Positions 1 to 64,000 of a stretch of 64,000 bases of DNA are shown here, piece after piece; position 1 is the stretch's first letter, and every line of letters begins with the position of its first letter. The stretch is from Pseudopyrenochaeta lycopersici (lineage: Eukaryota; Ascomycota; Dothideomycetes; Pleosporales; Pseudopyrenochaetaceae), in the NCBI GenBank assembly GCA_003313425.1, contig NHZP01000004.1, forward strand, positions 1,674,001 through 1,738,000. Reading direction: 5' to 3'. Position numbers and translations under genes: made by a program. The notes below the pieces were generated by a model. The model saw only the letters and a list, made by a program, of their open reading frames with translations. It searched no databases and had not been told where the DNA came from.

Positions 1-436
1 CAAAGTCCATGCAATACTCGACTGGGAATTTACGCATGCAATGCCAGCACAATTTTCTTGTGATCCACCATGGTGGCTTATATTGAAAGGACCAGATATG
101 TGGCTAGAACATTATAGCATGGGAGAGTTTCTGGTTGGTTATGAGCCAAGATTAGAGCAGTTCCTTCGCGCCTTAGAGCGAGTAGAGGCAAGGTCGCGAC
201 CAAAAGAACCCAAGCTTTCGACTCAAATGCGAGAATCCTGGGAAAGTGGCCGGTTTTGGTTTGATTATGGGATCAGGAAGAGCCTGGATGTAGATGATAT
301 TTACTGGGGTGCGCTTCATCGGGAAGGAGATGATTTGCTCGATGAAGAACAACAGAAAAAGATGGAAGAGTTGGTGGAAACAAAGGTGGAGGACCTGAAA
401 GCATATGATAAAGAGTGCAAAGAGAGAAGTTTATAA
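1..436 (+). CDS. APH-like phosphotransferase family protein, 3' end only
   Basis: The reading frame is open from base 2, so the gene begins before the window and only the last ~144 residues are seen. The segment ILDWEF at the left edge is the metal-binding Asp region of aminoglycoside-phosphotransferase/choline-kinase-like folds. It is followed by a PPWW segment and a long charged helical tail (WESGRFWFDYGIRKS, then DDIYWGALH), typical of the large fungal APH-like family. Substrates of these fungal proteins are mostly unknown, so neither drug resistance nor a specific kinase activity should be assumed. The catalytic loop and ATP-binding lobe lie outside the window. Stop at 434-436. The family call rests on recognised motifs only. 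Confidence 0.72.
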   Translation, partial: KVHAILDWEFTHAMPAQFSCDPPWWLILKGPDMWLEHYSMGEFLVGYEPRLEQFLRALERVEARSRPKEPKLSTQMRESWESGRFWFDYGIRKSLDVDDIYWGALHREGDDLLDEEQQKKMEELVETKVEDLKAYDKECKERSL

Positions 437-1675
437 GGAAGAGTGAAAAGAACAGCCTGATGATTCAATTTAATAGATTTAGAGAAAACATGAGCGGGTC
501 GAAAAGCCTATAGCAGTAACGGCCGGATGAGTGTTAGAGAGTAAGTTATTTTAAGTAAATTAGCTGGATGAACTAGCTGGACACGACCAGCGCTGAATTG
601 GCTCAGCGTCAATGGGTTACTATGATGTGGTGGGCTTGCGTGAACCGCTCGCAATGAGACTTGATGCTCGTCACTACCGCCCTTTGTGAGCGACATGTAA
701 GAGAAACGCTTGGAATAGTTAATGAATAAAATGAAACGTAATTAAGTTTTTTGAACGCCACTTTTGCAATTAAGCAGCAGAAATATAAGAAGGCATCTGA
801 ATAAGCAACAAGCGACTTGAACAGACGTTTGGGCGTTATATGACCTTGCCAGCGCTTGCGGAACAACGGCTGGCCTACTTTGGCTACAGGGTTATCATCG
901 ATTGTGCAAGTGAGTGCATATAACCACTGCACGAAGGATGGATGGCCCTGAGCCTCGCGCCCAGATGTCGGTTGACGCAAGTGCAGACATCTTTTACTTA
1001 CATGGTCAAAGGTAGTTACCCCTTTGTCAAGATACGAGCAGATGCAGCCACTGACGTACATGGTCATTGTGGTGGGCAAGGGTTCGACGAGTTCGTTCCT
1101 TTCTGTAGGCGATACTTTCGCACATGCACGACCTGTGCCGTTGGCCCAATTGCTCCGATAACGATGGTCCCTCAACCTGGTTCCGGCGGATTTCGATTGA
1201 TCATGGTAATTCAGCATCACAAGAGCCTATTGACTATGTATCCTTATTTAATATGCACCTACGTATAGGCCAATGACCAGTACCATCAATTCAGTGCATG
1301 TGGAGTCGAGATTGCTGTTCGATAGTAGGACGTTTTCCTGTCCATAAATTATGTAATCCTCTAGCCGGAAAATAATTGGTGAGCAGGCATTTTTTTAATT
1401 GAAATAAGGCTCGCTACTTGTCAGTCTATAAATCTGCCATCGGCTTTGTTATATCTCTCAAATTTTAGCAAGATGAGTCATTCCTAGCCGTAGAACACGT
1501 GACAGCGGATGCTCAGATGCACTTTTGTTATAGGACTGGCGATCGGGGCGCTGAAGATGGATGACTAACAAGAACTGGCCAAACAGATGGTTACAAACAT
1601 CTCCCCAAACGTTGAAGCTTAATTCTTGGAGCAGTAGCCCACCGCCAAATGGCAGCACACGCCCCTGTCAGGTAT
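437..1675. other. intergenic region, no supported gene
   Basis: Between the kinase stop and the HAD start codon. Open frames on both strands (for example 609-1220 minus and 942-1268 plus) overlap each other, have no recognisable motif and no intron signals linking them. The last ~200 bases before 1676 are presumably the HAD promoter and 5' UTR. Confidence 0.5.
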
Positions 1676-2948
1676 ATGAAGAGTCTGCCTCGATGCAGTA
1701 TCTATCGCGTACTACCACGCCGTGCTCTACAGACAGTAGCAGATCCTGCCGTCCGTGTCCCCAATTTCGCGTTTGCTTTTGAGTAAGATCAGGTACGCGT
1801 CGGGCACCAAATACCACTGCTGACAGGTGTCAGCATTGACGGAGTACTCGTGCGAAGCTCAGATGCTCTACCTCGCGCCCACAAAGCACTCTCATACCTT
1901 CAATCGCAACGCATTCCCTACATTCTCCTCACAAATGGCGGCGGGAAGCACGAGTCCGAACGAGTGGCCGAATTGAGTAAAAAGCTAGGTGTGCCACTCG
2001 ATACCTCCAGTTTAGTTCAGAGCCATACTCCATTTGCCGATATGAATCATCTCAAGGACAAGACGGTTATGGTCGTGGGTGGGGAAATGGATAAGTGCAG
2101 GGCGGTTGCCGAAAAATATGGGTGAGTAAAAGCGCGGTTTTTTACATTCTCGTTTCCTGCTGAACTTGCATAGATTCAAAACGGTCATCACACCCGGCGA
2201 CATCTTGACAGCATACCCCGACATCTGGCCGTTCTCTCAGCACCTACTCCCGTACTACAAGAGCTTCGCGCGTCCGCTACCCGCCCCTATTGACCCTGCC
2301 TCGCCGTCAACGTCGCTCCGCATTGATGCCATCTTCGTTTACAACGACCCTCGAGATTGGGGCTTAGATTCGCAAATCATCAAAGACATTTTATTATCTA
2401 AGCAGGGCATACTTGGCACACTGTCCTCAAAGAATGGTAATCCCGCGCTACCGAATCGCGGCTACCAGCAGGATGGTCAACCAACACTGTTTTTTTCGAA
2501 TCCAGACCTGTTGTGGGCAGCAAAATATCATCTCCCGAGATTAGGTCAGGGCGGATTTCGGGAAGCATTGGAAGGCATTTGGGCGGCAATTACAGGCGGT
2601 GAGACAAATGGGGTGAAGTTAGAAAAGGTGGTTATGGGGAAGCCATACCCGACAACCTACGAATTTGCGGAAAAACGTCTTATTTCACATCGGCGGCATC
2701 TATTGGGATCCCATGGTGACCTGCTAGGGCACCTGAAAACTGTATATATGGTTGGCGACAACCCAGCCAGTGATATAGCGGGCAGTAATAACTACAAGAG
2801 CCCTAACGGAACGGATTGGGCTAGTGTACTAGTTCAGACGGGCGTATACACAGAAGGAACGACACCAGCTTATGAACCACGCAAAATCGTAGGGGATGTG
2901 TGGGATGCTGTTACATGGGCTACGAAGCAACAGAGGTGGATGTGCTGA
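1676..2948 (+). CDS. HAD-superfamily class IIA hydrolase, mitochondrial CECR5/YKR070W-like
   Basis: Exons 1676-1782, 1834-2121 and 2174-2948 give 389 residues. The introns (51 and 52 nt) are fixed by the protein: the first join rebuilds motif I FDIDGVLVRS (nucleophile D36, D38), the second restores KYGFKTVITPGDI. Motif II is LLTNGG, and motif IV is GDNPASDIAGS near the C-terminus. Class IIA HAD proteins of this type (TIGR01456-like) are predicted phosphatases; the physiological substrate is not known. The first ~30 residues carry arginines at 6, 11, 15 and 16 and no acidic residue before D23, which suggests a mitochondrial presequence. The start at 1676 is the ATG that supplies this leader in frame with motif I. 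Confidence 0.9.
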
Positions 2949-5019
2949 TTCTTTTCGCCCCAATGCATTGGCGGATCTCACTAAGTTCTGAGTTATCACA
3001 TGCACAGCATGGCGTCGGTGGTGATCCTGTCGAAATACGTTCTACAGCAATTGGCTGCGACTCTCATGGTTCTTCACAAACTGTCTCCCCGCTATTGGCG
3101 AACCTGGCTATCGCCAAATCAAAGTTATGCTCACTGTTGAAACCGAATACAACGACATGCTATAGCGTCTATATCTCGGTTATCGCATATGTGCACCTAG
3201 ATTGCGCTGAAGATGCCACATGAACCATATCATCAATCAATCGGGTTCAAATCTCCTCGAATACATGCGAAACAAAAGTAATGCCTGCTAGGTGGAGTTT
3301 AGCATAATGTGCAAGAGAACATCTGGATCATGGTATTGACTGTAATTGGAGGAGTTGCGTTGATTAGAGTTGTGGTCAGTGTACAATTAACCAAGGTGAT
3401 TATAGTACACACTTGCTGCTGTTTTCTGTCATTCCCTTAAAGCCTCTATATAGATAGACTAGGTCAAGATATATATCTATATTGTAAACTCGAGGGCTGG
3501 TGAAGCAAAGTAAAGGCAGGTGCGAGTGCAGATCTCACAGTAAATACTTTGCACAATCTGTGAGTAAGAATTGCCATTAGCAGATAAGATCGATCTAATT
3601 CTAATGATTCCAAATAATAGGCCAAAGACGTAGCAAATCACGGCTTTTCGGTGTCTATATATAGGCATACCTATACTAGATACATAGATCACGTGTTGCC
3701 TTGAAAGAGGAAGTGGTGTATTTATTTCAGTATAAACATTGGCGCGATACGTCGCTGACACACATCATACGACCAAATGTTTGTTTACACAGATGTCTGG
3801 GTTTAATCAGGTATTAGCTACGCAAGGCAAGGATTCAACGTTTACATTGTGTTGTTGAGGATTCCCATATTTTAGTCGTTTCTCACCATTGCGTCTCCCT
3901 CGGACCTAAGTTAATTAGACCATTCAAAAAACATTGCAAGCCGCAATGCAAAAATAATATCGGTACCAGCTTCCTGAAACCAAGATCGAATTTCTGCACT
4001 CGCCATATGATAGGGAATATGAGCGAGTATCCTTTGGCCTGAGTCTTGAGTATATCTAGTAAAGTCTTAAGCGCATGCTGTACAGACAGTGACTAGAATA
4101 TGCATGGGATTATACCATAGTATGCAATAAATCGTAAGCAATAAATCAGTAAGATTTGTTGCAAGGCTCTGTACGTTTTCTGAAATTCCTTAAATAAGAG
4201 TGGGCATTTGCATCTGCAACATAGATCGGCTTTCAGCGTACTAGATTCATGGCGGACTCGCATCTCCCGATTGCGGGACATATTAAACACCTATAGGTTG
4301 GCGTTAGTTAGAGGCTATGAGATTAATAAAGCATCATGTATAGGATGTGTTGGGTGTATACAGCAAGTAGGCAGAGGCATGTTACGCCATGATCATTCAT
4401 GGCGAACTCTATCACTGAGCAAATATCAGACGCAGCTTCAGGATTCACCTCTCACTAGGAAGGCAGTGAATGCTTTGCCTGACGACTGCCACCTTGCAAA
4501 TATCGCAGCATTCTCTTCTCGCCACCAAACCATCAGTCAGGTGAACGAACCAAAACCGTGCCAATATCGATCCCAGCCACAAACAGCAACCATTCCTGTT
4601 ATCTACCTCTCTTAGTCTGCAGCGAAAAAATTGCCGACGAAGACTTGGTGTCGTCGCGGTGCGATGCAGTAAGTACTGCACCTTCTGCTTCTGTACAGCT
4701 CCTGCTTTCTTTCTCGTTGGCAGTCTCAATATGTCCTCACACTCACCTAAACGACATTAAGATCGCCGTGTCTCCGCTATTGTACACTACAAAAGGCAGA
4801 CTGTCTTCAGGTACGCTCAGGCAGAGTAACGGCTTCTCTCACTCGCCCATCCGTGTCGCAAAGCGTGCGGCTCGCGACTTGCTGCACGATAGCGGCAGAC
4901 AACACAGTGATCGCATTGCCACTTTCTGCACGCATCCTATTCAGTTCCCTGCACTGTTTGGCTACATGATTGAAAGGACCACTACAGAGACACTCAGATA
5001 GCTGGAAATATTTGCGGAC
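2949..5019. other. AT-rich intergenic region, no supported gene
   Basis: About 2 kb. The middle part (~3200-4200) is AT-rich with short TATA/ATAT palindromic runs (for example 3445-3485). The last ~600 bases are richer in C and T, and more balanced, like a fungal promoter and 5' leader for the gene starting at 5020. Short open frames here are interrupted and show no family motif. Confidence 0.45.
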
Positions 5020-7146
5020 ATGGCGTGTCGGTTCCACCAAGAAGAGGATGAAGCTGAGTGGAATCAGTCGATACTTAGCCGTATCCCTTCAGCTGGGGTC
5101 AACAAGCTTCAACCGAATCCTAGGATAACAACAGGTCCTTGGCAATTAATGCAAACAAGCGATCTTGGAGAATATGAGATTGGAGAATATACTGCCAGTC
5201 ACGCCCCTGCAGCCGTCGATAGCCTGCTGTCTTCAAATACACCCACAGCGACTCCGTCAAAAGTAAATCCTATTCAATCGGTGCTGCCAGTGAGAGGTTC
5301 TACCGCCACCCAGGATCTTGGAGTGGCGATCAATCACACAAGCATCTTCAGATCTCCAACCGAACATACAAAAGCAAAACTCAGCGAGAATGTTCCTAAA
5401 GGCCCACATGATATTGATGGTTACCACCATGAAAAGCTCTTTGGGAGGGTTTCTAATCCAATTTGCCTGCATGAGCGAATGGGAGAATTCAACGGTCAGG
5501 TCGTATTTATTGCTCACCCCAACAGAGATATTTCGGCACATCAGTGGTCCTCTGAATCCTTTCAGTGGGAAAATATTGGACAGTGTGTTCATTCATGTGA
5601 CCAAAACGAGGGCTCTCTTGCTTCCGATCGCTTGAAAGAATGTGGAGCAGCTTATTGCCCTATAAATTTCTTTACCCTCGCTGCGGAGAACCGCAAGAAG
5701 CTCATGGCCGATTTTGATACACCGGGAGAAGCACTAGTTGGGGTTCACCAATCACCTCTTGGTAACTTCAGTCAGATGGAGGTACTGTTTACAGCTTCTG
5801 GCTTGACTGACGAAGACTTTCCGATCTTCCCTCTCGGAAGTGAATGTCCTCGTTTTCTCCTGGAACCAACCCACCTGAAGCAACCCGCCGCGATATATGC
5901 TACAATCAGAAAAGAGTATCTGGAGGACCCTTTTCTGGCACCTCCAAGGTCTTCGTCTTCTCATGTAGTTCCCAGTCTCCAACCTAAAAGTGATGTTGTC
6001 GACTCAAAAGCCTCATTGGACTTTGATTACGAGTTTCCTTACAAGTCGAGTGGATCGACAGTGTCAGTATTGGAACCCATAAATGAGCTTGCTCCTAGAG
6101 ATCTCGACTTAGAGAGGGCGACGGACCACCACGCAAAAACATATCGCCATCCCACATCACCAAATAGCACGTCACAGCAAGCTATTAGCGACATCAAACT
6201 AGAAGAAGATGGGACAAGCGGTGTCGTATTTCCTGTCAGGTATGGTGTACCACCACCAAACACGACATTTCAGTCGTCACTAGATATAATTCGTAGTTGT
6301 CGGAATCTCAAGAATAAGCCAGCCGTAGTCGGGGACCAGACCACACGGCTTAGCTTTTCAATTCCGGGGTATATCGCAATCCCGAAGAACACAAATCTTC
6401 AGTCTACAGATCGTTCATTATTCCCCCTTCGAGTATTTACAGTCGCCAACCCTCACAAAGTCATCTCGAATCTAAGTGCCTCTGCTCCTGCATACCTGAG
6501 CACCAAAGTATCAGTTCCAGGATCAGAATGTTTAGATACAGAAGCAACAACTGTCAAAACTCATGCCAAGGCACTTAAATTCAGCTACCCAGATAGCCTC
6601 GGGCAGGCCCAAGAGTACGAAATAGCAAACGGATTAGGGCAGCAGGACCCCACTCCACAGAGTTTTAAGGGCCCATTCTTCAAGGACTCCAAGCCAACTA
6701 CTAGTGATCCCACCATATCACTTTCCATCCGTATGGATGAAGAAGAAAAGCTTCTGAACTGGTTCCGTGATGGGCACCGTCCTGCTCGACAATTAGAGTA
6801 TGCCAAAACCTTGGTATCTGCTGCGGCGCCGATCAGCAAAAGCCGGACCTTCGGTATTATTAGCAAAGCTTCCTGTATACACAAAGAAGGACAGTATGAT
6901 AACAACGCACCCTTTGTTCGTTTATATGAAGGTCTCTCTGAGTATATTGAAGAACATCGCAATGGTAGTGGGCAGTCTTACTTTACACGAGCTTGGAAAG
7001 CCGCACCACCGCAATTGCGAGACTTGGGAATAGACGGTAATAACAGTTACTTCAACAACTCTACTCTCGCAAGGTCGAGTGGCATGGTCCAGGAAGCCGC
7101 TCGACCTGCGTGGGATGCAATGGAACCCTCTCTCGTTCCAGCTTGA
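5020..7146 (+). CDS. hypothetical protein, 708 residues, single exon
   Basis: A single uninterrupted frame from ATG 5020 to TGA 7146, the longest intronless gene in the window. I do not recognise any domain. The product is Ser/Thr/Pro-rich and probably largely disordered, with no signal peptide and no membrane segment visible. A more regular charged stretch lies at about residues 570-590 (MDEEEKLLNWFRDGHR), and the C-terminal ~80 residues contain aromatic-rich segments (YEGLSEYIEEHR, SYFTRAWKA) that may be a small folded unit. Its length makes chance openness unlikely. It is probably a fast-evolving, lineage-restricted gene. An upstream exon cannot be excluded. Confidence 0.6.
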   Translation: MACRFHQEEDEAEWNQSILSRIPSAGVNKLQPNPRITTGPWQLMQTSDLGEYEIGEYTASHAPAAVDSLLSSNTPTATPSKVNPIQSVLPVRGSTATQDLGVAINHTSIFRSPTEHTKAKLSENVPKGPHDIDGYHHEKLFGRVSNPICLHERMGEFNGQVVFIAHPNRDISAHQWSSESFQWENIGQCVHSCDQNEGSLASDRLKECGAAYCPINFFTLAAENRKKLMADFDTPGEALVGVHQSPLGNFSQMEVLFTASGLTDEDFPIFPLGSECPRFLLEPTHLKQPAAIYATIRKEYLEDPFLAPPRSSSSHVVPSLQPKSDVVDSKASLDFDYEFPYKSSGSTVSVLEPINELAPRDLDLERATDHHAKTYRHPTSPNSTSQQAISDIKLEEDGTSGVVFPVRYGVPPPNTTFQSSLDIIRSCRNLKNKPAVVGDQTTRLSFSIPGYIAIPKNTNLQSTDRSLFPLRVFTVANPHKVISNLSASAPAYLSTKVSVPGSECLDTEATTVKTHAKALKFSYPDSLGQAQEYEIANGLGQQDPTPQSFKGPFFKDSKPTTSDPTISLSIRMDEEEKLLNWFRDGHRPARQLEYAKTLVSAAAPISKSRTFGIISKASCIHKEGQYDNNAPFVRLYEGLSEYIEEHRNGSGQSYFTRAWKAAPPQLRDLGIDGNNSYFNNSTLARSSGMVQEAARPAWDAMEPSLVPA

Positions 7147-7571
7147 GCCCGAGCCTCCTATGTATTTCTGAGATCTGATAGACACATGTAAGGACATATC
7201 TGGTATGCTTCTTTATCGGCCCGCTATCATTGCGTGTTCTCCCAGGCTTGATTGCCAACATTTAAGGCCGTGGACATTAAATGCTTCCAGAAAACGAGGA
7301 TAATGGTATAGGAAGGGAATCAGGTTATATCAATGGTGTACGTACGTCTCAAATTGAACAAAAATAGATTCTATGATATCGCCATTGCACACTGTCTAAC
7401 AATGTCACCAGAGGTTGCGCGTTGCATGTGTTCACCTTGCCAGTTATCGCCCGGCTTTAAGCGGGGATAACTCGAAATCTGCTGATGCGTCATTGTCTCA
7501 CCTCGGGGCCTGCCTTTCGCCATATACCTATTACAACGCATCTGACCAAGTGCAAACTTGCTGTGTGGCTG
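7147..7571. other. intergenic / promoter of the F-box gene
   Basis: No gene seen. An ATG at 7485 is in frame with the F-box gene and would add 29 residues. I preferred 7572 because the conserved-looking F-box region begins directly after it. Confidence 0.4.
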
Positions 7572-8997
7572 ATGGATCCAGTGGTTAAACTAGGAGGTTA
7601 TCTGCCCGATGAGTTACTCCTCGAGGTCTTGGTGCATCTCCAAAGGTGGGACACACTTGAGCGACAAACAGCACTGGCCAGCTTCTCGGCGGTTAATAGG
7701 TAACGATTGCATCAAAGGAATTGTTGCGTAAACTGACGAAACCAGGCAATGGTACGATATAGCGATTCGGCCTCTGTACGAATCACCCTATCTATGCGGT
7801 CGGGCCTATGAGCTTTTCGTCCGTACAGTATGTCCCTCTGTACTTGCACACATTAAGGTAAGAGCCGAGTAGAGCTGTATAGAAGACAGGTACTAATCCG
7901 TAGAAGCCAACGGCGTTATCCGGCCTTGTCAAAGTCTTAGACTTGTCACACATAGTACAGTACGTACATTCCCAGGCACAGAGCTTGTATACGACATGAA
8001 CTAACATGTTACACTCACTTGTAGTCAGGGCAACAAGTCTACCACAGCAAGATTACTTGGGCGAACTAAAACTTCTCTTCAAATTTTCATTGCACCGCAA
8101 GCCAGTTTTGCTATCAATTGCTGGGCGAGTCTCAGTAAATGTATGCGGCTACGTGTACTCGACCTGAGTCTGGTTTCTGAATGTATCAGCTTTCAGAGCT
8201 TGAATCAAACCATACGCCAATTGGGTGAGCTGCGGGAACTTTATTTGCCGCGTTGCTCGTCGACCTACGAGGGGATGGCATTGTCAATGAACGTTCGCTG
8301 GCCACCGAAGCTCCAGCACCTTTCCCTATCTGGTTCTGTGTCCGGAAAGTTCCTTTGGGATATGCTACGCCAGCCGGACAACTTTCCACCCACTTTCTCT
8401 TCGCTCAGTATCCTCCATAGCCCTGCGCTGGATCATCAAGGCATCAAATCACTGCTCTGTAATTTGGCCGAAAGTCTGACCACCGTCGAACTTCGAGCGC
8501 TTCCAACGGTGAAGCAGGGTCGTTTCAACCATGTTCTAGATTGGCTTCCGAATCTGACTTCTCTGACTATCGCACTTGATTACATAGACACACGGTTCGG
8601 TAACATGCCATTAGACTTTACTCCAGCGCGGTGGCGTGAGTCTAAACCGTTACAAAGACTTTCTCTGGTTACTTCTGGTCAGACCGGAGATCCGTCGCGA
8701 AGCTTTGCGGCCGTCGATCTATATTCACTCATTGATGAGCGTTTCTTAGGTCGCTTGCGCTATTTGGATATTGCACAAAGTACTGAATGGGAGAACGAAA
8801 ACGAGGGCGCAGAACTTGGTGCGCTGGAACAACTGCTAACGGAGGAGCTAGACAAGGAGAATTGGATAGAAAGAAGATGGCACTACGAGGGCTTGGGCCC
8901 CATTGGCGCAACAGATATGACTTACGAGGGATGGATAAGCGAAACAGGGATGGGAAAAAGGATGAGACCTCAACTGAGAATCCTGAAAGACCGATGA
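7572..8997 (+). CDS. F-box protein with leucine-rich-repeat-like region
   Basis: Exons 7572-7699, 7746-7857, 7904-7959 and 8025-8997 give 422 residues. The N-terminus is an F-box (LPDELLLEVLVHL, then FSAVNRQWYDIAIRPLYESP, residues ~10-60). The rest is leucine-rich with LRR-like periodicity (VLDLS, LRELYLPR, LQHLSLSGS, LTSLTIALD). The 56-nt third exon is easy to miss; it restores KVLDLSHIVHQGNK and the frame. F-box proteins recruit substrates to SCF ubiquitin ligases through Skp1, with the LRR region binding the target; the target here is unknown. An alternative start at 7485 would give 451 residues. Confidence 0.82.
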
Positions 8998-9228
8998 ACT
9001 TTCATTATTCAAGTCCAACGCCTGAGCGCAGTAGCCTTTAATATCGTCAAGATCTTGGACCTCAATTAGCATCGATGCGTCATGGTATGCGAAAAGATCA
9101 GAATTTGAAAATCGCCATCTATCTATAAGGCACAGGATCATAGTTGTCTCAATGGACTCTAACCTACCTGGCCCAGCTTGTCTATTGGATCAATCATCAG
9201 TCATTATGGTCCCCAGACTGCCTCCGTC

Positions 9229-11113
9229 CTATGTGCTACCATTCACTTTCTGTCCTTGTACGCTTCCCCGGATGCCACCCTTTCCCTTGGCACCCAGCTC
9301 GCGGAAGATAGCGTTTATGCTTAAATCAGCCCCAATGTTGATCTGTATCTCGACCTTTCCGCCTTTTGCAACACCACGGATAGCGGCCTCGCTCAGAGTT
9401 TTGCCAACCTTCCAGGTCTTTTCTCTCAGTTCCTCTTCATCTTCACTGTCGTCTTCATCGCTATCATCGTCATCGGTCGTGGCATCTTCCTTCTTTGACT
9501 TTGGTTTCGATTCGGGCTTGGTGATCTTGATGTGTCGCGAACCCTCAGCGAGTTTGATAAGCACATCGCCACCTTCTCGTGGGGTTGCGATTGTGGCGGT
9601 CCTTCTTACAGGTAGTGGCGTTTCCGCGTCAACGATAGCATGGAAGATACCAGAAGAATCGTTGCCAGAGATGCAAAGCACGCCGACAGCGGTAGACAGA
9701 TGCGGTGTCACAGTAACCATAGGATGTGTACTCTGTTCAATATCTTCGAGCTCAAATTCTTGGATGAGACTGGCTTGGATAGCGGCACCGCGGACAGCTA
9801 GCTCCGACGGGTTTATAGCAGTTGGCGACGTGGAGGGCGCAAGCACAGCCGTGCTATCTGGGAATGTAGAGCGAATAGCGGATGCGACCTTTGGTGTGTG
9901 CGAATTGCCACCAGCAAGTATGATCTCAGAAATGTCAAGAGGATCGAGGTGGGCTTTCTCAACGACGTGTGTTACCAGGCGTGTGAAAGCTGCAAAGAGC
10001 TTGCTACCTAGCAAATCATAGCGGGTGCGATTGATAGTTGCTGTAAAGTCAACGCCGCCCAGCAAGCTTTCGACAGAAAAGTTTGCAGTGGTTCCTATAG
10101 AGAGAGCCTTCTTCACAGCTTCACATTCAAGTTTCAGTTTGGCTAGCGATCGGTCGTTTTCTCGAGGGTCACCAACTGACTTGTTTTTCTTGAGGAATTC
10201 CTTGGCAAAATGATCCATGAGGACTTGGTCAAGTTTGAAGCCACTGACTTCGTAGTCATGCAGCGTTGCGAGAATGGTGTAGATGCCGCCGCGAGAGGCA
10301 ACGACAGCTATGTCTGAGCGAGTGCCACCTAGGTCCGCGACCACGACGATTTTATCGGCTAGTTGCGCACCAGGGCGGGCATCATATGCAAGGACAGCAG
10401 CGGTCGGCTCGTTGATGAACTGGAGCACTTCTATGCCCGCATCAGCCGCGGCCTTTTTGAGCGCCTCCTTCTGGGCGTCTGAGAAGTTTGTAGGCACTGT
10501 GATGACGGCGGCATTCACATCTTTGCCAAGGTAGTCTGAAGCAGATGTGCGTAGGCGCTTGAGGTGTCGGGTTGTAACTTCACTCACAGTGACGGTGTGC
10601 TCCTGCTCGTCGTCGGTATCGCGGATGCTGAAGGCCACTACGTTCCCGTCTTGTATCGGGTGTGCAGATTGGTGGCACGGAGAAGGGTCTATGGATTTGA
10701 ACCTGCGACGTTGTCAGCTGTGTCGCACGCAGTGGGAAGGACAGCCTACTCTTGGCCCAGGAAATCGCGAAAGTAGGCGACCGTATTCTTCGCATTGCGA
10801 ACGAACTGGGTCTTAGCCTGCCCGCCGTGAAGTTCCTCTCCTTCGACATAGGACAGGGTGGAGGGGATTTGGCGGTCTTATATCGTCAGCATCCAAGTAT
10901 TTGCCATGTGCGAGGGGTCGAGCGGCGCACCTCCGTCTTCGTTTGCGATAACCTCTGCTTTTCCATCCTGGCATATATGTCAGTATTCTCCACATTCCTC
11001 GAAGACTGTTTGCAGGCGGCGCTTACACCCGAAGTGAAGGCAATGGAGCTGTAAGAATTGCCAAAGGATATTCCTATGGCAACCCGCTGCGTGGGGTCGG
11101 CTGGCGCACTCAT
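9229..11113 (-). CDS. ssz1: ribosome-associated Hsp70-like protein Ssz1
   Basis: Minus-strand exons 11113-11027, 10967-10931, 10876-10750 and 10702-9229 give 574 residues. The N-terminus IGISFGNSYSSIA is the atypical Ssz1 version of the Hsp70 phosphate-1 loop (IDLGT in canonical Hsp70), followed by NEDGDRQIPS, GGQAKTQFVRN, FINEPTAAVLAY, DLGGTRSD and ILAGGNSHTPKV. The substrate-binding part is short and preceded by a strongly acidic Asp/Glu linker at 9436-9488. With the J-protein zuotin, Ssz1 forms the ribosome-associated complex, which stimulates Ssb-type Hsp70 on nascent chains in the cytosol. Divergent from rrp40 across 263 bp. Confidence 0.93.
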
Positions 11114-11376
11114 TTTGGATGGAGGCGACTTCGGAGCAGAGGACCCGTATTGGACACAGGGAGAAACAGGCTCGTTGAGAGTCGCAGAGTCTCCAAAAAT
11201 ATGGTGCACTCACGGCGTTTCCAGTGTTTTGCGGGCTGATTTTCAAAGCTAAAGATTTTACAAGTCCGGCGAAAACGCTCGGGGGTGGTGGTGCACAGAC
11301 CCCCATACTTTTCCAATGAGCTCATTTTCTGGCGCACCAGCTTGTCGAGCTCCTGCGGCCACCCACGCTTCTCCCC
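11114..11376. promoter_or_regulatory. divergent intergenic region between ssz1 and rrp40
   Basis: A 263-bp gap between the two start codons must hold both promoters. No canonical TATA box stands out. Shared control would fit the ribosome-related roles of both genes, but this is inferred from position only. Confidence 0.45.
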
Positions 11377-12156
11377 ATGGCTGGCACACTTACAGTCGTT
11401 CTGCCGGGCGACGAGATCCCTCGGGACGCCTTGCCTACAGGAACGGGCAAGAAAAAGACGCTGACCCTCGGCCCTGGCCTGCGACACATTCCCCCAAGCA
11501 CCATTTCGACGACCGTGGCGGGCACGTTGGCAACGGACAACAAGAAGAATGCCGCCTCGGTCGAGTACAACAGTGGAAGAGTCAGTTCGGCCCTGTTGGT
11601 GTTGCGCATGCAATCCCGCTGATGCTCATTGCAGTATCTCCCTTTCGCAGGCGACCTTGTCATAGCCACCGTCAACGGCTCTGCTGCCGAGAACTTCAAT
11701 TGCCTCCTCTCTCCAAACACGTCTCCTGCAATTCTGCCCCATCTCGCTTTCGAAGGTGCCACCAAGAAGACACGCCCACAGCTTCCCCCGAACGCGCTGG
11801 TCTACTGTCGCATTGCGAGTGCAGGCAAGGATTTGCCTCCGGAACTCACCTGTGTAGACCCTTCAACTGGAAAGGGGGAGGGCCTCGGCTTGTTGAAGGG
11901 TGGAATGCTATTCGACATCAGTCTGGGCATGGCGCGGAGGATGCTTGCAGCAAAGGGGGGCTTGACCATTCTGGACCAACTAGGCGCAAAAGTGGGCTTT
12001 GAGGTTACCATTGGCAGAAATGGACTCATACATGTAGATGGAGGAAGTGTTCGGACCACACTCGCTATCGGCCGGGCTTTACAAAATGTGGATCAGCAAG
12101 CACTCGGTCATGATAAGCAGAAGAAGTTGGCCGCAGACATCCTAAAATCTCTGTAG
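11377..12156 (+). CDS. rrp40: exosome complex subunit Rrp40
   Basis: Exons 11377-11580 and 11635-12156, 241 residues. Order of parts: N-terminal domain with LGPGLRHIPPSTI; S1-like part beginning YLPFAGDLVIATV directly after the intron; KH domain at the C-terminus with the motif IGRNGLIHVDGGS (~residues 197-209). Rrp40 is one of the three S1/KH cap proteins of the RNA exosome, which processes rRNA and degrades RNA 3' to 5' in nucleus and cytoplasm. The length matches the usual ~240 residues. The intron is 54 nt with donor GTCAGT and acceptor GCAG, and joins the conserved Arg-Tyr pair. Confidence 0.92.
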
Positions 12157-13050
12157 TGACCTCGCCACTGATACATTGTCCAACAAGGAGAGGCCTGACG
12201 TTGACAATTCGACATCAGAACGCTTATGATCATCGCACCTGGTCGCTTCAGCTTTCTGGAGATCATCTTGGGGGCCACTTGTGGGCCACTTGCAGCGGCC
12301 AAGAAATCGACTAGAAGTAACACTGGTGCTTTTGGTCCATTGAGATGTGGCTCAGTCCTATAGCTACCAAGTGGTCACATCAAAGCCCTATTCAATCTTC
12401 CATCATGCATGGAGGCAATAACGGTTGATCCAGGACAAGGGCTTGTGTCCTGGTCTACAAAGCTGAGCCAATCATACCACGCTCAACATGTCGCACTTCA
12501 AGTATGGAAAGCATGGCCAAGCAAAGCTAAGGATTCGAAAAACCTTCGTGGGACACATCAATCCTTGTGCACTGATTTGCGGCGTCTTCATATATGAACG
12601 TCTTTGAATGCCACAAATTTCGTGGAGACACCAGTCTGTCCGTAGTTGAAGAATGGAAAGGCTTCGGAATTCCAGGAGACTTTACCAGACGCGTTGCTAT
12701 TCTTTAAATGTCGCTCCCTCTGGACCCACGAAATCGTGATGTGAACATAGACTGCGCTTTCAGGGAACAAAATCGAGCTATTCTATCTAGGTTGAATTCT
12801 ATCTTGGCTGTTTCTCTCGTAACAGAATCCAGCTTGCTGTTCTACTACAATAGGATCGTGTCCGTCGTGGGCGACTTTGATTTGTCGTAGCTATTTGATG
12901 AATGGATCAACTAGTGATGTAAACCAGGTCATCATGTAGATATATTCTGTTAAGCACGGCTTTCTGTCAGAACCGTCAGAGTCCTACCAATCGGCGAAAG
13001 AGCAAACTATCTCGTACCGCAATTGCTGAGCCCAGCGTTTCGCACTTTAT
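12157..13050. other. convergent intergenic region, no supported gene
   Basis: Lies between the 3' ends of rrp40 (+) and the aspartyl-tRNA synthetase gene (-). Short frames only, none with motifs. Both 3' UTRs must lie here. Confidence 0.5.
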
Positions 13051-14815
13051 CTAAGGCGCAACTCTCTGTGGGTCTCTGGGAAACAGACTACACATTCGGA
13101 TATTAGGAAGACCCAGCCAAAATTGTACTATCCTCTCCAGGCCAAAACCCCCTCCAGCATGTGGTGGACAACCGTACTTGAAGCAGTCTACATAGTCCTT
13201 GGTCCCAGCACCACTTGGATCAATCGGCGGATCATGTTTACGCATCTGCTCAGCAAGCAGAGCGGAATCGTGAATACGCTGGGCACCAGAGCAAATTTCT
13301 TGTCCTCGCATAAACATATCGTACGAGTTCGACAATGAAGGATCGACAGGGGAGATCATCGTATACGCTGGACGAATGGCGAGGGGAAATTGATCAAGTG
13401 TGTAAAAGTCGGAGTTGTACTTCTCAAGCACGAGGCGACCGAGGAGTTTTTCTTGGGGTGTCCTGAACCACGTTAGATTCATGGTTTTAGGTAAGAGGTG
13501 CTCAACTCACGTTAGGTCATCATAGTCACCAAGTTCTTCTCCAGCTTCCCGGAGCATCTTTATTCCCTCTTGAAACGGCAGCCTTGGCACTTTGCCAGAT
13601 TCGGGCAGTTTGAAGTCATCAACGTGATAGACGCCTCTTACAAGCTCGGTCTCCTTCTTGTATCGTGCATTGAGTTCACCAAATATGAAAAGCATGAGAT
13701 CTTCTAGTACACCCATAACCTCGTGGTAGTTTTCCTGGAACTCCATCTCCAGATCGAGCCCGGTAAACTCGGTCAGGTGGCGTGCAGTATTAGAGTTCTC
13801 CGCACGAAACACCGGCCCGATTTCCATGACCTTTTGGAAGCGCGATGCTATCAGCATCTGCTTGTAGAACTGTGGCGATTGAGCAAGGTAGGCCGGTCGA
13901 TCGAAATACTTTAGCTCGAAGACGTTGGCGCCTCCCTCGGATGCTGCACCTAAGATCTTAGGCGTATGGACCAGAACGAAGCCCTTTTTGGACAGAAACT
14001 CTTGAAACAAGGCGCAGACGCCACTCTTGATCACAAAAATGGATTGGTTGATCTTGGCCCTTAAATCGAGCGTCCTATTGTTCAGCCGGGTATTGAGACT
14101 CACGAGCGGGCGCTCGCCCCCTTCTTCTTGCTTCTGTTCTTCATCTACCACTGCATCGCTAGGTAGTGGGCGCTCTGCGTCGTCCACCTGAAGTGGCAGC
14201 GGCACTTCGGCCTTGACCTCGATGAACAGCTTCTGTACGTGAATCTCGAAGTCTTTAATCGTAGCGCTCTTGATAGGCTCTTGCACGCGCTTGACCAAGC
14301 CCGTGACTACAAGAGTACTCTCGGTGCTGACGCTGCCGCAGAACTTGACCATCTGTTTGCTCAGAGTCTCACTGGCAGCGACGACAGCCTGCACGGTGTG
14401 GAGACCCTGGCGCAGGTTCAAGAATGCGAGCTTCGCCGACTGGACACGTGCATTGCCCACCCAGCACCTGAAAGTGATTTCCTTGTCTTCGTTGCTGGCG
14501 GCATCGACGAGATTTGCGCGTGGCGTGCCTGTGGGCTTGAACTCCTTGGAACCACAAAGGGGGAGCTCGCCATAGGCATCGACGGACACGTCAGCGGCGT
14601 CAGCGGCCTCCTTCTTGGTACGCTCAGTGAGCTCGCGAGCTTTGGCTGCAGCTTTCTTTTCTGCCTGGGGAGCGTTAGCAATGCCAATGGCAATGAGAGG
14701 CGGTTGTGGCTGCCTTTTCCTTCTCCTTTTGTGCTTTCTTCAGCGCATTCTTGGATGGTTGCTCCGGCTGCAGAGCGTCGCCCGAGCCTGATGTGGCAGG
14801 AATTGCGTCGCTCAT
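13051..14815 (-). CDS. dps1: cytosolic aspartyl-tRNA synthetase
   Basis: Minus-strand exons 14815-14714, 14664-13511 and 13462-13051 give 555 residues, close to yeast Dps1. The Lys/Ala-rich N-terminal helix (residues ~20-55) is the eukaryotic tRNA-binding extension. An OB-fold anticodon domain follows ([11 protein letters not shown] ... VVTGLVKR), then the class II catalytic core with motif 2 [23 protein letters not shown] and motif 3 [19 protein letters not shown]. It ends [12 protein letters not shown], the family signature. It charges tRNA-Asp in the cytosol. The first intron has no GT donor and is read as GC-AG (own entry). Without that splice the lysine-rich extension runs into a stop and cannot join the core. 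Confidence 0.93.
14665..14713 (-). other. probable GC-AG intron in the aspartyl-tRNA synthetase gene
   Basis: 49 nt on the minus strand, donor AAG|GCAGCC, branch GCTAAC, acceptor CCCCAG. There is no GT between the start codon at 14815 and the in-frame TAA inside this intron, so a GT-AG intron is impossible. Splicing at GC joins EKEK to AEKKAAAKA in frame and continues the lysine/alanine helix. Confidence 0.6.
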
Positions 14816-15250
14816 CGTAGGAGTGTCACAGAAGAAGCTTCGTGAGTCGTGTTGGTTTGGGTCATGCACTGCAGTAGTGGACAGGTCGAATTTACATGTT
14901 TATAGTGGGGGTGCGCACGACGATGATTCAGAGCTCCGCTGCCCCGCGGCGTCATCGCCAAGGCTGCCGCACAGGTTCCTCATATCACGAAGCTAAAAGT
15001 TGCTCTCGGCCAGTCCTCGCAAATGCCCCAAAAGATGTAAAATGCTGTCCTCTTTCTTCATTATCGATTATCCCTCTTAAGCCGCACAAAACGCCCAAGG
15101 CTTGTATCACTACCAGTCGCTATGCTTTACAAAACTAACCATGGCCCAATCGCAAAAGTAACTCCGATGCTCCAAACGAAGTCCGCCCTGCATGCTCCCT
15201 AGTTCTCAATTCCTCGTCATAATACAGGTCTAAGATATCTAAAAGAGGCT
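14816..15250. other. intergenic region between kog1 3' end and aspartyl-tRNA synthetase promoter
   Basis: 435 bp. Holds the kog1 3' UTR and the synthetase promoter. No motif or ORF worth reporting. Confidence 0.45.
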
Positions 15251-18200
15251 TCAGCTATGTATTGATGCCCGACTGGAGGCCGCTACATTGCCGTCCCAGA
15301 GCTTCACTGTCTTTACAGTGGGGTGCCTGGGCTCATGGCACGAGAAAATGTTGACGTGGTTGTCGTGTACTGCCGCAGCAGCGATCATTAGTCGATGAGG
15401 GTGGAATGCGGTTGCAGAAATAGGGGCGGAGCGGTCGCGAAGGAATCCTGAGTAGGGCTCGAAGTACGACACGGGCTGCCCGTTGTTGATGTTGAAAATT
15501 TTGACACGATGCTTCTGTGTCCCACTGCAAGAATCAGCATGCGTGTCAAATTGATCAGATGCACAGGACTTACGTGGCGAAGACCGGTGCATGCTCATGC
15601 ACGCTGAGTGTACGCAGATGGTCCGTTGTCGCCTGGATAGTTTTCACACTCTGATCCATGCGAATATCCCACAGCTTAACCTCTCCGCTGCGGCAACCGC
15701 TAACAAGCTCACGCTGCCCACCGCGCTGTAGATGAACATTAGTGATCCATTGCTTGTGTTCTTTCCAGACTTTGACCATAGCAGTGGCAGGCTTCTGGCG
15801 TTGATCATAGACTCGAATAGCACCATCACCGAAACCAGCGACAAAAACATCGCCTTCCACTTGATCCGAAGTCAATGAAGTAATACAGGAGCCCGATCGT
15901 GCCGGCAGGTCCTAAGAGTGTCAGCGTGATCGGTACACTCAACGAAAGGTTTAACTTACGCTTGTGCATACTTCAGTCCCAGCGTTCCAAACTCGAATGA
16001 CCTTGACGTCTCCCGCAACCAATACTAAGCCCCGCCCTTGCTGCCAGTCAAATACGAGCCCGGCATTCTTGTTGCTTGGGACCAGATCAGTCAAAGCTCG
16101 GAACCCTGTTACCAGCTCCGTTTCTCCTTTGCGATCATAATTACGGAAAATCTTGATGACCCCGTCTGAGGAACCAGTCATCAACAAGGCTTGATCATCT
16201 TCATTGATGAATCGAACTTCTGTTATCTTCGAGTCCAAGGGATTGCCATTAGAAAAACAATTGATCCTACTGACGGCTTTGGAATAATCGATGACGTTGA
16301 CAGTGTCTCGATTGTCCGTTACCACAAGGTGATCCTCGAATTGATGGAAACACATTTTTTGAGGTTGGCTGAGGTTATCAAAGTAGCCTCTAGGGACGTC
16401 CCAACGATTAGAAACTGCAATGTCCTTCAGAGGCTGTGTTTCGGCAATGATCTTGTCATTACGATTTCTTCGCCAAAGCCGGCCATTATAGTCCGTACTA
16501 CCTGGCTCATCAGCCTCCGTCGGCTTCATTTGTGGCTCACGGAAGTATTCCACAGACCACTCAAAGAACACGCTTTGTAAGGGTATTTCTGGTTTCTCGG
16601 TCAGGCTTCGAGGCTTGAAGCCTCGCGATTTCGGCTCTTCTTCAACATGATACTTCTCCGGTGTTTGAGGTCGCGATTCTGTAGTGGAAACATGTATGTC
16701 ATCGACTTTTGCTCTTCCTGGTGGCTTCTGGGATGTATCGTGGCCAGCCCAAAGGCTCTTAAGTGAAGCACCAACACTCGTGGACTTGCGCAACCCACCG
16801 AAAAGCGACAGGTAACTAGAATCTTTGGTTGGCGTAGGGGGATTCGAGACTTTCTGCGGAGTAAAGCTCTCTTCCTGCATGCGACGTACAGGACGAATAG
16901 TTGGCATGCTTTGAGGAACTTCTTCCAGATGTGGCTGTATAAATTTTGCAAGCGAGGACTCAATGAGAGCGATCAAGATGTAATCGACGACAACTCCGGC
17001 ATCTTTAGCAATTTCGGGATGCGGGTCGACTGACATGACCAGCATTTCCTTCCATACTGCAGAATATATTGTGTTTTGAGAGCAAGAGCTTGACCACATC
17101 GAACTTCCGTTTGTTGTTGCTCGCAATTTCATATAAAGTTCGTCGCCATTTCGGTCTTCCAACTGTGTTGAGAAAGCACTGTTATTCTCTTGAGAGAAAT
17201 GCTCAAATGCCGCGACGATGAATCTTGTCTTGTAGCGAGCGACGAATGTTGAGAAGAAGATTAGCAATTCTCGCCGAACCATACTGTTGCCATCCATTGT
17301 CATGACCAGAATCATAGATGCAATCGACTCTTCGATGTTGGCTACCTGGGCGGTGACATCTCGAATGCCTAGGAAGGAAGTTAACGCATGAAGCATCGCA
17401 GCCCGAACTTCAGCCACGGGGTCAACGATCAGCTCGCATAGCCGCTCGTGAGCCATGCACCGAATCCCCACCCATTTGGCTTCTTCATAATTGACCCAGA
17501 GCTTACTCAGACAGAGACACGACCACTGTCTGAGTAAAGGATTTTGCATGTCCTTGAGATGGTCGAGACAACTCTCCACAAGCTCTGCGCTTAGTGACGC
17601 ACGTTGACCTTGGTTGTAGTCTTTGCAAAACATAGACACGATGAAGGCACACATTGCACGGTGCTCACTCGCATTCTGAATGGGAATACCTGAGTCATGT
17701 TAGCATGCAATGGTAGAATGTAGACGCCAGGCAAACTTACCTGAATTTGGATTGAATATATTGATGAAATACTGATAACCATTGTCTTTGAGTAGATCGG
17801 CCTGGCAAGACTGATCTACTGCAAGAATACGAGCCCAAATAAAGACCATAACGGGCTTGAGTTCATTTGCTTGTGATTGTAAAAGCTTGAGCACATAAGG
17901 AAAAATACCGATACTGAGCGCTAAGTTCACAGCCCATGGGCCATGATCCAAGAAACTTGAGAGGAGAATAAGTGCACGGAGTCGATGGACCTGACTGAGG
18001 AGAACCTGAAGCACGATGGGTAGCTGCTCTGGAATCTTTTGCTCCACAGCACCCTGTGTCAAATAAACTTCAAAAGCAGTCAACTGCTCAGAAAAAAATT
18101 CCGAGTGTTTGTAAACATAGTCCTTCTCGCCACGAGCTTCCGCTTGCAGATCTGGAAGTTGGGCCAAAATCAGCTCAACAGCAAGATCCCAGCTACGCCA

Positions 18201-19709
18201 AAGCGGATGGTCGTGTGTCTGAGGAATCTCGGGATGCGAGACCGGATGACAATGGTACGTGCGCATGATGCGTTGTGCAAGAAGATAATTACGGAATAGG
18301 GCGGCGACCATAAGGTCCTGGCGGAACAGCTTCTTGAACAAGGGTTTCGAAAGAGAATTCCAGGCAATTGTATCGGTAATGGCTGTGAAAATCCAGTTCA
18401 GTTCGCCAATGGGCGTTCTACGCTCGGAGACTTTGCCGGGAATGTTGTGGGCGTCTCTCAGACTCACTTTGCTAGGAAGAGGGTTTTGTAGTATGAAGAA
18501 TCGCACGGCCATGGTGATGGGGTCCGTGAGACAGGAGGTGAAGATATCTGCAGGCAACTCTGGATTCGTAGGGAGGGATTCTTTCTCTCTACATGCCGCT
18601 AGATGGATACAGTCACTGAAGTCGACATATTCGACACTCGGATCCCGCCTTCGAGCCTCCTCAAACTCAGTCTGATGCTTCTCAGCAAATCTATTGAAGT
18701 TGCTGATGATGAGGCCAGCATCTGAGCAGTCGTAAACGAACAAACTTGGAGCACCAATCCAGCTCTGCAAATCGTATAGCGACAGAGGGATGTACTGAGT
18801 ATAATTCCGATTGAAGACCCATATCTCACCTGAAGATGTCGGCTTCGGGACGCCGTGTCCATTATAGTGAAAGAGTACTCTCTCATTGCGAGCATTGCGT
18901 CGCAGGGTGGACGTATACTTTCTGGTTTCCTCTGTTGTGGGGTCAAGCAGAAGCTTGTATCGCGTACGCATGCTCAGTTGTTCATACTGCGTTTGGAGAG
19001 CTTTCCCAATCTGATTCATCGGGGTGTGTCCGGGTGTCTGGGAGGTAACTGTAGGGTCTATCCAACACTCTTCCTTGGCGCATGGGTTCGTTTTGATGAC
19101 GTCTGGTGGATCGACGCCAATGTTTAGGCATAGGGCGAGGACTGCAGACACCGTCTTAAGCCTATCTCGCATGCGCCACTCCTGGACCGGGAAGGCGCAA
19201 TCCTCGCTCTTGGGGTGTCCGCCCGTCTCGTGTTTTTTGTCCGTGTAGTACATAAAGAAGTTCTAAGGCAGGCAGTTAGCTTGACTGTGCAACCGGCCAT
19301 GTTTGAACATTCAGCGCACCGAGGTCAGAAGATTGCTGTATTCTTCTGAGTTCAACTGATCGTCCCAGCCATGACGGATCTTAAAATGTCCATCGATGCT
19401 GCCATCTTCGGCAGTCTCTGGGGCCAGCGAATGGCGAGGTCCGAAGTCACTTCTCGCGCGCAGGAGACCTGGCCGCGCAGATTGCGTTGATGCTGGTCGG
19501 GCGTTCGTCGTCTGATCCTCCATGTCCGCGCGGGGAGGAGAGCCATTGGGTGCGACAGAGGTTGAAGGACGCGAGGTCGATGCCGGCTGTGCGTGCTGTA
19601 GCTGGGATGTAATACCGTTCATATTGGCGAGTGCGGGGGCATGCGAGGCAAGCGGATTCGGGTGCAAGTGACCGCTGACAAGAGGCAAATTACTAGTTGT
19701 GCTCATCAT
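15251..19709 (-). CDS. kog1: TORC1 subunit Kog1 / raptor / Mip1
   Basis: Minus-strand exons 19709-19320, 19262-17741, 17689-15960, 15911-15574 and 15524-15251 give 1417 residues. After a Ser/Pro-rich N-terminus comes the raptor N-terminal conserved caspase-like domain, with HYNGHGVPKP (~262-271) and YDCSDAG (~307-313); these keep the caspase His-Gly and Asp-Cys context. A HEAT-repeat middle follows (LLSQVHRLRALILLSSFLDHGPWAVNLALS region), then a disordered stretch (~850-950) and a C-terminal WD40 propeller (VAGFGDGAIRVYDQR, VKLWDIRMDQ). Kog1 presents substrates to Tor kinase at the vacuole and is essential in yeasts. ATGs at 19709 and 19706 are adjacent; either may start the protein. Confidence 0.95.
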
Positions 19710-20722
19710 GAGCTTGAGCGAGCAGTGACAGCGTTGGCAAAGCCCATATCGGGAGGCTTGCTGTGCACGCAGCTGGGAGGCGCAACCATGAGAGACCCCG
19801 AATGCGAAAGGCAGGCGAAGATATAGAGTGGCTCGCGTCCCACCGCTTGGGTCCTGTGACGAAGGAAAGCAGAGGTATCGCACAGGCGAGCTTCGAGGTG
19901 TTGCTGAGCTAGGCCAGAAAGGGCTCGGCGGTGAGACACGTGATAAAACGAGGACTCTGGTAGCGCCTCGATATATAGTATTCACTGACCACCGGTCTAT
20001 GCCGCCACACTGGATGCAATAAGAGCCTGGCGAGTCGTGTGCGCCATGAGCGAAAGCTCACTGACTGCTTAGGCTCACCGGCGCGCCCCCTTGGTGTGTC
20101 AACTACTCCGTGAAATACCTATGATCTTCGTGCATTCCGTCTGCACTGCATGCTCCGTTTGCCGCAGCCAATCGCGGCATGCCGCAGCCCTGTCACTGTC
20201 CGTGGATCCTCGCGCGCTCAGGGGCGGCGCGCAGAGTGAACACCGTACCAGACGCTACCTGCGCTGCCGTCGCATCGACATTGTCGCTTCTGCTTCTATA
20301 TCCACGTCTTGATTGTGGCGAGGTCGCTTTCGACACTGCAGTGCCGTCAGCGCCGCTCTCTTCACGGTTGTCTCACAGCCCTGGTGTTGGTGTCTTGTTG
20401 CCCTTCTTCGCCAAGAGCCGCTCTTCAACCTGCTCCGATAGACCAAAAGTTGTCGCAATTGATCTGCACTGCATCTCTGCTGTCGCTCTATTTCACGACA
20501 CCTTCTATACACCCGCTTCAAACACGACATGCGCGCACTCCTCATACATCGCTACGCCTAATCCCGCCACGCCTGACAGCTACACCACTTTGGACCTCCA
20601 GCCTCCGACCATCCTCTTCTACGTGCACATAGACGAGTGCATCGCGCCTACCGCAGGCCGAATGCGTGCGTAAAAGGCATCGGCTGCCGTTGCAACATCC
20701 TCAGCGCAGCGAATCCGACACT
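19710..20722. promoter_or_regulatory. divergent promoter region, kog1 / kelch gene
   Basis: A 1-kb divergent region. A TATA-like CGATATATAG lies near 19967 and a CCAAT box at 20168-20172. The right half is C-rich and pyrimidine-biased, as is common in fungal 5' leaders. No coding motif. Confidence 0.45.
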
Positions 20723-23700
20723 ATGTCTTTCCTGTTCGGGAAGAAGAACAAGCAGCAGCCGCCTAGCGCGCTCCCGGCAGCCACCAGAGACATCTCGTCG
20801 TCGCATGCTCAGGGACCCCCGCCCGCAGCTGTCAATGGAGCAGCCCTTCGCGACGTAGAGAAGAGCCGTAGTGGGCCACAAACACAGACCCCGACGCCGG
20901 GAAGCAGCGTGAACAACTCCCTCAATTCTTTACAGACTCCAGGCAATCCAGTGGCACCTGAACCCAAGGCGCTACGGGAGAGGGTAGACCCCAATACCCA
21001 GGCACGTACACAAGCAGCCAATTCCTCGTCTGCATATGCTGACAGCGTCCAGAATGCGAATGCTAGAGTCACCGGCAACTCTCCAGACTCCCCGTACCCC
21101 TGGTCGTCACGTCGACTGAACTTTACTGCAGGCAATCCGTTTCCTCGCTACGGCGCCGCAATCAATGCCACAGCCTCGAAAGATGGTACCATTTATATTA
21201 TGGGGGGTCTTGTGGGCGGCGCAACCGTCAAGGGTGACTTGTGGTTGACCGAGATGGGCAATGGGAGCATGGCATGCTATCCCATCTCCACCACAGGAGA
21301 TGGCCCCGGCCCCCGTGTTGGTCACGCCAGTCTGCTCGTGGGCAATGCTTTCATTGTCTTCGGTGGTGACACCAAATTGGCCGATAACGACGACCTAGAT
21401 GATACACTATATCTCCTAAACACCTGTTTGTTGATCCTTGTCGTCTTCTTTCTAACTTGCTAATGATATACAGCAACGAAGCACTGGTCCCGCGCATTGC
21501 CCCAGGGCCCACGTCCTACTGGGCGCTATGGACATACTTTGAATATTCTGGGCTCCAAGATATACATCTTCGGCGGGCAGGTGGAAGGCTTCTTCTTCAA
21601 CGACCTCGTAGCCTTTGACCTGAACTCGCTACAATCTTCTGCAAGCCGCTGGGAGGTGCTGCTGCCAAACACCAAAGATCAGGCTTCGCCACAGGGAAGG
21701 TCGCCTCCTGCTCGCACAAACCACTCCGTAGTGACTTGGAACGATAAGCTTTACCTGTATGTATTGCACTTGATGTATCCACTACCCAATTTGCTGATGT
21801 CTGCCTCAGTTTTGGTGGTACAGATGGTGTGACTTGGTTCAATGACGTCTGGACGTATGAGCCGCGATCCAACGCATGGACTGAACTTGATTGCATCGGT
21901 TACATCCCAGTAGCCCGCGAGGGACATTCAGCAGCTCTTGTTAACGACACCATGTACATTTTCGGCGGACGAACTCAAGAAGGAGTCGACCTCGGGGATC
22001 TTGCAGCGTTCCGGATTACATCTCGCCGCTGGTACATGTTCCAGAACATGGGCCACTCTCCATCCGCGAGGTCTGGGCACAGCATGACTGCGTTTGGAAA
22101 GCACATTGTCGCCTTGGCGGGTGAACCAAGCTCCTCTGCCAGCGATAGAAATGAGCTCAGCCTCGCTTACGTCCTGGATACCTCGAAGATTAGATATCCG
22201 CCTAATGAAAGCGCCCCCCCACAGCAAGCACAGAACACTCCACGAAAGATGAGCGGAGGTGAAAGGAGCAACATCCCTCAAGGAAAAGCCGGAGAGTCTT
22301 CAGCGCGCGAGAGTATGCTACCTGGGCCACAGCTTTCACGAAGCCCAGATACACTGGGAAATGGTCTGGGAGCTGGCGGATCGCGACTGCCTCGCGCAGC
22401 TGGGCAGACACCGCCGGGTCCTCCACCGCTTCAACAACCACCACAACCAAGAGTGAATGGACCCAATCCACAGGTTATTACTAACTCTAGAAGCAAAACA
22501 CCTACCAAGAATGATCGCGTATATGGACCCCCTGTAGACACCGGTGTCCCGTCATCGTTAGACAGAGAGAACCTCTCGCCCGTTACCCGAGACAGCCCGT
22601 CCACAAATGAAGTGCAGCGAAAAGCTTCTGACGCAGTCAGCCACCGCACGCCGAAGGAGTCATTGGAGACATCACGCTCGGGCAGCGTTGTTTCCCGAAA
22701 TACCTCCCGGTCCCACCAACAGCGACCTTCCCAGGACAGTATGGAGCAAGCGCCGTTGAGGCGATCATCAGACATGCAGCAACAGCGTTCCATGAGCCGT
22801 GAGACTGAACACCCACCTCCGACCAGCATACAAGGAACTACGTCTTCCATTAGTCAACAGAGTAGTGAGCTGAGTCGAGAACTGGAGGTTGCTAAGAGCC
22901 GAAACGCGTGGTACGCGTCGGAGCTTGCTCTTGCGCGCAGGGCAGGGTACAATGTGGGCTCTTCGACGAGTCCTGTGTTTGATGAGCGCTCAGCGGATGC
23001 ATTTCGCGAGGACGATAGGCCATTGCTTGAGGCATTACTCAAGATGAAGACCGAGCTTGAACGTGTTCAAGCATCGATCAAGTCTCAAGGCGAAGATGCG
23101 GCAAGGAGAATCGCTGAGGTAGAAAGGCAACGAGATGCCGCCGTCAGCGAGGCAATATATGCCAAGACCAAACTTGCTGCCCATGGTGGCGGTAGCCATC
23201 ATGGCACTCCACAGCCAGATGGGGTTCGAAACGCAGGCACACCCGACATGGATCGTGCCCAAGACATGAATCGCCGGTTGGCGGCCTCTTTAGCTGCCCA
23301 AGGTGAGCTGTCAATGAGAGTGGAGCAGCTGTCAAACCAAATCGACGCCGAGAGAAAAGCAAAGCAATTAGCTGAAGAAACTGCGGAAGCTGCTCAGAAG
23401 CGTGTGCAAGAGCTCGACTCGACACGTCAGAAAACTGCTGCTGAATTCGAAAGTCTCCGTGCAGAACTGCACGAAGCCGAACGTGTAGCGAGAGAAGTAT
23501 CCACCGGTGCCGCAGAAGCAGAAACGTCATCGAAGCTGTTAGCGATAGACAAGCAAGAGTTGAGTGCAAAGGTCATTCGGATTTCGGAAGAGTCGAAGAC
23601 TCATTCTGTTCTTCTCCAATCTTTGCGCGATGCGGTTTTAGTGTCTTCAGAGAAATCTGCATTGCTGGAGAAGAAACTCGAAGATGAACGGTATCAAGGC

Positions 23701-25314
23701 GATAGCCTCCGCCAAAAGCTAGCTCAGCTTCGTGCTGAGCATGAGGCGCGAGTAATCGAACTCGACACCACTTCTCAGAAACTCCGTGATGCCGAGGAAC
23801 TAGCAGAAAAACATGCTGAAGAAGCTCGTGTCCACCGGCAAGCAGTTCTCTCGGGACTTGGAAACATCGCTGAACGATCTGGTGAAGACGCAGACGCTGT
23901 CGATGATCGCGTTATGATTCTCCAACAAAGACTAGAAGCTGCAAACTTAATGACCCGCAAAAACCAAACAGCAGCCGATCAAGCTTCTGAAAAGCTTCGC
24001 CGTGCAGAAGAAAGAATCGCGGGACTGGAGGCCTATCAAGAACAATCTAGTCGCGAGGGGCTTACTATTAGAAAGCAGCTGCAGCAGGCTATGCGCGATA
24101 TGCAAACCTCTGAAGCTGAGAAGTCCGAGCTTCACCAGCGACATGAGCGTCTGCGTCTGGAGAGTAACGCGTTTGAAGTCCAGCTCAAAACACTGAAAAA
24201 CCTTCTAGAGGAGAGAGGAGTAAATCCTGTTGATGCCCGTCGCTCAAGGGTATTGGACAGCCCAAGTTCCAGGTTTGGTACTCCCGAGCTCAATCGAGTC
24301 CGCGAACTAGAACAACAAGTCGACTCCATGAACAAGGCACATGAAGAAATGCGATCTGCTTTCGAAGAGCGCGAACATGACGTTAGCAAGGAATGGGAAG
24401 AAAAACTCCAAGCCTTGCACAACGACCACCAAGCAGCTGTTAAGTACCTTCGGGGCACTGAGAAGATGCTCGCAAAGATGAAGCAAGAGCTTGATCGCTA
24501 CAAGTCTGCTAATTCTAAGCTGGAAGATGAGCTCGCGCACGCCAAGCAAGATATCCGCAGTCCCAATCAGGAGCAGACGGCTGAGTGGGAGGCAGAACGA
24601 TCACTACTCCGCTCAGAGCTTTCGAGTGTACAGGACAACATGAAGACTACTGTTCTACGTCTTGAAAATCAATTGTCAAGACTGCAATCTGATCTGGCTT
24701 CAGCCCGCAAAGAAACCGAAGCTGCTTTGGATAATAAGCGACAGGCTGAGTCTTCGGCTGCACAATCTCGTCTTGATCTTGACTCGCTCCATCGGCAGTA
24801 TGCCGCAGTAGAGGAGCGAGCGCGTGATGCCGAGAGCAGAGTACAGATGTTCCTTGATCAGTTTGAGACCTCTGTGGATAACTACCGCCGCCAATCCCAC
24901 GTACCAACGGGAACTGTGAATGGAGAACATGGACGGCATCATGCACATGATAGTGTTGCCTCAGCAGAATCTCTCTATAGCCACAACGATGACTCCAGCA
25001 CACCGGAAGCTACGAACCGACCAGCATCTACTGCAACCCGTAATTCCATGGCACTCGACAATCTTGCTTCTGAGCTGGACGCATTGAGGAGCCATTGGGA
25101 AACAACAAATAAAGCTTATCGTCTTAGTGATCGATTCGATTTTGAGCGGACACCTGCCAGTGACAAGAACGATTTGAGCGAATCTTTGACACATTGGAGG
25201 GCAAGGGTGGATTCAGAGGGCGAAAGCCAGAAAGAACCTGAGACCAAAGACGCAAAATCGGTAAGACCGGATGATCTTACCGTTTCATCTACTGCACCGA
25301 CTCTACCCCATTGA
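20723..25314 (+). CDS. kelch-repeat / coiled-coil polarity protein, Tea1/Kel1-like
   Basis: Exons 20723-21425, 21474-21756 and 21810-25314, 1496 residues. It begins MSFLFGKKNK and has a disordered linker, then about six kelch blades (~130-440) marked by IYIMGG, FIVFGG, IYIFGG, LYLFGG, MYIFGG and IVALAG. A Ser/Pro-rich linker (~440-680) leads to a long coiled coil (~680-1380). This is the architecture of fission-yeast Tea1, budding-yeast Kel1 and Aspergillus TeaA, cell-end markers delivered on microtubules that place formins and the growth axis at the hyphal tip. Both introns interrupt kelch blades, and both joins restore them (LLNTSTKHW, LYLFGGTDG). Confidence 0.9.
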
Positions 25315-26273
25315 CAAGTTCTGGGCAATGCATTTGAATGACTTGAAAATCCATTGCGTCGTCTTGGTTAACAAAAGCGGGTTCTCTTTCGTACTACCAC
25401 CTCATATGCACTTTTCTTTGCGTTTGTCCATTATTCTTATGGGTTTTCACTGATATACCATGCGGTAATGTTTGACGGTTGTACCCTGGGATCATATTTG
25501 GCATCCTCCAGTAGGGTAATGAATGATTCTTTTTCTAGTGCTCATATTCGCTGTGCGTTTTCGGCATTAGTAAAGTTCACCCTTTGGTTCAGTGTACATT
25601 AAATGCACGAGATATCACAACCCACGTATGCAATTTTTGCTTCTACTCCATACACTACCTTGGTAGCTACCGATATCAGAAAGTGAAATTGGAATTATCT
25701 GGATGGCATACAGTGGGGCTTTGATACAATAGTAACGGCATTTTCCACCCTTCCAAAGGTGAACGTGAAGAGGAGCGATGCCTATCAAAATTACCGCATT
25801 ATATCACGAAGACGCGGTCTGTTGAACAATAGTATGTCTTTTTCTCCAAATCTATAATTGTGTAGACAATAATGCAATAACAAGTACAATCAATGTGCGA
25901 AGGGGCTGCTATTTTTCGTTTTTGAGATTTAGGCTCAGAGTCAAATCGCTCCTTCGGGCGTGGAACTTGAGAAATACGAGCTCCTAAGCAGAAGCCAGAC
26001 GTTGTGGCTAGCGTTGTTCGATACTCAAACAATATGAAAGCCGGGACAACGTCAGAGAGCGCCAAACTTCGCATCTGCAGCTCACGTCTAGCCTAACCCT
26101 TGAAGCCCTTTTAGACAGTGCCACAACTTTCAATATAATCAGTGCTCTAATCTCCCTATCTTCGAGGTCTTTCTGCTCATTTTTATACTGCTATTGAATT
26201 TGACGCTGGTCGTCCGTATACACCAAAATTTCCGGCACCTTGCTCTATCGCTCTGGTTGCCCGCTTTGTTGAG
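25315..26273. other. intergenic region, no supported gene
   Basis: 3' flank of the kelch gene and promoter of the next gene, both on the plus strand. AT-rich, short frames only. Confidence 0.45.
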
Positions 26274-27500
26274 ATGTCTTCACCTCACAACCTCGACCGT
26301 TCGCTACGATCTGAGAGTGTCCACTTTGGCAGCCCATTATGCGGCGGCGAATTCGAAGGGCCCTCTGAACTTCAATATCAAACTCTTGAGCATGATGGTC
26401 AGCTAGACTACCACGTCGACGTCAAGGACGTGCCACAGAGGTACACTATTGAGAGTGTACATAATAAACCCAAGGACACAGAGTACAACCGTATAGGACA
26501 GTCCATATCCAACTCTTCGCCAAGCATTGGCCGTATTGCCGGACAATCCAACAGCAACATAAAGCGGGCTGAGAACATAGGAAGGCTAGGCTGCCTTCCC
26601 GACTACAAAGCAGTGTCCAATCTTATGACGTCTGAAACTCTCACCGGCCAAGAAAAGATAGCTATCTTATCCCAGTACCCTCATTATGTCCTTGATCGTC
26701 TCTATGAGCAACATGTGGGCACTCACATCCAAAAACCTCCAGTGGCAGGTATTCTCCGGCTCGAGCCTGACGAGCTTAACGATAAGAACTACCTGCCCCT
26801 CAATTTTGACACCGTTTCTTCGCTGGATCTTGAAACCCCTCAAACCATCTATCCTGCTTATGCCGGATACTTTCAGACCTCCCAAGACGCCAAGGCATAT
26901 CGAAAGCGCACACGTATAGTCCCCAAATCGCATGCACCAGATGTTGAGCGTGTGAAGCAGTACGGGCGTAAGTCGTTTACAGTTACATGCATTTGAATTC
27001 TATGCTAACCACGTGATTGTGTTCCAGGCCAATATTGGGTGCGTCGGATCTACCAAGCCATGGTAGACATCTCAGCCATAAGTGACGGAGACTCATCAAT
27101 TCATCGACAACGATTCACGGAGACCATGGGGTTTGAACCAATGGACTTGGAGGCTACAGCACACCATGTCTTCGATTCAGCTTTAGCGGTGCACGAACGA
27201 GGCTGGACCCGTCCAAAAGTTTACCATAAGAAGGTGGTGCGCGGCAAATTAACGGATGTTAGTGAAAAAAGTCTCGAGACACGCCTGGCCCGCATTTGTC
27301 TCTGTTTAAAGCAGAAGAAGGCGACTGTCGATGACGCTGTTCGGGGCGGAGTGACGCTTGCGCTTTTGTGCGACAATCCTGAGGCGAGGGGGTTTACCAA
27401 GATCTCCAATAATACAGGCAATAAGAAGCGTGGCGAGCGATTGAAACTTGTCAAAGGAGCAGACCTGACATTGCAACGAAATTGTGTGGACGCTGAATGA
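26274..27500 (+). CDS. uncharacterised fungal protein, 388 residues
   Basis: Exons 26274-26967 and 27028-27500; the 60-nt intron (GTAAGT, CTAAC, CCAG) joins YGR to QYWVRRIYQAM. I cannot assign a function. The N-terminal ~130 residues are polar and low in order. The C-terminal ~170 residues look folded and contain segments such as HERGWTRPKVYHKK, SLETRLARICLCL, DDAVRGGVTLALLCDNP and NTGNKKRGERLK. From memory these resemble a family of uncharacterised Pezizomycotina proteins with several copies per genome. No signal peptide, membrane segment or catalytic motif is evident. A short conserved-looking N-terminal piece is MTSETLTGQEKIAILSQYP. Confidence 0.75.
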
Positions 27501-27694
27501 CATAAGGTTGCATCGCTTAGTGGTGAGAAGGCGGCTGGCGGAAGGGCTATAATCTGGCTACGCCATAGGTAATGGCGGATTTTCGAGACTGATATACTCT
27601 CGAATTGCTTGCCCTTATAGTCGATTCGTTCCGTGTAGCGCACAGGTAGCCTTCTCAAACAATAACATCATTCCTGGATGTGACTTTTAGAAGC

Positions 27695-28378
27695 CTAGTA
27701 GAATTTCGCACCGCCGAAACTTTCGACCTGAAGTTTAGTAGGCTCGCTTCCCACCCCTTTATTGGTACTGTCAGCCCGCTCTTCATGAACTGCGTCTTGC
27801 GCTGCAGCTTGTCTCAGGGCCTTCCTTCTCTTCTTGCTCTGAAACAATGCCTCCTCATCCTCGATATCTTGAAGAACTTGGTCGTATTAGGATATCAGCT
27901 TGCCTTGCATCTGAGTGACGCTCCTCTTACCTTCAGCCCATTCCCGCTCTTTCTCAGCATCCCCGGTCCCCAGCACCTTCTCTATCGGCACATCCTCACC
28001 TCTCTGTACGCCCTCAATGACTTCTCGGAGTATTCCAATCTTGGCCTCTGCTTTACGTAGATTGTGACCCCTCTCTTGCTTTAACCACAATATCTGAATA
28101 GCTTGGCTGCCGACAAGCAGGCCCAGAATGATGTACGGTGTCGCAGGGTTCCACTCTGTCGGCTTGGCATACTCAGAGCGCCTTTTGAAAGGTTTAGGCA
28201 CCATTGAGGCCCAAAAGCTGGGCTGGACAACGCGTGGCAGAGAAAGGTAACGCAGATGTGGTAGGGTGGGGGCATGGAATGCGAAGGTGCGGGCGTGTGG
28301 GCGTTCAGCCGGGATAAGAGCAGTGCGGCAGACAGCAGGAGTGCGGAGTAGCTGTCGGAAGGCTTTGGACGGGTCCAT
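27695..28378 (-). CDS. small mitochondrial inner-membrane-type protein (DUF5321-like)
   Basis: Minus-strand exons 28378-27931 and 27876-27695 give 209 residues. The N-terminus is rich in Arg and lacks acidic residues after position 2 up to E24, suggesting a mitochondrial presequence. One membrane segment spans ~81-99 (YIILGLLVGSQAIQILW), followed by an amphipathic coiled region with VIEGVQRGEDVPIEKVLGTG. This arrangement resembles small fungal proteins grouped as DUF5321, and perhaps the INA assembly factors; that identification is from memory and weak. The acceptor is ambiguous: AAG at 27877 or a second AAG at 27868, both in frame, differing by three residues (Val-Leu-Gln). Divergent from the thioesterase by 212 bp. 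Confidence 0.72.
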
Positions 28379-28590
28379 GGCTGCCAACGGCGATGGAGTA
28401 AAACTGATTGTCGACAGTTGGGACGAGATATTCAAGAGTGACGCCCTAGCACTTTTCGGCGCGCAGGCTAGAAGAGGCTAGCCTAAGTTGTTAGACACGA
28501 ACAAGATGCCGAGGTTCAGTCTGGGTACTTTAGGACTTTGTGCTGCACTGCCCATGATTGATCCGTAGACTTTCTCTTGCAATTCTAGCC
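28379..28590. promoter_or_regulatory. short divergent promoter region
   Basis: 212 bp between two start codons on opposite strands (mitochondrial membrane protein and thioesterase). No clear element is visible. Co-regulation is possible but unproven. Confidence 0.4.
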
Positions 28591-29576
28591 ATGGGTAGCC
28601 GTTCGAAGAAATATGCGGCAATGCTGCAGGGTGATGATTTGTCTCCGCTGGAGAAAGTTCAGAAATGGGTAAGACGATCAATATGGGGACTGCGTTGAAC
28701 ACAACTGACTTGTGGCTGCAAACGTTTAGGTCGGTGCTCTCAGACAGAATGGCCACCATTTGTGCTGACGGCTCTGGCTAGTTCGAGCTCGCCTCAGAAG
28801 ACTACGATGCAAGTAGATTCTTCTATACAATTGAGGTTGTAGTTCTAACACAACGTCTTTTAGGGCCACGATGCAATTCTGTCCAAGATCTTGAAGCTTG
28901 AGTCGGTCACCTGTCGACCTACAAGTGCCAGCCCCCATGATTCCCGCACAGTCTTTAGTTTCATCGTCCCCCGCGAATTGTGTAATATGGCTGGCAATCT
29001 TCATGGTGGCGCCGTTGCATTGATTTTCGATGTAACGACATCTACAGCCATTACTGCTTGTAGCCGCGAAGGCTTTTATGACACAGGTCATGTTTCTCGC
29101 AATCGGTACAACTCCCGGATGCGACTCTTTAAGAGCTGCTGCTAATGATGCCGCAGTAAGTGCGCCCCTGAGAGGTGACAGCTGGGGGTGTTTCGAACCC
29201 GGTTATCGTGTGATGCAAAATAAGAGCAGAAATGCAAAACAACCGTAGTGTTTGCTAATTGCGCTGGCGCTGTCAACAGTCAATTGCACGTATTTAAGGC
29301 CAGCGCCTGAGGGCGCCAAAGTCGTACGAAACCCCTTATGTACGAACTGCACGCGAGACTTTCACTGACTTTACTTGCCCATTTTTAGTTCGTTGAAAGC
29401 TGGGTGGTGCATTTAGGAAAGCGAATGGGGCTTACGATGGGCACGATGAGGTTGGATTCGGAGGATGGCAAGGTGTGCTATACCTGCGAGCACGGCAAGG
29501 TAAGCTGCCTATGCTCTCCTACCATGCTTCATCTACTTATAGCCCATAGGCTGCTATAGGGTCATCAAGCCTGTGA
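28591..29576 (+). CDS. hotdog-fold acyl-CoA thioesterase (PaaI/THEM2-like), with stwintron and GC-AG intron
   Basis: Six exons: 28591-28668, 28782-28808, 28864-29104, 29280-29323, 29389-29499 and 29550-29576, total 175 residues. The hotdog signature [16 protein letters not shown] (residues 76-91) holds the Asn, His-Gly-Gly and Asp active-site positions of the 4HBT/THEM2 family. The second half has HVSRN-LNCTYLRP, then [10 protein letters not shown], then YTCEHGK, and a short tail AAIGSSSL. Such enzymes hydrolyse medium or long acyl-CoA, often at mitochondria. Splicing is intricate: intron 1 is 113 nt, intron 2 is GC-AG (28809-28863), and intron 3 is a twin intron (29105-29279). With these readings the gene is intact; ordinary splicing makes it look like a pseudogene. 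Confidence 0.85.
28809..28863 (+). other. GC-AG intron 2 of the thioesterase gene
   Basis: 55 nt, donor GAT|GCAAGT, the preferred form of a GC donor. Branch TTCTAAC and acceptor CTTTTAG are normal. The nearby GT at 28812 as donor would shift the frame, while the GC donor joins EDYD to GHDAILSK in frame. Confidence 0.7.
29105..29279 (+). other. [D1,2]-type spliceosomal twin intron (stwintron) in the thioesterase gene
   Basis: The internal intron is 29106-29156 (51 nt; GTACAA, branch CTAAT, acceptor CCGCAG). It sits between G29105 and T29157. Its removal creates the donor G+TAAGTG for the external intron (G29105 plus 29157-29279), which has branch GCTAAT near 29254 and acceptor CAACAG. The join gives [16 protein letters not shown], the expected family sequence, in frame. 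Using GT at 29106 with the final acceptor shifts the frame. Confidence 0.8.
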
Positions 29577-30002
29577 GTTCTTGGGGGGGGGGGGGGGGGG
29601 GGGGGGGTTGGCCTAGTCTATGCCAGGATGATGAGAACAGTTTCAACAAGATTTTGTGTAGTTATAGACGGCTCTCTAGATTTCTTGCTTGGACTGGCGT
29701 TCATTGTGTTATAGCATGAAGTAGTATGGTGAAAGCGTTTCCCCATAGGCGTAGCAGAAGTTGAACTTGGTTCAAGCATAAGTGGCCGCCCTTTTGAATA
29801 GAACAACAGAAATACTTTGCAAATGTTGACTATGGGAGTCTCGTGGTGTTTGACGTGCTTGTAGGTGTCGGCGTCGGTGCGGGAGCATGGGTAGATTCTC
29901 GTCGAGAACGATGTCATCGTTCGCCAAGAGGGCAACATGCGACTTCCGCAGCCCCCGACCGAAGACCACCAACGACGTTTCCCGCATACAACACCTCCGC
30001 CG
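29577..30002. other. intergenic region with poly-G tract
   Basis: Between the thioesterase stop and the sorting-nexin start, same strand. It contains the 25-G run at 29583-29607. Otherwise no gene. Confidence 0.5.
29583..29607 (+). repeat. poly-G homopolymer, 25 bases
   Basis: An uninterrupted run of G begins seven bases after the thioesterase stop codon, so it would be transcribed into the 3' UTR. The exact length in the assembly may be unreliable because sequencers slip on such runs. Confidence 0.9.
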
Positions 30003-31931
30003 ATGGATCTTGGAGATGAAGGGAGCTCTCCGTGGGGAGGTATGCCTATCGTGACAGGTCACTGTAACTCTCAGCAACGCTGACGCTCTTCTAGACGTGC
30101 CCTCACAATCGAGCCCTGCACAGAACGCACCCAAGCTAGGCGGGGACGACAACCATGACCACACTGAGACGCTCTCTCCCACAACAAAGACAACCACGAG
30201 TTCCGCCCCTAGTGCTGCGGCAGCGCCACGATCGCCTGCAGGCCGTGGACCGCGGCGACGGCAGCATGGAGTCCAGTCAACTAAGCTCGAGGCTGTCGAC
30301 GACCCTCTCGGGCCTCTGGGAGCTCCCACACCACCCACTGGCACTGAAGCTGCGCCCCCAGCGCCGCCTCAGAAGGAGACTGCCGCATTGCGCAGCGCTC
30401 GCCCTGCACCGGGCGTATCGACTCCATCGCTGCGCGGTATGATGGATTCGGTCAGCCTGGACGATGACGATGAGCAGCCACGGCCCCAGGGACCCAGGGC
30501 TCCACCGCCTGTGCAAGCGCCGACAGGCACAGCATCACAGCGCCAGACACAACCGAGCGTGAGCGTTGAGCAGGCCGCTAAGCCATCGTTTTCCATTTAT
30601 GTCGGCGACCCACACAAGGTCGGCGACCTGACGAGCTCGCACACGGAGTACTCTGTCACAACGAAGACAACATCCAAGGGTTACCGCAATTCTGAGTTCA
30701 CCGTCTCCCGTCGTTATCGCGACTTTCTTTGGCTTTATACTCAATTGCACAACAATAACCCTGGCGTTATTATTCCACCACCGCCCGAAAAGCAGGCCGT
30801 GGGCCGCTTCGAGGTCGACTTCGTCGAGTCTAGGCGTGCTGCATTAGAGCGCATGCTGAACAAGACGGCTACACATCCCATACTGCAGCACGACAGCGAC
30901 CTCAAACTTTTCCTCGAGAGCGATGCCTTCAATGTTGACATCAAAAATAAGGAACGCAAAGATGTCGGTCTAGGAGAGAGCAAAGGCATGTTCGGCTCCA
31001 TGCTTTCTAGCAGCAGTGGTAAATTCATTGAACACGATGATGTGCGCATATAACCTAGCCTTAGTTAATCAGTGACTGACAGTGCTGTAGTGGTTTCATG
31101 ATCGGAAAATTTACTTGGATGCGCTCGAAAATCAACTTAAGGCGCTGCTAAAGGCTACTGACACCGTTGTTACTCAACGAAAGGGCCTCGCCGAGGCCTG
31201 TGGTGACTTTTCCGCTTCTCTGCATTCGCTATCCGCGGTGGAACTATCTCCTTCCCTTTCAGGTCCGCTTGATAGTCTATCAGACATCCAGATCCGCATT
31301 CGGGAACTGTATGAACGACAAGCTCAGCAAGATGTGCTCACCATGGGCATTGTAATAGACGAGTACATCCGCTTGATAGCCTCCGTCAAGACCGCATTTC
31401 AGCAACGGCAGAAGGCCTACCACTCATGGCATACAGCGGAACAAGAGCTTCAAAAGCGGAAAACGAACCAGGACAAGTTGCTTAGGCAGGGTAGATCACA
31501 ACAGGACCGCCTGAACCAACTCAGCGCTGATGTTGCTGACGCCGAGCGAAGGGTTCATCAAGCGAGGTTACTGTTCGATGATATGGGCCGGCTTATGCGG
31601 AGCGAACTCGAGCGTTTCGAGAGGGAAAAGGTCGAAGATTTCAAGTCCGGTGTTGAGACCTATCTTGAGAGTGCTGTGGAGGCACAAAAGGAGGTCTGTT
31701 CAACCACCGCTTCTTTGGACCGTTTACTGACACATGTGGCAGCTGATCGAGATCTGGGAAACTTTTCTCATGCAGCTTGATACTGAAGAAGGCGAAACGT
31801 TTGTCCCGCCTGCTGGGGTAGTCGCTTCACCCAACGCAGAAACAGCTTCATCAGCTAACGAGCGCACGGATATGCAGCATTTGGAAGACCCAGAAATGAG
31901 GAATGCTGTTGATTCAGAAGCCCGGGCATGA
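30003..31931 (+). CDS. vps5: Vps5-type sorting nexin (PX plus BAR), retromer
   Basis: Exons 30003-30039, 30095-31041, 31091-31693 and 31743-31931 give 591 residues. The N-terminal ~175 residues are Pro/Ala-rich and disordered. A PX domain covers ~177-290, with RRYRDFLWL (~218) and the PPPPEKQ loop, which bind PI3P. A C-terminal Vps5/BAR coiled region (~325-560) follows, including WHTAEQELQKRK and AERRVHQARLLFDDM. Vps5 pairs with Vps17 to form the membrane-bending part of retromer, recycling receptors from endosomes to Golgi. The first exon encodes only 12 residues (MDLGDEGSSPWG); the start is fixed by the frame across the first intron. The tail after ~545 is acidic. Confidence 0.92.
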
Positions 31932-33425
31932 ATTATGGACTGTCATTTCTTTGGAAACGTCCATCTCTCGTGAGGTTTCGAAAGTTACAGTCCTTCGACA
32001 AGATATCTGTAGACACGCGGTGAAGAATTATTCATTATGCAAAGGCTGTTATGGAATCTCGAGGACACTCGAGGACTTTCGAAGACCCTAACCAAGCGCG
32101 AAATGCTTCTTCACATCGCTGCGACAATTTAATCACGCTGTGTGCCGCTAATAATCGTGGTATTTTTCGTTTGGTTCCTGAGCTGCGCTTTTGTCTAGGT
32201 TGAGTTACACATCGAACAAAGCAGTCTTCTAAAACATGTAGTAGATGTTCATCAATACTATCAGCCCTTTCAGATACGTCGAACCTGCTGAGTTGCGCCA
32301 TCTGTTTTATCAAATAGGAGTTACCCACCCTTCCATCTTTACTTCACGCTGTTCTTCCACGGCAATTGTGACCTTTCATTATCCCACGACTAAAGATAAG
32401 TGTCGCTACCATTAGAGGCTCTTTCTTATTACACATTGTTGTATTACGAGCACACTTTCACATTCTATATTTGTCATGTCGAAAATCCCTACCACTGCCA
32501 AAGATCACGCCGATCGAGTGGTCAAACGTTCAACGAACAAGTTGTGTCTATTAAAAGTTCCCATAATTAGATCGTCCAGCTCCACGTGCGCATTTGACTG
32601 GGTACATATTGTTGACCTCATAGATTTCGAAGACATGATCATCATCGATGCCAATAGGAAGATTGCCATAACTGAGCACGGAATTGCTATAAATAATGTA
32701 ATCAAAGAAATTTCTTCCGCACCAGCTAATGTTGATGGTGGCCCTAGAGTCTCTTGGAACAGCCACCGGGGTACGCTCACGGGCGGCATCGCAGCTGAGA
32801 CCTCATCATTTCGATACGGCCATTTTGTCAACTCCACCTCTTAAGCGGAAATGATTATTTGAAGCGGGAACGTCATACTTGCATCAACAAGTGATATTGC
32901 AGTGTAATGCATTGAGTATACTGGGTATCACGACCGAGCTGGAGGAGCAGTTGGTCGGATGCGGATAGTTTGTAGAGGCGATCTATCGTCCCAAAGGCTC
33001 GTAAAACGAAGCGTTGCAGGTATTTAAAATCGTGAAAATGATGTGGGGTTTTCGGACATGAACATGTGCTTGTATCGCCATGATGTGATAATCGCAGGAA
33101 AGATTGTCATGACCTGAACTTTTGTACAGATTTGTCATAATTATCATCTACGAATCTTGTTTGCATTGTGAAATGAAGTCTTGACAGTCGAAACAACGAC
33201 TGTGATAACCCAACGATTTCATTTGCCTAGGGAGAGAATTGCTATTGCCACGAATAACTCAGTTCAGAGAACTGTGATCAGGCACCGGTAAATGACGACA
33301 CACGTGGTGGGCTTTGCTCGGCTAAATGCGAACGTAACCGATGTTTTAAGAACGCTATTGTATCCAGTTGAAGTATCGCAAACCACTTCTTTCAGATCAT
33401 ATTTTCCTTTCTGCATAAGCCCACA
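31932..33425. other. AT-rich intergenic region, one doubtful small ORF
   Basis: About 1.5 kb between the sorting nexin and the GH43 gene. A short imperfect repeat of TCGAGGAC / TCGAAGAC lies near 32053-32086. The only frame of note is 32476-32844, listed separately. Confidence 0.45.
32476..32844 (+). CDS. doubtful small ORF, 122 residues
   Basis: Starts at an ATG after a pyrimidine-rich stretch and stays open for 122 residues. No family motif, no signal peptide, no paralogue in the window. A frame on the opposite strand of nearly the same length covers it, which lowers its weight. It could be a species-specific gene or chance. Confidence 0.18.
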   Translation: MSKIPTTAKDHADRVVKRSTNKLCLLKVPIIRSSSSTCAFDWVHIVDLIDFEDMIIIDANRKIAITEHGIAINNVIKEISSAPANVDGGPRVSWNSHRGTLTGGIAAETSSFRYGHFVNSTS

Positions 33426-35346
33426 ATGCCATTAGTTCGCAATCCCATCCTACCTGGTTTCAATGCCGACCCTTCTATCGTTCGTGTGGCTGACAACGGT
33501 TACAAATCAACCCTGTTCACACTTTCAGATCACGTGCTAATACTCTGTAGTGAGTACAATGCTTTTCCAAATCTTGTCTTAGCTCAGGACATTGCTTGAG
33601 CCTTTACCCGGTCTTCACTCCCATTCGATTCGGTTGCCATTATTCCTACTCTTGCTGTCATTCCGCTAAATATGCTCTCGACAGTACTATATCGCCACAT
33701 CGACTTTCGAATGGTATCCCGGCGTACAAATCCATCACTCTAAAGACTTGGCAAACTGGGAGCTGGTGGTCAGGCCTTTAAATCGTAAAACTCAACTCGA
33801 TATGCGTGGTAATCCCGATAGTTGTGGTACTTTGACCCATGAAATTGTCATCAGACAACCCCTAAATAACTATCTTAGGTGTTTGGGCACCTTGCCTAAG
33901 CTACTACAGTGGCAAGTTCTGGCTAGTGTATACGGACGTCAAGCGCAAAGACGGCTCTTTCAAGGACACTCACAATTATATTGTCACCGCTGATCGCATT
34001 GAGGGACCGTGGTCTGACCCAATTTACGTCAATTCTTCAGGCTTTGATCCATCCCTTTTTCATGACGACGATGGTAGAAAATGGTTTGTGAATATGCTGC
34101 AAGACCACCGTCGGCGCCCTAGGGCTTTCGCAGGCATAAGATTACAAGAGTTTGACCCAAAGGCAGAAAAGCTTGTCGGCCCTACCAAAACCATATTCTA
34201 TGGCACAGAGTTGGATCTGGTAGAAGGCCCACATTTGTACAAACGAAATGGATGGTACTACCTTCTGACCGCTGAGGGAGGTACAGCGTACGAGCATGCA
34301 TGTACTTTAGCTCGATCTCGGAATATTTGGGGTCCATACGAGCTGCATCCGAAAAAGCATATTCTTACGTCAAAGGATGCTCCGCTAGCGCCCCTGCAAA
34401 GGGCAGGTCACGGAGATCTCGTCGAGACCTCCGATGGCAAGACGTACCTTGTGTACGTGAAGTCTATGAAAGAGCTGCCTTTCAGACATACTGACATTGT
34501 GCCCGGATTTCTAGTCATCTTGCGGGCCGCCCAATCACGCAAGCTCGTCGTTGCGTTCTCGGGCGCGAGACAGCTATACAAGAAGCATACTGGAGTGTCG
34601 ATGATTGGCCTTATATAAAAGGCGGCCCAGTTCCATCTCTTGAAGTTGAATTGCCCGCACACCGCGACGAAAAGTCTTACTGGGCCGAGAAGTGCTATGA
34701 TTTCGACAGCACCAAAGGCTTACCTAAAGATTTCCAATGGCTTCGAACGCCAGAACCTGAGCGCATCTTTGCTGTTAAAGACGGTCTTGAACTCACTGGT
34801 CGAGAAGCTATTGGTTCTTGGTTCGAACAAGCTCTGGTAGCACGCCGCCAAGAACACTTTTCTTATGACGCCGAGACAGTCGTCAGTTTTTCCCCGGCCG
34901 ACGAGAGGCACTTTGCAGGTTTGACAGCTTACTATTGTCGGTATAACTTTTTCTACCTCACCGTGACAGCCGACGCCGAAGGCCAACGCGAGTTGCTTAT
35001 CCTTACGTCTGAAGCATCATGGCCCGAGGGCAGTATGAAGGTCCCTCTAGCAAACCCAATCCAGATCCCCAAGGAGGGCAAAGTCAGATTGGCTTTGAGT
35101 ATCCGGGGTAGTGAGCTTCAGTTTCGATACTCCCTGGAAGGAGAGACGACATTGCATGAAATTGGACCTGTTTATGATGCTTCCATCCTGAGCGACGAGT
35201 GTGGTGGACACCAGGCTCACGGCAGCTTTACTGGCGCATTTGTAGGTGTAGCAGCGTCTGATCTAAACGGAACAGCGAAGAAGGCCTTTTTTGATTATTT
35301 CCTGTATCGGCCTGTTCTGCATAGTTCAGATCGATATGATGGATGA
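33426..35346 (+). CDS. GH43 beta-xylosidase/arabinofuranosidase-like glycosidase, with stwintron
   Basis: Exons 33426-33497, 33685-33826, 33879-34452 and 34515-35346, 539 residues. The five-bladed GH43 domain begins [15 protein letters not shown] with catalytic base D15, followed by [21 protein letters not shown] and [20 protein letters not shown]. The pKa-tuning Asp is at ~128 ([11 protein letters not shown]) and the catalytic acid Glu at ~187 (EGPHLY). The C-terminal ~200 residues form the beta-sandwich usual in subfamily-11-type xylosidases. There is no signal peptide, so it probably acts in the cytosol on imported xylo-oligosaccharides. Exact substrate is not decidable from sequence. The first intron is a twin intron (own entry); with it all catalytic motifs are in one frame. 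Confidence 0.9.
33498..33684 (+). other. [D1,2]-type stwintron in the GH43 gene
   Basis: The internal intron is 33499-33550 (52 nt; GTTACA, branch GCTAATAC, acceptor CTGTAG) and sits between G33498 and T33551. Removal creates G+TGAGTA, a GTGAGT donor. The external intron (G33498 plus 33551-33684) ends CGACAG. The join gives [17 protein letters not shown] single intron from 33499 to 33684 leaves one extra G and breaks the frame. A single intron from a poor GTGGCT donor at 33487 would keep frame but delete Val-Ala-Asp-Asn. Confidence 0.78.
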
Positions 35347-36211
35347 CAAATCCATAGGACATGTGATGGCTATTGAATTTTAGAAACTTTTTCAGTTTTA
35401 CGCAAAAGAAAAATACAAAAGTTTGCTGCATCGAAAGAATATCTATCGCTATGTTTGGTTGTTGGGTACATATTCGAGAAGACTTCTGGTACATCCCTTG
35501 GCACGAGTGGCCTAGTTTTAAGAGCATAGAAGCAGACCATGCAATCCTCCCTCAAAAATTGTGTCTGAGGCACTTCATGCATGGAAAGGCAGCGCATGTT
35601 TGACGAGACATCGCCGATAGGTGGATATTACAGGGGCTGCAACCTCAAGTGTTTCAGGTTTCACTTCGCGGCATTTCTATCCCTTCGTCTCTCGTGCCTC
35701 CTCCTGTAGTCAACAAGTCGTGTGTTGTGCACCACCAGTGTTGACTCGGTAATTTATGTGCGGCTTGACTTCAGTTGCATGACTAAAAGATAGCGCTGGC
35801 ACAAGGACTAAATTTCCACTTACTGCTGGCGAATAACCGAAGCAACTAACAAACCAACCAGCACGACCCTAAGTAGGATCCTCACGTTTAAATGAGGTTC
35901 CCTGCCACCGCTGTCGTTCATACGTCTTTGTCGCAGCTCCAACCATACATACCCCTGCGTCTCATGATCGTTTCAGCACGCATCTGGAGATGCTACATCT
36001 CTGAAAAGTGGCAGAAGAGCCTTCTAATCTCAACATATTTTATAAGAGACCACATCTTGTCTTGCTCTTAAATTCTGCTAAATATCATTTGTCTATCGAC
36101 ACTCTTTTCGCCCGTCTCGAGTCGATCATCTATTGTGAATGCACTTGATCAGTGCGGTATCCTCTGACCAAAGCCAGCGAAGACCTGTTCTCTCACACTC
36201 GCCACAAGGAG
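35347..36211. other. intergenic region, no supported gene
   Basis: Short frames only. The part before 36212 is pyrimidine-biased and probably the leader of the next gene. An upstream exon of that gene in this stretch cannot be excluded. Confidence 0.4.
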
Positions 36212-37621
36212 ATGTGGATGCCAAACCGCGCAAGTCCTCGAGCTCAACGCACACCGTCTGTCCATTCGGCCGCCTCTGTTCACTCGATAAACCGGCCACA
36301 ATCCATGACGTCGTCCCAATATTGGAGACAGTCAGGAGGTTACGATTCGGATCAGTCATCTGATACAGCCTCAGAGGACCACCACTCAATTGTACGCCGC
36401 GCTCCTGACAGTGCCGTGCCAGCGATGTGGCAGCTGCAGCGTCAACAGTCTGGTTCCGCTACGACTCCTGTAAATAAGAAAACAGGAAGCGAATATGGCG
36501 ACAACATTAATATTGAATCCCCCTTAAAGAAACAATATCAAGGCCGACAGGTCCCTGCAGATCAACACATCGATGATGATACGGCATCACGATCTTCAAC
36601 ATTGGGTGGGGACGAAGAAGGGTTGGCCTACCCAGAGAAAATTGTTAAATCATTATCAGCAGTTGCGTTAGGACCCGCAGACAGCGAACCTACGTCGCCA
36701 GTCCCTGCGCCACACCACCCTGGGCCACTGGAGTCTCAGCTCGCCTCATTGATGTCGAAACTCATATATCTCGAACATATGAACCCTGCTGTATCTGTTC
36801 AGCCCAAAGAGTACCAAGAGATGCAAGACCGGCTCAAAGTATTGGAGGAGGAGAAGAAGAGCTGGTGGAAACGGCATGAAGCCATCTGGGCCCTGCGTGA
36901 CGAGGATGTGGAGAATAATATTAAGATCCGTGTAAGTTACTATCCAAGGAACTTCCTTTTGTAGATTACGCTTACTCATTTTGTGGGGATCTAGGGCATG
37001 CTTGCTAAGTGTCGCCGTGAACTGGAGGCAACACAAGCCCTCCGGAATGAGGATTTGATCAATGTACAGACTGTACGAAGCAAGCTCGCAGAGAAGACCA
37101 GAGAGTTTGAGCGGTCACAAGCTCAAACCGGTCGTGCAAGTCCAAGCCGAGGAAGACCTGGGAGTGTCTTTGAGCGCCGAGGTACCTCGGATCTCTTCAC
37201 TGCCGCTAAGATCGCAGCGCTTGAGCAACGTGCGCTTGAACTGGAGAAGCGAAATTCTGATCTTGTTTCAGAGCTTGAGACTTCAAAGGGGGGTATGAAC
37301 ATCGACGATTTGAACCGAGTAACCGCTCATAAGGCCTGGAAAGATACCGTTGACGATCTGGAGACAAAACTGAAGGCGAAAGACGCCGAGATGGCGAGAT
37401 TGCGACCCAACAGTCTGTCATCGGGCACTACGATGGACTGGTACAGAATAGAGGCACTGCTTGAAGAACATTCAAGCTACCGAGAAGCAGTTGGAGGAAA
37501 GTTACAAGCACTTAGGTCAGAGAAGGAGACTCTGCAGAAAGATCTGCACCGGAAAGAGAATGAATGCCAGGCATTGGAGCTCAAGCTGCAGAGCTTACAG
37601 AGAAGGATGACCGTCTTGTGA
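36212..37621 (+). CDS. coiled-coil protein of unknown function, 448 residues
   Basis: Exons 36212-36931 and 36995-37621. The N-terminal ~170 residues are Ser/Gln-rich and disordered. The rest is mostly coiled coil: residues ~175-285 (QEMQDRLKVLEEEKKSWWKR), a short Ser/Arg/Gly linker with RASPSRGRPGS, and another coil (KIAALEQRALELEKRNSDL). There is no membrane segment and no enzymatic motif. This is compatible with a spindle-pole, septum or cytoskeleton scaffold, but I cannot name a family. Start: ATG at 36212 is the first ATG in the open frame, with a second at 36218. The intron (63 nt, GTAAGT, acceptor TCTAG) joins KIR to GMLAKC. Confidence 0.78.
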
Positions 37622-38228
37622 GTTAGTCACTAGATGCAATCGATCGATACAGACAAGGTGATGCGGGCCCAGCCTTCTGTAAAGATAGGTAGTTAGGGAT
37701 GTTTACTACAAACCTCCACATTATCATAATCAAGCAACATGATTCTACGAACGTCTTCAGCTATCTGGTCACATTCACTCTGTATAATATCGGATATGAG
37801 TTCGAAATCAGAGAGTAACGAGCGCTATTGCTCGTTGGCCGATCGATGCCAGTCCTCTGGCAGTGTGTTCAATGTGGAGGCAGACGGCGTCCAATGAATT
37901 GTGTCACGGCTAATAGGGACGAAGATTGGGTAGGAAACTGATTGAAAGAAGAGCCTGTTTTTGAACGAAGAAGCCTGCGAAAATTAGGATAGTCACAACG
38001 GAGGTAAAAAATTGAAACGTGAGATTGCTTCGACGATCGTGGCCACGGCACAAGCTTTGACCAAAGAAAGCTTGTCTACCCTGTTCGATGCATCATCGTC
38101 ATGTCATCGGTACCCACCATAGAGTAAGATAGACCTTTCCAAAGGACCACATCTCCCATGGTCCTATGACATCGTGATCCCTAACACTTTTGCTTTAAAA
38201 GCAAGTAGGCGCACATACCTACTCAGGT
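37622..38228. other. intergenic region, no supported gene
   Basis: 3' flank of the coiled-coil gene and promoter of the phosphatase-like gene. Nothing else seen. Confidence 0.45.
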
Positions 38229-39864
38229 ATGCCCTTTCCGGCTCTCATCAGAATGTACTTAGCAGCCCTCTTGTCTTTCCAGATAGCTAATGCCGCCGGC
38301 ATAGCACACTCATTCGATCCTCTGAAACACCTTGCTGGAATATCTCCATACTTTGAAGACCCTGTGCTCGACCCGAGGCCACCACTGGGTTGCAACGTTA
38401 CCCGTGCTGCGTATGCAATACCCGTGTAAGCCACGTGTGGGACATGTTGCTAATTTCACATCCAACCGCAGGTATTTGGTTCGGCATGCTGCAATCTATG
38501 CGAACGACTTCGATTTCGAAGAGTATATTGAGCCGTTCACTGACAAGTTGAGGAACACGACGGTGGATTGGCGGAGCGCCGGGCCGCTCGCATTCCTCGC
38601 TGGATGGCAGTCGCCTATAACCGACGAAGAGCTAGAGGACCTCACCATCATGGGTAGGCTTGAGTCGTACAAACTGGGCGTCGATGTGCGCTTGCGCTAT
38701 CCTACCCTAAAGGATCCTAAGAAGGTGTGGACATCGACAGCAGAGAGAACTGAGCTCAGCGCCCGTTCATTCATTGAAGGTTTGACGGCAAGTGCAACAA
38801 CGCTCGTCCCCGTACCCGAGAATGCTGCGCGCGGCGCCGACTCTCTGACGCCATATAAAGGCTGTCCTAGATACAGCTCCTCTTTTGGCAGTGAACAGTC
38901 ATCTGTATGCCGCAATAACGAAGTTCAGTCGCTCCTATCTGACTTCTTCAGCAATATAAAGAAACGTACACCAGGCCAATTATTGCTCGTTTGCATAACG
39001 CTGCTCCTGAGTTTAGTTCGTAACACATTTGCGAATGTACCTGTTACAACCACTAAACTCCTACTTTGTAGATTTCACGGCCGATGACGTAATTGCCATG
39101 CAGGAATTGTGTGGATACGAGACTGTTATTCGCGGGACCTCGCCCTTTTGCTCTCTCAATCTCTTTTCTCAGGATGAGTGGCTTGCTTTTGAGTATATGA
39201 ACGACATCATGTACTTCTACAATACAGGTTTGTGATATTATATCTATGCAAAATGGATGGAAAAGAAGAGCAAATACTAATTTGGGTCTCAACAACTAGG
39301 CTACGGCAACCAAATCTCAGGTGTTCTTGGGTGAGGCAATATATTTCTAGGCGATACATATTAGATCAACACTGACTTCGTACTCTGCTTTCTAGGTTCC
39401 CATGGCTTAATGCTTCCATGTCAGCTCTACTCTCCAATAAGACTGAGGACGATCTTTACGTATCATTCACCCACCGAGAGCTCCCACCCACAGTCATCGT
39501 CGCACTCGGCTTGTTTAACAACTCAGCCCACTCGAGAAGTGCTGACATAAATTTCACTATGCCGCTTACCGCAGCAAACTATGGGCGTGCTTGGAAATCC
39601 TCTCAAATAATACCATTCTTGGCAAACATTGCCATCGAAAAGATGACATGCGATAGTTATGGATTTGTTCCAGACGAGTATATAAGGGTACTGGTCAATC
39701 AAGCTCCACACTCGCTGGCCTGCGCTAATGGACCGGGAGCGAGTTGCTCAAGATCTGCCTTTCAAGACTTCATCCAAGAGAGGGGATCACAATTTAGTGG
39801 ATTTACCAAGAGATGTCAGCCGAGCTACGAGAATTCCACGGATGTAATCAGTCTGTATACTTGA
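38229..39864 (+). CDS. secreted histidine-phosphatase-superfamily protein (phytase/acid-phosphatase-like)
   Basis: Exons 38229-38410, 38472-38904, 38952-39015, 39072-39227, 39300-39330 and 39396-39864, total 444 residues. Residues 1-22 are a signal peptide (LAALLSFQIANA), and several N-glycosylation sites follow (NVT, NTT, NAS, NKT). The catalytic motif reads LVRHAAIYAND (H66) where most family members have RHG. The downstream proton-donor position appears to be HRE (~315-317) instead of HD. Other family landmarks are kept: DLTIMGRLESYKLG, VWTSTAERTELSA, ELCGYET and DIMYFYNTGYGN. Probably an extracellular or vacuolar phosphatase of altered or unknown specificity. The small exons 3 and 5 (64 and 31 nt) are fixed by these motifs. 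Confidence 0.87.
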
Positions 39865-41285
39865 ATCAGCTTATTGTTCCACCAACGTTGTAGTCGCATT
39901 CTGTAAAATTGCCGAAATTGTCGATTTCCGTGTTCACAATAGGGGCCACGAAGAACTCTATCAGGCGCTTTGACAGTCACTCTGGGAGTTCTTTCTACGA
40001 AAAATCTGGAACATCTTTGCTTCATTGAGGAGCAAGTATTCGACCCTTTTCTCCTAGACCTTGTCAATTTCAGTGACATTAGAACGCAGTCTCATAATAT
40101 CCTGGCCGATGCTACTTCGTTTTCCACGGCAGACAATCGGAGCGGGCCTTGGTGTTGTCATTGGTGAACCCTAAACGACTTTCAATTGACTCCACTTGTG
40201 AAGCCTACCTCAGGCGGGTACCATTAAACCTCTCAGGCCTAGTACATCTGTGGTCTATTTGCTTTGCTTGCCCACGTTTTATTTTCTTGGACCTGGTTGA
40301 TTCTCCATCTTCCTTTTGCGGCATATTCCAATGTTTTTCGGCCATAATAATCAGTTCAGATATAGAGATCTATGTCATAGTTGTCGCTATTGAGTGAAGA
40401 TATCTCAATAACTTCACTCCGCTCTTCGAAGTTCTTCGTCCATCGTCTACAGCCCTTTTATGTTTCTTGAGCTCCTATTCACATACTCCTTCATGGTGAA
40501 TCGGAGAGTAGGAGTGGTCTATGGTCGGCCTGTTGTTGATTCTTGTTTGCCGGCCACATAATTCTTCCAGTAGGCGCGCTAGAACAGTATACGCGCTGCA
40601 CCATATCATCAACGCGGTGGCAATTCCATTGCGATTTAATCCCCGATAATGCACAAGATGGGCCCTGACTTATGTTTTGTAATAAGGTCATTACGCATGA
40701 TTGAATGGCATACCTAATCGTGCTGGCATTGTACACTGCATTTGGAGTTAATTGGCCTACATAAGAAGGCTTTCGTGAAGACTGAATGTCGCATCAGATA
40801 CGTGCCGGAAATGAGTGCTAGAGTCGAGCAGCATGTTTTCCTGACCCGGCTCGATACAGAGCCGGAGCCGATAAAAAGCTCAGGGAAGAGAGTTCTGAAC
40901 AAGGGAACTACCTTGGTAAAACCTATGGCATGTTCATCGAGGGGTGGTAACGTTCTGTGTAGGTACTTGATCCGCTTGCGGGAATACAAGCATAAGACGG
41001 AAAGAGAGTAGCAATGACTCGATTGTGTATGCTGCGGCTTTGAGTTAGACAATACTTAAATTACCAGAAGTGTCTTATCCTCTTGCGTAGAGTGCTTATA
41101 CTAGAAGCATCGGAGGAACGTGCTCTCGCCGCAATACCGGGTACCGTATCGCTCCGATGCAGCCAGGGAGAACCCAATCAATTTTGCCAGACGTCATGAC
41201 TAGACGTCCCACTCAACCGCGATCGGACGCGTCCTTCACAAAGCTCATTCTGACCACATTAACTCATTAGCAAGCACCACATCTA
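39865..41285. other. intergenic region, promoter side of carB
   Basis: About 1.4 kb. A short inverted repeat CGGCTC...GAGCCG lies at 40848-40865. The right end must contain the carB promoter. I could not identify a convincing light-response element by eye. No gene supported. Confidence 0.45.
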
Positions 41286-43125
41286 ATGGGGGTACGCACT
41301 GCAGATACAGAGTCGCGCCCTAGTGTGGTTGTCGTCGGCGCTGGTGTCGGGGGTGTCGCAACAGCAGCGCGTCTTGCAGCAGCAGGGTGCAAGGTCACAG
41401 TGGTCGAAAAGAATGGATTTTCTGGCGGAAGGTGCAGTTTGATATACCGTCAGGGATTCGTAGGCTGTTGCGTATAACATCTGATGAGCAGAACTAACCT
41501 CTGTGCAGAGATTTGACCAAGGGCCCAGCCTTCTGTTACTTCCTCACCTATTCCGTGAGACGTTTGAGGAGCTCGACACCTCGCTTGAAAATGAGGGCGT
41601 GAAATTGGTCAAATGTGAACCAAATTACAACATTCATTTTCACGACGATACGTCTTTCAGGCTATCTACAGATATAGCCTCCATGAAAGATGAGATTGAG
41701 CGTTTCGAGGGAAAAGATGGATTCGAGAGGTATCTTGGATTCCTGCAAGAGTCACATCGTCACTATGAACTATCCGTTACGCATGTGCTGAAGAAAAACT
41801 TCCCTGCTTTATTCAGCATGTTGCGCCCGGATTTCTTACGGCATGTACTCGAGCTGCATCCATTCGAGAGTATCTATAGCCGAGCGAGTAAGTATTTTTG
41901 GACAGAAAGATTACGCAGAGTCTTCACGTTCGGGAGCATGTACATGGGTATGAGCCCTTTCGATGCGCCAGGGACGTATAGTTTGCTACAATATACGGAG
42001 CTGGCTGAGGGAATCTGGTATCCTCTTGGAGGATTCCACAAGGTCTGCCTGCAGGCATTCGTTCCACACTTTCGCTGACCTAGCTAGGTCATTGAGGCTC
42101 TTGTCAACGTCGGCGGGCGCTTGGGTGTCGAATACATTTTTAATAGCCCTATATCAGAAATCCAGCTTTCAGCTGACGGCACACGCGCTACCGGCGTTGT
42201 TTTCAAAGACGAGACGAAGAAGCCACTGACTGCAGATGTTGTAATATGCAATGCGGACTTAGTCTACACATACAACAAGCTGCTTCCGCCTACTGCTTTT
42301 GCACGATCACTCTTGAATCGCCAGGCTTCGTGCTCGAGTATATCCTTCTACTGGGCGCTTGACAAGCAATTTCCCGAGCTCACTGCACATAATATATTCC
42401 TTGCCGAAGATTATAAGGAGAGCTTCGACAGTATCTTCAAGGACCACCGGATACCTGACCAGCCCAGCTTTTATGTCAATGTACCGTCTCGTGTCGATTC
42501 CTCAGCCGCTCCAAAAGGGTGCGAATCTGTTGTTGTCCTGGTGCCTGTAGGACACTTGAATGATTTGGGTACGGGTCTGCACAGGGGATCTAAGCACACT
42601 TCAGGAGGGATACAAGACTGGGACACTATGGTTGCGAAGGCCCGCAGTACGATACTCACTACGATCGAGACACGACTTAAAATAACACTTGGCCCGCATA
42701 TCATTGAAGAAGTCATTAATACGCCATCGACGTGGAAGTCCAGTTTCAATCTTGATCGTGGCGCAATCTTAGGCTTGAGTCATTCATTCTTCAATGTGCT
42801 CAGTTTCAGACCGAAGACCAAGCATCAGTCTGTTAAAGATTTGTACTTCGTCGGCGCGAGTACCCACCCGGGAACTGGAGTGCCTATTGTGCTTGCTGGG
42901 GCGAAGTTAGTCAGTGCCCAAGTGCTTCATGCATTGCGAAGGAAGGGGGCTGTTCCGCCGTCCATTGTGGATACAAAAACGGGCCAAAGGGAAACCCGTC
43001 CATTAGATCGCTTGGATAGCAATCAGTGCAACAGCCTGATCGAAAAGACCTTTTTGATGCTGGCCATGTCAGCATTTCTTATCATGGTTCTAACCACCTG
43101 GTTTTGGGGTGGTGAAAGCTTTTAA
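41286..43125 (+). CDS. carB: phytoene desaturase (CarB / AL-1)
   Basis: Exons 41286-41459, 41509-42042 and 42088-43125, 581 residues. The N-terminal FAD-binding motif is VVVVGAGVGGVATAARLAAAG (~14-34), then EKNGFSGGRCSLI, and FRFDQGPSLLLLP across the first intron. The C-terminal dinucleotide/carotenoid motif FVGASTHPGTGVPIVLAG begins at ~490, and a C-terminal membrane anchor lies at ~555-577. It introduces double bonds into phytoene (up to four or five steps) to give lycopene or 3,4-didehydrolycopene, in ER-type membranes. Fungal carotenoid genes are often light-induced; nothing in the sequence proves that here. Convergent with carX, 377 bp apart. Confidence 0.95.
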
Positions 43126-43502
43126 TGGCCGCCGTAGATCCTCTAATTCAAATTCATACAACTAGGACTTGGCATCACAAGCCATGACGGTGTGCATAGC
43201 GTAAATGAATGGAGATAAAAGAGCAACACACGTGAATATCAATGTTCATCCGACTTTTGTCGAAGACATGGCCAGCGCATTCGAGGCGGTGGCAACTTAG
43301 CAAAATTACTCATTACATTGTTGATCTGAGATTGTTTCTATAACACTACATGTTTCATAATCAATTGTGTTTACAATGTATTAATTACTGTCCGGGTGTT
43401 GGTATTAACCAAGGAGCAGCCTGAAGTGTTCAATATCTCTGACTCTCGTCGCTAGGATTCCTGGTAACTCCGATCTCTGCAGAAGTGCCAAGTATTTGAG
43501 GA
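43126..43502. other. convergent intergenic region carB / carX
   Basis: Holds both 3' UTRs; AT-rich; nothing else seen. Confidence 0.5.
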
Positions 43503-45611
43503 CTAGCCTAGGCGGCCAACCAACTTTTTTCGTGCCCTGCCCCAATACGTATCTGTTTCTTTCTGTGATGTTGATCTCAATCTTGCTACACTCCGTTGCC
43601 GTTCGATCTGTTTTTCTGTGAACCAATTTCCATGTAGGCCGTACGGAATCCGAGTGGGTAAGTAGATCCTACAAATCACTTGTTCCATGGTGCTTGCATC
43701 TAGAACCCACAACTCACTCTTCGCATCTGCTGTACATTCCCCTGATTCGTTGAGCTGACTCTCGTTGAATACATAGAACAGTAAATGGCCCTTCTCTTCT
43801 GAATAATCGGTATTGCGAAGTCTCGGGCCGTTTCTATTCCCCAGCGGAACAAATCTCGCTTCCTGACCATAATGATGTGGAGGGAGTTTAAATGCCTTAA
43901 TGGGATCATTAGGATCCGGCGAGGCAAGAATTTCGTCAATGGTACGATTGTCGACGCAGCCTGTAATCGCCTCCGGCTTTGACATATGTGCGCGGGCAAG
44001 CAATGCCTTGACGTCCATTCGGACAAGTACATCGATTTTGGTGGCTTTGCCTAATGCAGCACCAAAAGATTCGATTGATGTGCTGCAGCCGTAAATATAA
44101 CGGGCATGATCCATGTCGGTAAAGGGCGAGACTGTGGGAAACTCGAAAGGAATCGCCGAGAGTGCAAATTGGTGCGATATGACATTCGAAGTCGTGGGAT
44201 ATAATGGGAAACGATAGTAGTATAGTCTGCATTGCTCTGCATCGTCGTATGACATAGGTATCCCCGAGGGTCTCTTTGATGACTTTGTTGCGTTGTTGGG
44301 CATTGCGGACGCCTCCTGTGCCAATAAGGGTAAACTTTCATCCAGGGACATCTTCTCAACGTCCTGTACGGTTTCTTCATCATCATACTTTGCAAAAAAG
44401 GACATGGGTTTGCTGCCCAGTCGGTCTTTGCAGCTCGGATGCGGGGGTGGCACAATATTGCCAGCACTGAAGACAAGGGATGCAGAAGTGAGACGACAAG
44501 CCAGCATATTGACAGCTATCATATTGCCGCAGGAATCTTGCTCATCCCAGGTATTGGCAGTGTGAAATATACAACAGCCACTCGTTTCAAACCAGCGAAC
44601 CAACTTTGGGTGTCGACGGGGGAAGATTCCGAATCGAGCTGGTTTCTCGGGCTCATAGAAGACAACGGGCCGGTTCCTCACCAGATTAAGAGGAGTAAGA
44701 GTGAGTGGTAGGTCCAAGATGACAGTGTGGCGTTGAGATACCCCAAAATCGTGCATGAGTTTTCCGCCAGAGCATCCAGGTACTGGTGCATTGAGAATTG
44801 TTCCAATCTCCGGATTAGCTTTGGCGACACAAGATGTTGATGATGGAATTAGGGAGTAATGAACGTAGGGCGGAGCGAAATTGCAATGAAAAAGAATGAG
44901 TTCATCGGTTGCATTATCGACCTTGGGGTGCCCTGTGGTCCATTCTCTCATCCAGCTGAGTGGTCCTGCTCCACCAAATCCTAGAAATTGCCCTTCAACA
45001 CTGTCCTGTTGAGCCATTTCGCCCTCTGCGGTTGTTCCATCATACCAGCCCACAGTTCCCAGGTCAGGGAGCGTAACGCGCATAGGGGGTCCACTCTCAC
45101 AAGTCGCCAGTGCTCGTCCGTCGTGGAAAAGGATGCCAGTATTCGCAACACTTATCCTTTTGATGGCATGTTGAGATCCAGGAAGATAAGATATGGCGAC
45201 GAGGAGCACGCTGCGCAATATCCTCCAGAGAATAAGAAACAAGCTTGACGCTGGGTTTACAAGGGTTGAAATACTGGGCAGGATGGGAGTGCGCAATCCA
45301 CTATTCTCTACGGCGGACAGATACACATCAGTAAAGACGAACTGATTGACAAATTTGACGACCGGCTGGCATGGGTTGGTGGGCGAGCGTTCGAACCACA
45401 CTCCCGAAAGCATGCCGTCACCGTCGAACCAGTGCGCCTCGCGGCCTAGATCCGAATTGGTGACAGGATTGCCCCCGTTCCGAACGTACATGCCGCCATA
45501 CAGCTCTTCTGGAATGTCACCAATCCAGGTGACTGGTGTCGGAGGACATGTTGCGTTGACGGGCGCAAAGTTGCCAGTGAGGTAACTGGGAATGTTAGCG
45601 GGGAACAACAT
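43503..45611 (-). CDS. carX: carotenoid cleavage oxygenase (CarX-like)
   Basis: One exon on the minus strand, 702 residues, near the usual size of fungal CarX. The four Fe(II)-binding histidines of the carotenoid-oxygenase propeller are visible: H228 (TGHPKVD), H287 (KLMHDFG), H350 (CIFHTANTWDE) and H660 (GLHGNW). YVRNGGNPV and AHWFDGDGML near the N-terminus are also family marks. CarX cleaves beta-carotene, torulene or related carotenoids symmetrically to retinal; the related CarT/CAO-2 cleaves torulene to an apocarotenal. Its position beside carRA and carB supports the CarX assignment. Divergent from carRA. Confidence 0.92.
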   Translation of the reverse strand: MLFPANIPSYLTGNFAPVNATCPPTPVTWIGDIPEELYGGMYVRNGGNPVTNSDLGREAHWFDGDGMLSGVWFERSPTNPCQPVVKFVNQFVFTDVYLSAVENSGLRTPILPSISTLVNPASSLFLILWRILRSVLLVAISYLPGSQHAIKRISVANTGILFHDGRALATCESGPPMRVTLPDLGTVGWYDGTTAEGEMAQQDSVEGQFLGFGGAGPLSWMREWTTGHPKVDNATDELILFHCNFAPPYVHYSLIPSSTSCVAKANPEIGTILNAPVPGCSGGKLMHDFGVSQRHTVILDLPLTLTPLNLVRNRPVVFYEPEKPARFGIFPRRHPKLVRWFETSGCCIFHTANTWDEQDSCGNMIAVNMLACRLTSASLVFSAGNIVPPPHPSCKDRLGSKPMSFFAKYDDEETVQDVEKMSLDESLPLLAQEASAMPNNATKSSKRPSGIPMSYDDAEQCRLYYYRFPLYPTTSNVISHQFALSAIPFEFPTVSPFTDMDHARYIYGCSTSIESFGAALGKATKIDVLVRMDVKALLARAHMSKPEAITGCVDNRTIDEILASPDPNDPIKAFKLPPHHYGQEARFVPLGNRNGPRLRNTDYSEEKGHLLFYVFNESQLNESGECTADAKSELWVLDASTMEQVICRIYLPTRIPYGLHGNWFTEKQIERQRSVARLRSTSQKETDTYWGRARKKLVGRLG

Positions 45612-46173
45612 CAGGAGCTGGAGAGAGGGTACGGGTGCTTTGATGTCCGCTTGCTGCTCTGCCCAGGGATGGACATGGCGTGTAGTGCCGTGTCGACCTC
45701 ATCAGAGATATTTATAGCTACGCAGATAATACCGTACTCAAGTCCTGCTGTCTATGGGAGCAAGGAGATGGCTGGGAGAAGCGACTGTTGGTGCTAAGGT
45801 TGAAATAGACCATGCTACCCATAGCGGGCAGGACGACGCTGGAGCATGATGGAGCCGGCCAGGGCCGGGGCCATAGCCGCTGCCCTGACGTCTTACGGTC
45901 GTTGATGGCGGGAGCGAAATCATGATGTCAGGCCGAAGCTTGAACAGCCGCACTAGACCCAATACGGCAGCGCACATGCTTCAACCTCTCCATGTAGCGG
46001 GCAGCGACGCCTGCAAATGCTCACCATGGGCGGCTCGCGCTGCGCTCCTTTTGTGCCCAGTAGAAAGACGCCTACTGTGGCCTAATCTGCTCCCTGCATT
46101 GAGTTGGTAGGAGTGATGTAAACTGTCACGTCCAGGCACATTGCGTCCCGACGACGCCACCACCACCAACACC
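45612..46173. promoter_or_regulatory. shared divergent promoter of carX and carRA
   Basis: 562 bp between the two start codons. GC-rich in the middle. Contains two perfect copies of a 10-mer (own entry), CCGGCC/GGGCCGG-type runs near 45855-45875, and a CGACGACGCC element near carRA. A role in joint control is inferred from the arrangement. Confidence 0.6.
45822..46004 (+). repeat. direct repeat TAGCGGGCAG in the carX-carRA promoter
   Basis: Copies at 45822-45831 and 45995-46004, same orientation, 173 bp apart start to start. The first continues GACGACGC and the second CGACGCC. Each is preceded by CAT a few bases upstream. Possible transcription-factor site; chance cannot be excluded. Confidence 0.4.
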
Positions 46174-48072
46174 ATGGGCTTTGAATATGCGCTCGTGTAT
46201 GTTATCAGGGCTGCTAGGAGACGACCATGACTGACAGGCAATGACTAGCCACCTCAAGTACAACATACCGCCCGCCGTGCTGCTCACTCTGCTGTATCGC
46301 CCGCTCTTCACCAAGCTCGACGTCTATAAGGTCACATTCCTGGTAGCGGTACTTGAGTCCACCATACTCTAGGAAGATGTTTCTGACGCTACCAGATCGC
46401 CGTCGTCGCAACTATCCCCTGGGACTCGTATCTCATCCGCAATCGCATCTGGAGTTATCCCAGCCACGTCATTGTGGGCCCGAAGTTGCTTGACATTCCC
46501 CTCGAAGAAGTCTTCTTCTTCATCGTGCAAACGTACAATACCTCGCTCCTCTACCTCATCCTTAGCAAGCCCACCTTCCAGCCTATCTACCTGCGCGCCG
46601 GATGCGACACATCACACGGCTCATGGCGGAGCAAGCGTCTCGTCGGTCAGGTCACCCTGCTTGCCATGATTGCTTGGGGTTGGTTCTGCATCATAGACGG
46701 GGGACTGGGAACCTACACTGGGCTTATTCTTGTCTGGGCTGGGCCGTTTCTGCTGCTGCTATGGTATGACAGTCGTTACGACGGTATTGCGTGTTGAAAC
46801 TAACCTTTACGCAGGAGCCTCGCATACCAATTCATTCTCGGCCTACCTTGGACAAACACCGTCTTACCTATCGCGCTTCCAACTCTTTACCTTTGGGGCG
46901 TTGACACCTTGGCCTTGCGTAGAGGGACATGGGTCATAAGTACAGGCACAAAATACGGCTTTCACTTATGGAACGGCCTTGAAATTGAAGAAGCTCTCTT
47001 CTTCTTCATCACAAACGCACTTATTGTCTTTGGCCAGTTGGCTTTTGACAACGCCCTTGCCGTACTGTACACCTTCCCAAAGCTTTTTAAACATCCGCCA
47101 CTCTTACCATCACCGACTATTCTGATACGCGCACTTCTCACACCCAGCTCGTTGTATGACAACGCACGTCTCATAGGCCTAAGAGATGCCGTTACCCGCC
47201 TGGAACGCAAAAGCCGCAGCTTTTATCTTGCATCTTCTACCTTTCCCGGGCCCCTACGGACAGACTTGCTTCTGCTATACTCCTTCTGCCGTGTCGCCGA
47301 TGACTTAGTGGATCACGCTTCTACGGCTGATGAGGCTAAAGACTGGATACGCAAGTTGCACAAATTCCTTAGCACAACATATAGCAAGGCTAAATCAAGC
47401 TCGTCCCTGTCTGAATATGTTCGCAGCCAATTTCCAATCGAAACACAGTCTGCCCTTCTACAACTTCCAGCCGACAGACTCTCCCCTCAGCCACTACAGG
47501 AATTGCTGCGTGGATTCGAAATGGATCTGGCATTCAACGCTACATCTCCAATTGAAAATGAAGAAGACCTACGGTTGTATGCCGAAAGAGTGGCTGGCAC
47601 TGTGGCCCAAATGTGCATCCAGCTCATCTTCCACCTGTATCCAAGCAACTTGACGACTGAGGAGCAACGCAAGATAGTCGCAGCTGGAAATCGCATGGGC
47701 ATTGCTTTACAATACGTCAATATAGCACGAGACATATGCGTAGATGCTCAGATTGGTCGCGTGTACCTTCCTTTGGTTTGGCTACCAGAGATGGGCTTGA
47801 ATTACAATGCGGTTTTGGAGAACCCGGCCGACGTGCGAATAGAAACTCTACGCTCGCGTTTGTTAGATGACGCGTTTTCGCTTTATAAAAAAGCTAAGAG
47901 CGTTATAGAACAGTTGCCAAATGAAGCCAGAGGCCCTATACGTGTCGCTGTTGAGAGTTACATGGAGATTGGAAGAACCCTGCGCCAGGATGGCTTTGTA
48001 GTGAAAGCGGGTCGCGCCACAGTACCAAAGTGGAAGAGGATGATGGTTGCTTGGGTGACACTCAATAGTTAA
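46174..48072 (+). CDS. carRA: bifunctional lycopene cyclase / phytoene synthase (CarRA / AL-2)
   Basis: Exons 46174-46196, 46249-46342, 46396-46763 and 46815-48072, 580 residues. The N-terminal ~240 residues are the membrane-embedded R domain (lycopene cyclase), with two repeats whose PLEE (~74-77) and EIEEALFFF (~218) motifs are typical. The C-terminal A domain (phytoene synthase) has the two prenyl-diphosphate Mg2+ motifs, DDLVD at 324-328 and [10 protein letters not shown] at 464-473. It condenses two GGPP to phytoene, and after desaturation by CarB cyclises the ends to beta-carotene or torulene. The first exon encodes only MGFEYALV; the start is set by the frame of the first intron. Divergent from carX. 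Confidence 0.95.
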
Positions 48073-48302
48073 TAGGAATTAAATGTATTTCCCATCTTGC
48101 ATGAGGGCACAATTTGCTCAAGGTTTGTGACAAGAGTACGTCACGTCCATCAAAGCTTGGGCGCACGGATGTAGAAGCCATGGAAACAAGCCATTAGGTA
48201 AAGCTTGGCGGCACGTGCAATCAAATCACTGTCTCTATAGTTCGACCTGTATCGACTAACACACCATAATTTCAGCTTTCTACGACACCTCAAGCCTCCA
48301 TC

Positions 48303-49462
48303 ATGGGTTCAGATCAGCCCCATAATTCCAAAAACATCCTTGATAAAATGGCGGCCGTCAAAAGGAAAGTTGGCACGGGCAGGGAAATGCGCAAACCAAG
48401 AGGAGACTACAGGAAGCTTCTCTGGTTCAAACAGCCCTGTCAGTCTCTTCTCACTTGCCATCAACAGGTGCTGATGCACACAGTTCCGGACAACTACACA
48501 GACGAAAAGACGTTCCTTGACCACCTTCAGCGCAATCCGCGCCTGCAACCTTACGAGTTTTGGTCGCTAATGGCCGACGCGACCGTCATTGTACAGCATC
48601 TTGCGTCTGTTGCCATCTTTTGTTGCTGTTTCGTAGCTATAATCCATGGCAGAGTGTCGCCTGTAGCCGTAGTGGGGTGGGCAAGTCTCTGCACTATCTT
48701 GGCTTGGGTATTGTGGGATCACTGGATGGGCAAATCGTTAGAATCCTCTCCAAAAGCCGTACTTGCGACGCCCATACCTCCACAGGGCATAAGCAAAACT
48801 CACTCCGCGACTGCGTCGACACTTTCGCGGCGGACCGAGCAGCGACTAGCAACTGCGAAGTCTGCCCTACTGATATACGCTGCAGTACTAGGACTAAGCC
48901 CAATTCTCAAGTCACTGACTCGCTCAACCACGAGCGATTCGATCTGGGCTCTCAGTACTTGGCTTCTTGTGATAAACGTTGCTTTTTTTGATTATAGCGG
49001 GGGTTCAGGAGCACAGTATGACTATCGCTCTGCAATCTCCACATGAATACTAATCAGATTGAAAGGTTGCCAGCCTCGATATCCACAAACTCCGCCATGA
49101 TGGCGTCCGCCGTCCTGGCTTCGCGACTGCCTTCCACTACACACGTATTCTCTCTGACACTTTTCTCTATCGAAGTCTTTGGCTTGTTTCCCATCTTTCG
49201 CAGACAGCTCCGCAGCAGGTCACCATGGGGCCACCTTATCTTGACTATCATGCTGACCATGACTGCGTGGGGCGGCATTTTTGTTACATTGACTGGCAGT
49301 GGTCATGGCACGTTCATAGCGGGCGTTGTATTGGGAGGCTTCATCACTTTTTTCTCCATGGGTCTGTGCAGCTGGTGGCTCATCGGGTTACAAAAGTACA
49401 AAAATGAGATCCATGGTCCATGGGATCCTGCGAGGCCAATTATCCGCCGACGCTGGGATTGA
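48303..49462 (+). CDS. gpi2: GPI-GlcNAc transferase subunit Gpi2 / PIG-C
   Basis: Exons 48303-49015 and 49066-49462, 369 residues. The family mark VPDNYTDEKTFLDHLQRN lies ~60-80, followed by about eight hydrophobic segments and STNSAMMASAVLASRLPST. Gpi2 is a membrane subunit of the ER enzyme that adds GlcNAc to phosphatidylinositol, the first step in GPI-anchor synthesis; in yeast the complex also interacts with Ras. The intron is 50 nt (GTATGA, branch ACTAATC, acceptor GAAAG). The last 23 coding bases overlap the end of the gene on the other strand. Confidence 0.92.
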
Positions 49463-50447
49463 TAATCTTTACTCCACATTCGACCACTTGAAAATTCCGA
49501 TTTTCGTATCCGAACAAGGTACAAGAACCGTTCTCTGGCCATGGATCTGTGCACTTGTTTCTTCTCGAGGGTCCAGACCAACTGCCATCAACGCATCTCA
49601 CCAAATGAGCTGTTGAAACTACTTCAAGCTGCAACACGCCGTTTCCACGAACCCATCTTATCGTCTTCGAGTCGTCAGGGCCTTTCACAGCGGACCATAG
49701 ACGAGGAATGAGATCGTCTGCTCCAACATCGTCTCCGCCAACAAAATGAACAGGTGACCTACGAATAGATGTACAGCGTCAGTATATGTCTCACATGCAA
49801 TTCGGGCATGGTTTCCTTTACCAAGGTTCTTTTCTGGTCATGTCGCTACCCTTGCTCGCTCCGATTACCACGATCCTTTCAAGACCTTCAACTCTGGATA
49901 ACATGCTCCGGAGGAGATTCCAAAGCTCGGTTCTGAACATGGGAATGGTAGGCCAAGTCTCGAAATTGAGGCGGAGGCATTTGAGGCCAACTGCATCCAT
50001 GCGAAGGGAACCCAAAATTTGCGCCCAGGAGCCATTACCCCATGCGAGGTAATGCAGCCATTCTCGTGCGAGGCCAGGATGCTCCGAATTAACCCTTCGA
50101 GCGTCGATCTCGATATCTTGGACATAAACGCTGAGCCCAACATCAAGCAAGCGGAAGAAAGCGCGGACTCGGTCGACGCTGCTGAATCGAAAGATATTGT
50201 GAGCGAAGAGTGGACGTCGATCGGCATCGTAATAAATTCTACGACATGTTTGGAGTAAGGTCATGCCCAGCATTGGAACGGTACGACTCTCTAGTCCGCT
50301 GCCTGTACAGTCCACCATGGGATCAAGAATCGAGCGATCTGTGACAAAGCATAAGCCATAGATTATATGCTTAATCTCTGCAGGGAGCCGAATAAGCGGC
50401 GACTGCAGTTGGAGATTCGTTGGCGGAGCGATGGTAAGAGGTAACAT
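49440..50447 (-). CDS. F-box-like / DUF7730-type protein of unknown function
   Basis: Minus-strand exons 50447-49822 and 49758-49440, 314 residues. It begins with a hydrophobic stretch, then SPLIRLPAEIKHIIYGLCF, which resembles the short F-box-like start of many fungal proteins (LPxEIRxxIY). TLLQTCRRIYYDADRRPLFAHNIFRF follows, the usual second element. The remainder has LRLNFETW and IVVIGASKG-like segments but no clear repeats. This type is abundant in Dothideomycetes; the function is unknown, and a ubiquitin-ligase link is a guess. The join of exons (63-nt intron, GTAAAG, acceptor CGTAG) restores a Trp codon and extends the frame by 105 residues. Overlaps gpi2 tail to tail by 23 bp. Confidence 0.78.
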
Positions 50448-51333
50448 GGTGAAAATTACAAGCCAGATGGAAAACACAAAGCTATCATGCAATGGCATTT
50501 ACTGCCTTTATCTGCGCAGCGGGACAGGCCGCCTCATAGCATCCTGTGACAGCCCATACGTGCTCTCGTTCTCTTCGTTAGACCTCACATCGTGGCGTAT
50601 TTCTAGGCCTAGCCTAGCTTGTCGCTTCAGCTTCAGCATCTGACAAAGGCTGTCCAAGGCTATTCAGCACCAAAATCTATAAATCAGAGCAATATATCAA
50701 GCTTTGTAGACGCCAAGGAATGGGTTGCTGGGTTCTCAATGGAGAACACATGTGTTATGGTAGACCCGCAAGTGAGTTGTGCCATAAGGGAGCGAGCTAG
50801 ACACTGGTCACGATTTCTGCTGATGGAATCTGGGGTTTCGAGAAATCGGGTGCTCGACGCGGCCGAGTCTTAGTCACGGCACGCAAAGTCTCAGCTCGAA
50901 CGCCATGGCGCACCATGGCGAATTTCAGGAAGGTTGGAATTGTTCGCTTTGGCGATGATTTCCGTGGACAAGCTGAGGCGATGGCGGCATGTGATGGATT
51001 CGGTAATCAGCAACGCCCAAGCGATATCGCCATGGTAGTACTAAAGCTGTGTTCAGCAGCACATATCTGGTCGAGCATTCAGGGATCCAGAAGCATGATT
51101 GTCGCTTGTGTGCCAGCCCTGGAGGGCTCCAAACCTTCGAAATGGAAGACCGAGCCACACAAAAACTGAGGGGCACAGGAGGCGTGGTAGTCCAGCTGGT
51201 ACCCGCCATCGCATTTTCCTGTCCCAGAGGCTGGGACGGTACTTCCCCAGCCTACGGATATACTTGCAATCCTCACCCACCCACGACGTGAACCGCAATC
51301 ACTACAATCTTCCAAATTGCCCACGCCGGCCCC
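50448..51333. other. divergent intergenic region, F-box-like gene / annexin
   Basis: No gene seen. A short GGCCTAGCCTAG repeat lies near 50606-50617. Both promoters are presumably here. Confidence 0.45.
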
Positions 51334-53601
51334 ATGTCTCTGCGTCCAGACGACCGATCTGGGCGCTCGCGGTCCAAGTCGCCGGGACGCGGTCGCGAGC
51401 GAGCACGCTCACGCAGCCATGCGCGAGAACATCAGCAATACGGCGCACCTGATGCCCCGCAGTACGAAGTCAGACAGCCTGGCCAGCTCTATGCGACGTG
51501 AGTTTTGTGCCTGGAAGAATCCACCATCGACAGAGACTAGAGCTGAGACATGGCCGCCAGACCTACAGACGAGCCCATTACCATGGGGAACTGGTCCGAT
51601 CTGCCTCCAGAGCAGCGTCCAGGGTACAAGCAAGCGTCCGGACCCGCCTCTCAGGGCATTGCCTACGCGCAGCCAGGAAATGTCCAGTATGCCTCTACCG
51701 CGCAGCAATTTGCCTATACAACAGCGCCCGCCTCGCATGCCGCACCGACAAGGACGCCATCGACGGGCGGCAGCTTCCAGTATGCCAGTCCGCCGTCGAC
51801 AATCACCTTTACCTCCAAGCCCGTCGTCGGCGCCGCCCAACCCGCCGTGAGACACACCGCGCAGCCTACGAGCTCACCGTATCCGGCACCAATACAGCCT
51901 CAATACACAGCTATGCCCCAAGCACCACCTCCACCTCCCGCGGCCCAGGCCACCTATCCGCCGCCGCCAATGGGACCACACTCCCCTCACCCAGAGCACC
52001 ATCGCACTGCGTCGCACTCAGCGGCCACGAGCACGCATGATGGCCGCAAGGTCGTTGAGATGGTCCCGGGCGGAGGAGGGAGGCTCAATGCGCCGCCCTC
52101 GCCGGGCTTGCGTCCGCAAGGTCTCTCAGCGGGCGGCAGAGGACCCGAAGGGCTACGCATGGACAGGCTATCTGTGAGCGGGAATAGGCCCGACATCCAA
52201 ACCATCGTACCTGGAGGCTTCGCTGGTGGGCTGCCTCCCCCGAGTCCCTTACTGGAGGCCTATCACGGCACCTACCAATCGCTCAGTCCTATGCCCCAGG
52301 CCATGATGCTCGATGACGACCTCGACCATCTGCCTCCGCTAGATAGCCTTTCCCCGCGAGCCTCGAGCCAGTCCGTGCATGGCCGCCATCGTGCTCATTC
52401 GGATTCACGGCGATCGCCGAGCCCACCGTCGCGTTCCAAAGTCAAAGACAAGCTAGCCATGGAGGCGTACAGTCGTCGCGAGCGGAGCCCACCAGAGAAG
52501 GAGAAGCGCAAAGTCCGGATATACGATGCAACAGATGACGCGCTTGCTCTCGTGGATGCCATGGCCGCGCGAACGGTAGATGCTGACGCTATTATCGACA
52601 TCTTGCCTGCATTGTCGCATGACCAGATGCTTGAGCTGAGGTCCGAGTACAAGCGGCACTGTAAGGTCCAGGGTCGTGGCATCAACATTGCCAAACATAT
52701 CAAGCTAAAAACCTCTGGTAATTTTGGCAAGGTCGCCTATGTTACTGCACTCGGCAAGTATGAGGGCGAAGGATACTGGGCTAACTACTGGTATCAATCT
52801 AATTCTGCACGGCGCGAGCTCCTTATCGAGGCGCTCATGGGCCGCCAAAACTACGAGATTCGCGAAATAAAGGAAGCTTTTAAAGACAAACGCTACGGTG
52901 ATTCCCTCACTCGCTGCATGGACAAGGAGCTCAAGGCCGATAAGTTCCGCAAGGCTGTCTTGATGGCTCTGGAGGGTGAACGCCAAGAAGAAAGCGATAT
53001 TTGGCCCATTGAATATAGGAATCGGGACGTTGACACTCTATACAAGGCCATGAACGCAAGAGAGGGTGGCGAAAGCACCATGTTAAGTGTCGTCATCATG
53101 CGGAGTGATGTGCATTTGAGAGAAGTTTTGAGGACATACGAGAGGAAATATCATGGTAATTTTGCGCGGGATGCGCTGAGGAAAAGCAACAACCTTGTGG
53201 TGGGCAAGCTCCATTCCTTCCATCCATGCCTGTTGGCTAACAAACCTTAGGGCGAAGTCATCGCGCACATTCTGAATGGCGTCATCAATCGTCCGGCGAG
53301 AGACGCCATGCTCATACACCACGCGCTCATGGATCTTATCGAGCCAACCCTTGAAGGCCCGCGCGCGTCTGCTGGGCGACTGTCATCGCGGGAAGCTTCA
53401 TCCAGCAAGCACGAACGCCAGCAAAGGTTTGAACTGCTCATCTCCCGACTTGTAAGGCTGCACTGGGATCGTCTTCATCTTCTCAGGGTCAAGACAGAGT
53501 ATGAGGAGAAGTATGGCCGTGTCGTGGAGGAAGATGTAGAAGAGGCTACAAAAGGTGACTTCAGGGAGTTTTGCATTGCTCTTTGTCAAACCAGTAGGTG
53601 A
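51334..53601 (+). CDS. fungal annexin with long Pro/Gln-rich N-terminus
   Basis: Exons 51334-51497, 51561-53199 and 53251-53601, 717 residues. The first ~55 residues are Arg/Ser-rich (SRSKSPGRGRERARSRS). Residues ~55-330 are Pro/Gln/Tyr-rich and disordered. The annexin core follows from ~370 and has about four degenerate repeats, for example DDALALVDAMAARTVDADAI, ALMGRQNYEIREIKEAFKD and LYKAMNAREGGESTM. Canonical type-2 Ca2+ sites (GxGT) are poorly kept, as in the long fungal annexins of the AnxC4 type. Likely a membrane- or secretion-associated protein. The exon-3 join gives NNLVGEVIAHILNGV, continuing the last repeat. Confidence 0.88.
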
Positions 53602-54100
53602 ATGACTGTTGATAAGACTGCCCCTCTGTTCCATTCATGCATATATGGGCTAGTCACATCACTATAGCCTTTCTCCCAATTTTATCGATCATCTAACAGG
53701 GATCTACAAACTGGAGAATAATGGGACTGCTTGAGGTTCGGGGACGATTCTGCAGTCTCCAACAAAGAATATAGACTCGACTCTCGAAGGTGTAGAGGCA
53801 TCCTGATTTCTATCTGCCATGACACATGTCATAGTAACTTTGCACAATGACCAGACAAAATATGCGAACTGTTTCCTCGCAGATATCTCCATAAATCTAA
53901 CTGCATGTGCGATTGTCTTATTTCGCGAAGACCGTTGTCCCTTCAGGACATTCCCCTGCGCTTGTCCGTCAATGTTCGACACGAGCAATAAAAAGAATCA
54001 GATGTGTCCTCCCGTTGGGTCTTGAGATGGCTCAATTCAGGAGCTTCGGTTCTTTAAGTCTTGAGTCCTGCTAAGAATGAACATGCCCAATGCCTACAGC
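53602..54100. other. convergent intergenic region, no supported gene
   Basis: Between annexin (+) and the telobox gene (-). No motif. Confidence 0.45.
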
Positions 54101-56576
54101 TCAAGGCATTGTGAGCCCAAGAGAATCGTCTAGAACAATACCAATTGATTGGTGTTCCAACTTTTCGGGACCCAGTCCCAACAACAAATCTGCTGGAGTG
54201 GGAAGGTTATGCAGAGTGGTCCTGGCACTGGCGACTGGTACGTAAGGGAATACAATAGTTGGAAGATTGGGCGTCCGAGGCAGTGCAGTTGAAGGGACCG
54301 CAGAAGTTGAGGGCTTTGGACCGGCGACTTCAGTCGTACGACTAGTAAAGGCTTTCGTATCCCCAAGAGCGTCAGACCTGCCGCTGGTAATTGTAATTTG
54401 TTGATGCTGACCAGAGCTAAAGTTACAAGACTGATCATGCGTTATCGGCGAGACATTTGAATGAGAAGTCGTCGATGGGAGTTTGAGTGTCGCTAAAGGG
54501 TTGATGTGAATTCCATCGTTAGTGACGAAGATATTTAGTGGTGTTTCATGAGTACTCAATGGTGGTGGAGGAATGGCGGACGAGGATGCCGGATTTGCAT
54601 CAGCCCACTGTAAGATGTTTCGATTCAGTGTAATTGGGCTTTTGGCGCCTTCTAAATCTTCTGAGACCGCGTCATCATCTAATAGAGTAGGCAATAAATC
54701 AGGAAAATATGGCGCTAGTCCCAAAGACCTGAAAGTCGAAGCTGTTGGTGGAAAAGATGTCGTGATAGAAACAAGTTCACTTTTGCCTTGTAGTCGTCCT
54801 GTTTCTAGGTTGGGTAAAAGCTCTTTGCCTCCCACAGACGATAGCTGTGTTGCGTTTGCGTCTCTGGAGGGCTCCAGAAGTGACTGATGTTCATGTCCGA
54901 GACGTTCATTCATGCGGTCTTCCACAATCCGCTCCTCTTTTGGCTTCAATTTGTAGCCAGCCTTGGCGTATTTCTCCGGATATCTAATCCGAAAACGGTC
55001 CCGTAAGTCTGTCGGATGACGTGTATTAAACCCCAGCTCCGTGTCATCGCGTATGGTATGCCAAACGGGTCCGTACTTTTCAAATCCTACCAATAGATTT
55101 TTGTCATCGTGTGCACTGAATCTGCGCCGTGGTCGACGCGTGCTTTTGAGAAAAGGCTCGCGTATGCCCAAATCAGCCAAATCAACCAACGCCTTGCAGT
55201 GGACGAGTTCATGCTGTTGCTCCGTGATGCGCTTCTTCATTGTCACGTCAGCGCAGGGTCTATTAATACCAAGAATTCTTGTACTATTAAACGTCTGATT
55301 TGCTTCTGTAGCTTTCTCAGACGGATGGTCCGTAAAGGTGTGCCGTCGCTTTTCTTTCCGGAGTCTTTGGCTGTCACTAGGGCAACAGACGCGGAATCGA
55401 TCTTTCACTGGTAACGAAAACACAGTTAGCGGATACTCAAAACACAAGACAAGTACCCATTTCTCAGCTCTTGCACGTCATCGAGCATGGGTCAAAGTGG
55501 ACCTCTCCTTTTGGGTGGGTCAATAGATGGAAAGGTGAGGCATGGCTTACTATCAAGGTTAGCAAAGATATCTCAGCAGTCACTGTGTATAGGGTTCGAT
55601 ACCAGTCAACCGCAGTCCGCCCATTGAATTCAAACTCAGGATCTTGCAATATTTTCTTCCAGTTGCCAATACCAAATCTGCTGACACCGACAAGAAGGTG
55701 CCTGGTCTCTTTCTCTGACCACCTGTTCCGTTTCTTGCTACGCTTGTTTTTGCTATTGCATTCAGATAATGTTCCTCTGTTTGACACGTTGGGCACTTTA
55801 TCCCCTGTCACTCTTTTTGATGGCGAGATTCTAGGCACCACAGGGTGTTCCTCGACACTCTTATCATTCTGAGAGACTCTAACCGTTTCTACCACATCGG
55901 CTCCAGAACGAGTGTTTATATCTTCCGTTCTATCTGGTATCTCTTCAATGTATGTGTCGTAGCCAAGTCTTTCTCCTTGACTCCTTGGAAATGCATTCTT
56001 TTCACTGGTGATAGGTGGGAAAAGCCTACCTTCAGGCGGTAGTGGGGGCGGCTGGTGCAGACCTTGTAGCAAGGGTGGTATTCTGGGCCTTTTCACCGTT
56101 TTCTGTGGTAGTTGCGGTAGCTTCGGAAGCTTGATCACAGCATTCTCGCACACTGCCGCTGCAGACTGTATAGGGCGCTGTTCCCACTCCCTTCGCTTGC
56201 TAATTTCCTCTGAGCCATCCAACAAAAGATCAACAAGCCTCCCGCTGAAAGGTGCAGTTGGAGAAATGAGGGGTGGAACTCCCAGAGGCAAGGTATGAAG
56301 CATTGGAACCTCATTGTTCAAGACCTGTGCTATTGGGGCACCTGGTCCCGGTCGATTCGAGGAGGTATGTGTCTGCACTTGTGTGCGATGATGGTATTTT
56401 GAATTGAAGTCGCGAGGCCAGGAACTTCCCAGCACAGGCGCATCATCGCCACCGGACAGAGGCTCGACTGGATGCGTTCTAGGTGCGTTGGCCGGCGGTC
56501 TCATATAAGATATGGATTCGTGTACAGTCCTTTCTTCATGTGGAATGTCCAATAGAGTGGCTATTCGAGGCTCCAT
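54101..56576 (-). CDS. double-Myb telobox DNA-binding protein (Teb1/TRF-like), with stwintron
   Basis: Minus-strand exons 56576-55604 and 55407-54101, 759 residues. Two Myb/SANT repeats are visible. Repeat 1, ~280-332, runs RWSEKETRHLLVGVSRFG to the telobox VDLKDRFR, which is built across the intron. Repeat 2, ~420-471, runs RRFSAHDDKNLLVGFEKYG to TDLRDRFR. Proteins with this motif bind TTAGGG-type repeats; the tandem form resembles fission-yeast Teb1, a promoter-binding regulator. Role at telomeres or promoters is open. The flanks are Pro/Ser-rich and disordered. The intron is a twin intron (own entry). Frame stays open upstream of 56576 without an ATG, so an extra 5' exon is possible. Confidence 0.85.
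55408..55603 (-). other. [D1,2]-type stwintron in the telobox-Myb gene
   Basis: Minus strand. The internal intron is 55602-55550 (53 nt; GTATCG, branch TTGCTAACC, acceptor TGATAG), between G55603 and T55549. Its removal creates G+TAAGCC, a GTAAGC donor. The external intron (G55603 plus 55549-55408) has branch GCTAAC and acceptor TTACCAG. The product joins VD to LKDRFR, completing the telobox. A single GT-AG intron from 55602 to 55408 breaks the frame, and I found no other in-frame GT-AG pair. Confidence 0.85.
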
Positions 56577-57338
56577 TTCGGTAAACTGTTTGACGGGCAC
56601 CTGCAGAATGAGGGAAGTAACTGGCCTGCGGATGGCGATGTCAAGTTCGCCAAGATACGCTAACAGGATCCGCCCGATTCACAATACCCTTCACGTGCCC
56701 ATCGAGCATGAATACATCATGCCGCATTATTCGAGCTTATGAATGACAATTTCAAGTCGGGAACATGCACATACTCAGAATTTCTAGCCTATGCGTATAT
56801 TTTTACTCCGTTACGTTGCCTTTAGATGGTACTCTGCTGTTCTGATACGTCAGTAAATCTATTTATCATGTCATTCCACCACAATTGTGGTTGCCAGCAG
56901 AGTCACTTTGGTCTCAGGTTCTCCAGTATTGTCAAATACTGGGTACTGTTTGGGTTGTCACCTATGGCTTCTACAAAGTGCGAATATCGTATATACTCCA
57001 AGGACGGAAGGCTCCATCTAAGTTTTCGCATCTAAGCCAACTGCATATAGTTCGATATTCTCACTTGATTTGTACATAAAAATTTGACATCTTTAGGAGA
57101 AATAAAACGTGGAAGGCAGAGCGAGACAAGCGTCCAGCAAACTAGTAGCACTGTAACAAGGCTAGCAAGATATGTCCAGCATGCTGTGGTGAATTGTGCA
57201 TGACGATTCTTATAGGAGAGAAGAAGCAAGGAAGCTTTGTACAAGCGCCAAAGCCTGAATGCGGAGAACTCGATGTCAATCCCAGCAGTGAGAGCATGCC
57301 CGTACCACAGCATTAAATTGGCTAGAGCCACGATCGTG
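56577..57338. other. intergenic region; a hydrophobic minus frame is present
   Basis: 3' flank of the peroxiredoxin and promoter of the telobox gene. A minus-strand frame ending at 57032 encodes a hydrophobic stretch but has no suitable start and overlaps the peroxiredoxin last exon. I do not call it a gene. Confidence 0.4.
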
Positions 57339-58366
57339 TCAAGACGTCCCTGCGCCACAGATTAGCAAGCCGTCATAACGGCTATGCATCGCTTTCCAAG
57401 CGGACAGCATGAAGGGGGAAAATCCATACCGTTTGTTTTGGCAACATCTGACATTTTGGTATCGGCATGGACTTTGTCGAGGTAGACTTTATTGCCCTGG
57501 GGCGTCGCCTTGATAGTTTCATCACCGGGGTTCCAGTTCGCAGGGCAGACCTATTCATTTGCGTGAGTATATAGAGGTGTGTATATGTCATGAGGATGGC
57601 TTTGGAGGGGGGGTGGGGTAGTCGTAGGGATGGGAGACGGGGGTGCGAAGACGTACTTCGCCGTATTTGTCTGTGAATTGGAAGGCGTCGATTAGGCGGA
57701 GGGTCTCGTCTACGCTGCGGCCGACGGGGAGGTCGTTGATTGTGATCTGGTGGAGTGTGTGTTAGCTTTGCTTGAGGGAGTTCGCATCATGGCTAATAAA
57801 TGTTCTGTGTGTACGTCTTGTCTGAGGTGAGTAGACGTACCTGTCTGATAATGCCATGTGGATCAATGAGGAACAACCCTCTCAATGCGATGCCCTCCTC
57901 CTCAATTAACACTCCATAGTCCTTGCTGACACTGTGGTTCTTATCGCTCAGCAGCGGGATGTTGATCTTCCCTAGTCCACCGTCCTTCTTACTTGCGTTT
58001 GTCCATGCTAGCAAGCTGTATTCGCTGTCGGTACTCGCAAAGACAACGCTTGCGCCGCGGGCGGCAAAGTCGGAGGCTCGCTCGCTAAAGGCGATTATCT
58101 CAGTCGGACATACGAAGGTCCAAGCCATGGGGACGAAGCCGAGGACTAGCCATTGCTTGGTTGATGTGTAGGCTGTTAAACTGAGTTCTGCGGTGAAATG
58201 TCAGCATGCGCTGGGTTTGGGTGAAACACATGGATAGATTTCGGCGCCTTCGGTGAGATTGATATGCAGACGTACCTTCAAATGTGCCATCGACGACTGC
58301 TGTGCCTGAGAAATGCGGTGCGGGTCTCTGCACCCTCGCCTTGGGTGTGTAGGCCGGGTACGCCAT
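57339..58366 (-). CDS. typical 2-Cys peroxiredoxin (Tsa1-like)
   Basis: Minus-strand exons 58366-58276, 58187-57841, 57746-57657, 57550-57430 and 57349-57339 give 219 residues. The peroxidatic Cys is C57 in TFVCPTE, and the resolving Cys is C178 in [15 protein letters not shown] (~105) is the motif linked to sensitivity to over-oxidation, but the usual C-terminal YF motif is not seen; the tail is [23 protein letters not shown]. The enzyme reduces H2O2 and alkyl hydroperoxides using thioredoxin. No clear targeting peptide follows the chosen ATG. Introns here (80-106 nt) are longer than elsewhere. The last exon (11 nt) is the least certain part. Confidence 0.88.
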
Positions 58367-59520
58367 TACAAAGGTCCGCGATCTGGCCGGCAAGAATACG
58401 GTAGATGATGCGACGCGGATTCGGGAGTCCGGTGGAAATGACAGCCTTGGTCGAACCCAAGAAGCGGTCCGTCAAACTCGAGAAGCTTCACTGGGATCGG
58501 ATATATTAAATGTTGCACAACGGCGGGATGCTTTCGCGTGAGACGGTACAGATGTCGCGTGGAGTTTTTGGGCGGGAGGCACCGAGCGATTATGTACGTA
58601 AAGGCAAGTTAATAATATCAAGGCGCAAAAGGGATTGAAAGTTCAAAGTAAATCAGCAGATAATTTGCGACAGCAGACACGCGTCTACTTTGGGAACAGC
58701 CTCGCTTCAGCTAAGCGTTCCAGGTTCTGCACAACTCGGACGCTTTCTGCACGCATCTCGCCGGTAGGAATGGCCCTAGCAAGCTTCGGAGAGCCGCAGG
58801 CGCGAAGCTTCCAGAGACAACTCGCCACGGGCCGTTGAACTATGACAACCGTTCGATATCTTCCGTCATCGGCGTCCTCGGCATCGCAACAGGGTCGAGG
58901 CTGGCCTGCTTATGTGTGCCGACCGCCGTCACCTATACGTTCATATCGCTCTGCACTCAATCACGAGCTTGGTCGGATGATTGTTACACCAAACCGCAAT
59001 ACGGGGAACTGCAAGGAGGAACACGGCCTCGCTTGAGTGTGCGGTTGATTGAACAAGCGACTTAGCGGAGCACTTGAGACATTTCCTGTGCCTCCAAATT
59101 GTACCTGCATGGTCTTCGAGACAGAGCCATGCCATGGCGCTTACACAAGTGTATCAGGCGTGCCACTATTGGCCGATCAGAAACGCCTGGTCACGGGAGA
59201 GCGCGCATTGCCCGTGCGAAGTCGGCGTCTTGTGGAGCCTGCCGTCATCGTGCGGTGCTCTGACTCTGAGCATGTTTTCGGGGTTTAAAAATTTAATCGG
59301 CGACCTACCTGGAGTCACTGAAAGATTTCGAGGGGCGTGCTGGCACCCGTGCTGATGATCAATCAGCCGAAGCGATGACAAACATAGACTCGCCGCAAGC
59401 TAAGGTCGATCGTGTATGGTTATGACAATTTACTGTGGATTGCAAACTCTACTCATTTATGTAATTGTACAGTGTGTAATGTCTAGCTCCATTGGCCATG
59501 TTCTACCCTTATCCCACTGC
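58367..59520. other. intergenic region, no supported gene
   Basis: Holds the peroxiredoxin promoter and the 3' flank of the transporter gene. Several short frames on both strands, none with motifs. Confidence 0.45.
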
Positions 59521-61371
59521 TCAACCAGCCAACCGCCACGCTCTCAGGGGCAACGCTTGTATTCTCATAACCGCCGGCTTGATGTATCCCCAAAATGTCA
59601 CAACTCCAATAACAATACATAGAATGTTCACAATATAATAACCGTCTGTTGTAACATTGCAGACGCCTCCACCGTCTCGGCATCGATGCTTGTCGATTTC
59701 CACGGAACAAGAGAATGGCTGAGTTACGAGAGGCCCCTTGAGGAGCTCAGTCTTGGGCGGAACGGCGGGAGGCTGGCAAGTAGCTGAGGTGAAGACATCA
59801 ACGGCTTTCAACACAAAGTAACGTGGGAATGTGCCACCAAGATTCGAGACACTGGATGATGTTAGTCTTTGTAAAAGCGCGTGGGACAGGATAAAGGACT
59901 TACGTAGCAAGAAGCGTCATATACGTCCCTCCAATCACTGGATCTGAAATCTTCGCATGGAACGCGCTGACCGCTACAAACATGACCGTATTCATGAATG
60001 TCGACAGAACATGCTCGGCGATAACGAGCAGCAAGAAGCTAGATGTGGCTCCGCCGGCGGGGAAAATAGATACGACGAACTGGGCGAAGCCTGCCGCGAC
60101 TAGGCGTCCGACGAAGGACCAGCACCAGATGTGCATTGGTGGGTAGGATTGGCACCATTTACCAATGTAATAGCCTAGGAAGACTTCGACAGGGAAGTCG
60201 ATTAAGATGACAAGGGAGAGCTGTTCTTGCTTGAGCCCCTTGTCGAGCAACTTCAAGCTAGTAACAGCATCATTCGCCTGGAAACCAATCTTGGCGATGA
60301 GGTGGATGATGATGAAGCTCTGAATATTCTTGAGCTTCAAGATGCCCCACATAGTCTGGTATACCTCCTTGATGCTGTCACCATTCCTGTCACGGTCCTC
60401 CTTTTTCATGATGGCCAGGCCGAAAGTAACAGCCAGGTATGCCCAGCCCCAAAACGTCAGGTAGCCGTCGAGCTCCATGAGGCCGGTTTGGCCGGGTGAG
60501 TTGAGGGGGCGGAACCACTTGTTGGCAAAGTCTTTGGAATTGAATGCGAGGAAAACAGTGTAGGAGAGAAATTGGCCTGCGGTAAGACCGACAGTTTGAG
60601 CGGTGGAAGCGTATGCGAGGTTTTCCTTAGCGAGGAGGGTGAGGGCCCAGCCTGTGTGAAGTTAGTATTATCGATACAATAGAAACTAGGCATCTTACCA
60701 TCAACGGCAATGTCTTGTGTAGCGCATAGGAACACAAGCGCGAACCACCACCAAGTGAAGTTCCAAATAGCACCATCGTTTTCGCCCGCCTCCTTCATCA
60801 TCCGGTTGATATTCCTCCCCAGCCAAATCATCGAGAATCCGGAGATGGTCTGAATGGGTAGAATCCAGCTCTTCCGACGACCGACCGTAGGGGACCAAAC
60901 TGCGTCCACGATGGGACTCCAGAGAAGCTTGAGGGAATACGGATAAGCTGCCAGGGAGAACACCCCTATTGCCGAATACGAAACGTTGTTCTTCAATAGA
61001 AACGGCACGGAGCCATGCGCTAGTCCCATCGGAATGCCCTGGAGGAAGTACAGCAAGACGAGCAGTAGGAAGTTGCGCTGGTCCTTCTTAGAGAGTTCGA
61101 AGAAGCCCTTGGATGAACCCTCCTCTTCCTCCCCCAGTGGCGGGACATCGTCATCCAGGGAGAAAGACGAGTTGCCCATAAGCGAAGCAGCCTGGCTCGA
61201 AGGAGTGGTGCTATCAAAAGAGGCGTGCTTGCGCCGATGTTCCAACATGACTCCGTTCATGGTGGCACTTGTATTTGCATGTCCGTTCCCTTTCTCTTTC
61301 AGAGTGTCGGTGGGGGACTGCTGGCGTAGTACAGAGCCGCGGTTCTTGGATCTCGAAGCTCGTTTGCTCAT
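59521..61371 (-). CDS. acetyl-CoA transporter, SLC33A1/Acatn family
   Basis: Minus-strand exons 61371-60699, 60651-59904 and 59851-59521, 583 residues. After an ~85-residue polar N-terminus (acidic patch LGEEEEGSS) come about ten to twelve membrane segments. Family landmarks: LLYFLQGIPMGLAHGSVPFLL, YSLKLLWSPIVDA, GRRKSWILPIQ, CATQDIAVDGWALTLL, and in the last exon VSNLGGTFPRYF. Family members in animals move acetyl-CoA into the ER/Golgi lumen. The fungal role is assumed to be similar, but substrate is unproven. The C-terminal loop has several cysteines (CRDGGGVCNVTTDG). Divergent from mcm21. Confidence 0.9.
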
Positions 61372-61807
61372 TTGTGGTTTTAGAGGATTTCGGCTGGTCG
61401 GAGGGGTGGTCGGAGAAGTCGCGGGGTGCTAATACAGGGTCTTGAGGGTGGGACAGGAGTGAAAGTTGGTAGTCGTGTGGGTTTGAAAAGTGTCGTAGGT
61501 GTCAGAATGGAAAAGGAGCAGCAGTAGAGATCGGTAGAGAGTGACTGGTAAGAAGAATGAACGTGTTACGAAATCAACGGAGATACGTTGTTGCGGACAC
61601 CAATATGCAGCGATGATGCCGCGGTCCCAAGTGGTTGTTCCTGGTTGGAACCGTGTCCTTCTCAGATCGGCGGAGGCGACCCGGGGCTTTCATCCCACGT
61701 TATCCCTGCAACCCACGTGCTTACGCGACGGATCCTCCTCCGCTTTCATCACCGCGCCTTGACATCAACACTCCCCACCGCTAACCAATATTCATACCGC
61801 GCCCGCC
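61372..61807. promoter_or_regulatory. divergent promoter region, acetyl-CoA transporter / mcm21
   Basis: 436 bp between start codons. No clear TATA box. Otherwise nothing seen. Confidence 0.4.
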
Positions 61808-62734
61808 ATGGAGACAGTCGAAGAACTCGATGCCGAAATCAGCGATCTCAATGCGCGCATTGCCACACTTCTCGCACACCGCGCAAACCTGGCCTCGGTC
61901 CTCTTGTCCCAACCCCACCTCGCAGCGCGTCTTCAAAACGGCAACAGACGCGACAAATCAACCAAAACCGCTCAAGACATAATCGCACAGCAATCAAAAC
62001 GCAACACCGAGAATATATACCGCGCCTGCGCCGGCGTGACTGCGTACAAAGTTCAAGATCCCGATCCGCACGCAGAGAACAACGGCAACATTCTTGGTGT
62101 CTGCATTGACGTGCCGATTGGCGGCAAGTTCATTGACACATATCATGTCTTATTGAAGGTCACGGAACGGAGTGGAGAGAGATTATTAAAAATTCACAAA
62201 CATACTATTCCGACATGTATTCCTTTACAGCAGCTGGCCAACAAATGGCTGCCGGCTAGCTGCAAGGACATCGAAGGAGCACCAGATCCCGAGCAAGATT
62301 TAGTCCGATTTGGACGATCGTTACGAAAAGAGTTGGTCGGCTGGCATATGCGTGTCAAATCCGTGGAAGATTTGAGAAAGGAAGCCGGTCTTACAAATTC
62401 GCGTGCACGACGACATGAGCAGGAGACCAGCTCCGAGAACGCAGTCAAGGTCCTGAACGCGTTTGTCAGCGACGATGACAGCAGTTCAGATATAGAGGAA
62501 GCAGAAGAGGAAGCAGAAGATAGCACCGCTCACATACTGGACATTGAAGCCGACGCTGCCGTCCGCCAGATTACCATTACCTGGTCTGACATCCGGACAG
62601 CAGTCATGACTATCACCAAGGACGGCAGGATCGAGAAAGCAATTTGCAGGGCAAAAGATGGAAGCCGGGACACTGTTCTTAGTAGGAAAGCCATTGGGCC
62701 ACTGGGAGGGCTATTACGGCGCCTGAATGCCTAG
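61808..62734 (+). CDS. mcm21: kinetochore protein Mcm21 / CENP-O
   Basis: Single exon, 308 residues. An N-terminal coiled coil (EELDAEISDLNARIATLLAH, ~1-35) is followed by the CENP-O RWD-type region: NIYRACAGVTAY, then FIDTYHVLL, and the family mark KIHKHTIPTCIPLQQLANKWLP (~137-158). It ends with a second RWD-like segment with TWSDIRTAVMTITKDGRI. Mcm21 pairs with Ctf19 in the COMA/CCAN complex of the inner kinetochore. An acidic Ser/Asp/Glu stretch at ~215-235 is not usual in the core fold and is probably a loop. Start ATG has a good context (GCCATGG). Confidence 0.88.
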   Translation: METVEELDAEISDLNARIATLLAHRANLASVLLSQPHLAARLQNGNRRDKSTKTAQDIIAQQSKRNTENIYRACAGVTAYKVQDPDPHAENNGNILGVCIDVPIGGKFIDTYHVLLKVTERSGERLLKIHKHTIPTCIPLQQLANKWLPASCKDIEGAPDPEQDLVRFGRSLRKELVGWHMRVKSVEDLRKEAGLTNSRARRHEQETSSENAVKVLNAFVSDDDSSSDIEEAEEEAEDSTAHILDIEADAAVRQITITWSDIRTAVMTITKDGRIEKAICRAKDGSRDTVLSRKAIGPLGGLLRRLNA

Positions 62735-63305
62735 AAGGAATCTGCGAAAATTCGACCATCATGAACAAAAAGGATCTGCTTTGAAGAACGGTTCACGCTA
62801 GCTTTTGCCTCTTGGCTGGCGTAAGGGCGTTTGGTTATTTATATGATACCCGCATCCATATAATGCGCTTTCCAATTCATCACACCTTGTGAACAACCAT
62901 TTATTGAACAAAGACCAGTCATTTTGGTTCTCGTGAGTGGGGTGTGAGACCTTGCGAGTCAGACTGTTCTCTGAAGGCCGAGATATCAACGGATTGTGTG
63001 AATTTCTCCAGATCATGAAGACTCACAGCATCGTCAGAGTGGGAAGCAATATAGTTGCTGCTCTTCTCAGTGGGGATGTTAACCTCTATTCATGTAACTC
63101 CTTATAGACCAAAGTTGGTACGAGTATCTATTGCAAAAGAATATGCGCTGAAAGCCACTTCACCAAAGTAGTAAGTGGAATGCCACTGGGATATCAATGC
63201 TACGAAGCCCATCTCTTTTGAGACAATTTTGTTGAGTGAGTAAAGCATCGAGTGCATGAAGATGCTCTCAGCTCATAATCGTACATTCAAGGCCCTCAAT
63301 CATGC
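62735..63305. other. convergent intergenic region, no supported gene
   Basis: Between mcm21 (+) and the UBX gene (-). AT-rich; nothing seen. Confidence 0.45.
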
Positions 63306-64000
63306 TCATGATCGCTTGTCATCGTCATCATTCCTGGGCACGGTGTCCAACTAAGGAATTCAATGTCAGCTTCGTGCCTAGTAGAGAAATTCCAGGCCAT
63401 GAACGCAAAGTGGCTTACCTGGTTACCGTTGTAGAATTGCTGAGGCTCACGTGCCCGTTGATCTGCCAATGTCCGGACTCTAATGCTAGCCCCTTCTGCA
63501 GGAGCCTGCTGTTGTGATGGCGGTCTTGTGGTCGGCTGTGTACTTTGGCCAGCTTCTGCTTCTGCAGGCGTTGATCCGTATCCGATTACTGATCCCAAGG
63601 TACTCCCGACAAACCCGACTGTCGAAGACAGAAGCCCCAGGGCACCACCAACCAGTCCCGTAGCGGTCCCTACAACACCACCACTCGCCCCTGAATATGC
63701 TTCTGTGTAGCCTTTGACAGGAACAAGGACAAGAGTCGCACTAGGGGCTAGATCAATGTCGCCCAGTGATTGACTTTCATCACCCGCCGAAAGCTCGCGG
63801 CTCGGTTGTGGTGCGAGGATGTGTCTGAAGAAATACGGTGGGAGTTGCTTGTTATCGATATTCGGGTCATCTGCAGAGAGCTTCGCAAACTCCTTGTCGA
63901 CCCAAGAGCGGACCTCATCTTGTAGCGTGGCTGTTCGCGGGAAGGTGGAACGTATAGTACGTCCGTCGAACAACCTCACGTTCAGATTCACAGTCTTTGC
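63306..64000 (-). CDS. UBX-domain protein, 3' end (UBXN4/erasin-like), partial
   Basis: Minus-strand exons 64000-63419 and 63350-63306; the 5' part lies beyond the window. 208 residues are seen. A UBX-type ubiquitin fold opens the visible part (NLNVRLFDGRTIRSTFP, TLQDEVRSWVDKE, ATLVLVPVKGY). A glycine/valine/leucine-rich segment ~35 residues long (GALGLLSSTVGFVGSTLGS) could lie in a membrane. A Gln/Pro-rich linker and TLADQRAREPQQFYNGNQ follow. UBX domains bind Cdc48/p97; the UBXN4 type sits on the ER in protein degradation. The last intron (68 nt) joins NGNQ to LDTVPRN and a short acidic tail. Confidence 0.8.

Follow-up and report, generated by a model that had tools for sequence, protein, structure and literature searches.

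The window, by which we mean the whole 64-kb stretch of Pseudopyrenochaeta lycopersici DNA analysed here, encodes on its minus strand a protein with two telobox Myb domains (Myb 1 identified by Pfam and PDB comparison, both by homologue alignment). Pfam finds two Myb stretches, the best match to PF00249 being at residues 283-330 of the spliced protein. The nearest solved chains in the PDB are the Mybs of TRF1, TRF2 and Terfa, whose equivalent helix aligns with the peptide RTAVDLKDRFR, taken here as the Myb 1 recognition helix. One homologue, P0162 from Elsinoe, carries the name telomere-associated protein 1-like. Tay1 proteins contain two TRF-like Mybs and bind TTAGGG; the window protein has two TRF-like telobox Mybs in common with Tay1/Teb1 but carries them mid-protein (from residue 283), whereas they lie near the N-terminus in Tay1/Teb1 (PMC7952879). 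Judged by its sequence, the gene is probably Tay1/Teb1-like and its product a predicted telomere protein. TTAGGG arrays, a canonical telomere repeat, occur in the genome (62.7 Mb in 188 contigs), several of them at contig ends (e.g. C5, C17, C54 and C77), which goes as far as making telomere binding plausible. A genome search with the double-Myb region returned one good match, the gene itself, and two weak matches containing stops (E 0.016 and 0.028); the gene is apparently single copy. A peroxiredoxin gene adjoins it upstream on the same strand (window positions ~57350-58370, minus). The Curvularia clavata model P0035 (942 aa) merges the peroxiredoxin and Myb genes, whose order is conserved there; this fused model is probably wrong.

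The codons for the Myb 1 helix are interrupted by 196 bases (55603-55408), which we read as a spliceosomal twin intron (stwintron) composed of the following parts:

55604..56576, minus strand: exon 1, from the ATG at 56576 to the first base of the Leu codon, ending in RTAVD plus T (open frame); it contains most of telobox Myb 1 (Pfam Myb PF00249)
55391..55619, minus strand: codons of RTAVD-L-KDRFR, the Myb 1 recognition helix (alignment to TRF1 and Terfa Myb chains in the PDB)
55603..55603, minus strand: G1 of the external donor, isolated by the internal intron (nested-pair enumeration)
55550..55602, minus strand: internal intron of 53 nt, with donor GTATCG, branch GCTAAC and acceptor TAG (TTTGCTAACCTTGATAG at its 3' end)
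55558..55563, minus strand: branch-point motif GCTAAC of the internal intron, in the region compatible with homologues P0121 and P0126
55408..55549, minus strand: remainder of the external intron, with TAAGCC to follow G1, branch GCTAAC and acceptor TTACCAG
54101..55407, minus strand: exon 2, comprising the last two Leu bases, KDRFR, the linker, telobox Myb 2, the C-terminal region and the stop at 54101

With both introns excised, a 759-codon open frame containing RTAVDLKDRFR runs from the ATG at 56576 to the stop at 54101. The interruption splits the helix codons after the first base of Leu (phase 1), and exon 2 starts with TG AAA GAT CGA TTC CGC, as defined by the open frame and by alignment to homologues. 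The internal intron separates G1 from T2 of the external donor, which is the [D1,2] arrangement, and the external intron amounts to 143 nt in total (G55603 plus 55549-55408). Branch and acceptor motifs are present in both introns (GCTAAC...TAG in the internal, GCTAAC...CAG in the external one). The external donor, GTAAGC, belongs to the published list of 24 donors; the internal donor, GTATCG, does not, and it has no G at position 5, the usual base there. The motifs and coordinates given by an earlier, sequence-only reading of this DNA (internal intron 55602-55550, TAAGCC, the rebuilt donor and TTACCAG) are all correct. We infer two-step splicing in the cell: the spliceosome would first excise the short internal intron 55602-55550, joining G1 to TAAGCC and thereby creating the external donor, and a second round would excise the external intron and restore VDLKDRFR. 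This order would be obligatory; removal of the external intron first, from the G at 55550, would cost the internal intron its acceptor AG and bring in an immediate stop codon.

We enumerated nested GT-AG pairs at the locus (internal introns of 40-200 nt inside 55680-55380, outer introns of 40-260 nt) and found exactly one that yields RTAVDxKDRFR. No single GT-AG intron yielding VDxKDRFR was found with donors at 55780-55431 and acceptors down to 55251. When the single-intron classes GT-AG, GC-AG, AT-AC and GG-AG were enumerated, the rarer of these at lengths below 260 nt, the only intron giving an identical mRNA among the matches listed was GG-AG, at 55603-55408. The sequence-only reading had placed a stwintron inside the telobox helix and had claimed that only nested removal joins VD to LKDRFR; the twin-intron reading and its place in the helix are supported by the enumeration and by the comparison with relatives. 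It had also stated that there is no in-frame single GT-AG alternative, which holds for the helix motif but not as worded: numerous single GT-AG introns (e.g. 55602-55377) leave a frame open, yet the helix is then deleted or displaced.

The strict published [D1,2] motif has no match in the 64-kb window on either strand, and it misses the stwintron because GTATCG is absent from its 24 donors. A relaxed motif with a free internal donor has 5 start points in the window, both strands taken together. Two of these, 55611 and 55603, lie here, and one sits exactly at G55603, the base required by the reading frame. In 20 shuffles the relaxed motif had a mean of 2.15 matches (range 0-7) compared with the 5 observed, and is by itself not significant. 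Because the motif match alone is weak, the weight of the case lies on the reading frame and on the relatives. The other relaxed-motif matches, at 16558 (minus) and at 29086 and 29105 (plus), are within chance in number.

Among the best 120 of 513 homologues above threshold, the helix is unbroken in 116 (VDLKDRFR in 112, IDLKDRFR in 2 and VDLKDKFR in 2). By source, it is continuous in 50 of the 53 proteins with an NCBI source and in 66 of the 67 found in other collections only. The four discontinuous homologues of this set, P0001, P0002, P0003 and P0006, rank 1, 2, 3 and 6. P0001 begins with MKDRFR. At the junction, P0002 (Cucurbitaria berberidis) reads VDWDSANCAAIKVKDRFR, P0003 (Neocucurbitaria) reads VDCKSNL...WTMKDRFR, and P0006 (Pyrenochaeta) reads VDCMEQQ and skips the helix; the genera of these three belong to the Cucurbitariaceae according to a taxonomy lookup. 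VDCKS in P0003 can be encoded by GAC TGT AAG TC, as expected if the internal intron alone had been removed, and P0003 could also be read as having the external intron alone. All three are gene models and could have failed for other reasons. Each fails differently, which would be consistent with gene finders confronted with a locus that has no simple frame-keeping intron.

A looser pattern applied to all 213 proteins fetched finds 173 continuous and 40 others: 9 break at VD, 15 end at LKD(R/Q), 12 are C-terminal open reading frames (ORFs) without Myb 1, and 4 (P0130, P0137, P0138 and P0181) are broken or different elsewhere. Four of the 12 C-terminal ORFs partner carriers, and the other 8 begin past the junction, with their N-terminal side outside the data. 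The 15 proteins ending at VDLKD(R/Q) are more distant homologues (P0139, P0143, P0146, P0147, P0151, P0154, P0161, P0167, P0173, P0174, P0177, P0182, P0183, P0185 and P0186). Their ends would fit an ordinary intron that interrupts this helix at another position, ~10 nt further downstream, and the Myb 1 helix seems to have acquired introns at two neighbouring positions. One of the C-terminal ORFs without Myb 1, P0191, from a JGI contig of 3,215 bases, opens in non-homologous letters just before FRVCC; it may be a relative of the continuous group with an intron or frameshift at KDR/FR.

A search with the exon-1 ORF located six N-terminal ORFs (P0121-P0126) that lose homology directly after VD. 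VD is followed by W in four of the six and by R in two, and Y comes next in five. W-Y in P0121, P0122 and P0123 requires TGGTAY, in which a G precedes a GT donor; the leading T, once spliced to the TG of exon 2, yields the conserved Leu in these three carriers. R-Y in P0125 and P0126 allows CGG or AGG without requiring either. For four of these N-terminal ORFs there is a C-terminal partner with equal contig size within the pair (P0121/P0001, 48,020; P0123/P0187, 3,953; P0125/P0188, 93,963; P0126/P0190, 7,203), and the partners presumably lie on the same contig. The internal intron of P0121 counts to 51 nt, which fits its frame shift by 2. Its peptide ...FTNFDSKP can be encoded by TTC ACT AAC TTT GAT AGT AAG CCN, and when its tail is set against window DNA 55584-55531, across the branch, the internal acceptor and the external donor, 47 of 54 positions are compatible. 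This match lies two bases out of frame relative to the window's own read-through, and none of 300 shuffled tails equalled it (best 18 versus 33). In P0126 the internal intron counts to 53 nt, without a shift, and fits CTAAC...GCAG/TAAG; here the match covers 21 of 24 positions and is weak, 14 of 300 shuffles being as good. P0122, P0123, P0124 and P0125 end before the end of the internal intron, so that the break is visible and the nested structure lies beyond reach. Back-translation of P0125, P0122 and P0123 was uninformative (60, 9 and 192 of 300 shuffles, respectively, did equally well), and for P0125 and P0122 the best placement lies outside the internal intron. Read through proteins, the nested block thus appears conserved, well shown in one relative, P0121. 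In all, nine relatives, counting proteins and ORFs, are broken at the same point as the window gene.

We conclude that the Tay1/Teb1-kind, two-telobox Myb gene, apparently present in a single copy, very probably contains a phase-1 [D1,2] spliceosomal twin intron. The sequence-only reading had further suggested that this intron could work as a switch. In such a reading, regulated retention or mis-splicing would give a shorter protein that has its own role. Partial products would have 343 residues (only the internal intron removed), 334 (distal missplice), 342 (only the external intron removed) or 370 (neither removed), and would stop 10-46 residues after VD, with neither Myb complete. Incomplete splicing would remove Myb 2, as had been suggested, but the Myb 1 recognition helix and the C-terminus would be lost as well. 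A switch could draw on the early stops in all four products, on the weak internal donor and on the distal-site missplicing documented for [D1,2] stwintrons in Xylariales (PMC12403724). The truncated forms, however, contain no complete Myb domain, and a conserved alternative isoform is not seen, because the read-through tails of the six relatives vary in length (1-39 aa) and are unlike in sequence. Published stwintrons are described as overwhelmingly spliced correctly; [D1,2] missplicing is described as infrequent and truncating, with products that are usually turned over (PMC9024468). With all four products stopped early and the tails variable, the switch proposal is not supported and we regard it as unlikely; the partial forms would fit waste destined for decay rather than a second product.

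Alternatively, splicing might use one of the single GT-AG introns that stay in frame, such as 55602-55377, and the protein of this lineage would then truly lack KDRFR. An open frame for this exists, and the Pyrenochaeta model P0006 follows the same pattern, but KDRFR and its flanks persist as exon-2-start codons in P0001, P0002 and P0003, and the three named models disagree with one another, as failures do; we consider this very improbable. One-step removal of 55603-55408 as a non-canonical GG-AG intron would produce the same mRNA and would agree with the TGG before TAY that is certain in P0121, P0122 and P0123. To our knowledge, however, spliceosomal GG donors are practically unheard of, and such an intron leaves the conserved branch/acceptor/external-donor block of P0121 unexplained, which makes it highly implausible. 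We see next to no chance for a decayed gene or a sequencing or assembly error, in which a simple GT-AG intron, 55602-55408, would have one base too many and would leave an extra G and a frameshift. Each exon is a long, conserved open frame, and the TGGTA break is shared by P0121, P0122 and P0123, on other contigs, and is also possible in P0125 and P0126; the sequencing error at 55600-55606 that the sequence-only reading had considered is therefore very unlikely.

To place the twin intron in the history of the gene, we calculated a tree of the exon-1 sequence with 66 rows (10 carriers, window included, and 56 of 107 continuous homologues; rows ending in LKDR were left out). The carriers form one side of a branch with support 96/94, found in 94% of 200 bootstrap trees. 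The nearest continuous groups consist of Alternaria and Pyrenophora proteins and of Plenodomus and Coniothyrium proteins; they include rows found in contig collections only (P0004, P0007, P0011 and P0013, and P0032, P0053, P0057, P0070 and P0090, respectively). These collections are evidently unspliced, because carriers in them are cut at the first stop, and a continuous ORF in them would therefore mean an empty intron position; proteins from NCBI could derive from spliced models and are uninformative on this point. In 66 continuous homologues from contig collections a single ORF spans the site, which looks empty in the sister lineages. A single origin of the stwintron is probable, in the common ancestor of a Cucurbitariaceae clade, a time of gain that we infer from the present carriers, with retention since.

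Among the homologues compared, none was found that certainly has the external intron alone. Gain as one ready-made unit, inserted within the Leu codon after its first base, as opposed to insertion of an intron into an older intron, is a tentative suggestion that we think has the smaller share of the probability; if true, Pleosporales would join Xylariales as a group with whole-stwintron insertion. A search of the genome for sequence-similar stwintron copies, which skips common words and may miss diverged copies, returned only the self-match at E up to 10. We also looked for a terminal inverted repeat or end-to-end hairpin resembling the symmetry in Hypoxylon, and found none beyond shuffles: the near-terminal inverted repeat GGTATCGAA/TTCGTTACC is matched by 21% of 5000 shuffles, and the fold of the stwintron has a z of -1.62, with 13 of 200 shuffles as good. 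CTGGTATCGAA (55605-55595) and TTCGTTACCAG (55418-55408), both on the minus strand, pair at 10 of 11 positions across the stwintron ends; this pairing is suggestive, but the 9-nt part of it that lies inside the stwintron is equalled in 21% of shuffles. A 3-base TGA duplication beside the repeat was dropped as a candidate, since the pre-insertion site it implies would conflict with the conserved VDLKDR.

More than 1500 [D1,2] stwintrons have been reported in Hypoxylaceae (PMC9024468). The structure described here resembles those of Hypoxylaceae and Xylariaceae in that the internal intron lies between G1 and T2, consecutive excision is predicted, missplicing at the distal site leaves a single G behind and so shifts the frame, and many positions are conserved family-wide, again a shared trait (PMC9024468, PMC12403724). 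Unlike these, it is found in Dothideomycetes and in another gene, its internal donor is unlisted, no genome copy was found in our search, and its terminal complementarity is not beyond chance. The [D1,2] stwintron of lipS and the [D2,3] stwintron of bioDA are nested U2 introns that were likewise traced via orthologues, but their positions hold a standard intron in other lineages (PMC5639578), whereas the position studied here is read through as one ORF in the 66 continuous homologues from contig collections. The rtnA [D5,6] stwintron also occurs in Dothideomycetes, including Pleosporales, and differs in that its donor is broken between nucleotides 5 and 6, that it is widespread in Pezizomycotina and that it resides in another gene (PMC6616335). 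The main texts of the stwintron literature searched returned no mention of telomere, Myb or Cucurbitaria, and a literature search combining 'spliceosomal twin intron' and 'telomere' returned one review. The kind of stwintron is thus already known, and the present instance, in the gene of a probable telomere protein, looks new.

The locus provides a well-supported [D1,2] stwintron outside the groups in which this type has mainly been mined, and the comparison with continuous homologues is unusually clear. Public gene models seem broken at this point, three named Cucurbitariaceae proteins departing from the DNA-contacting helix, and further stwintrons could be sought where the gene models of a whole family go wrong at a conserved motif. 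If the position is empty in the sister lineages, as it appears to be, the origin of a nested intron becomes testable by comparing a few genomes.
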